A stretch of DNA of 64,000 nucleotides. Source: an uncultured beta proteobacterium. GTDB taxonomy: Bacteria > Pseudomonadota > Gammaproteobacteria > Burkholderiales > SG8-41. Made by a program: the position numbers and the translations under genes. Below are positions 1 to 64,000 of the stretch, in pieces. The stretch spans positions 1-64,000 of the forward strand of contig CAISYC010000036.1 in NCBI GenBank assembly GCA_903889565.1, read 5' to 3'. The notes beneath the pieces were generated by a model, which saw only the letters and a program-made list of their open reading frames with translations, did not search any database and had not been told where the DNA came from. Position 1 is the stretch's first letter. The number at the start of each line of letters is the position of its first letter.

Positions 1-291
1 ATTTTCCGAACCCTTGATGTCGAGTTCCGATTCGCTGTTGTTGAAGGCGTCACCGCTCAACTTCGACTGATAACCGGCAGCCAGCGAAGTATTCGGCACA
101 CCGGCAATGTTGTTACCTGCACCGCCGGCGCTGTAGTAGCCATAGAGGAAGTTCAACTTGCCGCCGATGGTGACGTTGCTGCCCGACGCGTTCGAACCGG
201 TCACACCGTCCGGGGTCGAAAACTGCGCGAACGCCAGCGACGGCAAACCGAATGCACCTGCGACAGCCACTGCCATTAATTTTTTGTTCAT
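1..291 (-). CDS. Gram-negative porin, N-terminal fragment (runs off window)
   Basis: The first 97 codons of an outer-membrane porin are present; the rest lies beyond the left edge. The protein starts MNKKLMAVAVAGAFGLP and has a clear signal peptide ending SLAFA before QFSTPDG. It continues into a Gly/Asn-rich beta-strand segment with the motif VTIGGKLNFLYGYY, typical of betaproteobacterial trimeric general porins (OmpC-like, porin_4 type). The ATG at 291 is preceded by a strong ribosome binding site, AAGGAGAGG, about 5 nt upstream. The gene is transcribed away from the histidine kinase at 704, so the two share a 412-bp upstream region. It probably allows passive diffusion of small anions or solutes across the outer membrane; the specificity cannot be read from this fragment. 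Confidence 0.85.
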   Translation of the reverse strand, partial: MNKKLMAVAVAGAFGLPSLAFAQFSTPDGVTGSNASGSNVTIGGKLNFLYGYYSAGGAGNNIAGVPNTSLAAGYQSKLSGDAFNNSESELDIKGSEN

Positions 292-703
292 TCAGACCTC
301 TCCTTATTTCAAAAATATCGAATCAGCGGATCGACGAAGTGCGGAAACTGCTGCCGCCTCGTAACCTGCCATCGTGCGCGGGTGATCGTCGTTCCGTTTG
401 ACCATCACACCTTGGGGGCAAGTGTCATCGTGCCTTCCTGTGGTCACAATCAGTTTTCACGCGTACGTAAAACAACGTATTCATTGATTTAAAAGGATAA
501 ATTAGGATTGCGTAGCAATGCGTTTGGACCACGCGTTGCGCCGATGCAACACTTCGTACGGGTCCATGCATAATGCGTTGAATAACAAAGGCTACAAACG
601 ATGAATGGAACTCCAGTTGAGGATCACGACGTGACGCCGACGGCGACCGCCATCCGGCCGGCATTTATGCCTTTTGAATATGCAATATGAATAATCAGAA
701 TCC
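292..703. promoter_or_regulatory. Divergent intergenic region between porin and histidine kinase genes
   Basis: This 412-bp stretch has no convincing gene. It is clearly AT-richer than its surroundings around 470-520 and 580-700, as expected for promoters firing in both directions. A near-palindrome of ACGTA/TACGT elements lies at about 462-481 (TACGTAAAACAACGTA). It could be a regulator site, for example for the FixJ-like protein encoded next door, but this is inference from position only. Confidence 0.4.
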
Positions 704-2692
704 ATGACCTCCGGTCCAACGCAGCCATCTGCATCGGCACAGTCCGGCGCGCAAACAACCCTGCCGGCCCGGTGGCGCGCGCCGGCAATCAGCGCGGCAT
801 TTGTCGCGGTTTATATTGCGCTCGCCTGGCTGACGAGTTTCTACATGGTCCGGCCGTTTTCCGTCACGCCGTGGAATCCATCTGCCGGGCTCGCGCTTGC
901 ATTTCTGCTGGTGTGCGGAATCCGCTACTGGCCGGCGCTGGCGGTCGCCGCATTGGCGAACAGCCTTTTGTTACGCGGCCTGCCGGCAGCGCCCTACACG
1001 CAACTGCTCGGCCCCTTGTGCCTGACCGCCGGTTACCTCGCGATGGCCGCCATCCTGCGCGGCCCCCTGCGCTTCCACCTCGCCTTCGACCGTCTGGGCG
1101 ACGTCGTCAAACTCACCGCTGTCGCAGCCGCCGGCACCCTGCTGATTGCGGTTGCGTACACCGCTGTATTGAATACCCTCGAAACCATGACCACGCAGGA
1201 CAGGCAAGCCGTCCTGCTGCGATTCTGGATCGGTCACCTGATCGGCATCGTCATCAACACGCCGCTGCTCCTGTTGCTGTGGGCGCGCCGCCGGTCAATG
1301 TTTTCCGCGCGCGTCAACTGGCGGTTTGCCGTTGAAACAGGCACGCAGGCCGCCTGCGTGATGCTGGCGCTGTGGATCATTTTCGGGCCGCGCTGGATCG
1401 ACCCCTACAAATTCTTCTATCTGCTGTTTCTGCCTGTCATCTGGATCGCCACCCGTCACGGCATCGCGGGCGCGGTTCTCGGCACTGCCGGCCTGCAGAT
1501 CGGCCTCGTCGCGATCTTGGTCGATTCCGAATACCGGGCCGGCACCGGCATCACGGAATTTCAATTCATGATGCTGGCGCTGGCGATTGCCGCGCTGTTT
1601 CTCGGCATGGTCGTCACCGAGCATCGCGCCGCCCGCGAGTCGCTGGCGCGCAGCGATTCGCGGTTGCGCACCATCGTTGCCACCGCGCCCGATGGCATTG
1701 TCACAATTGACGACCGCGGCACGATACTCGCCGCCAATCCAGCGGCCTGCCGGATTTTCGATCTCGCGCCACGCCAACTTGACGACAGCAACATCACCGC
1801 GATTCTGCCGGCGTTCGAAACGATCGGCGCCACCGGCGATACCTGCATCATTGAAGGCCTGCGCAGCGATGGCAGGCACTTTCCCGCCGAACTCTCGATC
1901 GGCCACACCGGCGGCTCGCCAGATCTGCGCATTGCCGTGATCCGCGACATTTCACGACGCGTCGATACTGCGCATCGACTTGCCGAACAGCAGGAGGAAC
2001 TTGCGCGCGCCGCGCGCCTCGCTGCCGCCGGCGAAATGGCCGCGGCGCTGGCGCACGAATTGCACCAGCCGCTGACGGCGATCCGCAGTTATGCGCGCGC
2101 GGCGCAGTTGCAAAGCGACGCTGCCGGTCGCGCCTTGCCCGCCAAGATTGAAAGCGAGGCGACCCGCGCCGCCAACGTGGTGCAGCGCCTGCGCGATTTT
2201 TTCCGCGGCGGCACCTCGCGACTGGAAACGGTCGGCACCGGCAGCCTGATCGAAAATGCGCTGGCGCCAATGCATGAGGTGGCAGCCAAGCAAAACGTCG
2301 CATTGGCGGTCGCCAACAACTGCGCGAAGTCCGAATTGCTGATCGATCGCGTGCAAATTGAAACGGTACTGCACAGCCTGGTGCACAATGCGATCGAGGC
2401 GATGGCAGGCACCGGCGGCGGCCGCATTACGGTTGCGGCAATGGCGCAAGATGTCGGCTGGATCCGCATTACCGTCGCCGACAACGGCCCCGGCATCGAC
2501 CCGGCGTTTGCCGATCGCGTGTTCGAAGCCTTCGCCACCACCAAGGCCACCGGCACCGGCATGGGGCTCGCCATGAGCCGCTCGATGATCGAAGCGCAGG
2601 GCGGGCGCATTTGGTTCGACTCCCCGGCCGCCGGCGGCACCGCATTTCATTTCACCGTTCCCACCATACTACTTCACGAGGCCGTCGCATGA
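704..2692 (+). CDS. MASE1-PAS sensor histidine kinase (FixL-like output)
   Basis: A 662-residue membrane sensor kinase. Residues about 25-310 form a MASE1-type domain of roughly eight hydrophobic helices. A PAS domain follows at about 320-440 (RTIVATAPDGIVTID), then HisKA with the phospho-acceptor His451 in LAHELHQPLTAIR. The HATPase domain carries the N box (VHNAIEAM), G1 box (VADNGPGI) and G2 box (GTGMGLAMS). No heme-binding PAS His could be assigned, so oxygen sensing as in FixL is not claimed. The stop overlaps the start of the response regulator by 4 bp (ATGA), showing a translationally coupled pair. The ligand of the MASE1 domain is unknown. The start at 704 has only a weak ribosome binding site. 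Confidence 0.88.
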   Translation: MTSGPTQPSASAQSGAQTTLPARWRAPAISAAFVAVYIALAWLTSFYMVRPFSVTPWNPSAGLALAFLLVCGIRYWPALAVAALANSLLLRGLPAAPYTQLLGPLCLTAGYLAMAAILRGPLRFHLAFDRLGDVVKLTAVAAAGTLLIAVAYTAVLNTLETMTTQDRQAVLLRFWIGHLIGIVINTPLLLLLWARRRSMFSARVNWRFAVETGTQAACVMLALWIIFGPRWIDPYKFFYLLFLPVIWIATRHGIAGAVLGTAGLQIGLVAILVDSEYRAGTGITEFQFMMLALAIAALFLGMVVTEHRAARESLARSDSRLRTIVATAPDGIVTIDDRGTILAANPAACRIFDLAPRQLDDSNITAILPAFETIGATGDTCIIEGLRSDGRHFPAELSIGHTGGSPDLRIAVIRDISRRVDTAHRLAEQQEELARAARLAAAGEMAAALAHELHQPLTAIRSYARAAQLQSDAAGRALPAKIESEATRAANVVQRLRDFFRGGTSRLETVGTGSLIENALAPMHEVAAKQNVALAVANNCAKSELLIDRVQIETVLHSLVHNAIEAMAGTGGGRITVAAMAQDVGWIRITVADNGPGIDPAFADRVFEAFATTKATGTGMGLAMSRSMIEAQGGRIWFDSPAAGGTAFHFTVPTILLHEAVA

Positions 2693-3303
2693 GCAACCGC
2701 GAACAATGCGCATTTATCGTCGATGATGACGCGTCCGTCCGGGACGCACTGGGTCTGCTGCTGGGTCTGAAGGGCTACCGCACCGTGCCGTTCGCCAGCG
2801 CGGACGATTTTCTCAGCGCCTGCGACCCGGCCTGGTCCGGCTGCCTGCTGCTCGACATCCGCATGCCGGGCACCGACGGACTCGCGCTGCAATCCATTTT
2901 GCGCAAACGCGGCCTGACCATCCCGATCATTTTCATGACCGCTCACGGCGAGGTGCAGACGGTCAGAACGGCGTTGAAAGCCGGCGCGGTCGATTATCTC
3001 GAAAAACCGGTTGATCCCGACGCACTGCTGGCCGCGGTGCGGGCGGCGATGGAAGCGGACAAGGTACGGCGCGAAAAACTGCAGCGCGCCGATCAGAGCG
3101 AACGCCGCCTCGAAAGCCTGACGCCGCGCGAACGCGAAGTACTCGAACTGGTGGTGCAGGGCCAGCAATACCGCCAGATCGCCGCCGTCCTCGGCATCAG
3201 CCCGCGCACGGTCGAAGTGCATCGCGCGCGCCTGATGGAGAAACTCGGCGTGCACAGCATTTCGGAACTGGTGCGTCTCTCGCTGACCAACGCGCCCGGA
3301 TAA
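2689..3303 (+). CDS. FixJ/NarL-type response regulator
   Basis: A 204-residue response regulator with an N-terminal receiver domain: acidic pocket VDDD at 11-14, phospho-acceptor Asp56 in LLLDIRMPG, and the conserved Lys in YLEKPVD. The C-terminal LuxR-type helix-turn-helix reads LTPREREVLELVVQG...SPRTVEVHRARLMEKLG. This layout is that of the FixJ/TodT/StyR group. It is the partner of the histidine kinase immediately upstream, given the 4-bp overlap. Targets are not evident from the window; the divergent porin gene is a reasonable candidate by position. An upstream in-frame start near 2611 would lie inside the kinase gene and was not chosen because the ATG at 2689 gives the full receiver domain. 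Confidence 0.9.
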   Translation: MSNREQCAFIVDDDASVRDALGLLLGLKGYRTVPFASADDFLSACDPAWSGCLLLDIRMPGTDGLALQSILRKRGLTIPIIFMTAHGEVQTVRTALKAGAVDYLEKPVDPDALLAAVRAAMEADKVRREKLQRADQSERRLESLTPREREVLELVVQGQQYRQIAAVLGISPRTVEVHRARLMEKLGVHSISELVRLSLTNAPG

Positions 3304-3330
3304 CGGCGCCCGTTGGACTCGCGGGCCGCC

Positions 3331-4296
3331 CTACTCTTTTGCAACCCCGGCGACGCGCATGACCTCGGCGGTCTTCTCGTAATCGGCTTTGATCGCACGC
3401 CTGAATTCTTCGCTGGAGTTGCCGACCGGATCGTAACCGGCGGCGATCAACGGTTCGCGTACCTTCGGTTCCTGCATTGCCTTGTGCGTTTCGAGTTGCA
3501 GACGCGCGATGATTTCACGCGGCGTGCGCGCCGGCGCCAGCCAGCCGTGCCAGGCGCCGCTGTAGACAAAATCGGCGAGCCCGGATTCAATCATGGTCGG
3601 CACCTCGGGCAACAGCACCCAGCGGCCCGCGCCGGTGAAGGCGATCGCCCTGACGCGTCCGCCTTTCAGTTGCTGCAATACGGTCGGCGTCGGCGGCACG
3701 AACAGCGACTGGATTTCGCCGGCGATCAGCGCATTGACCGCCGGCGCGCCGCCTTTATACGGCACATGGGTCAGCCGCGCACCCGTGCGCAGATTGAAAA
3801 GCTCGCCGGCCAGATGCAGATTGTTGCCGATGCCGCCGGAGCCGAAGCTGAGCCTGCTGTTCGGGCTTTTTGCAAGTGCGATGAATTCCCGAACGTTGCC
3901 CGCCGCTACCGACGGATGCACCAGCATCAGATAACCGACGCCCCTGACTACCATGGTGACCGGCGCGAAATCGCGGAAGATGTCGTAGGGCAGATTGCGG
4001 TGCATCAAGGTGTTGATGACGAAATCCGACGAGGCGTGCAGCAGCGTATAACCGTCGGGCACCGCCTTCGCCACCAGGTCAGTGGCGATGATGCCGGTGG
4101 CGCCGTCGCGATTGTCGATGACGATATTCTGCCCAAGCTGCGCGCCAATCTGGCGTGACGCGGTGCGCGCAATCAGATCCTGGGTGCCGCCGGGCGCCAG
4201 CCCGACAATCAGGCGGATCGGCCGGCCGGGCCAGGCATCGGCGGCGTGCAAAGGCAGCGCAAGCAGCGCACATGCCGCGACGACCAGCAAACGCAT
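3331..4296 (-). CDS. Bug-family tripartite tricarboxylate transporter receptor
   Basis: A 321-residue periplasmic solute-binding protein of the Bug (TctC) family. The signal peptide is MRLLVVAACALLALPLHA, followed by the family hallmark W-P-x-R-P-I-R-L-I-V and the first-lobe motif PGGTQDLIAR. Other family marks are VIDNRDGATG, HVPYKGGAPAVNALIAGEI and a C-terminal NSSEEFRRAIKADYEK. The start at 4296 was preferred over an upstream in-frame start at 4332 because it begins the signal peptide directly and leaves a clean 4-bp gap after the stop of the preceding gene. No TctA/TctB membrane subunits are nearby, so it must use a permease encoded elsewhere or act as a sensor. The ligand, probably a carboxylate, is unknown. 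Confidence 0.88.
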   Translation of the reverse strand: MRLLVVAACALLALPLHAADAWPGRPIRLIVGLAPGGTQDLIARTASRQIGAQLGQNIVIDNRDGATGIIATDLVAKAVPDGYTLLHASSDFVINTLMHRNLPYDIFRDFAPVTMVVRGVGYLMLVHPSVAAGNVREFIALAKSPNSRLSFGSGGIGNNLHLAGELFNLRTGARLTHVPYKGGAPAVNALIAGEIQSLFVPPTPTVLQQLKGGRVRAIAFTGAGRWVLLPEVPTMIESGLADFVYSGAWHGWLAPARTPREIIARLQLETHKAMQEPKVREPLIAAGYDPVGNSSEEFRRAIKADYEKTAEVMRVAGVAKE

Positions 4297-4300
4297 GCCG

Positions 4301-5140
4301 TCAGGCCGCCAGTTTGTCGCGACCGATCGCAATCGCCGCCTCGATGAAGGCGGTCACTGCGGCGCCGCGCTCGGACATTTGCAGAATATCCTCGGCGGTT
4401 GCCACCGCGCCGACAAATTCCTTGAGGTGCCAGTGTCCAGGCGCTGCCAGCGGCGGCAACTCGGCCGGCTTCAACCGCGGCCACGGGCTGACATAGACGT
4501 AGGGTTGCGCATAATGTTCGTCGCCCGGCGAAACGCCGACGCCGATCAAACGCGCGTTTTCGGCATCGCCGCCGAGCACAATCCGCGTCGCAATGTCGAA
4601 GTGATGCGGCCAGCAACGCACCGCGCCGCCGCCGTGTGCCGTGGCGGCAGCGGTGAGCAGGCCGGCGGCCGCCTCGTACCAGCGCGTGAGTTCTTCGAAC
4701 GCCTCCGATTCGCCGCTGACGTGATAGGCCGAGCCGCGCGTCACCGGCAGCGACGGCAGCGAGTACGGCAGTTCGATGCCTTCCACCGTCTTCAGACCCA
4801 GCGCGCGCAACGCCGAATCGAACCATACCTCGACGCTGGAATCCTTCCGCCCGCCCAGTTCGAATTCGTCGAGATCGCGGTTGTTGCGCAGTATGATCAG
4901 CGCGAAGCGGCGCAGCCTGAAGCCGATGCGAACCTCGGCGCCGCCAGCCGTCAGCGCCTGCGAGACAAAGGCCGCGCGCGCCGCATCCCACGACAGGCTC
5001 GAATGGCCGTCATCGGCAACCGCTTCCAGATTGGCGCGCGCCGCCTTGCTTACCCATTGCACCGCATGATGCGCCACATTGCGCGCCCTGACCAGGGATG
5101 TCGGCGCCTTCGCGCCGAGCGTGGACCAGTCAAACTGCAT
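4301..5140 (-). CDS. Conserved protein of unknown function
   Basis: A 279-residue soluble protein with no signal peptide or membrane segments, which I do not recognise with confidence. It starts MQFDWSTLGAKAP and contains a charged beta-rich stretch (AEVRIGFRLRRFALIIL). Near its end is a His/Trp/Pro-rich part with RCWPHHFDIATRIVL and YVYVSPWPRLKP. The combination of a W-P-H-H-F-D motif with a later Y-x-S-P-W-P is vaguely like the DUF5996 group, but this is only an impression. It lies 4 bp upstream of a Bug receptor on the same strand, so the two are probably co-transcribed. Codon usage and GC content match the neighbours, so it looks like a real gene and not a chance frame. Confidence 0.65.
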   Translation of the reverse strand: MQFDWSTLGAKAPTSLVRARNVAHHAVQWVSKAARANLEAVADDGHSSLSWDAARAAFVSQALTAGGAEVRIGFRLRRFALIILRNNRDLDEFELGGRKDSSVEVWFDSALRALGLKTVEGIELPYSLPSLPVTRGSAYHVSGESEAFEELTRWYEAAAGLLTAAATAHGGGAVRCWPHHFDIATRIVLGGDAENARLIGVGVSPGDEHYAQPYVYVSPWPRLKPAELPPLAAPGHWHLKEFVGAVATAEDILQMSERGAAVTAFIEAAIAIGRDKLAA

Positions 5141-5241
5141 TCAATTTCTCCCGGATTTTCGATGCGCGAGTCTAACATCGGCACAGCCGAAAGCAGAACC
5201 GCCCGCCGCGCGCGCGACCGCCGGGGTCGCGCATTCCGCGG

Positions 5242-6693
5242 TTATTTCTTCGGCCAGTTGGCGATGGCGCGCGCCGCACCGGTAAGTTGCAGGATATGCA
5301 TGCCGGTATTGGCGCGATCGACGACGTAGATATAACCGCGATCGTCCACGTCAACGTTGTTCGACTGGATCGCCACGCGATCGGAGGCCGCCGTCGCGTT
5401 GACCTTGCCGCGCTGCGTCGCCGGCGTTTCGAGCGCAACCGTGTTCTTCGTCATCGCCGGAATGTAATAACCGATTTCCTTCGGATGATAGGGGTCGCGG
5501 ATATCGACCGCGCGCACGCCGGCGCTGAACCAGGTGAAGAACATGATGCGCTTGTGGTAAATCGAGGTCACCGCCTCGTTCGACGAGTGCGAGCCGAAGC
5601 GGCCGCCGCGCGCGCAGAAATTGCCACTCTTCTCCGGCACGTTGAACGTCGCGACCCCCATCGGAAATTTCTCGTTTGTGATGTCGGCGATCCACACCTG
5701 CTGGCGGAATTCGAGGCATTCCTTTTGAATCGCCTCGTCGGTGATGACGACAAAATCGCGCGGGCTGCCGCCCTTGTCTCTGGCGAATTCCGGCATCTCC
5801 ACACCGAGCAGCGGAAACACCGTATGCGCGCCGTTGCTCGGCATCAGGTTGAGGCGCGACACCTCGGGATAACGCAGGTTGTCGGGCGTCGGCTCCTTCG
5901 GCCCGTTGAGCAGTTTGTCGCGATCGACGATCTGCAGGATGCCGCCGGCGTTGGTGCCGTAACCGAAATAAACGCGGTTGCCCTTGACGCCGGTGGACAT
6001 CGCCCCATGCAGAGTCATCGGCACCGGCCCCGTCGCGCCCGGCTCCTGGCCCGGCAAACCGAAGTTGCGGATGAACACCGGATGCGCCGGATCTGACAGA
6101 TCGAAGATCTGCGTCATGCGATTGGAGCGCCAGTTCGGCTCGCCGGAAACGAGATAGGCGATGCCGGTGTCGCATTCCCACCAGTTCTTGTGCGTGCCCT
6201 TGAGATCCTTGACCACCGTCGTCAGCAACGCGGGATTGGCCGGATCGGTGACGTCCCAGATTTCATGCGCTGCATTGCCGAACACGCGCAACATGTAGAA
6301 CTTGCCCGTGATGCCCTTCGGTAGTTCGTCGCCGCTGCAGATGCGCACCATTTGCGCGCCGCCCTGCTCGGCCTTGCCGGGCTCGCCCGGAATGTGCGCC
6401 AGATACTTCGGCTTCGCCGGATCGGTGACATCGACGATCGAGGTGCCGTTGTTTTCGGTCTGCCCATTGAGCGTATTGATCTTGATGTCGCCGTGATGGC
6501 CGATGTAGGCGATATAACGGTCGCCCTGGCGCTGAATCGTCGGCTGGTAGGCGGTGCGCGCCTGCAGGTCGCTGTAACCGACCAGCGCCATGTTTTTACT
6601 CTCGACGCGCGACAGCGGTGTCGCGGCCTGCAATGCGCCGGCTGCAATCACCAGCAACATGCTCAACACAACGGCAAAGGGCCTGTGCACCAT
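5242..6693 (-). CDS. Secreted LVIVD-repeat protein (beta-propeller)
   Basis: A 483-residue exported protein with signal peptide MVHRPFAVVLSMLLVIAAGALQA. The body consists of repeated blades with endings such as TSIVDVTDPAKPKYLAHI, EIWDVTDPANPALLTTV, QIFDLSDPAHPVFIRNF and RAVDIRDPYHPKEIGYY, which is the LVIVD repeat of a predicted beta-propeller. The function is unknown; such proteins are usually periplasmic or surface-associated. The start at 6693 is chosen because a good ribosome binding site (ACGAGGAG) sits 7 nt upstream; two earlier in-frame starts lack one and would bury the signal peptide. It is separated by about 100 bp from the unknown gene downstream and stands apart from the CoA-transferase upstream. 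Confidence 0.82.
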   Translation of the reverse strand: MVHRPFAVVLSMLLVIAAGALQAATPLSRVESKNMALVGYSDLQARTAYQPTIQRQGDRYIAYIGHHGDIKINTLNGQTENNGTSIVDVTDPAKPKYLAHIPGEPGKAEQGGAQMVRICSGDELPKGITGKFYMLRVFGNAAHEIWDVTDPANPALLTTVVKDLKGTHKNWWECDTGIAYLVSGEPNWRSNRMTQIFDLSDPAHPVFIRNFGLPGQEPGATGPVPMTLHGAMSTGVKGNRVYFGYGTNAGGILQIVDRDKLLNGPKEPTPDNLRYPEVSRLNLMPSNGAHTVFPLLGVEMPEFARDKGGSPRDFVVITDEAIQKECLEFRQQVWIADITNEKFPMGVATFNVPEKSGNFCARGGRFGSHSSNEAVTSIYHKRIMFFTWFSAGVRAVDIRDPYHPKEIGYYIPAMTKNTVALETPATQRGKVNATAASDRVAIQSNNVDVDDRGYIYVVDRANTGMHILQLTGAARAIANWPKK

Positions 6694-6807
6694 GCGGATT
6701 CTCCTCGTAACCATGTTGGATTTGCGCGGCATTACCGCGCAACTGTTTTTCTTGTTTTGCGGCGGAAAGCGCAGTTTAACGCAGGCACTGCGGCTACGCG
6801 CCTGCGC

Positions 6808-8007
6808 TCAGATTACGCCGGATTTTTTCAGCGCGGCCTGCGCCGCGGCGTCGTAACCCAGCGCCGACAACACCTCTGCATTGTGCTCGCCCAGCTTCGG
6901 CCCCAGCCATGCCGTAGCACCCGGCGAATCCGACAGCTTGGGCACGATGCCCGGCAGCTTGACCGGCTTGCCGTCAGGCAGCGCGTGCTGCTCGATCATG
7001 CCGCGTGCGAGGTACTGCGCGTCCTTGACGATATCCGCCACGTCATAGACCTTGGCCGACGGCACATCGACGGCGTCCAGCGCCGCCAGCACGGCATCGA
7101 GATCGTGCGCCGCCGTCCACGCGCCGATCGCGCCGTCGATCTCCGCGGTGCGCGGCACGCGGCCGGCATTGGTCGCAAGCTGCGCATCGTCGGCCAGATC
7201 GTTACGGTTCATCGCGTTCATGAGACGCTTGAAAATCGCATCGTTGTTGGCGCCGATGATGACGAACCTGCCGTCGCGCGTCGGATAGGTGTTGGACGGC
7301 ACGATGCCGGGCAGCGCATTGCCGGCGCGCTCGCGCACGAAACCGAGCACATCGAATTCGGGCACCAGACTCTCCATCATGCTGAACACCGCCTCGTACA
7401 GCGCGACATCGACCATCTGGCCGCGCCCGCTCGTGTGCCGGTGCTGCAGCGCCATCAGCGCGCCGATCACGCCGTAGAGCGCGGCAATCGAATCGCCGAT
7501 CGAAATGCCCAGCCGCACCGGCGGCCGGTCCGGGTAACCGGTGACATAACGCAGGCCGCCCATTGACTCACCGATCACGCCGAAACCCGGCTTGTCGCGA
7601 TCCGGGCCGGTCTGACCGTAACCGGACAGACGCACCATGATCAGGCGCGGATTGATCGCCGCCAGCGCGTCGTAGCCGAGATTCCATTTTTCGAGCGCGC
7701 CCGGACGAAAGTTTTCGATCACGATATCGGCGCCCGCACAGAGCTTGCGCACGATCGCCTGCCCCTCGGGCACGCGCAGGTTGACGGTCAGCGATTTCTT
7801 GTTGCGCGACTGCACATACCACCACAGCGAGGTGCCCTCGTACATCTTGCGCCACTGCCGCAACTGGTCGCCGCCGTCGGGCGACTCGATCTTGATCACC
7901 TCGGCGCCGAACTCGGCGAACAGGCGGCTGCAGAACGGCGCCGCAATCAACGTGCCGAGCTCGATGACCTTGATGCCTTTTAATGGCGGCGATCTGGTCT
8001 CGCTCAT
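6808..8007 (-). CDS. CaiB/BaiF (class III) CoA-transferase
   Basis: A 399-residue cytosolic enzyme of the family that moves CoA between carboxylic acids through an aspartyl-CoA thioester. It shows the N-terminal motif LKGIKVIELGTLIAAPFCSRLFAEFGAEVIK[IE] split over residues 10-41, NKKSLTVNL, ENFRPGALEKWNLGYDAL and LSGYGQTGP. The catalytic Asp172 lies in ISIGDSIAALYG. The length is normal for the family (about 400 residues). The substrate is not evident; alpha-methylacyl-CoA racemase, formyl-CoA transferase and succinyl-CoA transferase relatives all share these motifs. It is divergent from the Mrr-like gene at 8067 with only 59 bp between them. Confidence 0.88.
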   Translation of the reverse strand: MSETRSPPLKGIKVIELGTLIAAPFCSRLFAEFGAEVIKIESPDGGDQLRQWRKMYEGTSLWWYVQSRNKKSLTVNLRVPEGQAIVRKLCAGADIVIENFRPGALEKWNLGYDALAAINPRLIMVRLSGYGQTGPDRDKPGFGVIGESMGGLRYVTGYPDRPPVRLGISIGDSIAALYGVIGALMALQHRHTSGRGQMVDVALYEAVFSMMESLVPEFDVLGFVRERAGNALPGIVPSNTYPTRDGRFVIIGANNDAIFKRLMNAMNRNDLADDAQLATNAGRVPRTAEIDGAIGAWTAAHDLDAVLAALDAVDVPSAKVYDVADIVKDAQYLARGMIEQHALPDGKPVKLPGIVPKLSDSPGATAWLGPKLGEHNAEVLSALGYDAAAQAALKKSGVI

Positions 8008-8066
8008 ATAATCCGCTCTCTCCTGCGTTTTCCCGCCGGGTTTATCTCCGCTGGGGGCATTTTAAT

Positions 8067-8648
8067 ATGGCCAAAGAAACCCTATTCTCGCTGCTGCTGC
8101 GCGCGCCGTGGTGGATCAGCATACTCTCCGCGATCCCGCTGTTCGGCGCGGTGCAGCTGTTTTTGCCGCCGCTGGTGGCGCTGAGCGCGACCCTGCCCTT
8201 TCTCGGCATCGCCGCCATGGCCGGATGGAAACAACTGCGCGCGCCGACCCCGGCCAATGTCGATGAAATCCTCGGCAAACTGCGCGCGATGTCATGGGAG
8301 AATTTTTCGGCAGTCATCGCCGAAGCGTTCAGGCGCGACGGTTATGCCGTGAGCCCGACCGGCGCCGGCGACGCCGCCGATTTCGAGGCGACCCGCAACA
8401 ATCGTCTTACACTGGTGAGCTGCAAACGCTGGAAAGTCGCTCAGACCGGCATCGGGCCTCTGCGCGATCTGTACGAGGCGAAAAAAACGCGCGACGCGCA
8501 GGACTGCATCTATGTCGCCGCCGGCGGCTTTACCGATAACGCGCACGATTTTGCACTGAAGAATTCGATCCGCCTGCTGTGTGACGGCGAACTCGCGCAA
8601 CTGGCGGCGCGCGTCGAGCGCGCGAACCACCGCTGGAAGCTGTTTTAG
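8067..8648 (+). CDS. Membrane-anchored Mrr-like restriction endonuclease-fold protein
   Basis: A 193-residue protein with two hydrophobic segments (about residues 12-32 and 34-55) followed by a cytoplasmic Mrr_cat-like domain at about 75-180. The nuclease-fold signature is MSWENFSAVIAEAFRRDGY, then GAGDAADFEATR, then LTLVSCKRWKVAQTGI. The usual catalytic pattern of Mrr is D...QxK; here the Gln is replaced by Ser (S-C-K), and the preceding acidic element is D-A-A-D-F-E. A helix and strand pair ending CIYVAAGGFTDNA completes the fold. The role may be DNA-related defence or repair, but membrane anchoring and the altered motif leave catalytic activity open. The last 4 bp overlap the end of the convergent HD gene. 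Confidence 0.75.
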   Translation: MAKETLFSLLLRAPWWISILSAIPLFGAVQLFLPPLVALSATLPFLGIAAMAGWKQLRAPTPANVDEILGKLRAMSWENFSAVIAEAFRRDGYAVSPTGAGDAADFEATRNNRLTLVSCKRWKVAQTGIGPLRDLYEAKKTRDAQDCIYVAAGGFTDNAHDFALKNSIRLLCDGELAQLAARVERANHRWKLF

Positions 8649-9202
8649 CGCGGCTTGCGCGCGTAGGCCTCGTCGAAGGCCGCTTCGAGTTTAGCGTCCG
8701 CACCGCGCACGCCGTCGATCACCGCCTTCGCCCACTCGAAATAGTCCTGCTGCCGCGTCAGGCTCCATGACGCCGGCGGACTGGCCGCGATGTCGCGCAG
8801 ATTGCTGATCTTGTCGGCGAGCTTGACAAGCTTGGCATTGGGACTCGCATGCGCCGCGTGCTCGACCTGCAGACGTTTGCGCTCGGCCTTCAGCAACAGC
8901 TTGTCGTCGGTTACCTCGAGCACGATATCGCAGATCACCGCACCGAACTCCGCTTTCAGTTCCTCAGCCGTGGTTTCGGTGTCTTCGATGGTGTCGTGCA
9001 GCAGCGCCGCGCAGATCACCTCGGGATCGTGGATGCCCGCCTCATTGACCAGAATATTCGCCAGCGCGATCGGGTGATTGATGTAGGGCGAGGCATGCAC
9101 GTCCTTGCGCCGCTGGTCGCGGTGCTTGTGCGCGGCGAACTCAAGCGCGTGCAGGATCAGCGCGAGATCCGCCTTCGGCGATTTCCGGTTGCTGTTTGCC
9201 AT
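8645..9202 (-). CDS. Small HD-domain hydrolase of the SpoT/MESH1 type
   Basis: A 185-residue single-domain metal-dependent phosphohydrolase. The family motifs are present: His25 in AHKHRDQRRKD, His43 in YINHPIALA, the HD pair plus ED in LLHDTIEDT (residues 68-75) and the nucleotide-contact motif VKLADKISNLRD. No synthetase, TGS or ACT domain follows, so it resembles the hydrolase half of SpoT, as in animal MESH1 and bacterial small alarmone hydrolases. Likely substrates are (p)ppGpp or NADPH, by family analogy. It is convergent with the Mrr-like gene (4-bp overlap of stops) and lies 21 bp downstream of the amidase gene on the same strand, so co-transcription with the amidase is possible. Confidence 0.85.
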   Translation of the reverse strand: MANSNRKSPKADLALILHALEFAAHKHRDQRRKDVHASPYINHPIALANILVNEAGIHDPEVICAALLHDTIEDTETTAEELKAEFGAVICDIVLEVTDDKLLLKAERKRLQVEHAAHASPNAKLVKLADKISNLRDIAASPPASWSLTRQQDYFEWAKAVIDGVRGADAKLEAAFDEAYARKPR

Positions 9203-9223
9203 CGTTGACTCGTTACCCTGCCG

Positions 9224-10645
9224 TCAATTACGTATGACCGGATCGATCGGCAGACGTTCCGCATGACCGAGCAATTGTTCGAGGTACGCGCCGTAAGAGA
9301 ATAGTTTCTCTTCCGAGCGCAGCGGTCCCGCCACCTGCAATCCGACCGGCAATCCGCTCGGCGTGAAGCCGCCGGGCAGCGCGAGGATCGGGCAGGCGGT
9401 GATCGACAAGGCACAGGTCAGCGCGAGCCAGCCCATGTAGCCGTCGAGTTTCACGCCGTCGAGTTCCGCGATGTAACGCGTTTCCACCGGAAACGGCGGG
9501 CACATGACGGCCGGCGCGATCAGCAGGTCGTAGGTTTCGAAGAACTTCGCCATGCGGCGGATGATTTCGCCCTGCGCGATCTCGGCGGCCACTACTTCGG
9601 ACAGGCTCAGACTCAGACCGTATTCGGTGTTGCCGATTACCTCGGGCTTGAGCAGCTGCCGGTAATTTTCCAGCAGCGGCGCGATGCGCGCGATATAGAT
9701 GGCACCGCGCAGCACCATGAAATTTTTTACCGCGCCCGACAAATCGGGATGAGTTTCTTCAACGATTACACCATCGCCGGCGATTTTTTTCGCTGCCGCC
9801 TCGACCACCGCGCGCGTGTCACGGTGCACCACCGGCGCGACGCCGAGATCAACGCTGTAAGCAACGCGTTTCGGTTTTGTCGGCCGCGCTGCCGCCGAAC
9901 CATAAACGCCTGACACGGTCGGCTGCGCCAGCGGATCGAGCGGGTGCGCGCCCGCTTCGCATTCGAACATCAGCGCGCAGTCGGCGACGTTGCGTGCCAT
10001 CGGCCCTTCGACCGAGAGCGCAGAAAAAGGCTGTTTGTTGGCGCGCGGCACCATGCCGGGTGACGGCCTTAAACCCACCGTCGAACAATAACTCGACGGT
10101 GTGCGGATGCTGCCACCGAAATCGCCGCCGGTGGCGAGCCACACCTGGCCACTCGCCAGCGCCGCCGCCGCGCCACCCGAGGAGCCGCTGGGCGTCATGC
10201 GCGTGTCCCACGGGTTGCGCGTCACACCGAACACTTCATTGAAGGTATTGCCGCCGGCCGCGAACTCCGGCAGGTTCGACTTGGCCACCACCAGCGCGCC
10301 GTTTTGTTCCAGTCGCTGCACGATGAGGTCGGACGCCGTCGCGATGCGGTCGGCATAGATGCGCGAACCCGAGGTCCAGCGCACGCCCTCGACCTCGGTG
10401 TTGTCCTTGACCGCGATCGGCAGGCCGTAGAGGTAATGCGCCGGCGGCGATTTCGGCGGTGTCTGCATCAGGCGTTTGGCATGATCGCGCGCGCGATCGA
10501 GACACAGCGTCGGCAAGGCATTCAACGCCGGTTCGGTTTCGGCGATGCGCGCCGCCGCGGCATCAATCATTTCCAGCGGCGAGACTTTGCCCTGCTTGAG
10601 CAAAGCCACCGCGGCGGTAGCCGACAGGCGGCAAAGATCATTCAT
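9224..10645 (-). CDS. Amidase-signature family amidase
   Basis: A 473-residue hydrolase of the amidase signature family. The Ser-cisSer-Lys triad is complete: Lys80 in LPIAVKDN, Ser155 in PSGSSGG and nucleophile Ser179 in GGSIRTP. The spacings of 75 and 24 residues match those of fatty acid amide hydrolase. The signature region RNPWD...GSSGGAAAALASG is well preserved. There is no signal peptide, so it acts in the cytoplasm on an unknown carboxamide; relatives include glutamyl-tRNA amidotransferase GatA, but no gatB or gatC is nearby. The gene is divergent from the ThDP enzyme at 10815, leaving a 169-bp shared upstream region. Confidence 0.9.
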   Translation of the reverse strand: MNDLCRLSATAAVALLKQGKVSPLEMIDAAAARIAETEPALNALPTLCLDRARDHAKRLMQTPPKSPPAHYLYGLPIAVKDNTEVEGVRWTSGSRIYADRIATASDLIVQRLEQNGALVVAKSNLPEFAAGGNTFNEVFGVTRNPWDTRMTPSGSSGGAAAALASGQVWLATGGDFGGSIRTPSSYCSTVGLRPSPGMVPRANKQPFSALSVEGPMARNVADCALMFECEAGAHPLDPLAQPTVSGVYGSAAARPTKPKRVAYSVDLGVAPVVHRDTRAVVEAAAKKIAGDGVIVEETHPDLSGAVKNFMVLRGAIYIARIAPLLENYRQLLKPEVIGNTEYGLSLSLSEVVAAEIAQGEIIRRMAKFFETYDLLIAPAVMCPPFPVETRYIAELDGVKLDGYMGWLALTCALSITACPILALPGGFTPSGLPVGLQVAGPLRSEEKLFSYGAYLEQLLGHAERLPIDPVIRN

Positions 10646-10814
10646 GCGAAAAGTTCCCCCGGCGGCTGTAATTATGGTGCGAAGTATAACGCGGTCATGC
10701 GCTGTGCCGCCGCCGCGCTTCTCCGCCGTATTTGTCGCAAGCGGCTACAATATGCCCTTGCGCCGCAGCCGCCGCGGCGCCTTCCAGTCAAACAACAAAC
10801 ACGCGGAAACTTCC

Positions 10815-12503
10815 ATGAAACCTTCTGATACGACATTGATCCGCACCGGCGGGCAATTGCTTGTCGATGCGCTCAAAGTGCATGGCGTCGATATGGCCTT
10901 CGGCGTGCCCGGCGAAAGTTATCTGTCGGTGCTCGACGCGTTTTACGAATCGCAGGACCAGATCAAATTCGTAATCTGCCGTCAGGAAGGCGGTGCGGCC
11001 AATATGGCCGACGCCTACGGCAAACTGACCGGCCGCCCCGGCATCTGCTTCGTCACGCGCGGCCCCGGCGCCACCAACGCATCGATCGGCATCCATACCG
11101 CGTTTCAGGATTCGACGCCGCTGATCCTCTTCATCGGCCAGGTCGACAATGAAGTCGCCGAGCGCGAAGCGTTTCAGGAAATCGATTACCGCCGCATGTA
11201 CGGCCAGATGGCGAAATGGGTGGCGCAGATCGACCGCCCCGAGCGGGTGCCGGAAATGATCAGCCATGCCTTCCATCTCGCAGTGTCGGGTCGCCCCGGC
11301 CCCGTCGTGCTCGCCCTGCCCGAAGACATGCAGACAGCCACCGCCACCGTGCCTGACACAGCGCGCTACCAGCGCGTTGCCGCGCATCCGGGCGTCAAAG
11401 ACATGAACAAACTGCGCGAGATGCTCGCGCAGGCCAAACGCCCCTTTGTCATGCTCGGCGGCGGCGGCTGGAATGCGAAAGCCTGCGAAGACATGCGCGC
11501 CTTCATCGAAACCAACAACCTGCCGACCGCCTGCGCCTATCGCTGTCAGGACCTGCTCGATAACCGCAGCCCGAATTATCTTGGCGACATCGCCGTCGGC
11601 ATGAACCCTGCAATCGAAAAGCGCATCCGCGAATGCGACCTGCTGCTGGCGATCGGCCTCCGGCTCGGCGAGTGGACGACGATCAATTACACCTTGATCA
11701 ATATTCCGCGGCCGCAAATGAAATTCGTGCACGTGCATGCCGGCGCCGAGGAACTGGGCCGCGTCTATCAGGGCGATCTGTTGATCAATTCCGGCATGCC
11801 GGAATTTGCCGCCGCCGCGCGCGCCTTGCCGCCGGTGCAACCGGTGTGGGCCGAGCAGACCAAAGCCGCGCGCGCCGAATTCGACGCGTGGCAACTGCCT
11901 GTCAAAACGCCGGGCACGCTCAACATGAGCGAAGTCATCGTCTTCCTGAAAAAGCGTTTGCCTGAAGGTTCCATCCTGACCAACGGTGCGGGCAACTTCA
12001 CGCTGTGGGCACACCGCTTCTACCAATACACCGGTTTCCGCACCCAGTTGGGGCCGACCAGCGGCGCAATGGGTTACGGCGTGCCGGCCGGTGTGGCGGC
12101 GAAACTCGTGCATCCGGAGCGGCCGGTGATCGCCTTCGCGGGCGACGGCGACTTTATGATGAACGGGCAGGAACTGGCGACCGCCATGCAATACTGCGCG
12201 AAAACCATATTTATCGTCATCAACAACGGCATGTTCGGCACCATCCGCATGCATCAGGAACGCCATTATCCGGGCCGCATCAGCGGCACCGAACTGCACA
12301 ACCCGGATTTCGCCGCACTCGCGCGCGCCTACGGTGCGCACGGCGAGGTGGTGACGAAGACCGAAGAATTCGAAGCCGCGTTCGAGCGCGCATGGAACGC
12401 GAAAACCGCAGCCCTGCTCGAACTGCGGATCGATCCCGATTCGGTGTCGCCGCGCGCGACGCTGTCGGGCATCCGCGCCGAAGCGCTCAAGAACAAAAAA
12501 TGA
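10815..12503 (+). CDS. Thiamine-diphosphate-dependent enzyme (acetolactate synthase-like)
   Basis: A 562-residue enzyme of the acetolactate synthase/oxalyl-CoA decarboxylase superfamily. The N-terminal Pyr domain has the catalytic Glu34 in FGVPGESYL and the motif ARGPGATNASIG in slightly altered form (TRGPGATNASIG). The central domain binds ADP/FAD in relatives. The C-terminal PP domain carries the ThDP-Mg motif GDGDFMMNGQE...INNGMFG. Ending residues do not point to a particular substrate. The ATG at 10815 follows the family N-terminus; longer in-frame extensions upstream have no homology-like content. It overlaps the following ornithine-cyclodeaminase-like gene by 4 bp, so the two act in one pathway, perhaps of keto-acid or amino-acid catabolism. 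No small regulatory IlvH subunit is present, arguing against a biosynthetic role. Confidence 0.87.
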   Translation: MKPSDTTLIRTGGQLLVDALKVHGVDMAFGVPGESYLSVLDAFYESQDQIKFVICRQEGGAANMADAYGKLTGRPGICFVTRGPGATNASIGIHTAFQDSTPLILFIGQVDNEVAEREAFQEIDYRRMYGQMAKWVAQIDRPERVPEMISHAFHLAVSGRPGPVVLALPEDMQTATATVPDTARYQRVAAHPGVKDMNKLREMLAQAKRPFVMLGGGGWNAKACEDMRAFIETNNLPTACAYRCQDLLDNRSPNYLGDIAVGMNPAIEKRIRECDLLLAIGLRLGEWTTINYTLINIPRPQMKFVHVHAGAEELGRVYQGDLLINSGMPEFAAAARALPPVQPVWAEQTKAARAEFDAWQLPVKTPGTLNMSEVIVFLKKRLPEGSILTNGAGNFTLWAHRFYQYTGFRTQLGPTSGAMGYGVPAGVAAKLVHPERPVIAFAGDGDFMMNGQELATAMQYCAKTIFIVINNGMFGTIRMHQERHYPGRISGTELHNPDFAALARAYGAHGEVVTKTEEFEAAFERAWNAKTAALLELRIDPDSVSPRATLSGIRAEALKNKK

Positions 12504-13462
12504 TCCGTTATTTAAAGGAGAAAGACGTCGAGCAGCTGCTGCCAATGTCAGCGGCGGTCGAACTCGTCGAGCAATCGCTGAAGGCGCGCGCCGAAGGCCG
12601 CGCGGTCGACGTGCCTCGCGTGCGCGCGCGCATCCCGGCCGGCACGCTGCACATGATGGAAGCCGCCGCGCCTGAACTTAACATCATCGGCTACAAAGCC
12701 TACTTCTCGGCAACCGGCAAGGGCACCCGCTTTTACGTGCATCTCTTCGACACGGTTTCCGGCAAACCGGTCGCGATCCTCGAAGCAAGCCAGCTCGGCA
12801 TGGTGCGCACCGGTGCGGCCAGCGGCGTCGCTACGCGCCACATGGCGCGCGAAGATGCCGCCGTCGTCGCCACGCTGGGCGCCGGCAAACAGGCGATCGG
12901 TCAGCTCGAAGCGGTGTGCGCGGTGCGCAAAATCCGCGAAGTGCGCGTGTGGAGCCGCAGTGCAGAACGCGCGCAGAAATTTTGCGCCGCGCTCGACAAA
13001 AAGCCCGGCGTCGAAATGAAGGTCATCACTGACGCCGCCGAGGCGGTGCGCGGCGCCGATGTCATCAACGTCATCACCAAGGCAGCTACACCGGTGCTGC
13101 TCGGTGCCTGGCTGGAAGCCGGGCAGCATATCAATGCCGCGGGTTCCAACTCGCTCGCGCGCCGTGAACTTGACGAAGCGGCGGTGCGCCGCGCCAACCG
13201 CATCGCCGTCGATTCGCGCAACACCGCCCGCAACGAGTGCGGCGACCTGCTGCCGCTGACCGAATCCGGCATGCTCGACTGGGATTCGCTGACCGAACTC
13301 GGCGAAATCATCGCCGGCCGCGTGCACGGACGGCGCAGCAAGGACGACATCACGCTCTACGAATCGCACGGCATGGCGATCCAGGATTTGTACACGGCCA
13401 AGTTCGTGCTCGATGCCGCGTTGAAGCAGAATGTCGGCATCGATCTGCCGGTTGGCGACTAG
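12500..13462 (+). CDS. Ornithine cyclodeaminase/mu-crystallin family protein
   Basis: A 320-residue NAD(P)-dependent enzyme. The N-terminal half has the family pattern VEQLLPMSAAVELVEQSL and substrate residues in GYKAYFSATGKGTRFYV. A Rossmann nucleotide-binding motif follows (VATLGAGKQAIGQLEAV), and NAAGSNSLARRELD lies near the C-terminus. Members include ornithine cyclodeaminase, alanine dehydrogenase and ketimine reductases; the substrate cannot be chosen here. The start overlaps the stop of the ThDP enzyme (ATGA), indicating translational coupling. A second, quite different member of the same family is encoded at 31490-32497. Confidence 0.88.
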   Translation: MIRYLKEKDVEQLLPMSAAVELVEQSLKARAEGRAVDVPRVRARIPAGTLHMMEAAAPELNIIGYKAYFSATGKGTRFYVHLFDTVSGKPVAILEASQLGMVRTGAASGVATRHMAREDAAVVATLGAGKQAIGQLEAVCAVRKIREVRVWSRSAERAQKFCAALDKKPGVEMKVITDAAEAVRGADVINVITKAATPVLLGAWLEAGQHINAAGSNSLARRELDEAAVRRANRIAVDSRNTARNECGDLLPLTESGMLDWDSLTELGEIIAGRVHGRRSKDDITLYESHGMAIQDLYTAKFVLDAALKQNVGIDLPVGD

Positions 13463-13524
13463 ATCCGCGTGGCTATCACCGTGCCGCATCGCGCGGCCGC
13501 CGGCCGCGCCTCGGGAATGCCGTC

Positions 13525-14568
13525 ATGCAAATGACAATGCTGCGCAGGCTGCTGCGCAATCTGATCAATAAATTCGGCGCCGATCAGCCGCGCGGCCGGC
13601 TCACAGCGGCGGACAATGCCACGACGCCCCGCGCAGCCGAGCAGCGCGACACCGGAGAACCCGCGCGCCTCGACCATATCATCTGCCCGCTGCGCCATAC
13701 CGACCTCGTCCCCGAGGATCCGCTCAATTACCGCGCCGAATACTGGGCGACGTATGGCGCCTTCGTGCCGCGCGCATTGCGGACCCTTGGCGTGCAGGTT
13801 CTGGCGCCCGCCGCGCCCGCCGAAGATTTCTCCATAGCGTGGCATTTTGCCGACGGCAGCTGCGTGCGGACCGGTATTTCCTATTCGGATTTTTTCTGGG
13901 ACTACGACTCGTCGCTCGGCATGGACGGGTTGTTCAAGATCCGGTATCACCCGACCCGCAAGTCCGATATAAAACCGCGCCTGCCGGTGGCGGCAGCGGG
14001 TTTCGGTCTCGCCGTCAGCGGCGGCTACGGCGACAATGACGAATTCATCGCCAACACCCTGCCGCAGCTGCGGCGGATCAAGGATGAAGAGCCGCAGGCG
14101 GCGACGATTTTTTTCAACCCCGCGCATTTCCGCACCATCGGCATTGCCAGTCCCGACACCTATCCGAACCGCGAACGCTTTCGCCAGGCCCTGCGCGTAG
14201 CGCAGGGTAATTTTGAACCCGCCGGCAGATGGCTCGAAAGCGTAGCGCGATCGTCGTGGGTGCTGAACCTGTGCGGCAGCGGCAATTCGATCGATCGCAA
14301 AGTCGTCGAACTGTGCGCGATCGGTTGCGCCATTATCAGCGACCGCGGGCTCGAAGACCTTGAACTCCCCTACGGCCGACACTTCGTGCACGGCGAAAAC
14401 ATCTGGTTCGTCGACAATCCCGAAGACCTTCTGGCAGTGCCGGAAGTCGTCACCGGCGATGTCTGGCGGCGGCTCGTCGATGGATCGCGCGAACTGTACA
14501 TGACGTGCTTTCAGCCGGAGCAAGCGGGGCGCTGGTATCTGAAAAAAGCACGGGAATGGGCGCAATAA
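13525..14568 (+). CDS. Glycosyltransferase-like protein
   Basis: A 347-residue protein without signal peptide or membrane helices. The C-terminal third (about residues 235-320) resembles the nucleotide-sugar-binding half of GT-B glycosyltransferases: SSWVLNLCGSGNSIDRKVVELCAIGCAIISD, then a loop, then FVHGENIWFVDNPEDLLA (quoted here in parts). The N-terminal half has no motif I recognise (IICPLRHTDLVPEDPLNYRAEYW). Start choice is uncertain: ATGs at 13525, 13531 and 13534 are in frame and close together. It sits alone between the ornithine-cyclodeaminase-like gene and a Bug receptor, with no other polysaccharide genes nearby. The acceptor and donor are unknown. Confidence 0.6.
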   Translation: MQMTMLRRLLRNLINKFGADQPRGRLTAADNATTPRAAEQRDTGEPARLDHIICPLRHTDLVPEDPLNYRAEYWATYGAFVPRALRTLGVQVLAPAAPAEDFSIAWHFADGSCVRTGISYSDFFWDYDSSLGMDGLFKIRYHPTRKSDIKPRLPVAAAGFGLAVSGGYGDNDEFIANTLPQLRRIKDEEPQAATIFFNPAHFRTIGIASPDTYPNRERFRQALRVAQGNFEPAGRWLESVARSSWVLNLCGSGNSIDRKVVELCAIGCAIISDRGLEDLELPYGRHFVHGENIWFVDNPEDLLAVPEVVTGDVWRRLVDGSRELYMTCFQPEQAGRWYLKKAREWAQ

Positions 14569-14787
14569 CAAAGCCGCTTCAGCACTGCCGGCATTTGGTA
14601 TCCGGCCAATCCGGCGTCCTGCTGGCGCAGGCAAACGCAGTCCGATAAGCTGCGTTGATCCGCGCCGGCCTGCCGCATCCGCTGAATGCAGCCCGGTTTT
14701 GCGCCGAACATCGTCGCGCTACTCAATCAAAACTCAATCAAGATTATGGCGCCAACCGAATCGAAACCGATGTTACGCAAGGAAACC

Positions 14788-15759
14788 ATGTCCAGCCTCG
14801 GCAAAATGATCTTGATTTCGGGCTGCGCCGCGACGCTCGGCACAGCCGCATACGGACAAACCTGGCCGTCGAAACCGGTGCGTTTCGTGGTTCCCTTCGT
14901 CGCCGGCGGCCCGACCGATATCCAGGGCCGCATGCTCGGCGAAAAACTCGGCCAGCGGCTCGGCCAGCAGTTCATCATCGACAACCGCGGCGGCGCCAAC
15001 GGCAACATCGGCATGGAACTCGCCGCCAAATCGCCGGCTGACGGCTATACGATCGTGATCGCCACCGTCGGCACCTGGGCGGTCAATCCCAGCTTGTACA
15101 AGAGCATGGCCTACGATCCGGTGCGCGACTTCGCGCCCGTCATGCAGGTGTCGAGTTCGCCCGGCGTGCTGGTGGTGCATCCCTCGGTGCCGGCAAAATC
15201 GGTGAAAGAACTGATCGCGCTGGCGCGCAGCAAGCCCGGCAAGCTCGACTACGGCTCGTCGGGTGTCGGCGGCTTCGGTCACATCTCGGGCGCGCTGTTC
15301 TGCCTGATGACCAAAACCGAGATGGTGCACATACCTTACAAAAGTTCGGCGCCGTCGCTGACCGATCTCATCGCCGGCCAGATCCAGGTGCTGTTCAACA
15401 ACGCGATCTCGACCGTGCCCTTCATCAAATCAGGACAGACGCGCGCGCTGGCGGTGACCAGTCTCAAACGCATGTCGGCGCTGCCCGAACTGCCGACGAT
15501 CGATGAAACCGGCGTAAAGGGCTATGACAATTCATCGTGGTCGGCGGTTGCCGCACCTGCCGGCACGCCGAAGGAAATCGTCGCCCGGCTCAACAGCGAA
15601 CTGAATGCGATACTGAAACTGCCCGACGTCATGGAAAAAAACGCCGCGGTCGGCGCCGATGCGGTCGGCGGCACGCCCGAGCAATTCGGCGATTACCTCA
15701 AATCGGAAATCGCCAAGTTCGCTCGCGTGGTTAAGGAAGCGAAAATCTCTGCGCAGTAG
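14788..15759 (+). CDS. Bug-family tripartite tricarboxylate transporter receptor
   Basis: A 323-residue periplasmic binding protein. The signal peptide MSSLGKMILISGCAATLGTAAYG is followed by TWPSKPVRFVVPFVAGGPTD, then FIIDNRGGANGNIGMELAAK, HIPYKSSAPSLTDLIAGQI and a C-terminal GTPEQFGDYLKSEIAK. The start at 14788 has an AAGGA ribosome binding site 5 nt upstream; earlier in-frame ATGs (14686, 14746, 14770) lack one and would put a hydrophilic extension before the signal peptide. It is a single gene between the glycosyltransferase-like gene and a palindromic repeat cluster. Like all other Bug genes in this window it has no adjacent permease. Confidence 0.88.
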   Translation: MSSLGKMILISGCAATLGTAAYGQTWPSKPVRFVVPFVAGGPTDIQGRMLGEKLGQRLGQQFIIDNRGGANGNIGMELAAKSPADGYTIVIATVGTWAVNPSLYKSMAYDPVRDFAPVMQVSSSPGVLVVHPSVPAKSVKELIALARSKPGKLDYGSSGVGGFGHISGALFCLMTKTEMVHIPYKSSAPSLTDLIAGQIQVLFNNAISTVPFIKSGQTRALAVTSLKRMSALPELPTIDETGVKGYDNSSWSAVAAPAGTPKEIVARLNSELNAILKLPDVMEKNAAVGADAVGGTPEQFGDYLKSEIAKFARVVKEAKISAQ

Positions 15760-15810
15760 TGCGGAAGCAAAAATCTCCGCGCAGTTAAGATTACGCAACC
15801 TTTTAGCATC

Positions 15811-15880
15811 GTCGTTCCCGCGCAGGCGGGAACCCGGGAATGTCAGATACGGCCGGATGCCCGCCTGCGCGGGCATGAAG
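15811..15880. repeat. Pair of dispersed GC-rich palindromes
   Basis: Two palindromes lie 24 bp apart: TTCCCGCGCAGGCGGGAA at 15815-15832 and ATGCCCGCCTGCGCGGGC at 15857-15874 (extending to 15876). Their cores CCGCGCAGGCGG / CCGCCTGCGCGG are the same short repeat in opposite orientation. The same core recurs at 22091-22110. They sit between two convergent genes and can form hairpins that might act as a bidirectional terminator. Confidence 0.75.
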
Positions 15881-15898
15881 CTTATTGAAGTGTCGCGA

Positions 15899-16444
15899 CT
15901 ACCTGCGCGAATAATCGATAAAGCCGTCCCGATTCGGCATCTTCACCTGCGGCAATGATTGCGCGTTCATCACCGCGTTCTCGGCAACGATGCCGTTGAG
16001 ATTCAGCAGATAGGCGGTTACCGCGTAAATCTCGTCGTTGGTCAGCGACTTCGGGCTCTGGATCGGCATTGCGCGGCGCACGTAATCGAACAAGGTCGTC
16101 GCATAGGGCCAGTAACTGCCTACCGTGCGCAGCGGCGTCGCCGTGGCGAGGCTGCCGATGCCGCCCGCCAGCGCGTCGGCCGGCTTGCCGACACCTTTTT
16201 CGCCGTGACAGCTGACGCACTTGCCGGCATACACCGCCGCGCCCTGCCGCACATCGCCGCCGCCTGCCGGCAGCCCGGAACCATCGGGCGGGATGCTGAT
16301 GTCGGCCGCGGCGATTTCCTGTGCAGTGGCGAGGCGGCCGAGATTCGGACTTTTCGTCGGCGCCGGCGCAAGCGTCGGTGCCGCGCACGCCGCGAGCAGC
16401 GCGGTTGCCGCCATCGCAATCACCATACGCTTAGAGGTAAACAT
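15899..16444 (-). CDS. c-type cytochrome lipoprotein partner of SoxC (SoxD/SorB-like)
   Basis: A 181-residue exported monoheme cytochrome c. The lipobox LLAAC (Cys20) predicts a lipid-anchored periplasmic protein. The heme site is CVSCH at residues 76-80, and a likely Met ligand lies in RRAMPIQSPKSLTNDEIYAVTAYLL, near residue 126. It overlaps the end of the SoxC-like gene by 14 bp. The gene order soxC then cytochrome is that of sulfite dehydrogenase modules, where the cytochrome accepts electrons from the molybdenum subunit. It is shorter than classical diheme SoxD (about 360 residues), so a SorB-like or SoxD-like name is only approximate. Confidence 0.8.
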   Translation of the reverse strand: MFTSKRMVIAMAATALLAACAAPTLAPAPTKSPNLGRLATAQEIAAADISIPPDGSGLPAGGGDVRQGAAVYAGKCVSCHGEKGVGKPADALAGGIGSLATATPLRTVGSYWPYATTLFDYVRRAMPIQSPKSLTNDEIYAVTAYLLNLNGIVAENAVMNAQSLPQVKMPNRDGFIDYSRR

Positions 16445-17729
16445 TTTTCACACTCCCGTCGGCATTGACCGCCCAGCTGACGATCGAATTATTGTGAAAA
16501 CGGATGTCCGGCGCGAACTCGGCGCGGAACGCCGCGCGCGACGGTTGCGTATTGCCCTTTTCGTCGGTGGCGCGGCTTTGCAATGCGGTGGCCTGCCCGT
16601 TCCATTCCCACGGCAGCCGGAAGCGCACCAGGCTCTTCGGCATCGCCTGTCCCTGCAGAACGGCGTCCTTCCACGTCGCGCCGCTGTCGGTGGAAATTTC
16701 GACGCGTGCGATGCGTCCGCCGCCGCTCCACGCGATGCCGGATATTTCATAGAGCCCGGCGCCCTGCATGCTCATGGTCGATGACGGCCGCAGGATCACC
16801 GACTTCGCGCCCATCTCGAAGGTGAACTGGCGCGCCCTGCCGTCGGGTTGCGGATCGGTATAACGCGAGGTTTCGTCCTTGGTGTGCGTGGGCCCCGCCG
16901 TCACCTTGAGCCGGCGCAGCCATTTCACGTTCATGTTGCCTTCCCAGCCCGGCAGCAGCAGGCGCACCGGATAACCCTGCTCCGGGCGCAGACGCTCGCC
17001 GTTCTGGTAGAGCGCGACGATCGCGTCGTCATAACATTTCCCGAGCGGAATGCTGCGGCTCATCGCCGCCGAATCCGCGCCCTCGGCGAGCAGCCATTTG
17101 CCGGCCGGCTCGACGCCGGCTTCGTCGAGCAGCAAGGCCAGCGGTATGCCGGTCCAGTCGGCGCAGGAGACGAGGCCGTGCATGACGCCGGCCGGCAGCT
17201 GCGGCGGCTGCGGCGCAAGATTGAGTCCGCTGTTGCCCGAGCACTCGATGAAATGCATGCGGCTCACCATCGGATAGCGCAGCAAATCCGCGATCGAAAA
17301 CGACAGCGGCTTTTTCACCAGGCCGTGGATCAGCAACTGATGTTTGGCCGGATCGATATCGGGCGCGCCGTTGTGACTGCGGTCGAAATGCAGGCCGTTC
17401 GGCGTGATGACGCCTTCCAGCCTTTCGATCGGCGCTCGCGCGCCGCCGGTGCCGGGCGCCAGATCGCCGAAGGCTTTCTGCACGTAGCGCTGCACCGGCG
17501 CCTCGAAGCGCGACGGCTGACCATAACCGCGCAGCGGTGTGCCGATTTTGGTTGACCATTCGGGAAAGTCGCCGCCGATCGGGTCGGCAGCGCGCGCCGT
17601 CGTCGCCGCGGCAGCGGCGGCGGCGAGGCCGGCCGCGCCGCGTTTGAGAAAGTTGCGGCGCTCGCGCGCGGCGTCCGCTGTTGCGACGGCGGATACGGCG
17701 TCGCTCACCGGGTCATGGTGGTCTGTCAT
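16431..17729 (-). CDS. soxC: Sulfite dehydrogenase molybdenum subunit (SoxC-like)
   Basis: A 432-residue periplasmic molybdoenzyme of the sulfite oxidase family. A Tat signal is present (ERRNFLKRGAAGLAAAAA). The Moco-binding domain has the molybdenum ligand Cys163 in HFIECSGNSG and the substrate-side segment DWTGIPLALLLDEAG. The C-terminal dimerisation domain starts near VILRPSSTM and contains ISGIAWSGGGRIARVEIS. In the Sox pathway SoxCD oxidises the sulfane sulfur attached to SoxY; related SorAB oxidise sulfite. Lack of soxXYZAB in the window leaves both open. A GGGAGGAG ribosome binding site precedes the ATG at 17729. The cytochrome gene overlaps the 3' end. Confidence 0.85.
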   Translation of the reverse strand: MTDHHDPVSDAVSAVATADAARERRNFLKRGAAGLAAAAAAATTARAADPIGGDFPEWSTKIGTPLRGYGQPSRFEAPVQRYVQKAFGDLAPGTGGARAPIERLEGVITPNGLHFDRSHNGAPDIDPAKHQLLIHGLVKKPLSFSIADLLRYPMVSRMHFIECSGNSGLNLAPQPPQLPAGVMHGLVSCADWTGIPLALLLDEAGVEPAGKWLLAEGADSAAMSRSIPLGKCYDDAIVALYQNGERLRPEQGYPVRLLLPGWEGNMNVKWLRRLKVTAGPTHTKDETSRYTDPQPDGRARQFTFEMGAKSVILRPSSTMSMQGAGLYEISGIAWSGGGRIARVEISTDSGATWKDAVLQGQAMPKSLVRFRLPWEWNGQATALQSRATDEKGNTQPSRAAFRAEFAPDIRFHNNSIVSWAVNADGSVKNVYL

Positions 17730-17849
17730 GTGCTTCTCCTCCCTTGGTCAGGCGCGGGCATTTTTTTGAATGGCATTTTTGAATCGCGCTAGAATCGATC
17801 ATAACCAAGTTCAAACAATGCCGCCATGCGCATTTTCGGGGAGAAAATC

Positions 17850-19061
17850 ATGCGTCATTCCAATGCCCTTCCGCTGTGCCTGCTGTCCGTCCTTTCGCTG
17901 ACCATGGCGACGCCTGCGGCATTCGCCGCCGAACCGGCCCCGGCAAAACCCGCCGCCAAATCCGCAATCGCGGTGCCCAAACCGGTCAGGCTGAGCGGCC
18001 CGGTGTCGATCGCCAAACAGGGTTACTTCTTCGTCAACGGCCAGTACGCAACTTCGAAAGACGGCCAGATCATGGCCGGCCAGATGTTCGTGCAGTTTCA
18101 GATTCCGCAGGCGCGTACGCACAAATACCCGATCATCATGTGGCACGGCGGCGGCCAAACTGGCACCAACTTCCTCGGCACGCCTGACGGGCGTCCGGGC
18201 TGGGCGGAATATTTCCTGCGCCAGGGTTACGCGGTCTATGTAGTCGATCAGCCGGGCCGCGCGCGCTCCGGTTATTTCACCGACGCCTACGGCCCGACGC
18301 GGCGGCCGAACGCGACCGCGATGTCGGAGCGCTTCACTGCGCCGGAACTGGCGAATCTTTATCCGCAATCAAGATTCCATACTCAATGGCCGGGCAAGGG
18401 TGTGGCCGGCGATCCCGTGTTCGACCAGTTCTTCGCCTCGCAGGTCGAGGACATGTCGAACCTGACCATGCTCGAAGATCTCAACCGCAATGCCGGCGCC
18501 GCGCTGCTCGACAAAATCGGCCCCGCCATTGTGCTTACGCATTCGCAGTCGGGACCGTTCGGCTGGGAAGTGGCCGACCTGCGGCCGAAGCTGGTCAAGG
18601 CCGTGCTCGCGATCGAGCCGAACGGCCCGCCGTTTTATGAAAACGCGGTCATCGGCGCACCAGACTGGTTCAAGGACGGCCCGCTCGGCCGCGAGTGGGG
18701 CATCTCGCGCATGCCGCTCACCTACGATCCGCCCGCCACCGTGCCGAAAGATCTTGCGATGACGCGTCAGGACAAAGCCGACGGCCCTGACCTCGCACGC
18801 TGCTGGCTGCAGGACACGCCGGCGCGCCAACTCGTCAATCTGAAAGGCATTCCGATCCTGATCGTCACCAGCGAATCGTCCTACCACGTGCCGTACGATC
18901 ACTGCACCTCGAAATACCTCGCGCAGGCCGGCGTCAAACATTCCTTTGTGCGCCTGCCCAGCGTGGGTATCCACGGCAACGGGCACATGATGATGCTGGA
19001 GAAAAACAATCTGGAGATCGCGGCGCTGTTGAACGGGTGGGTAGCGAAGAACGTGCGGTAA
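17850..19061 (+). CDS. Exported alpha/beta-hydrolase (esterase-like)
   Basis: A 403-residue exported hydrolase. The signal peptide MRHSNALPLCLLSVLSLTMATPAAFA is followed by a Pro/Ala-rich linker. The fold marks are the oxyanion strand IIMWHGGGQTG, then YAVYVVDQPGRARSG, the nucleophile Ser in LTHSQSGPFGW (elbow SxSxG in place of GxSxG) and the candidate catalytic His in GIHGNGHMMMLE near the C-terminus. The start at 17850 has a GGGGAG site 8 nt upstream; the in-frame ATG at 17826 does not. The substrate is unknown; similar secreted proteins occur in betaproteobacteria beside uptake genes. It is divergent from soxC with about 120 bp between them. Confidence 0.8.
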   Translation: MRHSNALPLCLLSVLSLTMATPAAFAAEPAPAKPAAKSAIAVPKPVRLSGPVSIAKQGYFFVNGQYATSKDGQIMAGQMFVQFQIPQARTHKYPIIMWHGGGQTGTNFLGTPDGRPGWAEYFLRQGYAVYVVDQPGRARSGYFTDAYGPTRRPNATAMSERFTAPELANLYPQSRFHTQWPGKGVAGDPVFDQFFASQVEDMSNLTMLEDLNRNAGAALLDKIGPAIVLTHSQSGPFGWEVADLRPKLVKAVLAIEPNGPPFYENAVIGAPDWFKDGPLGREWGISRMPLTYDPPATVPKDLAMTRQDKADGPDLARCWLQDTPARQLVNLKGIPILIVTSESSYHVPYDHCTSKYLAQAGVKHSFVRLPSVGIHGNGHMMMLEKNNLEIAALLNGWVAKNVR

Positions 19062-19643
19062 ATTTTTTTTGAAAAAGCCCCGCGAATTGCGAGTCAGATA
19101 AACCGTTTTGAATTAATCTGAGGATCGGGCGGCAATCCCCCTGAGAGCCACCGGGCAGCACAGCTGCGCCGGGCGAAGTGGGCGAGGACTGTCTGAGCCC
19201 TTGTCGTTTTTTGACAAGGGTCGCGCGAACACGTTACTGGCGAAGCCAGCCGTTTGCGGGTAGCGCGCCAAGCGCTCGCTCCCGCCCCGGATCTCTTCGC
19301 GAACGCCGTGTCGCGAGCTCAGTTCCGCAGCCGCCCGGCGTGGCGAGCAGCGCAGGGAAGTCCGAAGGACAGGCGAACCGGGGGCAGCTGTGACCCGTTA
19401 GCCGCAGGCCCGTTTGCAGGAACAGCTGCCAGCGCCCCGTTTAACTTTTGCATTCACAGCCGTGGCGCCCCTCCCGCACCGGCGCTGCACGACACCGCGT
19501 CGGGGCGCTCCTTCTCTTTGAAATTGCGCCACCACGTGATATACAAATGACATCCATCCGGCGGAATGCGCTTCGCTTTTCCGCCCTACACAATTCGCCG
19601 TTCGCAGGCGAGGCGCCTGCGCCACCAGAGCGCATCACCCGAT
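19062..19643. other. Gene-free GC-rich stretch with hairpins and repeat fragments
   Basis: No credible coding frame was found in these 582 bp. A perfect hairpin with 8-bp arms (CCCTTGTC / GACAAGGG, loop of seven bases rich in T) lies at 19198-19220. At 19560-19585 there is a short palindrome built from GGCGGAA and TTCCGCC around CGCTTCG. At 19592-19624 a segment is repeated in inverted orientation at 23219-23252. The whole stretch looks like an accumulation of intergenic repeat elements between convergent genes. Confidence 0.6.
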
Positions 19644-20810
19644 CTAACGCGACACCTTGCCTGCGTCAGCGCCGAACAACGCGCGATACAACCACGTCGA
19701 AAACACCACCACCGCCCCGGCGGTGATCGCGAATGCCGCGCGATACCCGGGCCCATCGACGACGTGACTCAACACGTAGACGCCGGTACCCTGCCCCAGA
19801 AACAGATAGAACACGAAGCCCGACAGCGCGGTGCCGCGCGCGGTTGGCGCGATCTCGGTGGCGCGCACCTGCAGAATGCCGTGCATCAGAAAAAACCCGA
19901 ATCCGATCACGGCCAGCGCCGGCACCAGCAACTGCCATGCCGGGGCCGCGGCAACCGCGCAGTAACCGGCGCTGACCAGCGTGCCGCCGATCATGACCAT
20001 GCGGCGCTCGCCGAGGCGTTTGAGCAGCCAGCGCACGTTGAAGGTATAGAGCATGCCGCCGGCGCCGAAGCTCGCCAGCACGAGGCCGATGGTCGCGTAA
20101 TCGATGCCGAATGTCTGCTTGAGAAAAGACCCGGCGTAGGGCACCGCTCCCATCGTCAGACAGCCCTCGAAAAAACCGGCCATCCAGATGTTTCGCGCGG
20201 GCGCATCGCGCAACAGATCGAGGTGCGTAGTGCGCGTGGCGGACGCCGCGGCCGGCGGCCTCGGCGCGCGCAAGGCGGGCCGCCAGAGGCCGGCGGCGAT
20301 CGACAAACCGGTCGCGCCGTAGACAATGAACGCGGAGCGCCAGCCGATGTATTCGGCAAAGATGCCGGCGATGCTGCCGGCAGTCATCTGCCCGAGCATG
20401 CAGGCCATCAGAAAGCGCCCGATCACCGCCTGTCGCGATTCGTAGGCGACGGTGTCGCCGATGTGCGCCATTGCCAGCGGCGCCACTGCGCCGGCAGTCA
20501 TGCCGGTGGCGAAGCGCAGCACTGCCAGCGCCGTCACCGAACCGGCGAGCGCGCAGGCGGCGGTGGCGATCGAAGTGAGTGCAAGCGCGACGGTGATCAC
20601 GCGCAGCTTGCCGAGGCGGTCGCCGAGCGGGCCGTGCAGCAACTGGAAGATCGAATAGCCGAGCGTAAACGCCGTCACGCTGACGGCGACGCCGCCAACG
20701 CTGGTCGCAAAATCTTCGGCGATTTTCGGCAGCAGCGGATCGGAAATGCGAAAGGTGCCGACCGCAATAAAACCGGCGGCGCCGAGCAACCAGAGATTGG
20801 GCGACTTCAA
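19644..20810 (-). CDS. MFS transporter
   Basis: A 388-residue integral membrane protein with 12 predicted hydrophobic helices. The major facilitator signature between helices 2 and 3 is GPLGDRLGKLRV, and helix 5 ends in IGWRSAFIVYG. The second half begins at about residue 210 after a hydrophilic loop (ALRAPRPPAAASATRTTHLD). It resembles drug:H+ or small-metabolite antiporters of the DHA1 type. It lies 7 bp downstream of the enolase-superfamily gene on the same strand, so it may move the substrate or product of that enzyme across the inner membrane, for example a sugar acid or tartrate. The assignment of substrate is inference. Confidence 0.85.
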   Translation of the reverse strand: MKSPNLWLLGAAGFIAVGTFRISDPLLPKIAEDFATSVGGVAVSVTAFTLGYSIFQLLHGPLGDRLGKLRVITVALALTSIATAACALAGSVTALAVLRFATGMTAGAVAPLAMAHIGDTVAYESRQAVIGRFLMACMLGQMTAGSIAGIFAEYIGWRSAFIVYGATGLSIAAGLWRPALRAPRPPAAASATRTTHLDLLRDAPARNIWMAGFFEGCLTMGAVPYAGSFLKQTFGIDYATIGLVLASFGAGGMLYTFNVRWLLKRLGERRMVMIGGTLVSAGYCAVAAAPAWQLLVPALAVIGFGFFLMHGILQVRATEIAPTARGTALSGFVFYLFLGQGTGVYVLSHVVDGPGYRAAFAITAGAVVVFSTWLYRALFGADAGKVSR

Positions 20811-20817
20811 GGTCGTT

Positions 20818-21984
20818 TTACTTGACCAGATCCTTCATCACCGCATAGAGCGCGTTCTGCGCTTCGAAGCCGATACCCGGCCGCTGCGGCAGGTTCAGCC
20901 AGCCGTTGTCGACCCTCGCCTCGTCGGCGAAACCGGCGAACACGCCGAACACATCCGGGTAGGCCTCGCAGCCGCCGAGACCGAAGCCGCCGACAATATG
21001 CAGAGTCATCTGATTGCCGCCGTGCGGAAAAATTGACGCGCGCTGCCACTTGTGCCGTTTGAGCATATCGAGGGTGCGCGAAAACTGCGTGATGCCGTAC
21101 GACTGCGGCACGTCGATCTGGATGATATCGCGGTCTTCGCGCATGCCGCCGAAGCGCACCAGGTTTTCGATGTCACCGGTGGAAAAAAGATTTTCGCCGG
21201 TGCCGATCGGCGAATCGTAAATCGAGGCCACATCCGCCAGCAGCGCGTAATCGAGCGGATCGGTCGGCTCTTCGAACCAGCGCAGCTTGAACGGTTTCAG
21301 CGCCTGCGCGTATTGCAGCGCGCGCATGCGATTGAAGCCGGCATTGGCATCGACCGCAAGGCGGTCGCCGGATCCGACCACACGGATCGCCGCCTCGACG
21401 CGCCTGACGTCGTCCGGCACCGCCATGCCGCCGACCTTGATCTTCATGGTCGTGTAGCCCTCGTCGAGCCGCTTGCGGATTTCGTCTTCGAGTTCGGGGA
21501 TGCCCTTGCCCGGCGCGTACCAGCCGCCGCCGACGTAGCACTGCACTTTGTCGAGAATTTTTCCGTCGCTGAATTTTTCGGCGAGCACCGCGTGCAGCGG
21601 TTTGCCGGCGATCTTCGCCACCGCGTCCCAGCACGCGACTTCGATGGTGCCGATCGCCACCGAACGCTCGGTGTGTCCACCCGGCTTTTCGCGCTGCATC
21701 ATCGCCGCGAGTATCTTCGCGGGATCGAGATTGTCGCCCGCCTCGTTCAGCAACGATTCCGGCTTCGCCTGCATGATGCGCGGAATAAAACGATCGCGCA
21801 TCTGCGCGCCGCAGGCGTAGCGGCCGGTCGAGTTGAAGGCGAAGCCGGCGACCGGCCTGCCGTCGCGGATGACATCGGTGATCACCGCCACCACCGAGGT
21901 CGTCATCTCGGAGAAATCGAACACCGCATTGCTGATGGTCGAGTTGATCGGAACTGCGACTTCTCGAATTGCAGTAATTCTCAC
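20818..21984 (-). CDS. Enolase-superfamily dehydratase, D-tartrate dehydratase-like
   Basis: A 388-residue member of the mandelate racemase subgroup. Catalytic residues are readable: the KxK pair Lys181/Lys183 in TMKIKVGG, metal ligands Asp212 (VDANAGF), Glu238 (FEEP) and Glu264 (GTGEN), and the general acid/base His321 in PHGGNQ. From memory, the stretches NEAGDNLDP, EKPGGH-ERSVA and WDAVAKIAGKPL are very close to the characterised D-tartrate dehydratase of Bradyrhizobium. The protein therefore probably dehydrates D-tartrate or a similar diacid sugar to oxaloacetate or a keto acid. It appears co-transcribed with the MFS transporter 7 bp downstream. Confidence 0.82.
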   Translation of the reverse strand: MRITAIREVAVPINSTISNAVFDFSEMTTSVVAVITDVIRDGRPVAGFAFNSTGRYACGAQMRDRFIPRIMQAKPESLLNEAGDNLDPAKILAAMMQREKPGGHTERSVAIGTIEVACWDAVAKIAGKPLHAVLAEKFSDGKILDKVQCYVGGGWYAPGKGIPELEDEIRKRLDEGYTTMKIKVGGMAVPDDVRRVEAAIRVVGSGDRLAVDANAGFNRMRALQYAQALKPFKLRWFEEPTDPLDYALLADVASIYDSPIGTGENLFSTGDIENLVRFGGMREDRDIIQIDVPQSYGITQFSRTLDMLKRHKWQRASIFPHGGNQMTLHIVGGFGLGGCEAYPDVFGVFAGFADEARVDNGWLNLPQRPGIGFEAQNALYAVMKDLVK

Positions 21985-22090
21985 GCCGTGCTCCTCGTTT
22001 ATTGCCTTCTACAACACACTCCAACCCTGTTGCTCCCGCGCAGGCAGGCGCCCATAGCTTCCATTCTCGATAAATTTATTTTTGTACTGG

Positions 22091-22110
22091 ATTCCCGCCT
22101 GCGCGGGAAT
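22091..22110. repeat. Dispersed palindrome copy
   Basis: The 20-bp perfect palindrome ATTCCCGCCTGCGCGGGAAT shares its core with the elements at 15815-15876. A degenerate relative (CTCCCGCGCAGGCAGGCG) lies about 60 bp away near 22033. Both sit in the 178-bp gap between the enolase-superfamily gene and a Bug receptor. Confidence 0.75.
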
Positions 22111-22162
22111 AACGAAGAAAACAATCCCGCCGTACCCGGTCAATCCAAAAGCTGCAATCCTG

Positions 22163-23137
22163 CTACTCCGCCGTGATGCCGGCAGCCTTGATGACCTTGC
22201 CCCATTTCTCGATTTCAGCTTTGACCTGCACGGCAAATTCTTCCGGCGTGCTGGCGACGATATCGAAACCGAGTTCGCTCACGCGTTGGCGCATTTCCGG
22301 CTGCGCCAGCAGGCGCTTGATATCCGCAGCGATCTTGTTGACGATCGCTTTCGGCGTGCCGGCCGGCACCAGCACGCCCTGCAGCGTGTCGGCTTCCTGC
22401 CCCTTGAATCCCGCTTCCGCCATCGTCGGCAGGTCCGGCAGCGCGGACGAACGCTTTGCACCAGTGACGGCGAGGCCGCGCAGGCGCCCGGCCAGAATAT
22501 ATTGCGTGGCTGGCGGCATTGCCACGCAGCCGAGCGAAACCTGGTTGCCGATCACCGACGCCACTGCCGGCCCGGCGCCGCCGAAAGGCACGCGCACCAA
22601 ATCAAGCTTTGCCGTCATCTTGAAGAGTTCCGCCGACAGATCGGGCGTGGTGCCGACGCCCGCCGTCGCGATGCTGTACTTTTTGCTGTCTTTCATGATG
22701 AGTGCGGCGAGTTCCTGCATGCTCTTCGCCGGCACCGACGGATGCGCGACGAATACGTTTGGCGACGCCGCGATATTGGTCACCGGCACGAAGCTCTTGT
22801 AGGGATCGTACGGAATCTTCGCATAGAGCGTCGGGTTGACGACGAAACTCGAACTGACGACGGCGATCGTATAACCATCCGCAGGCGAATTCGCCGCGAG
22901 GCCCATGCCGATGTTGCCTCCCGCACCGGCGCGGTTATCGACGACGACCTGGTCGTTCCACGACTCGGACAGTTTCTGCGCGACGATGCGCGCAATGACG
23001 TCGGTCGGGCCGCCGGGCGCGAACGGCACGATCATGCGCACCGCTTTGCCTGGATAGGGTGCATCAGCAGCGACGGCAGGCGTGACAGCGGCAAGCCCGC
23101 ACACTAAAAGTATGAGACGACGGATTGATTTGTTCAT
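22163..23137 (-). CDS. Bug-family tripartite tricarboxylate transporter receptor
   Basis: A 324-residue periplasmic binding protein. The signal peptide is MNKSIRRLILLVCGLAAVTPAVA, followed by YPGKAVRMIVPFAPGGPTD. Further marks are VVDNRAGAGGNIGMGLAA and RVPFGGAGPAVASVIGNQV, where the usual HVPYKG is changed to RVPFGG. The ATG at 23137 is preferred to a TTG at 23158. The nearby dehydratase and MFS genes suggest a diacid ligand, but this is inference from context only. Confidence 0.86.
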   Translation of the reverse strand: MNKSIRRLILLVCGLAAVTPAVAADAPYPGKAVRMIVPFAPGGPTDVIARIVAQKLSESWNDQVVVDNRAGAGGNIGMGLAANSPADGYTIAVVSSSFVVNPTLYAKIPYDPYKSFVPVTNIAASPNVFVAHPSVPAKSMQELAALIMKDSKKYSIATAGVGTTPDLSAELFKMTAKLDLVRVPFGGAGPAVASVIGNQVSLGCVAMPPATQYILAGRLRGLAVTGAKRSSALPDLPTMAEAGFKGQEADTLQGVLVPAGTPKAIVNKIAADIKRLLAQPEMRQRVSELGFDIVASTPEEFAVQVKAEIEKWGKVIKAAGITAE

Positions 23138-23218
23138 GGCAAGTCCCGACAGGATCAAAATTGAGGCGCCATTTTACGACTGTTTTATCGCCATCCGTTG
23201 CCCCTGGACAAAGGGAGG

Positions 23219-23252
23219 TTGTGGCGCATGTGCCTCGCCTGCGAACAGCAAA
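23219..23252. repeat. Dispersed intergenic repeat, inverted copy of 19592-19624
   Basis: The sequence GTGGCGCAtGtGCCTCGCCT followed by GCGAACaGCaAA matches the reverse complement of 19592-19624 with only a few differences (lower case). A second partial inverted copy lies close by at about 23270-23300 (CGCAGG...CCTGCG with GGCGCAGG). It lies in the gap between a Bug receptor and an oxidoreductase gene. Confidence 0.6.
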
Positions 23253-23310
23253 CCAGAAAAAGCCGCAGGCCGGATTTTCGAAATCCGCGCCCTGCGCCAC
23301 GAAAAACGCG

Positions 23311-24420
23311 CTAGCGCGCCGCCGCCGTCTCCGGGAGCCGCACCGTATTGCCGCTGGCCACCGCCTCTTCAATCGCCAGCGTAATTGCGAGATTGTTTCG
23401 TGCTTCCAGCGGCGTCGCCAGCGCGCACGGCCGTCCGGTCGCAACAAAATCGAGCCAGTTGCGCGTCTCGCTTGCGAGCGGGCCCCAGAAATCACCGCCG
23501 ACCCAGTCACCCGGCGCCGAACTGGAAAGGAACGCCATGTTCACCGTCACGTCCGGGACATAGATATGCGGAATGCCGCGCTCGGTGTACATGATCTGGT
23601 CGAGATGATCGTCGTCGATCATCAATACGCCCTCGGTGCCGATGACCTCGATGCGCGCGCAGTAGCCGAGCGAGGGATATTTGTCGGGCAGCGCAAAACT
23701 GCAACTGAAATTGACCAGCGCGCCGTCGGCGAGCGTCAACACCGCATAGGTCACGTCATCGCAATCGAAGCCAGCCTTGCGGATGGTGCCGCCCTTGCCG
23801 CGCGCCCACACTTCGATGACGGGATTGTCGGGCACGTACCAGCCGAGCAGATCGACGAAATACGTCAGCGAATCGACCACCGGTGTCGCGTGCGGATCGC
23901 GTTTCAGCATCTGGAACACCTGCGCGCGCGAATTGTAGATGCGCGCCGACAGACCCGACACGCTGCCGAGGCGCCCGCGCGAAATCTGCTCCTTCACCGT
24001 CAGATAGCGGCGCTTGAAACGGCGGCTGTAACCAACGTGCAGGCTGCCGCTGCTTTGCGCAGCGGCGGCAATCAATTTATCGGCGTCCGCGAGTTTCAGC
24101 GCGATCGGCTTTTCGACCAGCACTTGTTTGCCCTGATTCAGCGCCTGCAGCACCGGTTCGACGTGCTGGTGTTCGCCGGTAGCGACGATGACGGTATTGA
24201 TCGCCGGATTGGAAATGACCTCAAGGCTGTCGCTGCCGACGATCGATGCGCCGCAGGCTTCAGCCAGCTTGTTTGCCGCGGCCGCGTCGGTATCGGCCAC
24301 GCCGATGCAGCGCACCGCCGCGTGCGACGCGGCGAGCGTTGCGCGCATGGTGCCGATGCGGCCGGCGCCGATAATGGCGAGACCGATGTCTTTGCGATGC
24401 AGGCCGGTCTTTTTTTCCAC
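23311..24420 (-). CDS. Gfo/Idh/MocA-family NAD(P)-dependent oxidoreductase
   Basis: A 369-residue oxidoreductase. The N-terminal Rossmann domain has IGLAIIGAGRIGTMRA, VATGEHQHVEP and the family motif VLVEKPIAL. The C-terminal alpha/beta domain includes VGYSRRFKRRY and GTEGVLMIDDDHLDQIMY. The start appears to be a GTG at 24420, with a GGGGGG ribosome binding site about 8 nt upstream; no ATG precedes the Rossmann motif in frame. Relatives include myo-inositol 2-dehydrogenases and sugar-acid dehydrogenases. A clear paralogue is encoded at 39318-40400; both share RRYxxRYLxxKEQI and the IMY-E-GVPH segment, so they probably arose by duplication. Confidence 0.86.
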   Translation of the reverse strand: MEKKTGLHRKDIGLAIIGAGRIGTMRATLAASHAAVRCIGVADTDAAAANKLAEACGASIVGSDSLEVISNPAINTVIVATGEHQHVEPVLQALNQGKQVLVEKPIALKLADADKLIAAAAQSSGSLHVGYSRRFKRRYLTVKEQISRGRLGSVSGLSARIYNSRAQVFQMLKRDPHATPVVDSLTYFVDLLGWYVPDNPVIEVWARGKGGTIRKAGFDCDDVTYAVLTLADGALVNFSCSFALPDKYPSLGYCARIEVIGTEGVLMIDDDHLDQIMYTERGIPHIYVPDVTVNMAFLSSSAPGDWVGGDFWGPLASETRNWLDFVATGRPCALATPLEARNNLAITLAIEEAVASGNTVRLPETAAAR

Positions 24421-24780
24421 CCGTTACCCCCCTTTTTTCATCAATTGGATCGTAACAGTTTGCCGACGGCTTCGATGCCGGGCGGCGCTGCTGCGCATTG
24501 CAAGCGGTCACTGACGAATCCGCCGCAAACCTGCTTTTGCATTTGTAAATTATTTCATCGCGCGCGCCGCGGCGGAATCAGGCGGCATGAAGAAAACGCT
24601 TTGCTTTCAGCGGCGAATTCGCCAAAACGGCGCAAGCATCCGCGCCGCCGAATGTAACAATTTGTAAGCTGGCCTCCTATTACCCCTCAGCTTCGCCGAT
24701 AAAAATGCGTCATCGCCGGCGACACTGTGCCTGCGCTCACGCAACAGCGGGCACAAATCCACCCACCATTGGAGGCTCCG
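24421..24780. promoter_or_regulatory. Upstream region of the repeat-protein gene
   Basis: A 360-bp gap between divergent genes. It is AT-richer around 24530-24560 and 24650-24680. No gene was found; a 26-codon frame starting ATGAAGAAAACG near 24586 has no ribosome binding site and ends before the next gene, so it was not called. A promoter for the gene at 24781 is expected here, but no clear -35/-10 pair stands out. Confidence 0.35.
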
Positions 24781-25251
24781 ATGTCCATCAGTTCCGTATC
24801 TTCCGCAAACAACAGTTATCCGCAAACCAGTCAGGCCAGCCCGCTCAAACAGGCGAAACAGGATTATGCCGCGCTCGCGCAGGCGCTCGCCAGCGGCAAC
24901 CTCACCGGCGCGCAACAGGCGTTCACCGCGTTCCAGAGCGATCTGCAAAAAGTTCAGCAGGCCAGCGGCGGCGCACAAACGGTGCAGGCGACGCAATCGG
25001 CGCAAGGCGGCGTGCAGGGCGATTTGAGTTCTCTCGGCCAGGCCCTGAGCAGCGGCAACATGAGCGGCGCGCAAACCGCCTTTGCCAATCTGCAAAAGGA
25101 TGCGCAGGCCGCGGTCGCCAGTCAGACCGGGCAAACCCATCACCACCATCATCATCATGGCGGCGGCGGCGAGCAGTCCGCTGCGACGAGTTTGACCGCC
25201 ACCAGCAGCACAACAACCGGCAGCGGCAGCAGCATCAACACCACCGCCTAG
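24781..25251 (+). CDS. Small repeat protein with natural His7 run, unknown function
   Basis: A 156-residue hydrophilic protein without signal peptide. Two imperfect 30-residue repeats are visible at residues 27-56 and 80-109; the shared pattern is L-x-Q-A-L-x-S-G-N-x-x-G-A-Q-x-A-F-x-x-[LF]-Q-x-D. Each is predicted to be helix-turn-helix. A run of seven His (120-126) followed by four Gly precedes a Ser/Thr-rich tail. I recognise the repeat style from many proteobacterial hypothetical proteins but know no function. The His run could bind Ni, Zn or Cu. A GGAGG ribosome binding site lies just upstream of the ATG. The formyltransferase gene follows after 57 bp on the same strand. Confidence 0.75.
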   Translation: MSISSVSSANNSYPQTSQASPLKQAKQDYAALAQALASGNLTGAQQAFTAFQSDLQKVQQASGGAQTVQATQSAQGGVQGDLSSLGQALSSGNMSGAQTAFANLQKDAQAAVASQTGQTHHHHHHHGGGGEQSAATSLTATSSTTTGSGSSINTTA

Positions 25252-25308
25252 CCATCGCCACAGCCGCCGCCAGCACGATAACCCCCGGACCATCGAAAGG
25301 TCGCCGCC

Positions 25309-26196
25309 ATGCGCTTTGCCATTACCGCCACCGATCGATATCTGGGGATCTTCGAAACGCTGGTCAACAGCGGCTGGCAGCCGCTGAAGCTGTTTACGAC
25401 GCCGGTGGACAACCGGCTGTTTCACAACACCGCGACCATCCAGTATGCGCAGCAGCTGGGCGTCGCCATTCAGCTCTCGCCGATCAATACGCGGGATCTG
25501 CAGGAACTCGGCGCGCTCGGTTGCGAGGTGCTGGTGGTCGCCAGTTACAACCGGCGCATCGAGGACTGGACCCCTTACCTGAAATACGCGGTGAATTTTC
25601 ATCCGTCGCCGCTGCCGGTCGGCCGCGGCCCCTATCCGCTCGTCAAGGCGATCCGCGACCGCCACAGCGAGTGGGGCGTCACCTGCCACAAACTCTCGCC
25701 GCGATTCGACGCCGGCGATATCCTCGCCTGCGAACGTTTCCCGCTGTCCGTGGCCGAATGCCACGACAGCCTCGATCTCAAAATCCAGATGGCCGGCAAA
25801 CGCCTCGCCTCCGCGATTGCGCCGCGCCTCGCCAGACTGTGGGACAACGCGCTGCCGCAAATCGGCGGCAACTACTGGCGGTTCTGGAGCGAAGACGAAC
25901 AAACCATCGATCCGGCCGGTCAAGTCGCGGAAATTCTGCTGCAATTAAGATCGTTCTGCGGCCACGAATCCTTCATTCACGTGAACGGCTTCAGGCTGCG
26001 CGTGCGCCGCGCGCTCGGCTGGACCGAGGCGCACAACCACGCGCCGGGTGCCGCGGTGCACGCCTACAACAATACGGTGGTCATCGCCGTCAAGGACGGC
26101 TACCTCGCGCTAACCGAGTGGACGCCGGCCGCGCCGGCAACGCAAACACTGCCGGTGCCGCTGGGCGCGGAGGTTGCCGCCGCCACGCATCATTGA
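25309..26196 (+). CDS. Formyltransferase-family protein (methionyl-tRNA formyltransferase-like)
   Basis: A 295-residue protein with the formyltransferase fold. The catalytic triad elements are visible: Asn and His in VNFHPSPLP (residues about 87-93) and Asp in SPRFDAGDIL (about 129-138), with the flanking GVTCHKL. A C-terminal OB-like domain follows (residues about 210-290: GFRLRVRRALGW...VIAVKDGYLAL). The N-terminus lacks the usual SLLPxxRG-type folate loop spacing but keeps the general order. The housekeeping fmt gene normally sits with def, which is absent here, so this is probably a paralogue acting on another amine, such as a sugar or peptide. Confidence 0.78.
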   Translation: MRFAITATDRYLGIFETLVNSGWQPLKLFTTPVDNRLFHNTATIQYAQQLGVAIQLSPINTRDLQELGALGCEVLVVASYNRRIEDWTPYLKYAVNFHPSPLPVGRGPYPLVKAIRDRHSEWGVTCHKLSPRFDAGDILACERFPLSVAECHDSLDLKIQMAGKRLASAIAPRLARLWDNALPQIGGNYWRFWSEDEQTIDPAGQVAEILLQLRSFCGHESFIHVNGFRLRVRRALGWTEAHNHAPGAAVHAYNNTVVIAVKDGYLALTEWTPAAPATQTLPVPLGAEVAAATHH

Positions 26197-26216
26197 TGGC
26201 GCCGGCGACGGTTGAT

Positions 26217-27296
26217 TTACCGAACCGGCGCCACACCGGGGTCGAACGGCAATGCGCCGGCGAGTCCGGTTTCGCTTGCGATGCGCGCCAGATCGGCGAG
26301 CGTGTCCTCCGGCAGCAGCAAGCCGTCGCGCCGGTTGGCGAGGTTGTTGTTGGCCTCGATCTCGCCGGGATAGAACACTTCGTCGTGCCCCTTGGCGAGC
26401 GGCACTGATTTCAATTCGGCGATGTATTGCTCCATGCGCGCATTGAATTCTGCGAGCGGCTGGAAGGCCTCGATATTGATCGCGATCATGAAGTGGCCGC
26501 AGTTGCTTTTCTCGGCGGTCTTGTAGGGGCTGTGCACCTGCGACAGAAATCCGCTGCCGGTGAGCACGCCCGATAGCACATCGACCATCATCGCCAGCGC
26601 ATAGCCCTTGTGCCCCGCCATCGGCAGGATAATGCCGTCGATCGCGGCCTGCGCGTCGGTGGTCGGCGCGCCGTTCTGGTCGATCGCCCAGCCTTCCGGG
26701 ATCGGCTGGTGCTTGTTGCGCGCGAGATAAATCTTGCCGCGCGCCACCCCCGTGTTCGCCATATCCATCAGGAAAGGCGGGTGTTTGCCGGCCGGGGTGG
26801 CCACCGAAAACGGATTGGTGCCGATGATTTTTTTGCGTCCGCCCCAGGGCGCCATTGCCGGGCCGCCGTTGCTGGTGAGAAACATCGCGCAACCGTCCTG
26901 CGTGCCCACGCGCGTGTAATACATGCAGGTGCCGAAATGATTCGACATGCGCACACCGACCGCACCGAGGCCGTGAACCTTGGCGCGCTTGATGGCCTCG
27001 CGCGTGGCGAGTTCGGTGACGACGTGACCGACGCCATCGTGGCCGTCGATCACCGCGATCGTTCCCGCATCGACGACGAATTCCGGTTTGGTTACCGGCT
27101 TCATCACGCCGTTGCGGATGCGGTCGAGATACCAGCCCAGCCGCAACACGCCGTGCGATTGATGGCCCCACAGGTCGGCCTGCACCAACGTGTCGGCGAC
27201 GAGGCGCGCGTCGGCCTCCGGCATGCCCGCGCCGGCATAAACAGCGGCGGCGAAGTCGAGCAGTTTTTGCGCGTCGATGCGCGGTGTTGTAGTCAT
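26217..27296 (-). CDS. Ldh-family (malate/L-sulfolactate) dehydrogenase
   Basis: A 359-residue NAD(P)-dependent dehydrogenase of the Ldh_2 family, which is unrelated in fold to classical malate dehydrogenase. Family motifs are ADLWGHQSHGVLRL (catalytic His region), GHDGVGHVV, GVRMSNHFGTCMYYT, GTNPFSVATPAG and MAGHKGYALAMMVDVLSGVLTG. Members oxidise malate, sulfolactate, ureidoglycolate or 2,3-diketogulonate. The gene order, ahead of a run of Bug receptors on the same strand, suggests a role in breakdown of an imported hydroxy acid. An 88-bp gap separates it from the Bug receptor downstream. Confidence 0.87.
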   Translation of the reverse strand: MTTTPRIDAQKLLDFAAAVYAGAGMPEADARLVADTLVQADLWGHQSHGVLRLGWYLDRIRNGVMKPVTKPEFVVDAGTIAVIDGHDGVGHVVTELATREAIKRAKVHGLGAVGVRMSNHFGTCMYYTRVGTQDGCAMFLTSNGGPAMAPWGGRKKIIGTNPFSVATPAGKHPPFLMDMANTGVARGKIYLARNKHQPIPEGWAIDQNGAPTTDAQAAIDGIILPMAGHKGYALAMMVDVLSGVLTGSGFLSQVHSPYKTAEKSNCGHFMIAINIEAFQPLAEFNARMEQYIAELKSVPLAKGHDEVFYPGEIEANNNLANRRDGLLLPEDTLADLARIASETGLAGALPFDPGVAPVR

Positions 27297-27384
27297 GAAT
27301 TTTTCCGTTTAACTTTTAACAAAAACAAGTCGCCGCGCCCCTCGCCCTGTCCCGCTACGCACAGACGGGTGCGGGAACATTTGA

Positions 27385-28350
27385 CTACTCCGGCTTGATG
27401 CCAGAACTCTGCACCACCTTCGCATAAAGCGCGCTTTCCCGGCGGATATGTGCGGCAAGCTGCTCGCCGGTTGCGGCGACAACTTCGCCGCCCTGGCTGG
27501 CGATGCGCTCGCGCACATCCGGGCGCGCCAGCACGGTCATGAAGTCGGCCTGCAGTTTGGCGTTGATCTCGCGCGGCGTGCCGGCCGGCGTGAAAATGCC
27601 GACCCAGGTCGTGATGTCGAATTCGGGATAGGTCTCGGCGATGCCGGGCACCTGCGGCAGCACGGCGGCGCGTTTGGCCGACGACACCGCGATGACGCGC
27701 ACGCGGCCCGAATTGATATGCGTCATCGCGCCCGTGATGTTGGCGAACATCAGTCCGCACTGCCCGGCAATCACGTCGATAAACGCCGGTGCCGCGCCTT
27801 TGTACGGAACATGGTTCATCCGGATGCCGGAGAGCGCCTGCAAATGCTCCATTGCGAGGTGTTGCAGGTTGCCGACGCCGGCGGAGGCGTAATTGATCTG
27901 GCCCGGGCGCGTTTTCGCGAAGCTCACCAGTTCCCTGACGCTCTTCACCGGCAGCGACGGATGCACCACCAGCACCATCGGCGAGGCCGACACGGTGACG
28001 ACCGGAACGAGGTCGCGCTGCGCGTCATAGGGCATTTTTTTCAGCAGATTCGGATTGATCGTGATGGGACCGGCATTGCCGAGCAGCAGCGAATAGCCGT
28101 CGGGCGGCGATTTCGCGATCGCCTCGGCGCCGATGTTGCCGCCGGCGCCGCCGCGGTTATCGACCACCACGGCTTGCTTCCACAATTCGGTCAGATGCGG
28201 ACCAAGCAGGCGCGCGAGTTCGTCATACGGCCCCCCGGCAACAAAGGGCACCACGATGCGCACCGGCTTCGACGGATAGGTTTGCGCCTGCGCCGGAATG
28301 ACGGCAATACAGGCGAGCGCGGCAATCAACGGCAATCTTGTGTTTGACAT
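27385..28350 (-). CDS. Bug-family tripartite tricarboxylate transporter receptor
   Basis: A 321-residue periplasmic binding protein with signal peptide MSNTRLPLIAALACIAVIPAQA. The mature part starts QTYPSKPVRIVVPFVAGGPYDEL; other marks are VVVDNRGGAGGNIGAEAIAK and HVPYKGAAPAFIDVIAGQC. The first-lobe loop has Tyr in place of the more common Thr (GGPYD). The ATG at 28350 has a CGAGGTG site about 8 nt upstream and is preferred to the GTG at 28359. It is the last gene of a run of three Bug receptors. Confidence 0.87.
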   Translation of the reverse strand: MSNTRLPLIAALACIAVIPAQAQTYPSKPVRIVVPFVAGGPYDELARLLGPHLTELWKQAVVVDNRGGAGGNIGAEAIAKSPPDGYSLLLGNAGPITINPNLLKKMPYDAQRDLVPVVTVSASPMVLVVHPSLPVKSVRELVSFAKTRPGQINYASAGVGNLQHLAMEHLQALSGIRMNHVPYKGAAPAFIDVIAGQCGLMFANITGAMTHINSGRVRVIAVSSAKRAAVLPQVPGIAETYPEFDITTWVGIFTPAGTPREINAKLQADFMTVLARPDVRERIASQGGEVVAATGEQLAAHIRRESALYAKVVQSSGIKPE

Positions 28351-28416
28351 TATCGACACCTCGAAAACTTGGCTGACCGCCGGAAATGACGTGCTCTCCG
28401 GATACTCAATCCCGCA

Positions 28417-29397
28417 TCAATTCTCGGCCTTGATGCTGGCGGTCTTGATCACATGCGCCCACTTCGCCGACTCGGATTTTATTTTGGCGGTGAATTCCTC
28501 CGGCGTGCTGCCGATCACCTCGGAACCCTGCGCACCAAGCAGATCGCGCAGATCCGGTTGCCGCGCGACCTTCATCAGTTCCGCATTGAGACGCGCAACA
28601 ATCGCCGGCGGCGTCTTCACCGGCACCACGACGCCGTGCCATGACGTAGTTTCATAGGTCGGGTAACCGGATTCGGCGACGGTCGGAATATCCGGTGCCG
28701 AATGCGCGCGCCTGGCGCTCGTCACCGCCAGCGCGCGTATGCGATTGGACTTCAGGTAAGGCGTCGCCGGCAGCAGGTTGATGAACCAGATCTGGACCTG
28801 GCCGGAAATCACATCGGTCACCGCCAGGCTCGCTCCCTTGTACGGCACATGCACGAGATCGATGCCGGCAGTGATGCGGAACAGTTCCGCCGACAAATGA
28901 TTGCCGGTGCCGACGCCGCCGGAGGCAAAGGCGAGTTTGCCGGGATTGGCCTTTGCCAACGCCACCAGTTCTTTCACGCTGCGCGCCGGCACCGTATTGC
29001 TCAGCGCAAACACGTAAGGCGATTCGGACAGCAGCGAGACCGGCGCAAAATCGCGCAGCGGCTGGTAGGGCAGACCGGGCGTGAGATTGGGCTGCACGGA
29101 CATCGTGCCGATCACGCCGAGCAGCAGCGTATAACCGTCGGGCACCGCATGGGCCGCGATGTCGCAGGCGATCACGCCGGCCGCCCCGCCGCGGTTGTCG
29201 ACGACCACCTGCTGACCAAGCGCTTCGCCGAGCCGCTGGCCGAAAGTGCGCGCGACGATGTCGGTCGGCCCGCCGGTCGGAAACGGCAGAATCAGACGCA
29301 GTGGATGATCGGGATAAGCGCCGGCAGTAACACTGCAGGCAAACAGAGCCGAACACGCTGCGGCAACCGGCCGTCCGCAACGCACGAAGGCGCTCAT
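28417..29397 (-). CDS. Bug-family tripartite tricarboxylate transporter receptor
   Basis: A 326-residue periplasmic binding protein with an Ala/Cys-rich signal peptide (MSAFVRCGRPVAAACSALFACSVTAG). The mature domain starts YPDHPLRLILPFPTGGPTD and has VVVDNRGGAAGVIACDIAA, HVPYKGASLAVTDVISGQV and a C-terminal STPEEFTAKIKSESAKW. Its ATG overlaps the stop of the preceding Bug gene by 4 bp, so two receptors are translated from one message. The lipobox-like ACSVTAG is not a convincing lipoprotein site. Confidence 0.87.
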   Translation of the reverse strand: MSAFVRCGRPVAAACSALFACSVTAGAYPDHPLRLILPFPTGGPTDIVARTFGQRLGEALGQQVVVDNRGGAAGVIACDIAAHAVPDGYTLLLGVIGTMSVQPNLTPGLPYQPLRDFAPVSLLSESPYVFALSNTVPARSVKELVALAKANPGKLAFASGGVGTGNHLSAELFRITAGIDLVHVPYKGASLAVTDVISGQVQIWFINLLPATPYLKSNRIRALAVTSARRAHSAPDIPTVAESGYPTYETTSWHGVVVPVKTPPAIVARLNAELMKVARQPDLRDLLGAQGSEVIGSTPEEFTAKIKSESAKWAHVIKTASIKAEN

Positions 29398-30362
29398 TCG
29401 ATCTTCAGACTGATGCGCTTGCCGAGCCGCGCGTATTTCGCGATATCAGCAGCCAGATAACGCGCGAATTCGTCAGGCGGCATGCCGACCGGTTCGGCGC
29501 CGAGATTATCGATCTTCTCGCGCACGTCCGGCTCCTTCAGCGCCTTCAAGACCTCGGCAAGCATGCGATCGGTGACTTCGCGCGGGGTCTTTGCCGGCGC
29601 ATAAAGACCGTACCAGCCGCCGATCTCGGCGTCGCGAATGCCGAGTTCATTCAAGGTCACCAGATCGGGCAGCAGATGCGAGCGGTGCAGTCCCATTTGC
29701 GCAAGGCCGCGCAGACGCCCGGCCTTGATCGGCGGCGCCATCGCGATCGGGCTCGCGAACATCATGTCGATATGGCCGCCGAGCAAATCATTGAGCGCCG
29801 GCGTCCCGCTTTTGTACGGCACATGGATAATGTCGGTGCCGGTGGCGGCCTTGAACAATTCGCCCGCCAGATGCAGCGTATTGCCGTTGCCAGCCGAACC
29901 GAAGGTCAGCTTGCCCGGGTTCGCCTTCGCCAGCGCGATGAGTTCCTTCACCGATTTGACCGGCAGCGACGGATGCACGCCGATCACCATGCCGGCCGAT
30001 TCGCCGATCAGCGTCAGCGCATAAAAATCCTTCAGCGTATCGTAGGGCAGATTCGGATGCAGCGCCGCATTGGTGGTGTGCGAACCGGTCGTCAGCAGCC
30101 ACGTATATCCGTCGGGTGCCGCGTGCGCGACCGTTTCCGTGCCGATGATGCTGTTCGCCCCCGGCCGATTGTCGATCACCACCTGCTGCTTCAGACCCTC
30201 GCCGATGCGCTGTCCGAGCACGCGGGCGACGGCATCCGGCGGCCCGCCCGCCGTCCACGGCACGACAAAACGGATCGCGCGGTTCGGAAAATTTTGCGCC
30301 TGCGCGATCACCAGCTGCGCGCCGCACAGCAGTGCGCCCGCAACCAGCGTAATTTGTTTCAT
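29394..30362 (-). CDS. Bug-family tripartite tricarboxylate transporter receptor
   Basis: A 322-residue periplasmic binding protein. The signal peptide MKQITLVAGALLCGAQLVIAQA precedes QNFPNRAIRFVVPWTAGGPPDAV. A Trp in the first-lobe strand (VVPWTAGG) and Asn-Ser-Ile-Ile (PGANSIIGTETVA) distinguish it from its neighbours. HVPYKSGTPALNDLLGGHI is typical. The ATG at 30362 has a strong GGAGGGAG site upstream; the in-frame start at 30422 does not. It is the first of three consecutive Bug genes and follows the DapA-like gene after 69 bp. Confidence 0.87.
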   Translation of the reverse strand: MKQITLVAGALLCGAQLVIAQAQNFPNRAIRFVVPWTAGGPPDAVARVLGQRIGEGLKQQVVIDNRPGANSIIGTETVAHAAPDGYTWLLTTGSHTTNAALHPNLPYDTLKDFYALTLIGESAGMVIGVHPSLPVKSVKELIALAKANPGKLTFGSAGNGNTLHLAGELFKAATGTDIIHVPYKSGTPALNDLLGGHIDMMFASPIAMAPPIKAGRLRGLAQMGLHRSHLLPDLVTLNELGIRDAEIGGWYGLYAPAKTPREVTDRMLAEVLKALKEPDVREKIDNLGAEPVGMPPDEFARYLAADIAKYARLGKRISLKIE

Positions 30363-30431
30363 GCGATGACTCCCTCCTCTCGATCGCGGCGGTTCAAACG
30401 CGATGTTACTGCATCGCGCCATCCGTCAGCC

Positions 30432-31454
30432 TCACGCGGGATGACGGCCGACAAAAAATGCACTGTCCGGATCGGCCGTTACCGACAGGCCGGATTTCTT
30501 CAGACCCTCGCGCAGAATGCGCATGTTGCGATCGACGATTTTCATCGTCGGCTGGCGCAGCGGCCCGCCGTTGAAACCCGCCAGCCACGTTTGATATTTC
30601 CAGTCCATGCGGTTGATTACCGCGGTGCCCGGCATATAACTTGCGCCGGCCGCCTTCTGCGCCATCCGCGCCGGATGGATCTGCCAGTAGATTTTCATCG
30701 CCTCATCGAATTTGCCGTCGCGCGCGAGGTTGAACATGCGCGGAATGGTATCGCCGAAATAACCGGTGTTGCTGGTGCCCGAGAACTGCATCGGCACCAG
30801 CCCCATGAACGGAATCGCGTCGGCTTCGAGCGGGCAGGTCACCACCACTTCATGCGCATGGTTCTTCCAGGTTTCGACAAAGCCCGCCGGGGTCGGCATG
30901 CCGCCCTCCGCCTTGATGCAGACGATGTTGGGAATTTCATTGACCATCTTCTTGATCAGTTCCGGACTCATGCCGGCCGGATGCACGCGCTCGAAACCCC
31001 AGTGCGGCACCGGAAACAGGATCACGCCAAGGCGCGTCGCATCGCAAAACGCTTTCGTGTAATCGAAGATGTGCTGTTCGCTCGTGGCATAAAAATTATG
31101 CGGATAAGCCAGCAGCACGAGTTCGGCGCCGGCCTTCTCCGCGGCCTGCACGGCGGCGATGTTCTGCGCCAGCGTGCCGAAAGCAGCGTGATGGATCAGC
31201 ACAAGTTTGCCGCCGGCTTCGTCGTGCGACCATTCGACGAACTGCCGGTATTCATCGACGGTGATCGCCACTTCGGAGGCCAGCAGCGTGCCCCAGAATC
31301 CGTACTGGATGCAGGTGCGGATGTCGTGCCGTATACCGTTCCCGTTTAGGCGTTCGAGATCTTGCGTGTACGAGGGGATGACGACATTGGCCATGCCCTT
31401 CATGTTTTCGCGGGCCCATGCACGCGCCTCGCTCTTTTCGTAGCGAACCATCAT
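30432..31454 (-). CDS. Dihydrodipicolinate synthase-family (DapA-like) aldolase
   Basis: A 340-residue TIM-barrel protein of the N-acetylneuraminate lyase/DapA superfamily. Family marks are the early IPSYTQDLERLNGNGIRHDI, the central VLLAYPHNFYATSEQ (the usual Y-Y position is shifted) and the Schiff-base Lys in NIVCIKAEGG. It is longer than housekeeping DapA (about 290 residues) and differs at the N-terminus, so a catabolic aldolase or dehydratase role is more likely than lysine synthesis. The start is preceded by GAGGAG; ATGs at 31454 and 31451 are both possible. It lies in a same-strand series with the ornithine-cyclodeaminase-like gene upstream (35-bp gap). Confidence 0.8.
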   Translation of the reverse strand: MMVRYEKSEARAWARENMKGMANVVIPSYTQDLERLNGNGIRHDIRTCIQYGFWGTLLASEVAITVDEYRQFVEWSHDEAGGKLVLIHHAAFGTLAQNIAAVQAAEKAGAELVLLAYPHNFYATSEQHIFDYTKAFCDATRLGVILFPVPHWGFERVHPAGMSPELIKKMVNEIPNIVCIKAEGGMPTPAGFVETWKNHAHEVVVTCPLEADAIPFMGLVPMQFSGTSNTGYFGDTIPRMFNLARDGKFDEAMKIYWQIHPARMAQKAAGASYMPGTAVINRMDWKYQTWLAGFNGGPLRQPTMKIVDRNMRILREGLKKSGLSVTADPDSAFFVGRHPA

Positions 31455-31489
31455 CTACTCCTCAATGCCGTCGCGATGCGGCGGCGATT

Positions 31490-32497
31490 TTACGTACTGC
31501 CCTGCTTTTTACCCTTGACCGTGAGCCCGACCGGCAACTCGGTGCCGAATCCGCGGCTGCGCGCCTTCTCCAGACAGAGTTCCGCCACCGCCATGTCCTG
31601 CAGCGCGGAACCGACCGATTTGAACAGCACAATATTGTCCGCTCTTTGCACCGCCGCGCGGCGCCCCTGCACCAGATCATGCAGCGAAATCACCTTGTCC
31701 GCGAATGCAACGCCGGCCCTGGCCGCGGCCAGCAGATCGCCGGTTTCGTGCATCACTTCAGCGGGCACGTCGGCGACGATCACTTCGGCGCGGCATATCA
31801 CGTCCGGATCGACCTCGATCTGTTCGGGCAGCGTCGAGCCGATCGACGCCACCATCACGCCGGGCTTGAGCCACGCACCTTCAAGAATGGGAATTTCGCC
31901 GCGCGCACGCGCCGCGCACAAAATCAGATCGGCGCCTTCGATCGCGCTCTGCGGCGAATCGGAGGCAATGCAATCGATGTTCAATTCGACGGCGAACCTG
32001 CGCGCGCATTTCTCACGGCTGGCCGGCGTCGGACTGAACACCCTCAATGCCGCGATCGAGCGCACCGCCGCAATCGCCGCCGCATGCGCCTGTGCTTCGT
32101 GACTCGAGCCAAGCAGCGCGACGCGCAGCGGTTTTTTCGGCAGAATGCGGTCGGCGGCCATCGCCGTGGTACCGGCGGTGCGCAGGTCGGTAATGTGCTT
32201 GGCATCGATGAGACACACGAGCTCCGCGGTTTGCCGGTCCCACAGCGGCATCAGATAACTCAATTGCGGCGTGAGTGCGCGAGCAATGATTTTGGCGCCC
32301 ATGTGTTTGCCCGCCGGCATCGCCGCCAGCATGCGCAACCATGCACCACCCTTGCGCGCTACCACGCGCGGCGGCACCGCCGCCGGCTCGGCGGGTGCTG
32401 CATAGGCCGCGGCAAGGCAGGCGATCACCTCGGGCCAATGCAGCAACTCGACGGTGTCCGTCTCGGTAATGAACAGCAAGGGGTTGATGTCGGACAA
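31490..32497 (-). CDS. Ornithine cyclodeaminase/mu-crystallin family protein
   Basis: A 335-residue NAD(P)-binding protein, distinct from the one at 12500. N-terminal features are FITETDTVELLHWPEVIACL and the substrate-site KxxxA element GAKIIARAL. The Rossmann motif is altered: LRVALLGSSHEAQAHAAAI, with GSSHEAQ in place of GxGxQA. The C-terminal part has ASIGSTLPEQIEVDPDVI. No ATG fits the family N-terminus, and the start appears to be TTG at 32497. The altered dinucleotide loop may shift cofactor use. It lies between MmgE/PrpD and DapA-like genes on the same strand, with 53 and 35 bp gaps. Confidence 0.8.
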   Translation of the reverse strand: MSDINPLLFITETDTVELLHWPEVIACLAAAYAAPAEPAAVPPRVVARKGGAWLRMLAAMPAGKHMGAKIIARALTPQLSYLMPLWDRQTAELVCLIDAKHITDLRTAGTTAMAADRILPKKPLRVALLGSSHEAQAHAAAIAAVRSIAALRVFSPTPASREKCARRFAVELNIDCIASDSPQSAIEGADLILCAARARGEIPILEGAWLKPGVMVASIGSTLPEQIEVDPDVICRAEVIVADVPAEVMHETGDLLAAARAGVAFADKVISLHDLVQGRRAAVQRADNIVLFKSVGSALQDMAVAELCLEKARSRGFGTELPVGLTVKGKKQGST

Positions 32498-32550
32498 GGG
32501 TTCGATCTTGGCGCGAGTGATGAAACAATTATACCGGCGAGCCCGCGCCC

Positions 32551-33921
32551 TCAGTTCTGCAAATGACGCCGCAGCATCCGCACGTCGCGTATTTTGTCGA
32601 TGCCCATCACGGCAGCAATCAATGCTTCGGCGCGCCGCCTGCCCATTACCGGCACCAGCAGCGCGCGACTCTTCGCCGAGATATCTTCACGCGTCATCGG
32701 ATTGGTCGCGGTCCCGCGCACTTCGCGCGTATGGTGGCGCAATTTACGGCCGTCGCGGGTAACGATCTCGGCGATCGCCTGCGTGGTCTTCGCCCTCGAC
32801 AGCGCGGCACTGCCGACGATCGCGATGCGCTCGCGCAGCTTCAGCACCTTCGGATCGCGCACGCGTTTGGCACTGTGCGACGTTTCGAAGGTGATATCGC
32901 CGTCAAGCAGCATCAGTGCCGCAAGATGCTGGATGTTGATGTCGGCCATGGTGCGGCCGCTGACAGTGCGGGCGCCCTGTTCGTCGAGCGATATTTGCAC
33001 GCGCTCGACATCGGCGGCGGCGACATTGTGTTTGGCCATCAGGTTCGACAAGGCATCGAGCGGTGCCTGGATCGGGTAACCCACCGGCCAGCGCTTGATC
33101 GCGGTCTGCATGATGTCGAAGCGCAAACCGAGGCCGGCGACAAACTGTTCGGGCTCGGCATATTTTTCATGCGCATGAAAAAATCCGCGATCGCCATAGA
33201 ACACGTCTTCGACACCCGTGAACCGGCTCGCCACCATGGTCGCCGCGGTGACGCCGTTGCGTGCCGGCATGCCGCCGAAATCGAAGGCCTTTTCGACATG
33301 CTCGGTGTCGCGCGCCCAGCACGACAGGCCGGAGGCCTGCTGTGCCGTGTACGACAACAACCAGCGCGCCTGATCCGCGTTGATCCCGGCGAGCGCACCG
33401 GCTGCCGCGGCAGCGCCGAAGGTGCCGCCGTAACTGTGCGTCGAGTGGCCGGCCGAGCGGAATTTTTCAATGCCGAGTGCTTTGGACGTGCGCGCACAGA
33501 TGTCGTAGCCGACCACCACCGCGCGCAGCAGCGCCATGCCGCTGGAATGCTGGCGCTCGGCCATCGCCAGCGCCGCCGGCACCACCGCACAACCGGGATG
33601 CACCAGTGCGAGGTAATAAGCATCGTCGGTTTCATCCGCATGCGCGAGCATGCCGTTGGCCAGCGCCGCGTTCACCGCGGTGGTGACGATGCGCGTGCCG
33701 AGCACGCAGGCCTCGGGCGTGCCGCCCATGGCACTGACGTATTCGATCGCGCGACGTCCGGGCAGCAGCGGCGCGCCTGACAACATCGCCGAGAGGGTAT
33801 CAAGCAGGTGATGCTTGGCGCGTTCGCTGACACGCGCCGGCAGCGCGCGCTTGGCGGCGCCGGCGATGTAATTGCTCAGCTTGCGCATGACCGGGGAGAT
33901 GACGGCTTTGGATTTTTTCAT
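32551..33921 (-). CDS. MmgE/PrpD-family protein
   Basis: A 456-residue protein of the MmgE/PrpD family, which includes 2-methylcitrate dehydratase, cis-aconitate decarboxylase and iminodisuccinate epimerase. Family features are the all-helical N-terminal domain with HHLLDTLSAMLSGA, NGMLAHADETDD, VHPGCAVVPAALAMAER, the FRSAGHSTHSYGGTFGAAAAAG region and FDFGGMPARNG. The second domain contains RWPVGYPIQAPLDAL. The prpBC partners are absent, so the true substrate is open; context suggests a hydroxylated tricarboxylate or dicarboxylate. Confidence 0.85.
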   Translation of the reverse strand: MKKSKAVISPVMRKLSNYIAGAAKRALPARVSERAKHHLLDTLSAMLSGAPLLPGRRAIEYVSAMGGTPEACVLGTRIVTTAVNAALANGMLAHADETDDAYYLALVHPGCAVVPAALAMAERQHSSGMALLRAVVVGYDICARTSKALGIEKFRSAGHSTHSYGGTFGAAAAAGALAGINADQARWLLSYTAQQASGLSCWARDTEHVEKAFDFGGMPARNGVTAATMVASRFTGVEDVFYGDRGFFHAHEKYAEPEQFVAGLGLRFDIMQTAIKRWPVGYPIQAPLDALSNLMAKHNVAAADVERVQISLDEQGARTVSGRTMADINIQHLAALMLLDGDITFETSHSAKRVRDPKVLKLRERIAIVGSAALSRAKTTQAIAEIVTRDGRKLRHHTREVRGTATNPMTREDISAKSRALLVPVMGRRRAEALIAAVMGIDKIRDVRMLRRHLQN

Positions 33922-33960
33922 CGGAAATTCATGAACGGTTATTTTTAAGAGCAGAAATGA

Positions 33961-33987
33961 AAAGCGGCCCGTTCAGGGCCGCATTTC
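33961..33987 (-). terminator. Intrinsic terminator downstream of the cyclase gene
   Basis: A perfect 7-bp stem (GCGGCCC at 33965-33971, GGGCCGC at 33977-33983) with a 5-nt loop. On the minus strand it is followed by four T. It lies about 30 bp past the stop of the cyclase-family gene. It should stop transcription before the MmgE/PrpD gene, which would then need its own promoter at about 33922-33960. Confidence 0.75.
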
Positions 33988-34013
33988 ATTGAACGACTGC
34001 TCGTGAACGATGC

Positions 34014-35021
34014 TTACTTGACCGCATACGGATTCACCGGCGAACCAACCCCGCCAGTGATCGGCAACGCGGGCGCGCAGAACATGAATTCGTAGACACC
34101 GTCTTCGGCGCAGGCCTTGGACAATCCGCCGAGATCGAAAATCTCGCCGACCGTCAAGCCCATGATCGGGATCGCGATCCAGTGCCACGGCTGATTGGTG
34201 TCTTCGGTTTCATTCGGCCGCACTTCGGCGCCCCAGGTGTCGGTGACGATGGCCGCGACTTCCTTCTTGTGCAGCCAGTCGAGCGTTTCGAAGGCGAGGC
34301 CCGGTGCATCGCCGCCCGAATAACCATCCCAGTTCTTGTCGGCGAATTTGCGCTCGACGTGGCCGGTGCGCACGAGCAGGAAGTCGCCGCGGCGCACTTC
34401 GACGCCGAGTTTGTCGGCGGTGAAATCGAGGATTTCATTGGTGACGGCAAAACCGTCGGGCAGCCATTTCATGCCGAGCGCCTTCGGCACGTCGAGCAGC
34501 ACGCCGCGGCCGATCATTTTTTCCTTGGTCTTTTCGATGCCGCCCTTCAGCGCGCCGGCGCTGGTGACGGTGCGGCAGTCGTAGCCGTTCCACATGTGGT
34601 CGTAGTACATGATGTGGCCGAGGCCGTCCCACTGCGTGCCGCATTGCAGCGGCATGATGATGATGTCGTCGGTGCCGCGGATCTTGCGGTGATCGAGCAC
34701 GCCCGAATAGGCGTCGGTGCCGGTGCGCGTCATCAGGTGGATCGGATTGAAGCGGCCGAGCGCCGGGTATTTGGTCTTGCCGCCCTGCGGGCCGGTCTGG
34801 TCATAGTTCAACGCCAGCGAAATCACCTGGCCTTTGGTAACGAGGCGGCAGGCCTCGACGATGCAATCGGGCGTGACGAAATTCAGCGTGCCGATTTCGT
34901 CGTTCTTGCCCCAGCGGCCCCAGTTCTTCAGGCGCTTGGCGGCGGCATGCACGTCTTTGCGCGTCAGCTTGCGGTTGCGTTTTTCGATGGTATTCTTGAT
35001 TTTCGGTTTGCGCACGGCCAT
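34014..35021 (-). CDS. Cyclase-family (kynurenine formamidase-like) metal hydrolase
   Basis: A 335-residue protein of the Cyclase/KynB family. The metal-binding signature, normally HxGTHxDxxxH, reads Q126-C-G-T-Q130-W-D132-G-L-G-H136: the first two His are Gln, while the Asp and last His remain. Other features are WGRWGKNDEIGTLNFVTP near the N-terminus and VRRGDFLLVRTGH in the core. There is a basic N-terminal extension (KPKIKNTIEKRNRKLTRKD) but no signal peptide. The Gln form is known to me from a large subgroup of putative cyclases with undefined substrates. A GGGAGAG site lies about 10 nt upstream of the ATG. Confidence 0.82.
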   Translation of the reverse strand: MAVRKPKIKNTIEKRNRKLTRKDVHAAAKRLKNWGRWGKNDEIGTLNFVTPDCIVEACRLVTKGQVISLALNYDQTGPQGGKTKYPALGRFNPIHLMTRTGTDAYSGVLDHRKIRGTDDIIIMPLQCGTQWDGLGHIMYYDHMWNGYDCRTVTSAGALKGGIEKTKEKMIGRGVLLDVPKALGMKWLPDGFAVTNEILDFTADKLGVEVRRGDFLLVRTGHVERKFADKNWDGYSGGDAPGLAFETLDWLHKKEVAAIVTDTWGAEVRPNETEDTNQPWHWIAIPIMGLTVGEIFDLGGLSKACAEDGVYEFMFCAPALPITGGVGSPVNPYAVK

Positions 35022-35143
35022 GACTCAGTCTCTCCCTTAAGTGTGTTGTAGGCAGATGGGATTTAAAGCGGAACGCGGAGTCTAGCAAATTGCGACGCGT
35101 GGCGCGAAACACCAGCACCTTCCCCCCTTGCCGGAGAAGGCGG

Positions 35144-35205
35144 GGATGGGGGGGGGGGGAGATTGCGAATTCCCCCACCTCAATCCTCCCCCTCAAGGGG
35201 GAGGG
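35144..35205. repeat. Poly-G tract and G/C-rich hairpin
   Basis: A run of 12 G at 35148-35159 is followed by a hairpin with perfect 8-bp arms (CCTCCCCC at 35185-35192, GGGGGAGG at 35197-35204, loop TCAA). It lies immediately downstream of the selenocysteine-type peroxiredoxin gene on the minus strand, so the stem could end that transcript, although no T-run follows. The homopolymer is a likely slippage or sequencing-error site. Confidence 0.7.
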
Positions 35206-35217
35206 TATTTCATGGAT

Positions 35218-35784
35218 CTACTTCATTTTCGACAGCACCTCGAGCATCTCGTCATTGGGCACGAGACCGCGCGGATCGGTAACGCGCGCGTAAACAACGA
35301 CGCCGTTTTTATCGACGATGAACCACGAACGCTTCGAGCGCAGATACTGCGGAATGCGCGCGGGATCCTGCGCCATCGCCGGATCGTCCTGCAACACGCC
35401 GTAGGCGCGCGAAATCTGCCGGCGCAAGTCGGAGAGCAACGGATAGGTCAAACCAAGCTTTTCGCCCCATGCCTTGTTCGCATCGGGGAAATCGACGCTG
35501 ATGCCCAGGACCTGGGCATTTGCCGCCTCGAACTGGGGAAGATCCAGCTGAAAGGCGAGCGCTTCCTGCGTTCAGGTGCTGGTGAAGGCGCCGATGTAGA
35601 AGAACAGCACGACGTTTTTTTTGCCGGCGAAATCGGCGAGCCTGATTTCCTTGCCGGTGGTGGACGGTGCCGCGAACTCCGGTGCTTTGGCGCCGACCTC
35701 GATCGCCGACGCCGCGGCCGCAAACAGCGCGGCCCCTGCGATCAGCAATCCCGCAGTGAATTGTCTTAATCGTCTTGCGTGCAT
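35218..35784 (-). CDS. Exported peroxiredoxin with in-frame TGA at the peroxidatic Cys (predicted selenoprotein)
   Basis: Read through one in-frame TGA at 35572-35574, this frame gives a 188-residue AhpC/TSA-type peroxiredoxin. Residues 1-27 are a signal peptide (MHARRLRQFTAGLLIAGAALF...ASA). The thioredoxin fold follows: VGAKAPEFAAPSTTGKEIRLADFAG, then VVLFFYIGAFTST-U71-TQEALAF. The TGA falls exactly where TxxC has its peroxidatic Cys. The frame stays open downstream with normal family content (VLGISVDFPDANKAW, YPLLSDLRRQISRAYGV, RSWFIVDKNGVV). No Cys codon occurs anywhere in the protein, so Sec71 would be the only redox residue. A GGGAGGG ribosome binding site precedes the ATG. It lies 47 bp downstream of the UxxC thioredoxin-like gene. 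The alternative, a nonsense mutant, is less likely because the same change hits the active site of its neighbour. Confidence 0.85.
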
Positions 35785-35831
35785 GACAGCCCTCCCGTGG
35801 TTGGTTACGAATGCCCTAAAACCAAAAATGC

Positions 35832-36371
35832 CTAGGAACGCGCCGACAGCGCCTTGATGTAATTGCGGAACGCCGGACTCAGCAAATCGATCGGGCCGTA
35901 ACCGCCGCCGACCACCGCGCCATTACGGTCGATGATGACGGTCCACGGCGTCACGCGCACGCCAAGCGAACGCGCGAGCTTCATCTCCGGATCGAGCGGC
36001 ACCGGCAGCACGTACTTGTGTTCGTTGAGGAAGGGCTTGACCGCCTGCGCGCCCGTGCCATCAAGCGAAATGGCGAGCACCGGGACGCCGCTTTTCTGGT
36101 ATTCCTGCTGTGCCCTCTGCACGGAGGGCATTTCACCGACGCAGATGTCTCACCAGGTTGCCCAGAAGCGGGCAATGATGACCTTGCCTTTGTAGTCGTC
36201 GGACTGCACCGTCGCGCCGGTGGCGGTCGGCATATTGAACGCGGGCAGCGTGATCGCTTTGGCCGGCGCCGTCAGACCCTGCGGCAGCGGCGGCAGATCG
36301 GCGGCGGCGGCGAACGATGCGGCCAATGCCAACCCGATGAAACTCCAGATGCGCGTCTGCGTCGATTTCAT
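35832..36371 (-). CDS. Exported TlpA/thioredoxin-like protein with UxxC active site (predicted selenoprotein)
   Basis: Read through a TGA at 36150-36152, this frame gives a 179-residue protein. A signal peptide (MKSTQTRIWSFIGLALAASFAAAA) is followed by a TlpA/redoxin domain: ITLPAFNMPTATGATVQ, KGKVIIARFWATW-U74-D-I-C77-VGEMPS, LAISLDGTGAQAV and the cis-Pro loop VRVTPWTVIIDRNG. TGA replaces the first Cys of the WCxxC motif, the usual attacking residue; Cys77 is the only Cys left. A perfect stem-loop 20-39 nt after the TGA (annotated separately) fits a bacterial SECIS. The gene is upstream of, and probably co-transcribed with, the peroxiredoxin. Its likely job is to reduce that peroxidase, or other partners, in the periplasm. 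Confidence 0.85.
36111..36130 (-). promoter_or_regulatory. Candidate bacterial SECIS stem-loop
   Basis: On the minus strand the message reads UGCCCUC-CGUGCA-GAGGGCA: a perfect 7-bp stem with a 6-nt apical loop containing GU. The stem starts 20 nt and the loop 27 nt after the UGA at 36152-36150, within the distance range known for SelB-binding SECIS elements of bacteria. The element lies inside the coding sequence, as required in bacteria. Confidence 0.7.
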
Positions 36372-36453
36372 GGTGCCCCCCCGACTTGATGCAGTTTAAT
36401 TCAGCAAGCAACATAGCAGAGTGCGCACACGGTCACAAGCGCGCGGCAAATGT

Positions 36454-37437
36454 TTATTCCGCGCGTGCGCCCGACGCCTTGACCACCTTCGCCCACTTCT
36501 CGGTTTCCACCCTGATAAAGGCGGCGAACGCTTCCGGCGTGGTACCGGAGGCCTCGGTGCCTTGCGCCAGCAGGCGCTCGTGCACATCGGGCATGTGCAG
36601 CACCTTCAGCACCTCGGTATTGAGCCTGGCGATGATCGCCTTCGGCGTGCCGGCAGGCGCAGCCAGGCCGTACCAAGTGGTCGCCTCGAAACCGGGCAGC
36701 CCGCCTTCGGCAATCGTCGGCAGTTCAGGCGTGGTCAGCGAGCGCTTTGCGCTGGTCACCGCGATCGCCTTCAGCTTGCCGGCCCTGACCTGCGGCAGTG
36801 ACGGCGGCATGGTCGAGAACATCAGTTGCACCTGACCGGCCAGCAGATCGGTCAGCGCCGGTGCTGCGCCCTTGTACGGCACGTGCACGAGTTTGACGCC
36901 GGCCATGGTGTTGAACAATTCACCGGCGAGCTGGGCCGGCGTACCCAGACCCGACGATGCAAAATTGAGTTTGCCCGGACTCGCCTTCGCGAGCGCAATC
37001 AGTTCCCTGACCGTGTTAGCCGGCAGCGCCGGATGGGCCACCAGCAGATTGGGCGTGGCGCCGGCAAGCGTGATCAGCGCGAAATCCTTCAACGGATCGA
37101 ACGGCAGTTTGCCCATCAGGCTGCCGTTGATTGAAAACGGTCCCGACAGCGCCATCACCAGCGTATAGCCGTCGGGCACCGCCTTGGCGACGATGTCGGT
37201 GCCGATGTTGCCGCCCGCGCCGCCGCGATTGTCGGCGATGATGGTCTGGCCGAGCGCTTCGCCGAGTTTCTGCGCGATGGTGCGCGCCGTGATGTCCGAG
37301 CCGCCGCCGGGCGGGAACGGCACCACCAATCGAATCGGGCGGTCGGGATAAGTCTCCGCGCCGGCAGCTGCGGCGAAGGCCGTGGCAGCCGCGAACAACG
37401 CCGCCGTCATAATTCTTTTGCATACATGCCAATTCAT
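36454..37437 (-). CDS. Bug-family tripartite tricarboxylate transporter receptor
   Basis: A 327-residue periplasmic binding protein. The signal peptide MNWHVCKRIMTAALFAAATAFAAAAGA precedes ETYPDRPIRLVVPFPPGGGSD. The first-lobe loop PGGGSDITAR differs from the GGPTD of most neighbours. Other family marks are IIADNRGGAGGNIGTDIVAK and HVPYKGAAPALTDLLAGQV. The ATG at 37437 is chosen because it begins the signal peptide and has AAGG upstream. It lies upstream of the selenoprotein pair on the same strand with an 82-bp gap. Confidence 0.87.
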   Translation of the reverse strand: MNWHVCKRIMTAALFAAATAFAAAAGAETYPDRPIRLVVPFPPGGGSDITARTIAQKLGEALGQTIIADNRGGAGGNIGTDIVAKAVPDGYTLVMALSGPFSINGSLMGKLPFDPLKDFALITLAGATPNLLVAHPALPANTVRELIALAKASPGKLNFASSGLGTPAQLAGELFNTMAGVKLVHVPYKGAAPALTDLLAGQVQLMFSTMPPSLPQVRAGKLKAIAVTSAKRSLTTPELPTIAEGGLPGFEATTWYGLAAPAGTPKAIIARLNTEVLKVLHMPDVHERLLAQGTEASGTTPEAFAAFIRVETEKWAKVVKASGARAE

Positions 37438-37493
37438 GTTCTTGCCTTTCAAAACCGCCTGCGGGAAACGCACGAGGCCATCATCTTACGCCT

Positions 37494-38456
37494 TCAATAC
37501 GCGGCGTCGGCGCGGATGTCCGCCGCATGCATGACCTTCGCCCATTTGACGATTTCCTGCTTGATGTACGTTGCAAATTGCGCCGGGCTGTTGCCGACCG
37601 GATCGACACCTTGCCCCTTCAATCGCTCGCGGACCTCGGCGGATTGCAGCGCCGACGAAATCTCCGCGGCCAATCGCGCCACTACGGCACGCGGCGTCTG
37701 CGCCGGCGCCAGCATGCCGTACCACGATCCGGACTCGTAGCCGGGCAGGCCGGATTCGGCCACCGTCGGCAACTCTGGCATCACCGCCGAGCGTTTGAGC
37801 GCGGTCACTGCGATCGCGCGCAATCGTCCTGAGCGCACATACGGCAGCGTGGTCGGACTGGTACCGAACATCAGGGCAAGCCGCCCGGCGACGAGGTCGC
37901 CGATGCCGATCGCCGCGCCTTTGTACGGCACATGCACGAGCTTGACGCCGGCCGTGATGTTGAACAATTCCGCCGCCAGATGCGGCGCATCGCCGGTGCC
38001 GGCCGAGGGATAAAACAATTCGCCCGGCCGCGCTTTTGCAAGTGCGATCAGTTCGGCCACGCTGCTCACCGGCTGCGCCGGATGCACGGCGAGGATCAGC
38101 GGTGTTGTCGCCACCAGCGAGACCGGCGCGAAATCGCGCAGCACGTCGTAGGGCAATTTTGGATAAAGCGTGACATTGATGGCGAGCGTGCTGCTCGACA
38201 TCACCAGCGTATATCCGTCGGCCGGCGCTCTGGCGACGATTTCCATGCCGATGATGGTGGTCGCACCCGGCCGGTTATCGACCACGACAGGCTGGCCGAG
38301 ATTTTTTGCCATCGCCTGCGCCAGCGTGCGCGAGACGAGATCGTTGCCACCGCCGGGCGCGAACGGCGAAACCAGACGCAGCGGGCGCTGCGGAAAGGTT
38401 TGCGCAACCACCGGCGATGCAGCGAGCGCCGCCAATACCAGCATCATCGTCTTCAT
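37494..38456 (-). CDS. Bug-family tripartite tricarboxylate transporter receptor
   Basis: A 320-residue periplasmic binding protein with signal peptide MKTMMLVLAALAASPVVA. The mature domain reads QTFPQRPLRLVSPFAPGGGND, VVVDNRPGATTIIGMEIVA, HVPYKGAAIGIGDLVAGRL and a C-terminal NSPAQFATYIKQEIVKW. The ATG at 38456 starts 4 bp after the stop of the alpha/beta-hydrolase gene, pointing to translational coupling with that enzyme; a TTG at 38480 inside the previous gene was not chosen. Together with the next Bug gene (56-bp gap) it forms a pair. Confidence 0.87.
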   Translation of the reverse strand: MKTMMLVLAALAASPVVAQTFPQRPLRLVSPFAPGGGNDLVSRTLAQAMAKNLGQPVVVDNRPGATTIIGMEIVARAPADGYTLVMSSSTLAINVTLYPKLPYDVLRDFAPVSLVATTPLILAVHPAQPVSSVAELIALAKARPGELFYPSAGTGDAPHLAAELFNITAGVKLVHVPYKGAAIGIGDLVAGRLALMFGTSPTTLPYVRSGRLRAIAVTALKRSAVMPELPTVAESGLPGYESGSWYGMLAPAQTPRAVVARLAAEISSALQSAEVRERLKGQGVDPVGNSPAQFATYIKQEIVKWAKVMHAADIRADAAY

Positions 38457-38460
38457 GAGG

Positions 38461-39294
38461 CTAATGCTCGCGGCAGGCAATGCCGTCGTGCTGCGCGACG
38501 AAGTGCAACACCTGTGTTGCGCAAGCCGCCGGCTGCGTGCAATGCAGGTTGTGAAAATGCGACGGTAGATGAATGAGCCGCAGGTCGCGCACGTTTTTCT
38601 TCAGCACCGCCTCCTGCTCCGGCGTACTGTGCGTGTCGTGCGACGGATAGATCGCCAGCGTCGGCGTTGCGATGCGCGCGAGGTAAGGCGTGGTGTCGAG
38701 GCTATAGGTAAACCGTTGCATCTGTACCATCACTTCAAGGTCGGACCTGCCCTGCTCGGCGGCGAACCAATCCAGCAGCCCCGGGTCGGTGTCCGGCGGA
38801 AAGCGGTCGGCAGTGTTTTTTGCGCGCGCGTAGCCGGCCGCACCGAGCTTGCGCAGCGCCGCCTCGCCGACGCCAACCCGTTGCGCCGCGGTTTCATCAA
38901 GACGCACCGGCGCCGAGATGAGGCTCAAGGTGCGCACGCGCTGCGGCCGCTCGGCGGCTAACAGCATGCCGATGATGCCGCCCGTCGATTCGCCGCAGTA
39001 GTGGACGCTGTCCGCACCTGCATGATCGAGGATCGCCTCGACGTCGGCGATCCAGCTGGCGACCGTGAAGCCGCTCTTGAGATCGAAGTCTTTCGACGAG
39101 CGGCCGAGCCCGCGCAGATCAGTGCGGATCACCTTGTAGAAGCGCGACAGATAGGGCACCCACTGAAACCAGAATTTCGATGAACGCGCAAAACCGTGCT
39201 GCAGAATAATGAATGGCGCATCGCGCCAGGGATCGGTGTAGTCGTCGAGTTCGTAATACAACGCGGGTGCGCCGCGGCGCTCAACGTAGGGCAT
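38461..39294 (-). CDS. Alpha/beta-hydrolase
   Basis: A 277-residue cytosolic hydrolase of the alpha/beta fold. Marks are the oxyanion strand FIILQHGFARSSKFW, RTDLRGLGRSSK, the nucleophile elbow YCGESTGGIIG (GxSxG), the acid-bearing TLAIYPSHDTHS and the C-terminal His in LPSHFHNLHC. It resembles small esterases and C-C bond hydrolases such as 3-oxoadipate enol-lactonase. The start codon at 39294 begins the typical MPYVERRGAPALYYE. It is followed directly by a Bug receptor and preceded by an oxidoreductase gene (23-bp gap), so it belongs to a small catabolic transcription unit. Confidence 0.85.
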   Translation of the reverse strand: MPYVERRGAPALYYELDDYTDPWRDAPFIILQHGFARSSKFWFQWVPYLSRFYKVIRTDLRGLGRSSKDFDLKSGFTVASWIADVEAILDHAGADSVHYCGESTGGIIGMLLAAERPQRVRTLSLISAPVRLDETAAQRVGVGEAALRKLGAAGYARAKNTADRFPPDTDPGLLDWFAAEQGRSDLEVMVQMQRFTYSLDTTPYLARIATPTLAIYPSHDTHSTPEQEAVLKKNVRDLRLIHLPSHFHNLHCTQPAACATQVLHFVAQHDGIACREH

Positions 39295-39317
39295 GCAAAT
39301 TTTCCATGCGCCCGCGT

Positions 39318-40400
39318 TTACGCCGACAACGGCAGCTTGACCTGGCGCCCGCTGTCGGCGGCGAGTTCGATCGCCAGCGTGGTTTCGAGATTGGCGCGCG
39401 CCTCTTCGGGCGTGGCCAGCACGCAGCGCTTGCCGGTGGCGAGATGATCGAGCCAGGCGCGCGTTTCGTTCGCGATCGGCCCCCAGAAATCGCCGAGCGC
39501 CCAGTCGCCCGGCGTGCCGCTGCCCATGAACACCATGTTGACGTTGTGATCGGGCAGATAGACGTGCGGCACGCCCTTCTCGCTGTACATGATCTGGTCG
39601 GTGTGATCGTCGTCAAGAATCATCACGCCCTCGGCGCCAAGAATCTCGACGCGCGCGGCATGACCCAGCGACGGATATTTTTCCGGCAGCGCATAACAAA
39701 CGCCGAGATTGACCACGGCGCCGCTCGCATACGTGAGAATCGCCCAGTTGACATCGTCGACCTCGTGACCCGCCGCCTGCAGCACGCCCTTCTGGCCGCG
39801 CGCATAGACTTCGACCGGCGCGCCCGCGTCGAGCAGCCAGTTGGCGAGATCGACGTAATAAGTCAGCGCATCGACCACCGGTGTCGCATGCGGATTGCGC
39901 CCGAGCATGGCCAGCGCCTGCGAGCGCGAGTTGTAGACGCGCATCGCCGCGCCGATCACCTTGCCGATGCGGCCCTGCTCGATCTGTTCCTTCGCCAACA
40001 AGTAGCGGTCTTTGTAACGGCGGCTGTAACCGACCCGCACTTCGACGCCGGCTTTGGCGCCGGCCGCGATGATGCGATCGGCGTCGGCAGTGGTCAGCGC
40101 GATCGGCTTTTCGACCAGCACCGGCTTGCCGAGTTCGATCGCCGCCAGCACTGCGTCGAGATGCTCGCCTTCACTGGTCGAAACGATGACGGCATTGACC
40201 TGCGGGTGCGCGATGATCGCGCGGTTGTCGGTTGTGGCGATGCTGGCACCGACGGTTTTGGCGAGTTTCTGCGCGTTGGCTTCGACCGCATCCGACACCG
40301 CGAGAAAAGTCACTGCCGGGTGTTCCGACGCCAGCCGCGAGCGCAGCGTGCCGATGCGGCCGGAACCGACCACTGCGATACCGAGTTGTTTGCGTTGCAT
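39318..40400 (-). CDS. Gfo/Idh/MocA-family NAD(P)-dependent oxidoreductase
   Basis: A 360-residue oxidoreductase. The Rossmann motif is LGIAVVGSGRIGTLRS; the family motif VLVEKPIAL and the dimerisation-domain segment GVMILDDDHTDQIMYS follow. The start at 40400 has GAGGAG 8 nt upstream; a longer in-frame reading would run through non-family sequence. It is a close paralogue of the protein encoded at 23311-24420. Downstream come an alpha/beta-hydrolase and two Bug receptors. It is divergent from the amidohydrolase at 40510 with a 109-bp gap. The substrate is probably a cyclitol or sugar derivative. Confidence 0.86.
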   Translation of the reverse strand: MQRKQLGIAVVGSGRIGTLRSRLASEHPAVTFLAVSDAVEANAQKLAKTVGASIATTDNRAIIAHPQVNAVIVSTSEGEHLDAVLAAIELGKPVLVEKPIALTTADADRIIAAGAKAGVEVRVGYSRRYKDRYLLAKEQIEQGRIGKVIGAAMRVYNSRSQALAMLGRNPHATPVVDALTYYVDLANWLLDAGAPVEVYARGQKGVLQAAGHEVDDVNWAILTYASGAVVNLGVCYALPEKYPSLGHAARVEILGAEGVMILDDDHTDQIMYSEKGVPHVYLPDHNVNMVFMGSGTPGDWALGDFWGPIANETRAWLDHLATGKRCVLATPEEARANLETTLAIELAADSGRQVKLPLSA

Positions 40401-40509
40401 CAGGTTCTCCTCGCCGGCGATTTTCGCATATCGAGCGGCGACCCGTGCTTTACGCATGCGCCGTCGCGGCGTAGCATCGGCCGCACAATAAAACCGGAGG
40501 AGAAACACC

Positions 40510-41577
40510 ATGGGCGAACCCCAAGCGGCCGTAGCGCGCACGCGCCGCGACTTTCTGAAAATCAGCGGCGCCACCGCGGCCTTGTCCGCACTGACGCCCG
40601 TCGCGAACGCGCAAACGCCGGGCGGCGGCTCGATCGACGCGCATGCGCACTGGGCACCGGAGGCTTATATCAAGGCAGTCACTGCGCTCGGCCAGGCGCC
40701 GCGCACGCGCGGCAAGCCGATCGAGCCGAAACTGTATGACCTCAATCTGCGCATGCAATGGATGGATGCGCGCAATGTGCAGACGCACGTGCTGACGCTG
40801 TCAGGCAGCATGCCCTGGGGTTGGGCCAAACCCGATGAAGCGGTGCGTCTTGCGCAGATGGTTAACGATGCCGGCATGGAGGCGCATGCCGCGCATCCGC
40901 AGCGCTTTCTGATCGGCGCCGCGCTGCCGATTCGCGATGCGGCGGCGTCGCTCACCGAACTCAACCGCATCGCCGGCAAACCCGGCATCCGCGCCGTGGG
41001 GCTGCCCAATTCGCTCGACGGCAAAGACTATCTGTTTGCCCCCGAATATGCGCCGCTGCTGGCACGCTGCGAAGAACTCGGCTTGCCGCTGGTGTTCCAC
41101 CCGGTCGATTACTCGCCGAATCATTATTCCGAACCGCGTCTCGAAGGGCCGAATCTGCTCTACAACACGCTGGGCTTTCCGTTCGAAACGGCGACCACCG
41201 CGGCAAAATTCATTTTCAGCGGCACGCTCGACCGCTTTCCGAAACTCGACATCGTGCTGCCGCACTCGGGCGGCTGTTTTCCGTACATCGCCGGGCGCAT
41301 TCAGCACAGCATCGACAAGGACGCCACCGAAAACAAATTGAAGCACCCGGTGCGCGACTACATCCGGCGCTTTCACTACGATTCGATGGCCTATTATCCG
41401 GAGACCCTGCGCTTCATGATCAGCCTGCTCGGCACCGACCGCATCGTCATCGGCACCGACAGCTTTGCGACCATGGATATCGATCAGCCCAACGCACTGG
41501 TCGAACAGCTGAACCTGCCGGCCGCCGAGCGCGACCGGATATTTTCGGGCAATGCGAAGCGGCTGTTCCGGATCTAG
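40510..41577 (+). CDS. Exported amidohydrolase-family (ACMSD-like) protein
   Basis: A 355-residue metal-dependent hydrolase of the Amidohydro_2 group. A Tat signal is present (TRRDFLKISGATAALSALTPVANA). The mature protein begins with the metal motif HxH (His45, His47) in IDAHAHWAP, then LVFHPVDYSP, LPHSGGCFPYIAGR and the metal Asp in VIGTDSFATMD. The family includes aminocarboxymuconate-semialdehyde decarboxylase and gamma-resorcylate decarboxylase. Tat export of such an enzyme is less common. A GGAGGAG ribosome binding site lies 7 nt before the ATG. It converges with the Cfa gene, overlapping it by 4 bp. Confidence 0.84.
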   Translation: MGEPQAAVARTRRDFLKISGATAALSALTPVANAQTPGGGSIDAHAHWAPEAYIKAVTALGQAPRTRGKPIEPKLYDLNLRMQWMDARNVQTHVLTLSGSMPWGWAKPDEAVRLAQMVNDAGMEAHAAHPQRFLIGAALPIRDAAASLTELNRIAGKPGIRAVGLPNSLDGKDYLFAPEYAPLLARCEELGLPLVFHPVDYSPNHYSEPRLEGPNLLYNTLGFPFETATTAAKFIFSGTLDRFPKLDIVLPHSGGCFPYIAGRIQHSIDKDATENKLKHPVRDYIRRFHYDSMAYYPETLRFMISLLGTDRIVIGTDSFATMDIDQPNALVEQLNLPAAERDRIFSGNAKRLFRI

Positions 41578-42869
41578 CCGCCGGCGTAGGTGAAATACGC
41601 GGCCTGTGCGAGCGCCGGCCGCGCGCCCGGCTTGACCAGCAGCATCTGCGCGTCGCCCAGCACGCCTTCGGCAAAGCCGCCCTCGCAGTAGCAGAAGTAA
41701 AACTCCCACATGCGGATGAATTCCTCGGGGTAGCCGAGCGCGCGCACGCGGTCGAGATTGGCGAACATGTTTTCGCGCCAGATTCGCAGCGTCGTCGCGT
41801 AATGCCGGCCGATATCGTAGAGATCGACCAATCGCAGATCGGTCACGCGCGCAACCGCGTCACAGATCGCCGCCACCGACGGAATGCAGCTGCCGGGAAA
41901 AATATAACGCTGAATGAAATCGACCGAATCGCGCGCCGCCGCATAACGCTGGTCGGCGATGGTAATCGCCTGCAGCATCATCAGGCCGTCGCGTTTCAGG
42001 AGATCGCTGCATTTTCGGAAATAGGTATCGTAATACTGGTGCCCGACCGCCTCGATCATTTCGATCGAGACGAGTTTGTCGTACCTGCCGGTCAAGTCGC
42101 GGTAGTCCTCGCGCAGGAGCGTGATGCGGTCGGCGAGCCCCGCGGCATCGACGCGCTCGCGCGCGAGTTCGAACTGCTGCTGCGAGATGGTGGTGGTGGT
42201 GACGCGGCAACCGTAGCGGCCGGCGGCGTGCAGCGCCATGCCGCCCCAGCCGGTGCCGATTTCGAGCAGGTGATCGTCCGGTTTCAATTCGAGCCGGCGG
42301 CAGATGCGATCGAGCTTGGCGGTTGAGGCCTCTTCGAGGGACATCTCAGGCCGCTCAAACAACGCGCTCGAATACATCAGGGTCGGGTCGAGAAACAGCC
42401 GGAAGAAATCGTTGCCCAGATCATAATGGGCCGCGATGTTGCGGCGGCTGCCGTCTCGGTTGTTGCGCGCGGCCCAGTGCAGCGCCTTCCTGAGCGGCAG
42501 CGCGAAGCGCGCGAAGCCGCCCTCCAGACCATCAACCACATGCAGATTGTTGACGAGCACGCGGATCACCGTGGTGAGATCATCGGTGCTCCAGCTGCCC
42601 TGCATATAGGCTTCGCCGGCGCCGATCGAGCCACCGAAGGCGAGGTCGGTGTAAAAGCGCGGATCGAGCACGCGCACGGTGGCGGTCAATGCGCATTGCG
42701 CATCGAGGCGGCCGAATTCGCGAACGCCCGAACGGTCCTCCAGACGCAGCACGCCGTGTTCAATCGCAGCCAGCCGCTCCAGCACGGCGCGGGCGGCGAA
42801 TTTTTCATAGGCGTTCGGCGTTACCGCGGGAACCGCGGCGGCCATTTCATCGGCGCTATTCATCTTCAT
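41574..42869 (-). CDS. Cyclopropane-fatty-acyl-phospholipid synthase-family methyltransferase (distal copy)
   Basis: A 431-residue SAM-dependent lipid methyltransferase of the Cfa family. The N-terminal lipid-binding region has GGSIGAGEAYMQGSWSTDDL, the SAM motif is LLEIGTGWGGMALHAA, and the active-site segments are SIEMIEAVGHQYYDTYF and FIQRYIFPGSCIPS. Length and motifs match true cyclopropane synthases, which add a methylene bridge across a cis double bond of membrane phospholipids. The ATG at 42869 overlaps the stop of the DUF1365 gene (ATGA). It is the last gene of the nine-gene operon that starts with the B12-binding MerR gene. Confidence 0.88.
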   Translation of the reverse strand: MKMNSADEMAAAVPAVTPNAYEKFAARAVLERLAAIEHGVLRLEDRSGVREFGRLDAQCALTATVRVLDPRFYTDLAFGGSIGAGEAYMQGSWSTDDLTTVIRVLVNNLHVVDGLEGGFARFALPLRKALHWAARNNRDGSRRNIAAHYDLGNDFFRLFLDPTLMYSSALFERPEMSLEEASTAKLDRICRRLELKPDDHLLEIGTGWGGMALHAAGRYGCRVTTTTISQQQFELARERVDAAGLADRITLLREDYRDLTGRYDKLVSIEMIEAVGHQYYDTYFRKCSDLLKRDGLMMLQAITIADQRYAAARDSVDFIQRYIFPGSCIPSVAAICDAVARVTDLRLVDLYDIGRHYATTLRIWRENMFANLDRVRALGYPEEFIRMWEFYFCYCEGGFAEGVLGDAQMLLVKPGARPALAQAAYFTYAGG

Positions 42870-43648
42870 GATTTGGGCGCCGCGTGCAGCGCATCGAGTT
42901 TGTCCGGATGGGTGTGCACCGGCACCCGTTTCAACCAAAGCCGCAGCGCCTGCCAGTGGATCGCCGCGATGACCTGCAGCGTCATCAGCGGGTACTTGAT
43001 CAGCGTCAGCGCGAGTTGCCCGGCTGTCACCGGCGCGCGGGTCAGCCGCATGGTGGCGTCGAACTGTTTGCAGCCGGCCCTATCGCGCAAGGCCATGTGC
43101 GCGCTCAACTGTTGCTCCGGCGTGTTGAAATGCCAGTCGTAGGCGAGCTCCATCGGCATGAACGGCGAGACATGCATGGCCTTGACGCTGCGGTAACTGT
43201 GGTGGCGCGCGGTCAACGGCGGCCGCGGGTCGTCAAGCAAATAACAATGGCGCTCGCCCCACGGCGTGTTGTTGACCTCGGCGACGATACACTCGAGCGC
43301 CCGGTCCGCGGCGTCGAAGCAATAGTAGAAACTCACCGGGTTGAAGCAGTAGCCGAAGTAACGCAGATGCGTCAACAGGCGGATCGGGCCATGCGGCCGG
43401 CGGCCGCCGCGACTTTCAACGAGATCGCGCACCGCCTGATCGAGCGGCTGCGCCGGATCGCCAAGGTGATCGGCGCGATCGAAGCGGGCGAGCGCGGCGC
43501 GCCGTGTCGACCACAGCCAGCGGCCGCGAAACACCGTGTCGAGCTCGGCGAGGTCGAGATAAACCATGAACAGCGGATAGCTGAACAGGTGTTCGCGCGG
43601 GGCGAAACGCCGGTGTCTAAGCGACCCGTGATAAATCGCGCTGTGCAT
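42866..43648 (-). CDS. DUF1365-family protein
   Basis: A 260-residue protein of family DUF1365, of unknown biochemical function. Characteristic pieces are MHSAIYHGSLRHRRFAPREH, FSYPLFMVYLDLAEL, the core RLLTHLRYFGYCFNPVSFYYCFD, EVNNTPWGERHCYLL and HVSPFMPMELAYDWHF. This family occurs next to FAD-dependent amine-oxidase-like and Cfa genes in many proteobacteria, as here, and is therefore tied to fatty-acid modification. The start at 43648 was preferred because it begins the family domain; it overlaps the end of the FAD gene by 32 bp. It overlaps the Cfa gene by 4 bp. Confidence 0.85.
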   Translation of the reverse strand: MHSAIYHGSLRHRRFAPREHLFSYPLFMVYLDLAELDTVFRGRWLWSTRRAALARFDRADHLGDPAQPLDQAVRDLVESRGGRRPHGPIRLLTHLRYFGYCFNPVSFYYCFDAADRALECIVAEVNNTPWGERHCYLLDDPRPPLTARHHSYRSVKAMHVSPFMPMELAYDWHFNTPEQQLSAHMALRDRAGCKQFDATMRLTRAPVTAGQLALTLIKYPLMTLQVIAAIHWQALRLWLKRVPVHTHPDKLDALHAAPKS

Positions 43649-44891
43649 AAGCGGTCTGCCGGAAATGCTCCAGCGCATTAAGGGCGCTGGCCACCCCGTC
43701 CTCGTGAAAACCGTAGCGCCAGTAGGCGCCGCAGAAATAACTGCGATTGACCCCGTTGATTTCGTGCTGGCGCTGCTGCGCCGCCACGCCGGCCGGCGTG
43801 TAAAGCGGATGATCGTAATCGAGCGATTTGATGATCTTGCCGGGTGCAATTTCGTCCGTGCGGTTGAGCGTCACGCAAAACGTCTGCGCCGAACGCAGGG
43901 TTTGCAGGATATTCATGTTGTAGGTGAGCGCAACGCGCGCGCCCTGCCGCGCCAGTACATGGTAGTTCCATGCCGCCCACGCGCGCCGCGCCCGCGGCAG
44001 CAGGGCAGTGTCGGTGTGCAGCACGACTTCGTTGCGCTGATAGCGGATGGCGCCCAGCAGCTCGCGCTCGAGCGGCGTGGCGTCGGCCAGCAGGCGCAGC
44101 GCCTGGTCGGAATGGCAGGCGAAGAACACGTGATCATATTTTTCGGCGGCCATGTCGCGCGCCTTCACCAGCACGCCGTCGGCCGCGCGCGCCACGCGCT
44201 CGACCGGCGCATTCAGCCGGATGTGCTCACGGAACGGCGCCACCAGTTTCTCGACATAGCGCGCCGAGCCGCCGGCGATCGCGCGCCACTGCGGACGTTC
44301 ATCCACCGACAGCATGCCGTGGTTGTGAAAGAAGCGCACGAAAAAGCGCGCCGGAAATTCGAGCATCTTTTCGGGCGCGGTAGACCAGATCGCGGCGCCC
44401 ATCGGGATCAGATAATTGTCGACAAATGCGCTTGAATAGCCGTATTCGTCGAGATAATCGCCGAGCGTGATTTCGCCGTCGCCTTCGAGCAGCGCCGGCG
44501 CCTCGCGGTTGAAGCGCAGAATCTCGCGAATGAACAGATAAAACGACGGCCTGAACAGATTGCGCCGCTGCGCGAACAACGTGTCGATGGTGGTGCCGTT
44601 GTACTCCAGCCCCGTGCCTTCGTTGCGCACGCTGAAGCTCATCGCGCTCGGCTGCGACGCGACGCCGAGTTCGTCGAGCAACTGTATGAAATTCGGATAG
44701 GTCCAGTCGTTGAAAACAATGAAGCCGGTGTCGATCTGCTGGCGCTCGCCGCCGATCTCGACATCATGCGTATGGGTATGGCCGCCGATATGGCCGGCCG
44801 CCTCGTAGACCGTGATCTCGTGACGTTCGCGGTGCAGCTCGCGCGCAGCGACATTGCCGGCGATGCCGCTGCCGATGACGGCGATTTTCAC
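43617..44891 (-). CDS. FAD-dependent amine-oxidase-like oxidoreductase
   Basis: A 424-residue flavoprotein. The N-terminal dinucleotide motif is IAVIGSGIAGNVAARELHR, followed by the second flavin motif GGHTHTHDVEIG and DTGFIVFNDWTYPNF. The C-terminal FCGAYWRYGFHEDGVASALNAL completes the FAD site. The start is a GTG at 44891, overlapping the stop of the desaturase gene (GTGA). Members of this group (NAD/FAD-binding, COG2907) accompany Cfa and DUF1365 genes. By genome context they are involved in modifying unsaturated or methylated acyl chains, as in furan fatty acid formation in alphaproteobacteria; the exact step is not established here. Confidence 0.87.
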   Translation of the reverse strand: MKIAVIGSGIAGNVAARELHRERHEITVYEAAGHIGGHTHTHDVEIGGERQQIDTGFIVFNDWTYPNFIQLLDELGVASQPSAMSFSVRNEGTGLEYNGTTIDTLFAQRRNLFRPSFYLFIREILRFNREAPALLEGDGEITLGDYLDEYGYSSAFVDNYLIPMGAAIWSTAPEKMLEFPARFFVRFFHNHGMLSVDERPQWRAIAGGSARYVEKLVAPFREHIRLNAPVERVARAADGVLVKARDMAAEKYDHVFFACHSDQALRLLADATPLERELLGAIRYQRNEVVLHTDTALLPRARRAWAAWNYHVLARQGARVALTYNMNILQTLRSAQTFCVTLNRTDEIAPGKIIKSLDYDHPLYTPAGVAAQQRQHEINGVNRSYFCGAYWRYGFHEDGVASALNALEHFRQTAYAQRDLSRVA

Positions 44892-45841
44892 GGCGCGCGC
44901 GGCGGCTCGCGCCGCGCCTCCAGCATGCGCAGCGGTACCGGCCGCAGGTCCCATATCACGCCCAGCGCCGACAGCAGGCGCAGTCCGTACCAGGTCAGAT
45001 CGAGTTCCCACCAGTAAAAACCCTGGCGCGCCGCGCCGGGATAATGATGGTGGTTGTTGTGCCAGCCTTCGCCGAGCGTGAACAGCGCCAGCCACAGGTT
45101 GTTGCGCGAATCGTCGCTGGTGGCGTAACGGCGGCGGCCGAAGCGGTGCGCCAGCGAATTGATGGTGAAGGTGGCGTGATACAGCAGTACGGTCGAGATG
45201 CAGAAACCCCACACCAGCAGTTGCGGGCCGTCGGTGGCCAGCGTTGGTGCAAATGCGGCCAGCAGCTCGCCGGCGGCATAGAGCGCAGCGGCCAGCAGCA
45301 GGGGCGCCAGCGCGTCATAGCGGTCGAGAAAACGCAGTTCGGGGTAACGCGCGAGATCGGGCACCAGCGCCAGCCGCGGCGGAAAATTCCGCTTCGTCAG
45401 AAACCAGCCCATGTGGCTCCAGAAAAATCCGTGCTGCCTGAGCGAATGCGCATCGTCGGGCTGGTCCGAACGCGCATGGTGATGCCGGTGATGCGAAGCC
45501 CACCACAGCGGGCCGCGCTGCACGCTGCTGGCGGCGAGCAGCGCGAAAACAAACTGCGCGGCGCGCGAAGTGCGGAAGGCGCAGTGCGAAAAATACCGGT
45601 GATAAAAGCCGGTGATGGCGAACATGCGCACGACATAGAGAACGGCCGCCACGGCTACCGCGGCGACGCTGACGCCCACCCAAAATACGGCGACGCAGGA
45701 CAGATGCAGCGCGATGAACGGCACCACGCGCGGCCAGTCGATGCGGCGATCGTCGGCGCCGTCCGCCGGTTCGGCGACCGCTGCGCTGTCAAACCAGCGC
45801 GCGAGCGTTTTCCACCACGGCACCGGTTTCGTCATTTCCAT
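44888..45841 (-). CDS. Membrane fatty-acid (acyl-CoA type) desaturase
   Basis: A 317-residue integral membrane desaturase. The three His boxes that bind the di-iron centre are HRYFSH, HHRHHH and HNNHHHYPG. Four to five hydrophobic helices surround them. This pattern is that of delta-9 acyl-CoA/acyl-lipid desaturases. It would introduce the double bond used by the Cfa-type methyltransferases encoded in the same operon. The ATG at 45841 has AAGGTG 9 nt upstream; the in-frame ATG at 45835 overlaps the lipocalin stop by the usual 4 bp and is an alternative. It overlaps the FAD gene by 4 bp. Confidence 0.9.
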   Translation of the reverse strand: MEMTKPVPWWKTLARWFDSAAVAEPADGADDRRIDWPRVVPFIALHLSCVAVFWVGVSVAAVAVAAVLYVVRMFAITGFYHRYFSHCAFRTSRAAQFVFALLAASSVQRGPLWWASHHRHHHARSDQPDDAHSLRQHGFFWSHMGWFLTKRNFPPRLALVPDLARYPELRFLDRYDALAPLLLAAALYAAGELLAAFAPTLATDGPQLLVWGFCISTVLLYHATFTINSLAHRFGRRRYATSDDSRNNLWLALFTLGEGWHNNHHHYPGAARQGFYWWELDLTWYGLRLLSALGVIWDLRPVPLRMLEARREPPRAP

Positions 45842-46362
45842 TGCTGCGGCACCTTCTGGATTTTGGTCACGTCATAACCCTGCTCGCCGATCAGCTTCAA
45901 CATGCGCTGGTAGTCGGCCTCGGCAATTTCCGGGGTGCGCGCCATGATCCACACGTAATCGCGCTGCTCGCGCGCGATCACCGTCTGGCTGTAGTCGTCG
46001 GTCAGGTAAATGATGCGGTAATCAGCCTTGATCGGCCAGATGAACTGCATGCCCCACACCGCATTCGACTGGCGATCGACGACGAACCCGCGCGGCGTAT
46101 AGCGCTTTTCCTCGCCGTCGAAGGCGCCGGCGCGAAAGGTAAAGGTGGTGGCGATGCTGCCGTCGGGATCGATCTTGTAGGACTCGATCGCGTTGTGCGC
46201 GCCCTTCTCGATGAAGGTCGGGATGTTGGCGATCACGTACCACGGCCCCATGAAACGCTGCAGGTCGACATGCGGCACGGTCGCCATCGGCGTGCTCTGG
46301 CACCCGCCCAGCATGAAGAGCGCGGCAAAACGGCAGATCAGCGGCAATTTCCTCACGGACAT
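45832..46362 (-). CDS. Outer-membrane lipocalin lipoprotein (Blc-like)
   Basis: A 176-residue lipocalin. The signal peptide ends in the lipobox MLGGC (Cys21), so the protein is lipid-anchored in the envelope. The lipocalin signature is FMGPWYVIANIPTFIEKG, with YRIIYLTDDYSQTVIAREQ and DYVWIMARTP in the later strands. Blc binds lysophospholipids and fatty acids and is linked to membrane maintenance, which suits the operon. An alternative GTG start at 46356 would have better spacing to the AAGGGGGG ribosome binding site. The gene follows the DUF6134 gene by 6 bp. Confidence 0.87.
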   Translation of the reverse strand: MSVRKLPLICRFAALFMLGGCQSTPMATVPHVDLQRFMGPWYVIANIPTFIEKGAHNAIESYKIDPDGSIATTFTFRAGAFDGEEKRYTPRGFVVDRQSNAVWGMQFIWPIKADYRIIYLTDDYSQTVIAREQRDYVWIMARTPEIAEADYQRMLKLIGEQGYDVTKIQKVPQQWK

Positions 46363-46368
46363 CCCCCC

Positions 46369-47010
46369 TTAGTCGAGCGCGTAGCGCAGGCGGCGTCCGC
46401 CGGCCACGGCCGATTCCAGCGCCAGCCATTCGTCGTTGGCAGAATACCAAAGATCGATCGGGCTGCCGGCGCCGTCGATGCGATAGCGCCGCGCCATCAC
46501 GCGAGCGCCGCGAACATTTATTGTCTCCTCGCCAAGCGCGGCAATTCTGGTCGTCTCGTAAGCACCGGTCTGCGCGTTGAGCAGTCGAGACTGGCGCAGA
46601 ATCCGCGGGTTCCAGTAGGCGAAGGTCATGACGCAGCCGTCGAGGACCTCGAGTCCGCGGGCGCTGGTCACGGTCAGCCGTTCGCCTTCCCGCAACGCGT
46701 TCACATTCGAGCGTTTGCCGTTGTCATCGGTGCGTGCGGTCAGCCGCTCGACGCAATCGCCGCGCCAGCGCTCGGTAGCATCGTGACTGTAACGATAGGC
46801 CGGAATCAGCAGCACCCGCACCTCGAAACGCGTCTCGCTTTTCAGTTCGCGCGTGGCGCCGTCATCCGACAGCGTAAAGCGGTGATAGCCGATCGGCGCG
46901 CCGTCGAGATAGGCGCGGAAATCCCATACGCGCGATTCGGCCGCCGCAGTCGAGGCGCCGGCCATCGACGCGGCGGCGAGCAAGCCGGCGGCAAGCAGCC
47001 CCGGCCTCAT
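46369..47010 (-). CDS. Exported protein, DUF6134-like
   Basis: A 213-residue periplasmic protein with signal peptide MRPGLLAAGLLAAASMAGASTAAA. The mature part is beta-rich: RVWDFRAYLDGAPIGYHRFTL, LLIPAYRYSHDATERWRGDCVERL, GCVMTFAYWNPRIL and RRYRIDGAGSPIDLWYSANDEWLALE. The pattern matches the DUF6134 family as I remember it; the function is unknown, with a lipid- or pigment-handling role suggested only by context. Its start overlaps the stop of the DUF2878-DUF1295 gene by 4 bp, and it is 6 bp from the lipocalin gene. Confidence 0.7.
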   Translation of the reverse strand: MRPGLLAAGLLAAASMAGASTAAAESRVWDFRAYLDGAPIGYHRFTLSDDGATRELKSETRFEVRVLLIPAYRYSHDATERWRGDCVERLTARTDDNGKRSNVNALREGERLTVTSARGLEVLDGCVMTFAYWNPRILRQSRLLNAQTGAYETTRIAALGEETINVRGARVMARRYRIDGAGSPIDLWYSANDEWLALESAVAGGRRLRYALD

Positions 47011-48377
47011 GCGCCGCGCTCCTTCGGCAGCCCCGGGAAAAACGCATTGGTGCGCGCAACGTAATCGCGGTAGGCGGGACGGCGTTCACCGATGTCTTTT
47101 TCAAGCAGCGTGACGCCCGACACCTTCATCAACAACACGGACATCAGCAGCGGCGAGAGCAGCGCCCACCAGCCGCCGGCGGACAACGCGATCAGATAGA
47201 AACCCCACCAGACGCAGAATTCGCCGAAATAATTGGGGTGCCGCGTGTAGCGCCAAAGTCCGCGATCCATGACCTGACCGGCGCTCGTCGGACATTTTTT
47301 GAACTGCGCAAGCTGCCAGTCGCCGACGCTCTCGAAGACAAAGCCGAACAGCACGACGGCGACACCGGCGGCATCCAGCCAGCCCGGCGCGCGGTCGCCG
47401 GCGATGCCGGCGAACAGCGACAGCGAGACGATCCACGCCAGCACCGCCTGCAGGAAAAACACCAGATAAACGCTCTTCCATTCGAAATGCGGCTGGTTGC
47501 GCGCGCGGATCGCCTGATAGCGATGATCCTCGGGTTCGCCCCAATTGCGCCAGGTGATGTGCGCGCACAAACGCAAGGCCCACAGCGCGGCCAGCGCCAG
47601 CACCGGCGCCGCGCGCGGCCCCGCCGCCGGCAGCACCGCGGCGTAAACCGCGCCGCCGCTCAATATCAGCAGCGACCACGCGCTATCGACGATGCTGACA
47701 TCGGTTTTGACGTAGCTGACGACCCACACTGCGACGCCGAGCAGCGACATCGCGGCGAGGCCGCAGGCCAGCGCATAGGCGGCGGCGCTGAATTCAGGCA
47801 TGTGCCCCCCGCCATCACCGCGCCGCGCCAGCCACACCAGCAGCGGCGTAAACAACGCCCAGCCGAGCGACAACGCCAGCGCCGCCGGCAGCGCATCGAC
47901 AAATTGCACCGCGCCCAGCGCCGCAGCGCCGCGATACGCCATGGGGCCGGCGACGGCACCCAGCAGCGCGGCAACGACGAGCCTCGTCTTGAGCCAGGCC
48001 AGCGAATAATTCAGCGTGATCGCAAACAACGCCCACAATGCAAGTATCCAGTGCGGGGCGAGACCGCTGACGAAAAAGCCCGCTGGATAATCGAGCCAGC
48101 CCAGCAAAACGAGCGCGCTATCCCACACCACGCCGATTAACAGCGCGACCGCCACCAGTTTCAATTCGGCGCGCGGCCGCGCTGCAAACAAAACATGCGC
48201 GGCGACGATCACGCCGGCGGCCAGCGTGCCGGCCCACGCAAGATTGTGCGCGGCCCCCAGCACGCAGGCAAACCAGCCAGCCTGAAAGACGACAAAATTG
48301 ACGACCGCGCGGGCGGGCGTCGGCGCGTTTGCCGCGGTGGCCGCCATCATGCCGTCGATCGAGTGCGCCGCAGTCAC
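47007..48377 (-). CDS. DUF2878-DUF1295 fusion membrane protein
   Basis: A 456-residue polytopic membrane protein. The N-terminal half (about residues 15-175) resembles DUF2878 (VVNFVVFQAGWFACVLGAAHNLAWAG in pieces). The C-terminal half is DUF1295, a steroid 5-alpha-reductase/ICMT-like domain with WSLLILSGG, HITWRNWGEPEDHRYQAIR, GLWRYTRHPNYFGEF and WWGFYLIAL. DUF1295 proteins are thought to act on isoprenoid, steroid or fatty-acyl substrates. The two domains are encoded by separate genes in many bacteria, so this is a fusion. The start is GTG at 48377 overlapping the upstream methyltransferase stop (GTGA). Confidence 0.8.
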   Translation of the reverse strand: MTAAHSIDGMMAATAANAPTPARAVVNFVVFQAGWFACVLGAAHNLAWAGTLAAGVIVAAHVLFAARPRAELKLVAVALLIGVVWDSALVLLGWLDYPAGFFVSGLAPHWILALWALFAITLNYSLAWLKTRLVVAALLGAVAGPMAYRGAAALGAVQFVDALPAALALSLGWALFTPLLVWLARRGDGGGHMPEFSAAAYALACGLAAMSLLGVAVWVVSYVKTDVSIVDSAWSLLILSGGAVYAAVLPAAGPRAAPVLALAALWALRLCAHITWRNWGEPEDHRYQAIRARNQPHFEWKSVYLVFFLQAVLAWIVSLSLFAGIAGDRAPGWLDAAGVAVVLFGFVFESVGDWQLAQFKKCPTSAGQVMDRGLWRYTRHPNYFGEFCVWWGFYLIALSAGGWWALLSPLLMSVLLMKVSGVTLLEKDIGERRPAYRDYVARTNAFFPGLPKERGA

Positions 48378-49468
48378 GCGCGACGCTCGAACAGATAGTG
48401 ACTGACCCACCACTGCTGCCCCTGCTCGTAACCGAACAGTTCTGCGCAGGCCATGAAGAATAATCGCCAGCGCGTCCACCACACCGATGTGTCGTCGGCG
48501 CCGTAGGTTTTTTCGAGCACCGGCCACAGGGTTGCGCGGCGCGCATCCATGTTGGCAAGCCAGCCCTCGGCGGTGCGCGCGTAGTGGGTGCCATCCCAGC
48601 GCCAGCGCTGCAGAAAGCGCAGATGGTCCTGGAAATGGAGCGCGAGATCGTCGCTCGGCATCATGCCGCCGGAGAAAAAATAGCGGCTCATCCAGTCGCT
48701 GTCATCGCGCTCGACGAACAGATAAGGCGTCGTGCGGTGCACGAACACGTGCATGAAAAAGCGCCCGCCGGGCTTCAGCCAGCCGCTGACGCGCCTGAAC
48801 ATCTCGGGCCAGTTGCGCATGTGCTCGAACATCTCGACCGAGACCACGCGGTGGAAGCGGTCGTCAATGTCGAACACGTTCATGTCGCAGGTGATGATGC
48901 GCAGATTGGCGAGCCCGCGGCGCGCCGCCTCGCCTTCGATATAGGCGCGCTGCGAATGCGAATTGGACACCGCCGTGATGCGGCTGTGCGGATAATTCGC
49001 CGCCATCCACAGCGACAGCGAGCCCCAGCCGCAGCCGAGTTCGAGAACATGCTGGCCGTCGGCAAGGCCGGCATGGGCGCAGGTTTCGCCGAGCGCCGCC
49101 GCCTCGGCATCGTCGAGACTGGTGACGCCCTCCGGATACCAGCAGGAACTGTACTTGCGATGTTTGCCCAACGCGCCGCCGAAAAATTCCTGCGGCACTT
49201 CGTAATGCTGTTCATTGGCCTTGTGGGTGAGCACCGCAACAGCCTCGCCGCGCAAAGAATCGGCAAATGCGGTCGTCAACCCGGCCGCCGCCGCCGGATC
49301 GGGTGCGTGAATTTCCCGCAGTCTTTCGGCCAGGAGGCGCCGCATGCCGGCGCGCAGCACCGCATCGGGCAGCCAACCGCGTTCGCTCAATGAAATCGCG
49401 CGGCCGGTCAGCGCGGTTAACAGACCCGGCGTCGCGACGCCGCTGCCGTTTTGATTGATGATGTTCAT
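48374..49468 (-). CDS. Cfa-family SAM-dependent methyltransferase (proximal copy)
   Basis: A 364-residue SAM-dependent methyltransferase related to cyclopropane fatty-acid synthases but shorter than the copy at 41574. SAM-binding motif VLELGCGWGSLSLWMA, then AVSNSHSQRAYIEG, VVSVEMFEHMRNW and GGRFFMHVFVHRTTPY. The N-terminal HYEVPQEFFGGALGKHRKYSSCWYP marks the HYD-x-x-NxFY region of the family in altered form. The divergence suggests a different product, for example a methylated or furan fatty acid precursor as made by UfaM-type enzymes; this is inference. ATG at 49468 has GGGGGAG 7 nt upstream. It follows the MerR gene by 22 bp. Confidence 0.86.
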   Translation of the reverse strand: MNIINQNGSGVATPGLLTALTGRAISLSERGWLPDAVLRAGMRRLLAERLREIHAPDPAAAAGLTTAFADSLRGEAVAVLTHKANEQHYEVPQEFFGGALGKHRKYSSCWYPEGVTSLDDAEAAALGETCAHAGLADGQHVLELGCGWGSLSLWMAANYPHSRITAVSNSHSQRAYIEGEAARRGLANLRIITCDMNVFDIDDRFHRVVSVEMFEHMRNWPEMFRRVSGWLKPGGRFFMHVFVHRTTPYLFVERDDSDWMSRYFFSGGMMPSDDLALHFQDHLRFLQRWRWDGTHYARTAEGWLANMDARRATLWPVLEKTYGADDTSVWWTRWRLFFMACAELFGYEQGQQWWVSHYLFERRA

Positions 49469-49490
49469 CGTGCACTCCCCCTGCAATCGT

Positions 49491-50423
49491 TCAAGCGGCC
49501 TGACCGGAGCGGCGACCGCGCCACTCGGTCAATGCCGGCATGATATCGGCGAGCGATCCAAGCGTGCGCACGCCGGGCATGCGCCGGCGCACCCGCTGCC
49601 ACAGCAAGCCGCCGGCCCACAGCTCGATACGGGCGTCGAGCAGGCGGCGCAATTCGCCGAGACCCTCGCAGGCCATCCGTGCCTGCATCGCCTGGCTGAA
49701 CGACAAGCCGATAATATCCGCCCGTTGCTCGCGCGACGCGCGCGCGATGTCGAAGATCGGCGTCTGCACGCCCAGCGAGATGCAATGCGCGCCCTCGATC
49801 GACAAAAAGGCGTGCGCCATCAGGAGGCCGAGCTGGTGTTCCTCGCCGGGCAGCGTGGTCAGCAGCACGCGCGGCGCGCCGCCGTCGTTGTTGGACGATC
49901 CGATCGCCTGGCGCAGCAAATGCTGGATCTGCTCCGAATACAGATGTTCTTCGTAGACTGCGATTTCGCCGCGCATCCAGGCGCGGCCGACCTCTTCATT
50001 CGCCGGCGTCACCGTATCGAGCAGAAAGCGTTGCAGGCCCTGACGCATCATCAAATGCGCAAGATGGTCGCGCATTTCATTGATGCGATGCGCCTTGAGC
50101 AGACGCAACACCTCATGCAGTCCGCCGGCGGCGGCAAGTTCGCCCCGCGAGGCCGCATCGAGCAGTCGCATGCGCGCCGACAATTCGTGCATCGGCGCGG
50201 CGACAATCTTGCCGGGCCGATGGCCGAGGTCCATGAAACGCCGGATCAGGCGCAGTTTTTCGAGCTGTTCGGGCGGATAAGCGCGCTCGCCGTTGTCGTC
50301 GCGCGCCGGACGCGGAAATCCGTAACGACGCTCCCACATGCGCAAAGTGTCCTTCGACAGCCCGGTTTCCCGCTCGACCGTCGCAATCGACACGCGCTGA
50401 AAATGATGCTGTCCAGCCGCCAT
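49491..50423 (-). CDS. B12-binding MerR-family light-responsive regulator (CarH/LitR type)
   Basis: A 310-residue regulator. The N-terminal MerR helix-turn-helix is SIATVERETGLSKDTLRMWERRYGF. A four-helix cap and Rossmann cobalamin-binding domain follow. The diagnostic adenosylcobalamin residues are all present: Trp149, Glu159 and His160 in WMRGEIAVYEEH (spacing 10 and 11, as in Thermus CarH) and the lower-ligand motif E194-x-H196-x-x-G199 in GEEHQLG. In such proteins light breaks the Co-C bond and frees DNA. It is the first gene of the lipid-modification operon and is divergent from folE. The ATG at 50423 was chosen; a TTG at 50450 is an alternative. An inverted repeat overlaps the start, suggesting autoregulation. 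Confidence 0.9.
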   Translation of the reverse strand: MAAGQHHFQRVSIATVERETGLSKDTLRMWERRYGFPRPARDDNGERAYPPEQLEKLRLIRRFMDLGHRPGKIVAAPMHELSARMRLLDAASRGELAAAGGLHEVLRLLKAHRINEMRDHLAHLMMRQGLQRFLLDTVTPANEEVGRAWMRGEIAVYEEHLYSEQIQHLLRQAIGSSNNDGGAPRVLLTTLPGEEHQLGLLMAHAFLSIEGAHCISLGVQTPIFDIARASREQRADIIGLSFSQAMQARMACEGLGELRRLLDARIELWAGGLLWQRVRRRMPGVRTLGSLADIMPALTEWRGRRSGQAA

Positions 50424-50505
50424 TTTGTCCAAGACAAATTTGTTTGACAAAGTCTAAATCGGTCTTTATCTTAGCAACGAGGCCCAGTTTTGACTAGGAC
50501 AAATT
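50424..50505. promoter_or_regulatory. Divergent promoter with repeated GACAAA/TTTGTC operator elements
   Basis: The palindrome TTTGTCCAAGACAAA lies at 50424-50438 (6-bp arms, 3-bp spacer), directly upstream of the MerR start. A near-palindrome TTTGTTTGACAAA follows at 50439-50451. A plus-strand promoter is embedded in it: -35 TTGACA at 50444-50449, 17-bp spacer, -10 TATCTT at 50467-50472, pointing towards folE. Two further GAC/GACAAA copies lie at about 50490-50505 (TTTTGACTAGGACAAATT). This arrangement fits an operator for the B12-dependent MerR protein that would control both directions. Confidence 0.65.
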
Positions 50506-50660
50506 GAGCCGGCAAATCGGACGAGCGTGGGCGTGCATCGCCGTTCCTCCCTACCCGAAGCCCCGCACCAGCATGACCGACGCCCCCACATTGCCGTGAT
50601 CGGCGACGGCAGCGCAGGCGGGGACTTGCCAACACGCACCCTGACGGGGGATTTACAACC

Positions 50661-51392
50661 ATGAGCCCACCGCAAATGAACAGCAATCTTGCACTGTGCG
50701 AAAACGAAGATCCGGCGCTGCCGCTGTCGACGCGCATACGCGCCCGCCTGCAACGCGCGAAGGTGCGTTTTCACGCCAACGACAACATCGCGGAATTTCT
50801 CGCCCCGGGCGAGATGGAGGCACTGCTCGAAGAAGTCGCCGGCAAGATGAAGGGCGTGCTGGAAAGTCTGGTCATCGACACCGAGAGCGATCACAACACG
50901 CAGGACACCGCGCGCCGTGTCGCAAAAATGTACATCAACGAAGTGTTCCGCGGGCGCTATGTGGCGCCGCCGCCGGTGACGGAATTTCCCAACGCCGAGC
51001 ACCTGAACGAACTGATGATCGTCGGCCCGATCACGGTGCGCAGCGCCTGCAGTCACCATTTCTGCCCGATCATGGGCAGGCTCTGGATCGGCCTGATGCC
51101 GAATGAACACTCCAACCTGATCGGGTTGTCGAAATATTCGCGGCTGGCCGAATGGATCATGTCGCGCCCGCAGATCCAGGAGGAAGCGATCACCCAGATG
51201 GCCGACCTTCTGATGAACAAGGTCAGTCCCGACGGCCTTGCGGTGGTGATGGAAGCCGATCACTTCTGCATGCACTGGCGCGGCGTGCGCGACGCCGAGA
51301 CCAAAATGGTCAACAGCGTGATGCGCGGCTCGTTTCTGAAAAACTCCGCGCTGCGGCGCGAGTTCCTGTCGCTGATCAACCTGAAGAACTGA
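50661..51392 (+). CDS. folE: GTP cyclohydrolase I
   Basis: A 243-residue enzyme that converts GTP to dihydroneopterin triphosphate, the first step to tetrahydrofolate and other pterins. Type I (FolE) motifs: DTARRVAKMYINEVFRG, the zinc site ACSHHFCPIMG, the substrate/fold segment IGLSKYSRLAEW and CMHWRGVRD with the third zinc ligand. The N-terminus is about 40 residues longer than in E. coli and poorly ordered in composition. GGGGGA lies about 10 nt before the ATG. The promoter at 50444-50472 leaves an untranslated leader of about 180 nt. Position in a light-regulated locus suggests an extra, inducible folE, possibly supplying methenyl-THF or pterin for photolyase/cryptochrome. Confidence 0.9.
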   Translation: MSPPQMNSNLALCENEDPALPLSTRIRARLQRAKVRFHANDNIAEFLAPGEMEALLEEVAGKMKGVLESLVIDTESDHNTQDTARRVAKMYINEVFRGRYVAPPPVTEFPNAEHLNELMIVGPITVRSACSHHFCPIMGRLWIGLMPNEHSNLIGLSKYSRLAEWIMSRPQIQEEAITQMADLLMNKVSPDGLAVVMEADHFCMHWRGVRDAETKMVNSVMRGSFLKNSALRREFLSLINLKN

Positions 51393-51399
51393 GGCCACA

Positions 51400-51828
51400 A
51401 TGCTAGTCCGCCTGCTCTACGCCAGCCGCGCCGCTGCCGCGCTCACCACCGCGACGGTCGATGCCATCATGGAAAAGTCGCGCGAAAACAATCCGCGCGA
51501 GGGCATCACCGGGCTGCTCTGTTTCAGCGACGACCTTTTCATCCAGGTGCTCGAAGGCGGTCGCGACGAAGTCTGCGAACTCTTCAACCTGATCGTGCGC
51601 GACGAGCGGCACAACAACGTGCGCATCCTGCTCTACGAAGAAATCCCCGAGCGGCGCTTCGGCGGCTGGACCATGGGCCAAGTCAACATTGCAAAGGTCA
51701 ACCCGTCGCTGCTGCTGAAGTATTCCAAGAAAGCCGCCCTGAATCCGTTCAGTTGCTCCGGCCGCGCCTCGATGGCGCTGCTGGAAGAACTTGCCGCCAC
51801 CGCGTCGGTGGACAGTCGCGGCAACTGA
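51400..51828 (+). CDS. BLUF-domain blue-light photoreceptor
   Basis: A 142-residue protein that is essentially one BLUF domain. The flavin-binding and photocycle residues fit the AppA pattern exactly in spacing: Tyr7 (LLYASRA), Asn31 (NNPREGITGLL), Gln49 (LFIQVLEG) and Trp90 (FGGWTMGQ). The remaining C-terminal 45 residues form the usual capping helices. No output domain is attached, so it acts through a partner protein. It starts 8 bp after the folE stop, with GAGG upstream, and so is co-transcribed with folE from the operator-controlled promoter. Confidence 0.92.
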   Translation: MLVRLLYASRAAAALTTATVDAIMEKSRENNPREGITGLLCFSDDLFIQVLEGGRDEVCELFNLIVRDERHNNVRILLYEEIPERRFGGWTMGQVNIAKVNPSLLLKYSKKAALNPFSCSGRASMALLEELAATASVDSRGN

Positions 51829-52121
51829 ACCAGCCGCGCCCCGGCGGAATGCGCGCTGCATTGCGCCGGCGTCGTGCATGCTCTCATTAATCATCGGTAA
51901 CCTGGTCGAAGTCGTCACGGCGAACCAGCCGTGCCCGGTATACGGTTGATGACGGCAATTGGATGTGCAATGGGCCGGAGGCGGTCCGCGGGTAAACTGC
52001 CGCCACGGCGTCCGGACACTGCGAATGCACGGCGACCGACCGCACATCCGTTTAATGCATTCGCCCGTATAGTGATTGCCGGCGGCACCACAGCGCCGGC
52101 TGCCAACGAGGACGCACCGCC
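51829..52121 (+). promoter_or_regulatory. Upstream region of the ECF sigma gene
   Basis: A 293-bp gap without a convincing gene. It contains a palindrome around AATGCGCGCTGCATTGCGCC at 51848-51868 and an AT-richer stretch near 52050-52080 (TTTAATGCATTCG...TATAGTG) that could hold a promoter for the sigma factor gene. No GACAAA operator copy is seen here. Confidence 0.35.
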
Positions 52122-52721
52122 ATGCTGGACGACCGGATGATCCGCCAACTGCTGATGCGCGCGGCCGCGCGCGACGACGGTTCGGCGGCGGCCTTCGAGT
52201 CGCTCTACAAGCAGTGCGCGCCGCTGCTGCTGGGGGTGGCCCGACGCATCGTCGGCCGCCGCGAACTGGCGGAGGAAATCGTCCACGACAGCTTCGTCAA
52301 GATCTGGCGTCTCGCTGAAAGCTTCGATCCGCTGGCGACGCAGCCGGTGGCGTGGATGATCGCCATTGTGCGCAACCGCGCGATCGATGTGCAGTCCAGT
52401 CATGACGTCTCACGGGTGGATTATTATCAGAACGATGACAGCGGCGAGCCCGAGGGCGCGCTCGATCGCCTGTTCGACTGGAGCGCGGCGCCGGGCGAAC
52501 GCGAGGACCAGCGGCGCACCACCCAATGGCTGCGCGAGTGTCTCGGCGAATTGCCGGCGGCCGAGCGACAGTCGCTGGTACTTGCCTACGATCGCGGCCT
52601 CAGCCACCACGATCTCGCCGCGCACATGGACAAACCGCTCGGCACGGTCAAAGGCTGGATCCGGCGCGGCATGGCGCATCTGCGCGGCTGCCTCGAATCA
52701 CGCATGGGGGCAGCGTCATGA
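52122..52721 (+). CDS. ECF-type RNA polymerase sigma factor
   Basis: A 199-residue group IV sigma factor. Region 2: AFESLYKQCAPLLLGVARRIVGRRELAEEIVHDSFVKIW (in pieces), with FDPLATQPVAWMIAIVRNRAID for promoter melting. Region 4: LPAAERQSLVLAYDRGLSHHDLAAHMDKPLGTVKGWIRRGMAHL. This type is usually paired with a membrane anti-sigma; the next gene overlaps it by 4 bp and is one. It belongs near the RskA-linked/SigK-like ECF groups by gene order. It lies downstream of folE-BLUF on the same strand, so a role in light or oxidative-stress response is suggested by context only. Confidence 0.9.
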   Translation: MLDDRMIRQLLMRAAARDDGSAAAFESLYKQCAPLLLGVARRIVGRRELAEEIVHDSFVKIWRLAESFDPLATQPVAWMIAIVRNRAIDVQSSHDVSRVDYYQNDDSGEPEGALDRLFDWSAAPGEREDQRRTTQWLRECLGELPAAERQSLVLAYDRGLSHHDLAAHMDKPLGTVKGWIRRGMAHLRGCLESRMGAAS

Positions 52722-53401
52722 AAATTGCCGGCCAACCATGTCTCGATGCGTTGTGCGGGGAATATCTGCTCGGCACGCTGCGCGGCGCGCCACGCCGCCG
52801 GTTTGAACGCGCACTGCGCGAGGAACCGCAAGCCGCGCTGCGGCTGCGCCACTGGCAACGCTTTTTTACACCGAGGCATACACCGGTGATCGACACACAA
52901 CCGACGGCACGCAGCTGGCAGCGACTTGAAGACGAACTTGAACTCGCGCGTTATCGCACGCCATGGCATCGACGCCTTGCTTTCTGGCGCGGCTGGGCCG
53001 CTGCGGCCACCTTCGCGTTGTTGCTGACACTCGGCGTACAGACACTGCGCACGACACAAACGCCGGCAACCGCCGAGATTGCGCAACTGGCCGGCACCGC
53101 CGCGCCGCAGGTTTCGGCCGGGCTCACGCACGACGGTCGCACGATTGAATTACGCGCCTTGCGTCCGGTACTGGCCGGCCCCGCACAAAGCTACGAGTTA
53201 TGGCTGATTCCGGCCGAAGGCGGCAATCCGGTGTCGCTGGCGGTTCTCGGCAGCCTCGATGCGCGATTCGATGTGCCCGCCGCGCAAGTCGGACGCCTGA
53301 AGTCCGGCGCCAAACTTGCCGTCAGCGTCGAACCAGCAGGCGGTGCGCCGGCGGGCAAACCGACCGGGCCGGTGATATTGGCCGGCGCAATCAATCTCTG
53401 A
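52718..53401 (+). CDS. RskA-type transmembrane anti-sigma factor
   Basis: A 227-residue single-pass membrane protein. The N-terminal cytoplasmic part (residues about 8-50: CLDALCGEYLLGTLRGAPRRRFERAL) is the sigma-binding helical domain, without the HxxxCxxC zinc motif. A transmembrane helix follows at about 92-110 (GWAAAATFALLLTLGVQTL). The periplasmic C-terminal domain is RskA-like: SYELWLIPAEGGNPVSLAVLG, then AKLAVSVEPAGGAPAGKPTGP. It would hold the sigma factor at the membrane until an envelope signal triggers its proteolysis. The start overlaps the sigma gene stop by 4 bp. Confidence 0.87.
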   Translation: MKIAGQPCLDALCGEYLLGTLRGAPRRRFERALREEPQAALRLRHWQRFFTPRHTPVIDTQPTARSWQRLEDELELARYRTPWHRRLAFWRGWAAAATFALLLTLGVQTLRTTQTPATAEIAQLAGTAAPQVSAGLTHDGRTIELRALRPVLAGPAQSYELWLIPAEGGNPVSLAVLGSLDARFDVPAAQVGRLKSGAKLAVSVEPAGGAPAGKPTGPVILAGAINL

Positions 53402-53428
53402 AAGTGACGCCGTGGTTATGAAACTGCG

Positions 53429-54307
53429 TCAGGCGCCGATAAATGCGGAAATATCGTCCAACACAGGCGCCAGTCGCTGCAACGGCGCCGCCACGGCGCC
53501 AATCAGCGCACGGTGACCGAGATTTGCGTATTCGATCTCGCGCACCGATGCGCCCTGCTCGCGCAGCCGTGCCGCGAGCCGCCGGCTGTTGCCCGGGTCG
53601 ACAATATCGTCAGCACTGCCGGTGACAAGCAAGCTGCGCGGCGCGCCGGCAGCGGCAAAACTGATCGGCTGGGTGCGCGCAGGTGTATCGGGGTAACCAA
53701 ATACTTCACGCGTCACCTTGCCAATCAATGGCCGGAAATCGTAGGGCCCGGCGAGTCCGATCAGGCCGCTGATGCGGCGTTGCTCGACCCCGGCCGCCTG
53801 CAGATATTCGGAATCAAGCGCCAGCATCGCGGCGTTGTAAGCGCCGGCCGAATGTCCCATTAAATACAGTCGCGCCGTGTCGCCGCCGAATTCGCCGGCA
53901 TGATCGACCGTCCAGCGCACCGCCGCGGCGCAATCGTGGAGAAAATCCGGAAAACGCACTTCCGGAAACAGGCGGTAATCGGGCACCACCGCGAGGTAAC
54001 CGCGCGCGGCCAGCGCGGCACCGGCAAACAAATAGTCCGCGCGCGCGCCGCTGTCCCAGTTACCGCCGTAAAAAAATACGACCACCGGTACTAACGACGC
54101 CCGCACCGACGGCTGGCAGACATCGAGTTGCTGGCGATGGGCCGTGCCATAACGAAGATCGCGTGTGACACGGTAGCGGCCGGACGGCGTGAATTGGTTG
54201 ATCAGCGTGGTGACCGAACAACCAACGAGTGTGAGCGCGCCACCGGCAGCCGCGGCATGCAGAAAGCGGCGACGCACAGGATCAATTAATGACATCAATG
54301 AAAACAT
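53429..54307 (-). CDS. Exported alpha/beta-hydrolase (carboxylesterase, lipoprotein-like)
   Basis: A hydrolase of about 292 residues of the BD-FAE/hormone-sensitive-lipase-like group. The N-terminus is Tat-like and has a lipobox: DPVRRRFLHAAAAGGALTLVGC. Fold motifs are VVFFYGGNWDSGARADY (oxyanion HGG region as YGGNW), the nucleophile elbow LMGHSAGAYNA, the acid in VTGSADDIVDP and His in YANLGHRALIG. It resembles arylformamidase/carotenoid-acid esterases. Start choice is uncertain: ATGs at 54307 and 54295 both lack a good ribosome binding site. It converges with the anti-sigma gene, 27 bp between stops. Confidence 0.8.
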   Translation of the reverse strand: MFSLMSLIDPVRRRFLHAAAAGGALTLVGCSVTTLINQFTPSGRYRVTRDLRYGTAHRQQLDVCQPSVRASLVPVVVFFYGGNWDSGARADYLFAGAALAARGYLAVVPDYRLFPEVRFPDFLHDCAAAVRWTVDHAGEFGGDTARLYLMGHSAGAYNAAMLALDSEYLQAAGVEQRRISGLIGLAGPYDFRPLIGKVTREVFGYPDTPARTQPISFAAAGAPRSLLVTGSADDIVDPGNSRRLAARLREQGASVREIEYANLGHRALIGAVAAPLQRLAPVLDDISAFIGA

Positions 54308-54714
54308 CTGCGGGTTCGTAACCTTCGTTATACGGCTGAGCAGCTTATCTGGATGTGTACCTCCGGGCAGCCGCACTGCAGCATCAACAAATGCATTGGA
54401 CCCAAGACACTTTGGGCGCCATATGCTGCAGCGCGATATCGTCGCCGTCAGAATTTTCTGACACACCTGAATGCGGTTCGCCCGCCCGGACACGCGGCAC
54501 ACATCGCGCGCTGCTCGAGTGACAGACGATGGCGGCCCGAGCGCCGACAAGCTTCTTGACTTCGGACAAGCTTTGATCAAGATTAGCGACTGCGATCTTA
54601 CAATCAGCTTACGATAACATCACCGATACCGTGATCGGCGCGCGCCTCTCACAGCGCAACTCAAAGCAAAGCGGGCAGGCAATGCGAAGACGGCCAACTT
54701 TCTGGAGGTAATCG
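54308..54714. promoter_or_regulatory. Formate dehydrogenase upstream region with a candidate FNR/Anr site
   Basis: A 407-bp non-coding gap. A half-conserved FNR-type box TTGAT-CAAG-ATTAG lies at 54573-54586 (first half perfect; second half 3 of 5). Two direct copies of ACAAGCTT are at about 54547 and 54566. An AT-rich stretch at 54595-54625 could hold the -10 region. A GGAGG ribosome binding site precedes the ATG at 54715. No gene is seen. Confidence 0.45.
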
Positions 54715-57700
54715 ATGGACATGAACCGGCGTCAGTTCTTCAAGGCATGCACGGCGGGCGTAGGCGGATCAAGCCTCGCGCTGCTCGGATTCTCGCCACA
54801 GGCGGTGCTGGCCGAAACGCGCAACTTCAAACTTGCGCGCACCACCGAAACGCGCAACACCTGTCCCTACTGCTCGGTCGGCTGCGGGATTATCATGCAC
54901 AGCCTCGGCGACAAGGCGAAGAATGCGCGCTCCGAGATCATTCACATCGAAGGCGATGCCGATCATCCGGTCAATCGCGGCACGCTGTGTCCCAAGGGCG
55001 CCGGGCTGATCGACTTCATTCACAGCCCCAATCGCCTTAAATATCCCGAGTACCGCGCGGCCGGCTCCAGTGAGTGGAAACGCATTTCCTGGGAGGATGC
55101 GTTCGACCGCATCGCCAAATTGATGAAGGCAGACCGCGACGCCAACTTCATCGAGAAAAACGCCGCCGGCGTCACCGTCAACCGCTGGCTGTCGACCGGC
55201 ATGCTGGCCGCATCGGCCTCCAGCAACGAATCGGGCTACATCACGCACAAGACAATCCGCAGCATGGGGATGCTGGTCTTCGATAACCAGGCCAGAGTCT
55301 GACACGGTCCAACGGTGGCCAGTCTGGCCCCCACGTTTGGACGCGGCGCGATGACCAACCATTGGGTTGACATCAAAAATGCCGATGTAGTGCTGATCAT
55401 GGGCGGCAACGCCGCCGAAGCCCACCCCTGCGGGTTCAAGTGGGTAACCGAAGCCAAGGCGCACAACAAGGCCAAGCTGGTCGTCGTCGATCCGCGCTTC
55501 ACGCGCTCGGCGGCCATGGCTGATTTCTATGCGCCGATCCGCGTTGGCACCGACATCGCTTTCCTCGGCGGCGTTATCAATTATCTTTTGAGCAACGACA
55601 AAATCCAGAAGGAATACGTCAAGAACTACACCAACGCCGCCTTTCTCATCAGCGACGATTACGCCTGCGCCGACGGCCTGTTTTCGGGCTACAACCCCGA
55701 CAAACGCAATTACGACAATACGTCGTGGGGCTACCAGAAGGACAAGGACGGCTTCGCGAAAATCGATGAGACGCTGGAGAATCCGCGCTGCGTCTACCAG
55801 ATCATCAAGCAACATTACTCGCGCTACACGCCGGAGATGGTGAACAAGATCTGCGGCACGCCGAAGGACGCCTTCGTCAAGGTCTGCGAGTACATCGCGA
55901 CCACCTCGGTGCCGGACCGCGTGATGACGATCATGTACGCACTGGGCTGGACGCAGCATTCGCAGGGCACGCAGATGATCCGCACCGGCGCCATGCTGCA
56001 GCTCCTGCTCGGCAACATGGGCCTGCCCGGCGGCGGCATGAACGCGCTGCGCGGCCACTCCAACATCCAGGGCCTGACCGACCTCGGTCTGCTGTCCAAC
56101 CTGCTGCCGGGGTACATGTCATTACCCGGCGAGAAAGAGTCGAACTACGAGGACTACATCAAGGCGCGGGCGTTGAAACCGTTGCGGCCGAACCAGATGA
56201 GCTACTGGCAGAACTACCCGAAGTTCCACGTCAGCTTCATGAAGGCGTGGTGGGGCAATGCCGCGACCAAGGAAAACAACTGGGCCTTCGATTACCTGCC
56301 GAAACTCGACAAGGGTTACGACGTGCTGCAGGCCTTCGAGTTGATGTCGCAGGGCAAGATCAACGGCTACATCTGCCAGGGTTTCAATCCGCTGGCCTCT
56401 TTCCCGAATAAAGCCAAGATCGGCGGCGCACTGGCCAAGCTGAAATTTCTGGTCATCATCGATCCGCTCGCCACCGAAACGTCGGAATTCTGGAAAAACT
56501 TCGGCGTCTACAATGACGTCGATCCGGCGAAGTGCCAGACCGAAGTGTTCCGCCTGCCCTCGACCTGCTTCGCCGAGGAAGACGGTTCGCTGACCAACTC
56601 CGGCCGCTGGCTGCAATGGCACTGGAAAGGCGCCGAGCCGCCGGGCGAAGCGCGCGGCGATCCCGAAATCATCGCCGGCATTTTCACGCGCATCCGCGCG
56701 ATGTATGCAAAAGACGGCGGCAAGTTTCCGGATCCGATCGTCAATCTGACCTGGCCGTACAAAATCCCGTCATCGCCCTCACCTGAAGAACTGGCGATGG
56801 AATACAACGGCAAGGCGCTCGCCGACGTCACGTCGCCCCCGGACCCGAAAAATCCGAAAGAGCCGCCCAAGGTGCTCGCCGCCGCCGGTCAACAGCTCGC
56901 CGGTTTCGCGCAATTGCGCGACGACGGCAGCACATCCTGCGGCTGCTGGATTTATTCCGGCGCGTGGACGGCCGCAGGCAATCAGATGGCGCGGCGCGAC
57001 AACAGCGATCCCTTCGGTGTCGGCCAGACGCTGAACTGGGCTTGGGCGTGGCCGGCCAACCGGCGCATTCTGTACAACCGCGCCGCGGCCGATCCGTCGG
57101 GCAAATCGTGGAACCCGAGGCGCAAATACATCACATGGAACGGCAAGAGCTGGGGCGGCGCCGATGTGCCCGACATCCGGCCGGATGCGGCGCCGGAAGA
57201 AGGCGTCAATCCATTCATCATGACCGCCGAGGGCGTGGCCAAGCTGTTTGTGCCTGCGGGCCTCGTTGATGGGCCGTTGCCCGAACATTACGAGCCCTTC
57301 GAGTCACCGGTGCCGACCAATCTGATGTCGCCAAACAATCCGAAAGCCTTCGCCAACCCGGCCGCCCGCGTGTTCAAGGGCGACATGGAAGCTTTCGGCA
57401 AGCCGAAGGACTTTCCGTATGCGGCAACGACCTATCGTCTGACCGAGCATTTCCACTACTGGACCAAGCACTCGGAACTCAATGCGATCAGCCAGCCGCA
57501 GCAGTTCGTCGAAATCGGCGAAGACCTCGCAGCCGAAAAAGGCATCGCGCACGGCAGCAAGGTCAAGGTGAAATCGAACCGCGGCGAAATCACCACCGTC
57601 GCGGTGGTGACCAAGCGGCTGAAGGCGCTCGACTGCAACGGCACCAAGGTGCACACGGTCGGCATCCCGATTCACTGGGGTTTCAAGGGTGTCGCACAGA

Positions 57701-57798
57701 AGGGTTATCTCGCCAACACGCTGACCCCCTTCGTCGGTGACGCCAATACGCAGACGCCCGAGTTCAAGGCGTTCATCGTCAACATCGAGAAAGCATAG
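54715..57798 (+). CDS. fdnG: Selenocysteine formate dehydrogenase alpha subunit (FdnG/FdoG type)
   Basis: A 1027-residue catalytic subunit when the TGA at 55300-55302 is read as selenocysteine (Sec196). Residues 1-33 are a Tat signal ([18 protein letters not shown]). The 4Fe-4S ligands are C50-x2-C53-x3-C57 and a fourth Cys in RGTLCPKG. The Sec site NQARV-U-HGPTVA is identical in form to known formate dehydrogenases, where Sec ligates Mo or W and the next His takes part in formate oxidation. The frame continues without a break through the bis-MGD domains to AFIVNIEKA. The enzyme oxidises formate to CO2 in the periplasm and passes electrons to FdnH and FdnI. Start has GGAGG upstream. Confidence 0.96.
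55317..55329 (+). promoter_or_regulatory. SECIS stem-loop of the formate dehydrogenase gene
   Basis: The message reads GGCC-AGUCU-GGCC directly downstream of the UGA: a 4-bp upper stem with a 5-nt loop AGUCU, whose loop begins 18 nt after the UGA codon. It corresponds in position and loop (GGUCU) to the E. coli fdhF SECIS. Two more base pairs extend the stem after one mismatch. Confidence 0.75.
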
Positions 57799-57806
57799 GG
57801 GGCGCC

Positions 57807-58715
57807 ATGTCATCTTTGCAGACTCTCGATATCACGCAGCGTTCGGCCACCACCACGCCGTCACCGCAGGTGCGCACCGCCGGCGTTGAAGTCGCCAAGC
57901 TGATCGACGTTTCGAAGTGCATCGGCTGCAAGGCCTGCCAGGTCGCCTGCAGCGAATGGAACGACATCCGCGACGTCGTCGGCACCAACGTCGGCGTTTA
58001 CGACAATCCGGCCGATCTTTCGGCCGATTCGTGGACGGTGATGCGCTTCACCGAATACGAAGACAAGGAACAGAACCACCTCGAATGGCTGATCCGCAAG
58101 GACGGCTGCATGCACTGTGCCGATCCGGGTTGCCTCAAGGCCTGCCCTTCGCCCGGCGCGATCGTGCAGTATTCCAACGGCATCGTCGATTTCGTCGAGG
58201 AACACTGCATCGGCTGCGGCTCGTGTGTCACCGGCTGCCCGTTCAACGTGCCGCGCATTTCGAAAAAAGACAACAAGGCCTACAAGTGCACGCTGTGCTC
58301 CGACCGCGTCTCCGTCGGCCTTGAGCCGGCCTGCGTCAAAACCTGCCCGACCGGCGCCATCACCTTCGGGAGCAAGGAAGACATGCTGGAGCACGCCGCC
58401 GAGCGCGTGGTCGATCTGAAGGAGCGCGGCTATCAAGGCGCTGGCGTCTACGACCCGGCCGGCGTCGGCGGCACGCATGTGATGTACGTGCTCAAACACG
58501 CCGACAAGCCCGAGATCTACGCCGGCCTGCCGGCAAATCCGGCCATCAGTCCGCTGGTCGGATTGTGGAAAGGCGCCTTCAAGCCGCTCGCGCTGCTGGC
58601 AATGGGCGTGTCTGCGCTGGCGGGGTTCTTCCACTATGTGAAGATGGGACCGAACGACGCCGATGCCGACGAAGAGAAATCCGACTCGACCGCTGCGCAC
58701 CAGGAGCAAAAATGA
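57807..58715 (+). CDS. fdnH: Formate dehydrogenase iron-sulfur (beta) subunit
   Basis: A 302-residue electron-transfer subunit with four 4Fe-4S clusters. Cys motifs: [37 protein letters not shown] and [22 protein letters not shown] single C-terminal transmembrane helix at about 255-275 ([19 protein letters not shown]) anchors it facing the periplasm. It carries electrons from the Sec-containing subunit to the cytochrome b subunit. The gene starts 8 bp after fdnG and overlaps fdnI by 4 bp. Confidence 0.95.
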
Positions 58716-59335
58716 ACATACCGAATCAAATTCCGCGTTACTCGGACAACGAACGCCTCAATCACTGGCTGACGGCAATCTGCTTCATGCTGGCGGCACT
58801 GTCGGGGCTGTCGCTGTTTCATCCGTCGCTGTTCTGGCTGACCAACCTGTTCGGCGGCGGACCGTGGACGCGCATCCTGCATCCCTTCATCGGTCTTGTC
58901 ATGGCATTGGTGTTCGCCGGCATGGTGCTGCGGTTCTGGCAGCACAACAAACTGCAGGACAATGACCGTCAGTGGATGAAACAATGGCGCGACGCCATTT
59001 CAAACCGCGAAGACCGCCTGCCCGAGGTCGGCCGCTACAACGCTGGCCAGAAAATGATTTTCTGGCTGATGGTGGTGTGCATCGCAACCCTGCTGGTGAC
59101 CGGCATTCTGTTCTGGCGGCCGTGGTTTGCCGATGCCTTTCCGATCGTCGTCGTGCGCATCGCCACTCTGCTGCACGCGGTGACAGCCAGCATCATCGTA
59201 TTGGGCGCGATCGTGCATATCTATGCGGCAATCTGGGTGAAAGGTTCGCTCGGCGGCATGCTGGGCGGCACCGTCTCTGAAAAATGGGCGCGCAAACACC
59301 ACCCGGCGTGGTTGCGCGAAATCACCGGCAAATAA
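58712..59335 (+). CDS. fdnI: Formate dehydrogenase cytochrome b556 (gamma) subunit
   Basis: A 207-residue integral membrane cytochrome b with four predicted helices. Heme-ligating His residues are expected in [11 protein letters not shown] (helix 1), [12 protein letters not shown] (helix 2) and [25 protein letters not shown] (helix 4). The C-terminal [14 protein letters not shown] matches FdnI/FdoI. It passes electrons to the quinone pool. The start at 58712 overlaps fdnH by 4 bp. A strong intrinsic terminator follows within 20 bp. Confidence 0.94.
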
Positions 59336-59353
59336 CATTCCTGTTTAATCCGG

Positions 59354-59386
59354 GGCGCGGCGGACGCCGCGCCTTTTTTGTTTTTT
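59354..59386 (+). terminator. Intrinsic terminator after fdnGHI
   Basis: A perfect 9-bp stem (GGCGCGGCG at 59354-59362 and CGCCGCGCC at 59365-59373; the tight GA loop would open to CGGACG) is followed by six T, a G and six more T. It ends the structural operon and directly touches the start of fdhE. Confidence 0.88.
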
Positions 59387-59396
59387 GGAATCCCGC

Positions 59397-60353
59397 TTGG
59401 CCGCACAGAAAATATTTACGCCTGAAGAAATCGCCGCCCAGGCCGGCGGAGAAATTCCTTTTTTGCGTCTGCCCGCGCGCTTGACGGTGTTCAGCGACCG
59501 CGCGGCGCGCCTGCGCCAACTGGCACCCGGCCACTCGATGGCGGGCTACCTCGAATTCATCGCTCACGTTGCCGATGCCCAGCAGCGCGCGCTCGATGCA
59601 CCGCCGCAGGTCGGCCTGCCGCCGGAAGCCGCATTGGCGCAAAGCCGCGAACACGGCATGCCGCCGCTCAATGCGCAGACCTTCATGCGCGATCCGCGCT
59701 GGTGCGATGTACTGCGCCGGCTGCTGCGCGATCTGGCGGCGCACACCGAAGGCAGCGCGCACGATATCGTCAACGCGCTTGAAAACGAACGCGACGAACT
59801 CTACGAGGCGCAGGCGAGCAAGCTGCTTAATGGCATCGCCTTTGGACTGAATGTCGCGTGGGCGCCGCTGATCGGCGGCGCGCTGCAGGTGTACTGGACG
59901 CATTTGACAACGACCCTTGGCGCCGCTGCATTTGCGCGGCTGGACATGCCCAATGTCTGTCCCTGCTGCGGGATGCAGCCGGTGGCCAGCATCGCGCGCA
60001 TCGGCGCGCAGGAAAACGGCTACCGCTATCTGCACTGCAGCCTGTGCGCCGCCGAATGGCACATGGTGCGCATCAAGTGCGCAGCCTGCGACAGCACCAA
60101 GGGCATCAGCTACCAGAGCATCGCCGACGCGCGGCCGGCCGAACGCCACGCCGTCAAAGCCGAGTGCTGCGACGAATGCGACAGCTATCTGAAGATCCTC
60201 TACATGGAGCGCGACGCGCAGGTCGAACCGGTGGCCGACGATCTCGCCACCCTGCCCCTCGATCTTCTCGTCGCCGACACCGGCAAGCTGTGTGCCGGCG
60301 TCAATTTCATGCTGCTGCACGGCGAGCCCGCGCAGGACGCAGCCGGCGTTTGA
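59397..60353 (+). CDS. fdhE: Formate dehydrogenase accessory protein FdhE
   Basis: A 318-residue cytosolic maturation protein. Its C-terminal half has four zinc/iron-binding CxxC motifs: CPCCGMQP, CSLCAAEW, CAACDS and CDECDSY, the rubredoxin-like hallmark of FdhE. The N-terminal helical half has EEIAAQAGGEIPFLRLP and SMAGYLEFIAHVADAQQ. FdhE is needed for activity of respiratory formate dehydrogenases and interacts with their catalytic subunit. No ATG is available; the start is TTG, either at 59397 (GGAA 8 nt upstream) or 59385. A terminator lies just before it, so expression needs read-through or a separate promoter. Confidence 0.9.
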   Translation: MAAQKIFTPEEIAAQAGGEIPFLRLPARLTVFSDRAARLRQLAPGHSMAGYLEFIAHVADAQQRALDAPPQVGLPPEAALAQSREHGMPPLNAQTFMRDPRWCDVLRRLLRDLAAHTEGSAHDIVNALENERDELYEAQASKLLNGIAFGLNVAWAPLIGGALQVYWTHLTTTLGAAAFARLDMPNVCPCCGMQPVASIARIGAQENGYRYLHCSLCAAEWHMVRIKCAACDSTKGISYQSIADARPAERHAVKAECCDECDSYLKILYMERDAQVEPVADDLATLPLDLLVADTGKLCAGVNFMLLHGEPAQDAAGV

Positions 60354-60438
60354 TCGGCGGCGCAAACGCCGTTAACCTGTGCAGTGACGCCTGCGGATGC
60401 GGTCACACCCGCGGCAAACAGCGCACCAAGACCATGCG

Positions 60439-60900
60439 ATGACGATAGTACGCGGCTACGATTTTCCGGACGAGCTTTTTTACATGGTCGAACACGACAT
60501 CTGGGCGCGCCTTGACGCCGACGGCGCACTGACCGTCGGCCTCACCGCGCTGGGCTGCCGCGTCTCGGGAGAGTTCATCGAATTCATGCCGAAGCCGGTC
60601 GGCACCAAAGTCGAACGCGACCGCGCGCTGGCCGTGCTCGAAATGTCGAAAACGATACGTTCCGCGCGCGCGCCGGCCGGCGGCACCGTAATCGCCGTCA
60701 ACGAAGACGTGCGTCGCCGGCCGCAACAGCTCAATAACGATCCCTACGGCGCAGGCTGGCTGGTGCGGCTCGAAGCCGACGACTGGACGCGCGACGCTGC
60801 TCTGCTCACGCCGGGCAACGCCGTCGCTGCAGCGGTCGAACGCTACATGGATTTGTATCTGGTGCCGACGTTCGGCGCTGATGCGGGGCCCGCCGCATGA
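60439..60900 (+). CDS. GcvH-like lipoyl-carrier protein
   Basis: A 153-residue protein with the glycine-cleavage H-protein fold. The lipoyl attachment site is Lys71 in VLEMSKTIRSARAPAGG; the Pro eight residues further on (Pro79) fits the spacing of true H proteins. The hairpin partner TVIAVNEDVRRRPQQLNNDPYGAGWLVRLE is also typical. No gcvT or gcvP is nearby. Single GcvH-like proteins outside glycine cleavage include the LbpA proteins of sulfur metabolism. Here it lies between fdhE and a DsrE-like gene, overlapping the latter by 4 bp, which hints at a sulfur-transfer role in formate dehydrogenase maturation. Confidence 0.82.
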   Translation: MTIVRGYDFPDELFYMVEHDIWARLDADGALTVGLTALGCRVSGEFIEFMPKPVGTKVERDRALAVLEMSKTIRSARAPAGGTVIAVNEDVRRRPQQLNNDPYGAGWLVRLEADDWTRDAALLTPGNAVAAAVERYMDLYLVPTFGADAGPAA

Positions 60901-61274
60901 AGCAGCATCTCGCGCTGCTGCTGTGGGCCGCCAATCCTGAAGCGCCTCATCTGTGCGCGACGCCGTTTTTTCATGCGGCGGCGGCGGCGGCGATGGATAT
61001 CGAAGTTGAGATCTATTTTTCAAGCAAATCGGTACTGCTGCTGGTGCCTGGCGTCGCCGCGGCAATCACCGCCGGCCAGCCCGGCGATCCGAGCATCTAC
61101 GCGCACATGCAGCAGGCAGTGAAGTTCGGCGCGCGCTTCATTGCCTGCAGCGACGCGCTGGCGGCACACCGGGTTGCGCGCGACAGTTTGATTCCGGAAG
61201 TCGCGGCGTTTGGCGGTGCCGCCGCGTTTGTCGGTCGCGCGCTGTCGCCGGAGTGGGCAACGCTGACGTTCTAG
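60897..61274 (+). CDS. DsrE-family small sulfur-relay-like protein
   Basis: A 125-residue protein with the DsrE/TusD-like alpha/beta fold: LALLLWAANPEAPHLCATPF, an amphipathic VEIYFSSKSVLLL strand, and the likely active Cys in ARFIACSDALAAH. This Cys position matches the persulfide-carrying Cys of DsrE proteins. The start overlaps the GcvH-like gene stop by 4 bp. Membership in a pair with a lipoyl protein next to fdhE suggests joint action in sulfur transfer; the acceptor is unknown. Confidence 0.8.
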   Translation: MKQHLALLLWAANPEAPHLCATPFFHAAAAAAMDIEVEIYFSSKSVLLLVPGVAAAITAGQPGDPSIYAHMQQAVKFGARFIACSDALAAHRVARDSLIPEVAAFGGAAAFVGRALSPEWATLTF

Positions 61275-61286
61275 GGCAACCGGCGG

Positions 61287-61371
61287 TGTAGCGCAGGCGA
61301 CCCGCCTGCATACAATTCCATTCGAGCCGGTTAACAAACGCATTTGATGCAGGCGGGTCGCCTGCGCTACA
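61287..61371. repeat. 25-bp perfect inverted repeat
   Basis: Arms at 61287-61311 and 61347-61371 are exact reverse complements over 25 bp, separated by 35 bp. Each arm itself holds a palindromic core AGGCGACCCGCCT / AGGCGGGTCGCCT. It lies between the DsrE-like gene and the molybdenum hydroxylase gene. The flanking 190 bp hold no gene. It may act as a terminator or be a non-autonomous mobile repeat. Confidence 0.85.
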
Positions 61372-61564
61372 AAACCAATTCCCGTGCCCGGCCCGGCTTG
61401 CGCTACGTGCTATCCGGGCCGGAAAACCGAGGGTATGGGTGCGGCCGCCGGCTTGTATTTGCCAAACTCGGCAGGCGACGGGATACTAGCGCTCGCATCG
61501 ACGCGACCGAATCAGTCTTCAAGCACAAAGCGGCCGCCATGACGGCCGCTCACGGAGGAACCGC

Positions 61565-63751
61565 ATGAAAACCGCCGCCCGTCCCGCGACCGATCTGTCG
61601 CGCCGCCAGTTCATCATCGGTTCGGCCGCCGCTGCGGGCGGCCTTGCGGTCGGCTTCAGCCTGCCGTTTGAAGCACACGCACAAAGCAGCGGCGCCGAAG
61701 TCGATGCCTGGGTGGTGATAAAGCCCGACGACAGCTGCGTGGTGCGCTTCCAGCGCACCGAGATGGGCCAGGGCACGCGCACCGGCATTGCGCAGCTCAT
61801 TGCCGAGGAACTCGACTGCGACTGGAACAAAATTTCCACCGAATCGGTGACGCCGCAGGAGAACCTCGCGCGCAAGCGCGTGTGGGGAGAGATGCTGACC
61901 GTCGGCAGCCGCGGCATTCGTTTCTCGCACGACACCGTGCGCCGCGGTGGTGCTGCTGCGCGCACCCTGCTGCTGCAGGCCGCGGCGAACGAATGGAGCG
62001 TGCCGGTCGCCGAGCTCACCGTCGATAAAGGCGTGATCCGCCACGCCGCGTCGAATCGCGTGACAAGCTTCGGCACGATGGCTGCTGCCGCAGCGAAACT
62101 GCCGGCGCCGGATCCGAAGACGCTGAAGCTCAAGGATATGCGCGAGTGGAAGATCGCCGGCAAACCGCTCAAACGCGTCGATACCGCCGGCAAGCTCGAC
62201 GGCAGTCTCGTTTACGCAATCGACGTCAAACTGCCGGGCCTGCTCAACGCAGCAATCAAGGATTGCCCGGTGTTCGGCGGCAAACTCGCCAGCTTCGACG
62301 ACAGCAAAGCCGTGAATATGCCGGGCGTGCGCAGCGTAATTCGTGTTGATGCCTCGGCCGTTGCAGTGGTTGCCGACACCTGGTGGCATGCGAAGAAAGC
62401 GCTCGATGCCGTCGCCATCGTCTGGGACGAAGGCCCGAACGCCAATGAATCGAGCGCCACCATCGCCGCGCGTCTGCAGGACGGCCTGACCACGCGGGAC
62501 AAGGTACACGCCTTCCGCAATGAAGGCGATGCGTTGAAAGCCATCGACGGCGCGGTGAAAAAAGTCGAAGGCACCTACAGCACGCCCTTCCTCAATCACG
62601 CCACCATGGAACCGATGAACTGCACGGCGCGCGTCACCGCCGACAAAGCCGAAGTGTGGGCGCCGACACAGGATCTCGAGGGCTGCCACCTGCAGGTGTC
62701 GAAAACCTCCGGCCTGCCGCTGGAAAAATGCTTCGTCTACCGCTTCGATCCGGGCGGCGGTTTCGGCCGCCGCGGACGCGTCTCCGATTTCGCGCGTCAG
62801 GCCGTCGATATCGCCAGACATTTTCCGGGCATCCCGATCAAGATGATCTGGTCGCGCGAGGAAGACATGCAGCACGGCCAGTACCGGCCGATTTCGCAGT
62901 GCAAATTCACCGCCGGTCTCGACGCGCAGAATAATCTGGTCGGCATGCATGTGCGCATGTCGGGCCAGTCGATCAATGCGTGGACCAATCCGTCAGCCAT
63001 CATCGACGGCTACAAGGACGACCGCCAGTTGCAGGGCTGGTATGCGACAGGCGATCAGCAGCTCGGTTACACCATTCCCAATCTGCTGATCGAATACGCG
63101 ATCCGCAACACCCATGTGCCAGTCGGCACCTGGCGCGGCGTCAACGTGCCGCAGAACGGCTTCTACATGGAGTGCTTCATCGATGAAGTGGCGCGCGCGG
63201 CCGGCGTCGATGCGGTGGAATTCCGTCGCGGCCTCATGCGCAATCATCCGAAGCACCTCGCCATCCTCAATCTCGCCGCAGGGAAAGGCAACTGGGGCAA
63301 GCCGCTGCCGAAGGGCGTGTTTCGCGGCGTCGCCCAGTTCATGAGTTACGACACCTATTCGGCGGCAGTGGCCGAAGTTTCAGTGACGCCGACCGGCGCG
63401 GTGCGCGTGCACCGCCTGCTGCTGGCGGTCAATTGCGGCCATGCGGTCAATCCCGGACAGATCGAGGCGCAGGTGCAGGGCTCCATCGTCTACGGCCTCT
63501 CGGCGGCGCTATGGGGTGAAAACACGGTCGAGAAAGGCCGCATCGTCGAGGCCAATTTCCAGGACTACCGCGTGCTGCGGCTGGCGGAAATGCCGAAGGT
63601 CGAAACCCTCATCGTCGCCAACGGCGATTTCTGGGGCGGCATCGGCGAACCGACCATTGCCGTGGTCGCACCTGCGGTGGTCAACGCGGTGAGCGCGGCG
63701 ATCGGCCGGCCGCTGCGCGATCTGCCGTTGAGCAGCCAGAAACTGGTTTAA
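61565..63751 (+). CDS. Exported xanthine dehydrogenase-family molybdenum subunit (IorB-like)
   Basis: A 728-residue molybdenum hydroxylase large subunit of the isoquinoline 1-oxidoreductase beta type. A Tat signal is present (LSRRQFIIGSAAAAGGLAVGFSLP), so it acts in the periplasm. Features are RTEMGQGTRTGIAQLIAEEL, the duplicated aldehyde-oxidase-like domains, TPFLNHATMEPMNCTA, FDPGGGFGRRG and the active-site Glu in GDFWGGIGEPTIAVVAPAVVNAV. The small 2Fe-2S subunit and cytochrome usually encoded beside it are not upstream; they might lie beyond 64 kb. GGAGG precedes the ATG. Substrate: an aldehyde or N-heterocycle. Confidence 0.88.
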   Translation: MKTAARPATDLSRRQFIIGSAAAAGGLAVGFSLPFEAHAQSSGAEVDAWVVIKPDDSCVVRFQRTEMGQGTRTGIAQLIAEELDCDWNKISTESVTPQENLARKRVWGEMLTVGSRGIRFSHDTVRRGGAAARTLLLQAAANEWSVPVAELTVDKGVIRHAASNRVTSFGTMAAAAAKLPAPDPKTLKLKDMREWKIAGKPLKRVDTAGKLDGSLVYAIDVKLPGLLNAAIKDCPVFGGKLASFDDSKAVNMPGVRSVIRVDASAVAVVADTWWHAKKALDAVAIVWDEGPNANESSATIAARLQDGLTTRDKVHAFRNEGDALKAIDGAVKKVEGTYSTPFLNHATMEPMNCTARVTADKAEVWAPTQDLEGCHLQVSKTSGLPLEKCFVYRFDPGGGFGRRGRVSDFARQAVDIARHFPGIPIKMIWSREEDMQHGQYRPISQCKFTAGLDAQNNLVGMHVRMSGQSINAWTNPSAIIDGYKDDRQLQGWYATGDQQLGYTIPNLLIEYAIRNTHVPVGTWRGVNVPQNGFYMECFIDEVARAAGVDAVEFRRGLMRNHPKHLAILNLAAGKGNWGKPLPKGVFRGVAQFMSYDTYSAAVAEVSVTPTGAVRVHRLLLAVNCGHAVNPGQIEAQVQGSIVYGLSAALWGENTVEKGRIVEANFQDYRVLRLAEMPKVETLIVANGDFWGGIGEPTIAVVAPAVVNAVSAAIGRPLRDLPLSSQKLV

Positions 63752-63887
63752 ACCGGCGCCGGCACTACGCGGCCGCCGCGTCACGTCGCCGCCGTCGTTG
63801 CGCTTGACACCCCGCAGTCCGCGGTGGGATAGTTTTCGCGGGCACGGCTTCGCGACAACGCATCGCGCCGGCCCGGGGGAGAACCGG

Positions 63888-64000
63888 ATGAAATCGCACT
63901 GGATCGCGCTTGCAGCCGCCGCACTGTGCGCACTGGCGACGCCGCTGCACGCCCATCACGGCGTGGCCGCCTACGACATGACGACGCTGACCAGCGTCAC
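63888..64000 (+). CDS. Small exported protein, N-terminal fragment (DUF6152-like)
   Basis: The first 37 codons are present; the gene runs off the right edge. The signal peptide MKSHWIALAAAALCALATPLHA is followed by HHGVAAYDMTTL, which resembles the His-His start of DUF6152 proteins. GGGGGAG lies 7 nt upstream of the ATG. It follows the molybdenum hydroxylase gene by 136 bp and may belong to the same unit. The function is unknown. Confidence 0.55.
   Translation, partial: MKSHWIALAAAALCALATPLHAHHGVAAYDMTTLTSV

Follow-up and report, generated by a model that had tools for sequence, protein, structure and literature searches.

An envelope peroxide pathway of Caulobacter crescentus, formed by ScsB, TlpA and PprX, was reportedly described by Cho et al. 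in 2012. Without a sequence comparison, the Caulobacter TlpA and PprX are taken here as Cys enzymes. According to PMC5403849, electrons are passed in this route from ScsB to the envelope TlpA and from there to the peroxiredoxin PprX. Other described systems that have to be considered are the Sec-peroxiredoxins with a TxxU motif, such as PrxU of Eubacterium acidaminophilum, the UGC-containing TlpA and Prx-like UxxC selenoproteins, the SAO and Tso operons, in which adjacent selenoprotein genes are thought to share a redox pathway, and AhpE, the 1-Cys peroxiredoxin of Mycobacterium tuberculosis.

Here we analyzed a stretch of 64,000 nucleotides from an uncultured beta proteobacterium (the window), which contains a peroxiredoxin homologue (Prx) and a TlpA/ResA-like gene (TlpA), each with one in-frame TGA. 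By analogy, this pair most likely represents a selenium version of the Caulobacter ScsB-TlpA-PprX envelope pathway. Both systems combine an envelope TlpA-like protein with an envelope peroxiredoxin, and a membrane electron source of the DsbD superfamily is likely for both. The window pair differs, however, in the predicted Sec at both nucleophiles, in the side-by-side position of the genes and in the presence of DsbD in the genome, whose single DsbD_TM match lies in a full-length DsbD that combines an N-terminal, a membrane and a thioredoxin domain (no model specific for ScsB was applied).

The other systems are also only partly similar. With PrxU-type proteins the window Prx shares the PF00578 fold and the U of the peroxidatic TxxU, but it has a signal-peptide-like N terminus, lacks both the resolving Cys and the motif Pro, and reaches only 55.5 bits with the PrxU model, the cut-off being 270. 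AhpE is likewise of the one-Cys type and is among the best fold matches of Prx, yet it carries Cys instead of Sec, keeps the motif Pro and is only about 30% identical to the window Prx. The window TlpA has a thioredoxin fold with Sec at the first active-site position as do the UGC-type proteins, but its motif is WUxxC with a two-residue spacing, and it scores 56.5 against 300 with WAxxUGC_long. Finally, in contrast to the SAO- and Tso-type operons, a pair of Prx and TlpA genes is not mentioned in the portions of PMC13188914 and PMC2398784 that could be consulted.

No description of a Prx/TlpA selenoprotein pair was found in the literature searched, which was accessible in part only and did not cover the work of Haft and Tolstoy (2025), in which a mention would be most expected. 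The available sections of PMC13188914, PMC2398784 (GOS), PMC1088965 (Sargasso), PMC5029168, PMC4460558 and PMC10298544 do not name it, and a term search of PMC12013277 (deep-Sep) gave no match. We infer that the system has probably been missed when genomes of its uncultured hosts were annotated, because with translation table 11 no minus-strand open reading frame of at least 120 aa spans the pair region and because both proteins stay below the cut-offs of all listed NCBIfam models, in the case of TlpA including the ResA and TlpA models (84.3 versus 170 bits and 64.1 versus 230).

The gene pair and its reading frames

Both genes are located on the minus strand. The first, at 35832..36371, codes for a putative TlpA/ResA-like thioredoxin-fold selenoprotein of 179 aa with a WUxxC motif, an assignment based on the frame obtained when TGA is read as Sec, on profiles and on fold matches. 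Its TGA (Sec74, 36150..36152) occupies the first position of the WUDIC active site within WATWUDIC. Following an intergenic region of 47 bp (35785..35831), the second gene at 35218..35784 codes for the peroxiredoxin homologue of 188 aa, which is devoid of Cys and has the predicted Sec at the peroxidatic position (Sec71, 35572..35574, in FTSTUT).

The initial annotation had pointed out two adjacent redox genes, each with a single in-frame TGA at the catalytic Cys position, and this observation was confirmed for codon 71 of Prx and codon 74 of TlpA. The frames are otherwise intact as described, each containing exactly one TGA and no further stop, and the common strand and the 47-bp gap were found as well. 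Good ribosome binding sites had been claimed for both genes; this holds for Prx, which is preceded by a clear Shine-Dalgarno sequence GGGAGGG at 35790-35796, but not for TlpA, where there is only a G run at 36376-36382, weaker than claimed. Export of both proteins had also been proposed and is in line with their signal-peptide-like N termini, comprising approximately residues 1-27 of Prx (35704..35784, minus strand) and residues 1-23 of TlpA (36303..36371, minus strand), both recognized by a heuristic of our own and not by SignalP. Our script assigned a hydrophobic N terminus and an AxA-like site to 53 of the 54 Prx and 47 of the 48 TlpA sequences scored, and a lipobox-like motif to 2 of the 48 TlpA.

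Prx matches PF00578 with 122.9 bits (cut-off 26), and its AlphaFold model has a mean pLDDT of 87.9 with Bcp4 and AhpE as best fold matches, while PHROGs gave only one weak match of unknown function. TlpA is above the cut-offs of both PF00578 and PF08534. Its model (mean pLDDT 91.4) matches a Geobacter thioredoxin-family protein, Bradyrhizobium TlpA and ResA, and the nearest solved structures include the complexes of TlpA with ScoI and with cytochrome oxidase subunit II.

Between 34900 and 36500, no inverted repeats of at least 14 bp within 200 bp were present. Just downstream of the Prx gene, positions 35123-35207 of the window form a stretch of G and C runs including one of 12 G (35148-35159); it gave weak, chance-like microRNA matches on both strands and is perhaps a repeat element.

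Conservation of the TGA codons and the selenocysteine machinery

The genomes of the GTDB family to which the window belongs were searched for Prx orthologues with at least 52% identity. Such orthologues were present in 42 of 74 genomes, in 43 copies which all contain exactly one TGA. A TGA-bearing TlpA (41 copies, one TGA each) occurs in 40 of these 42 genomes, in one of which, G011, Prx and TlpA are on different contigs. Of the loci fetched, 40 were non-duplicates; these contained 39 readable Prx and 38 readable TlpA genes, all with TGA.

A second search covered named genomes, with one genome for each of 84,980 species and two peptide patterns that avoid the Sec column. It yielded 54 loci, all with TGA at the Prx site. 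The TlpA site was TGA in 47 of the 50 readable loci and a Cys codon, TGC or TGT, in the remaining three (L141, L142 and L144); in L119, L122, L140 and L143 it lies past the contig end. The two sets overlap in organisms and their counts are not additive; in all, 124 loci gave 76 distinct Prx sequences.

The fixed TGA at the Prx and TlpA sites across orthologues argues against a chance occurrence, and both codons are retained in independent assemblies. Moreover, the in-frame UGA aligns with a catalytic Cys in both proteins: in the PDB alignment, that of Prx coincides with the peroxidatic residue, a Cys, of both 2ywn and AhpE, and that of 57 Sec-TlpA sequences corresponds to the Cys of 11 linked Cys-TlpA. 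Both genes are under purifying selection beyond the TGA, the median dN/dS being 0.24 after the codon versus 0.28 in the 45 codons before it for Prx, and 0.37 after versus 0.41 before for TlpA. These values, obtained from 517-558 usable pairs out of 600 drawn, are rough because synonymous distances exceed 1.

The window genome, which is 99.69% complete, encodes SelB, tRNA-Sec, SelA and SelD, all above their cut-offs, and its SelD gene contains one in-frame TGA itself. On the minus strand of contig C59, selA is followed by a methyltransferase-domain gene, then by selB, a thioredoxin-reductase-like gene (237 bits, cut-off 343) and finally tRNA-Sec. In this cluster (locus L017, G000:C59:28000-44000, positions 7129-12510) a redox gene thus sits within the Sec machinery. 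Throughout the family, tRNA-Sec was above the cut-off in 67 of 74 genomes, including 41 of the 42 with a Prx orthologue; the exception, G017, is 79% complete, and no Prx orthologue within the 52% identity limit occurs in the six remaining genomes that lack tRNA-Sec. The tRNA-Sec was also above the cut-off in 11 of 12 genomes from other loci, taken from the 54 named loci and picked for spread, the exception being the genome that carries L142.

Taken together, the reading of both TGA codons as selenocysteine is strongly supported from sequence, while the presence of selenium in the proteins is inferred. The initial annotation had read the locus as an exported Sec-Sec pair, which a lack of sel genes or randomly placed stops in orthologues would have refuted. 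This reading is supported, as selA, selB, selD and tRNA-Sec are all present, the TGA position is fixed and the adjacency of the genes is conserved among relatives; the peroxide defence and the reduction of Prx by TlpA that went with it are inferences.

The support from RNA structure differs between the two genes. Alignments of 57 bases from the TGA were made for 46 Prx and 47 TlpA genes. A SECIS-like hairpin of 7 bp with the loop CGUGCA is located 26 nt after the UGA of TlpA (36111..36130, minus strand). Of the alignment cells 98.2% are paired and three pairs are changed on both sides; four of five measures were reached by none of 500 shuffles and the fifth by 17, and RNAalifold gave -11.4 kcal/mol with three compensated pairs. 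In L032, for example, a Ser-to-Ala change on one arm is compensated on the opposite arm, where an Arg codon has changed synonymously. The loop codons are invariant (TCC in 47/47 for Ser, GTG in 48/48 for Val and CAG in 48/48 for Gln), and a test for synonymous constraint over the hairpin gave p = 0.03 (5 versus 21 codons). We also applied a strict bSECIS scan with the constraints of PMC13188914, demanding an unbroken stem and -7.5 kcal/mol or better. The TlpA gene has a bSECIS downstream of the UGA that meets this published model, and 56 of 57 Sec-TlpA passed as opposed to 1 of 11 Cys-TlpA (Fisher p ~4e-10, relatedness ignored); of 760 starts chosen at random within Prx genes, 13% passed. The SECIS of TlpA is hence well supported.

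The Prx hairpin (35524..35557, minus strand) is an irregular stem with an internal bulge, whose loop lies 27 nt after the UGA. Here 89.9% of cells are paired, 223 of 500 shuffles match the count of doubly changed pairs, and one slid control (+1) exceeds the covariation score. RNAalifold gave a weak -4.0 kcal/mol, the hairpin of the window itself has -16.4 kcal/mol, there was no excess of synonymous constraint over the hairpin (p = 0.54), and none of 48 Prx sequences in the window clade, and 4 of 76 overall, passed the strict bSECIS scan. We therefore consider this hairpin only a candidate SECIS of a looser kind, which, although conserved, is a poor match to the bSECIS model. In isolation, the window hairpins have z values of -2.8 (Prx) and -3.3 (TlpA); for the full 60-nt stretches these are only -1.6 and -1.5. 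An Rfam scan of the pair region gave only weak matches far below the gathering scores and no SECIS family.

A putative envelope relay and its alternatives

All 76 distinct Prx sequences have U in the motif and Glu at +3, and 75 have Thr at -3. In 74 of them the mature part contains a single U and is free of Cys; one has an extra Cys and one, probably the fragment L143 with U at its extreme start, shows neither. Prx is thus, as judged from its sequence, a 1-Sec enzyme without a resolving Cys, and an outside reductant would be needed since it has no Cys; its peroxidase activity is inferred. In TlpA, the WU/CxxC motif and the cis-Pro Pro142 are invariant, and 47 of 48 sequences have one U and one Cys.

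A TlpA gene on the same strand within 400 bp accompanies 68 of the 76 Prx genes. This share is limited to the fetched loci, and only the best 20 loci from the search of the phylum of the Rokubacterial genome G466 entered the set. In 56 of the pairs TlpA precedes Prx (48 with Sec and 8 with Cys in TlpA), and in 12 the order is reversed (9 with Sec, 3 with Cys). Sec in TlpA is accordingly not universal, the linked TlpA being a Cys form in 11 of 68. TlpA and Prx are separated by a median of 32 bp (range 11-84, n=47), and a Shine-Dalgarno-like site was recognized in 45 of the 47 cases. Among the eight Prx genes without a linked TlpA, four are located at contig ends, and L159, L164, L167 and L171 are flanked by sequence without a TlpA motif, so that a TlpA neighbour for every Prx is ruled out.

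In 15 flanking regions of 14.9-21 kb, the only widespread element was a TctC-type receptor cluster (14/15, ORFs overlapping the pair excluded). Every other ORF cluster occurred in at most 5 of the 15 regions, and no larger conserved operon was found. Because the ORF list treated TGA as stop, a further gene for a selenoprotein, the third, may have escaped detection. The conserved unit consists of two genes, with variable flanks.

We consider it probable that this unit encodes a peroxide-reducing relay of the envelope, with a selenoprotein as each of its two partners. Electron transfer and peroxidase activity are inferred here and there are no biochemical data. Against such a relay stand the motif Pro missing in all 76 Prx, the four Prx genes without a TlpA neighbour and the weak Prx hairpin. 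If it exists, peroxides in the cell envelope would be countered by a selenium-based system, in an oxidising environment for which easily oxidised selenols seem a non-obvious choice.

A more specific proposal, which we make only tentatively, is a dedicated diselenide relay outside the cytoplasm, in which the Sec of Prx is reduced by that of TlpA via an intermolecular Se-Se bond. The selenolate of Prx would reduce peroxide and become a selenenic acid; Sec74 of TlpA would then attack the oxidised Prx Sec to form a mixed Se-Se bond, as is expected from an N-terminal Sec in TlpA and a Prx without resolving Cys, and Cys77 of TlpA would resolve it. The Se-S bond remaining in TlpA could be reduced by the DsbD of the genome with electrons from the cytoplasm. 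DsbD as the electron source of TlpA is inferred, and it serves many clients. An envelope peroxide pathway of this kind would use selenium at two successive steps. A Sec-Sec contact is, however, not necessary for pairing, as shown by the 11 Cys forms among the linked TlpA. Since Sec-Prx is constant while its natural TlpA partners carry either Sec or Cys, the old question of the reason for using Sec in place of Cys becomes directly testable.

The alternative that survives best, although we think it unlikely, is that both proteins are selenoproteins but TlpA serves another client, such as a copper chaperone or cytochrome maturation as in TlpA/ResA, while Prx receives its electrons from a small thiol or from some other protein, and the two genes are merely co-expressed, e.g. 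under shared oxidative stress. The structures of TlpA with ScoI and with cytochrome oxidase subunit II among its nearest neighbours would fit such a role, as would a reference title in PMC4460558 naming TlpA as the reductant of ScoI, and the four Prx genes without TlpA point in the same direction. On the other hand, the pairing recurs in both gene orders, a Prx without resolving Cys requires a partner, and no copper or cytochrome gene was conserved nearby in the 15 regions, whose ORFs were clustered and not individually annotated.

A role of the Prx homologue as an envelope selenium-based sensor or thiol oxidase, which is reset by TlpA and does not scavenge peroxide, appears less plausible still. 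It is suggested by the departure from the PxxxTxxC/U motif, in which the canonical Pro at -7 is replaced by Ile (64), Val (10) or Thr (2), given that the motif is reported in PMC13188914 to be highly conserved in canonical Prx. The nearly invariant Thr at -3, the invariant Glu at +3, a confident Prx fold and Arg152, which is at least 90% conserved and corresponds to an Arg in both 2ywn and AhpE, nevertheless speak against it. An active-site Arg is part of the catalytic center of peroxiredoxins in general. Lastly, the idea that the TGA codons are sequencing errors or that the genes are decaying can practically be discarded, as it found no support beyond sources that are nearly all MAGs and is contradicted by the TGA of Prx in 54/54 loci from separate assemblies, the purifying selection past the codon and the Sec machinery of the genome.

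Distribution and further relatives

In a sample of the order, Prx was present in 15 of 399 genomes belonging to two families (E <=1e-35), and in a sample of the phylum in 1 of 398, the genome of the window itself (E <=1e-40). For most of these genomes only 8 first-look candidates were scored and some Prx may have been missed. Prx was found in 4 of 5 genomes of the phylum of G462 (Entotheonella), and a Prx relative in 61 of 95 genomes of the phylum of G466 (E <=1e-30). Among the Prx relatives listed for the latter, most have one TGA and some have none, and clear Prx relatives without TGA therefore exist in this phylum. Sec-Prx relatives, including L172-L175, are thus frequent in two other phyla and rare in the sample of the window's own phylum; transfer between phyla is possible.

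The titles of the 54 named loci are marked as MAG in 53 cases and refer mostly to Betaproteobacteria or Burkholderiales, the others being Entotheonella, Tectomicrobia, Rokubacteria and Deltaproteobacteria. Such titles are weak evidence, because Bordetella parapertussis, Chitinophaga pinensis and Rhizobiaceae do not fit their placement in the tree.

In the Methylomirabilota, members of the same families form pairs in which TlpA has Cys, or pairs of the opposite gene order with Sec in both proteins, and the four Prx genes without a TlpA neighbour are also found there. The reversed Sec/Sec pairs are located in the phylum of G466. In the tree, a single clade (SH-aLRT 97) holds the forward Sec/Sec pairs and four Prx without an observed partner; the other arrangements fall outside it. 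The two gene orders and the occurrence of both Sec and Cys partners within the same families point to evolutionary rearrangement of the module. There is no proof of separate origins, since the fewest changes required on the Prx tree, a quick one with poorly resolved deep forks, are one for Sec/Cys in TlpA and two for gene order.

Several genomes contain additional copies or relatives. Two copies of the Sec/Sec pair are present in G044, on contigs G044:C27 and G044:C114. The genome of the window has a second, distant Prx match with 35% identity and one TGA (G000:C5:74268-74606), and similar distant matches with one TGA occur in many genomes of the family. Finally, in a Rokubacterial MAG a further TGA-bearing Prx-like gene with the motif YCYDWGGIUTPEL is located directly 3' of the Sec-Prx gene (L142:3497-3964, corresponding to L153:2042-2503 of the same genome).
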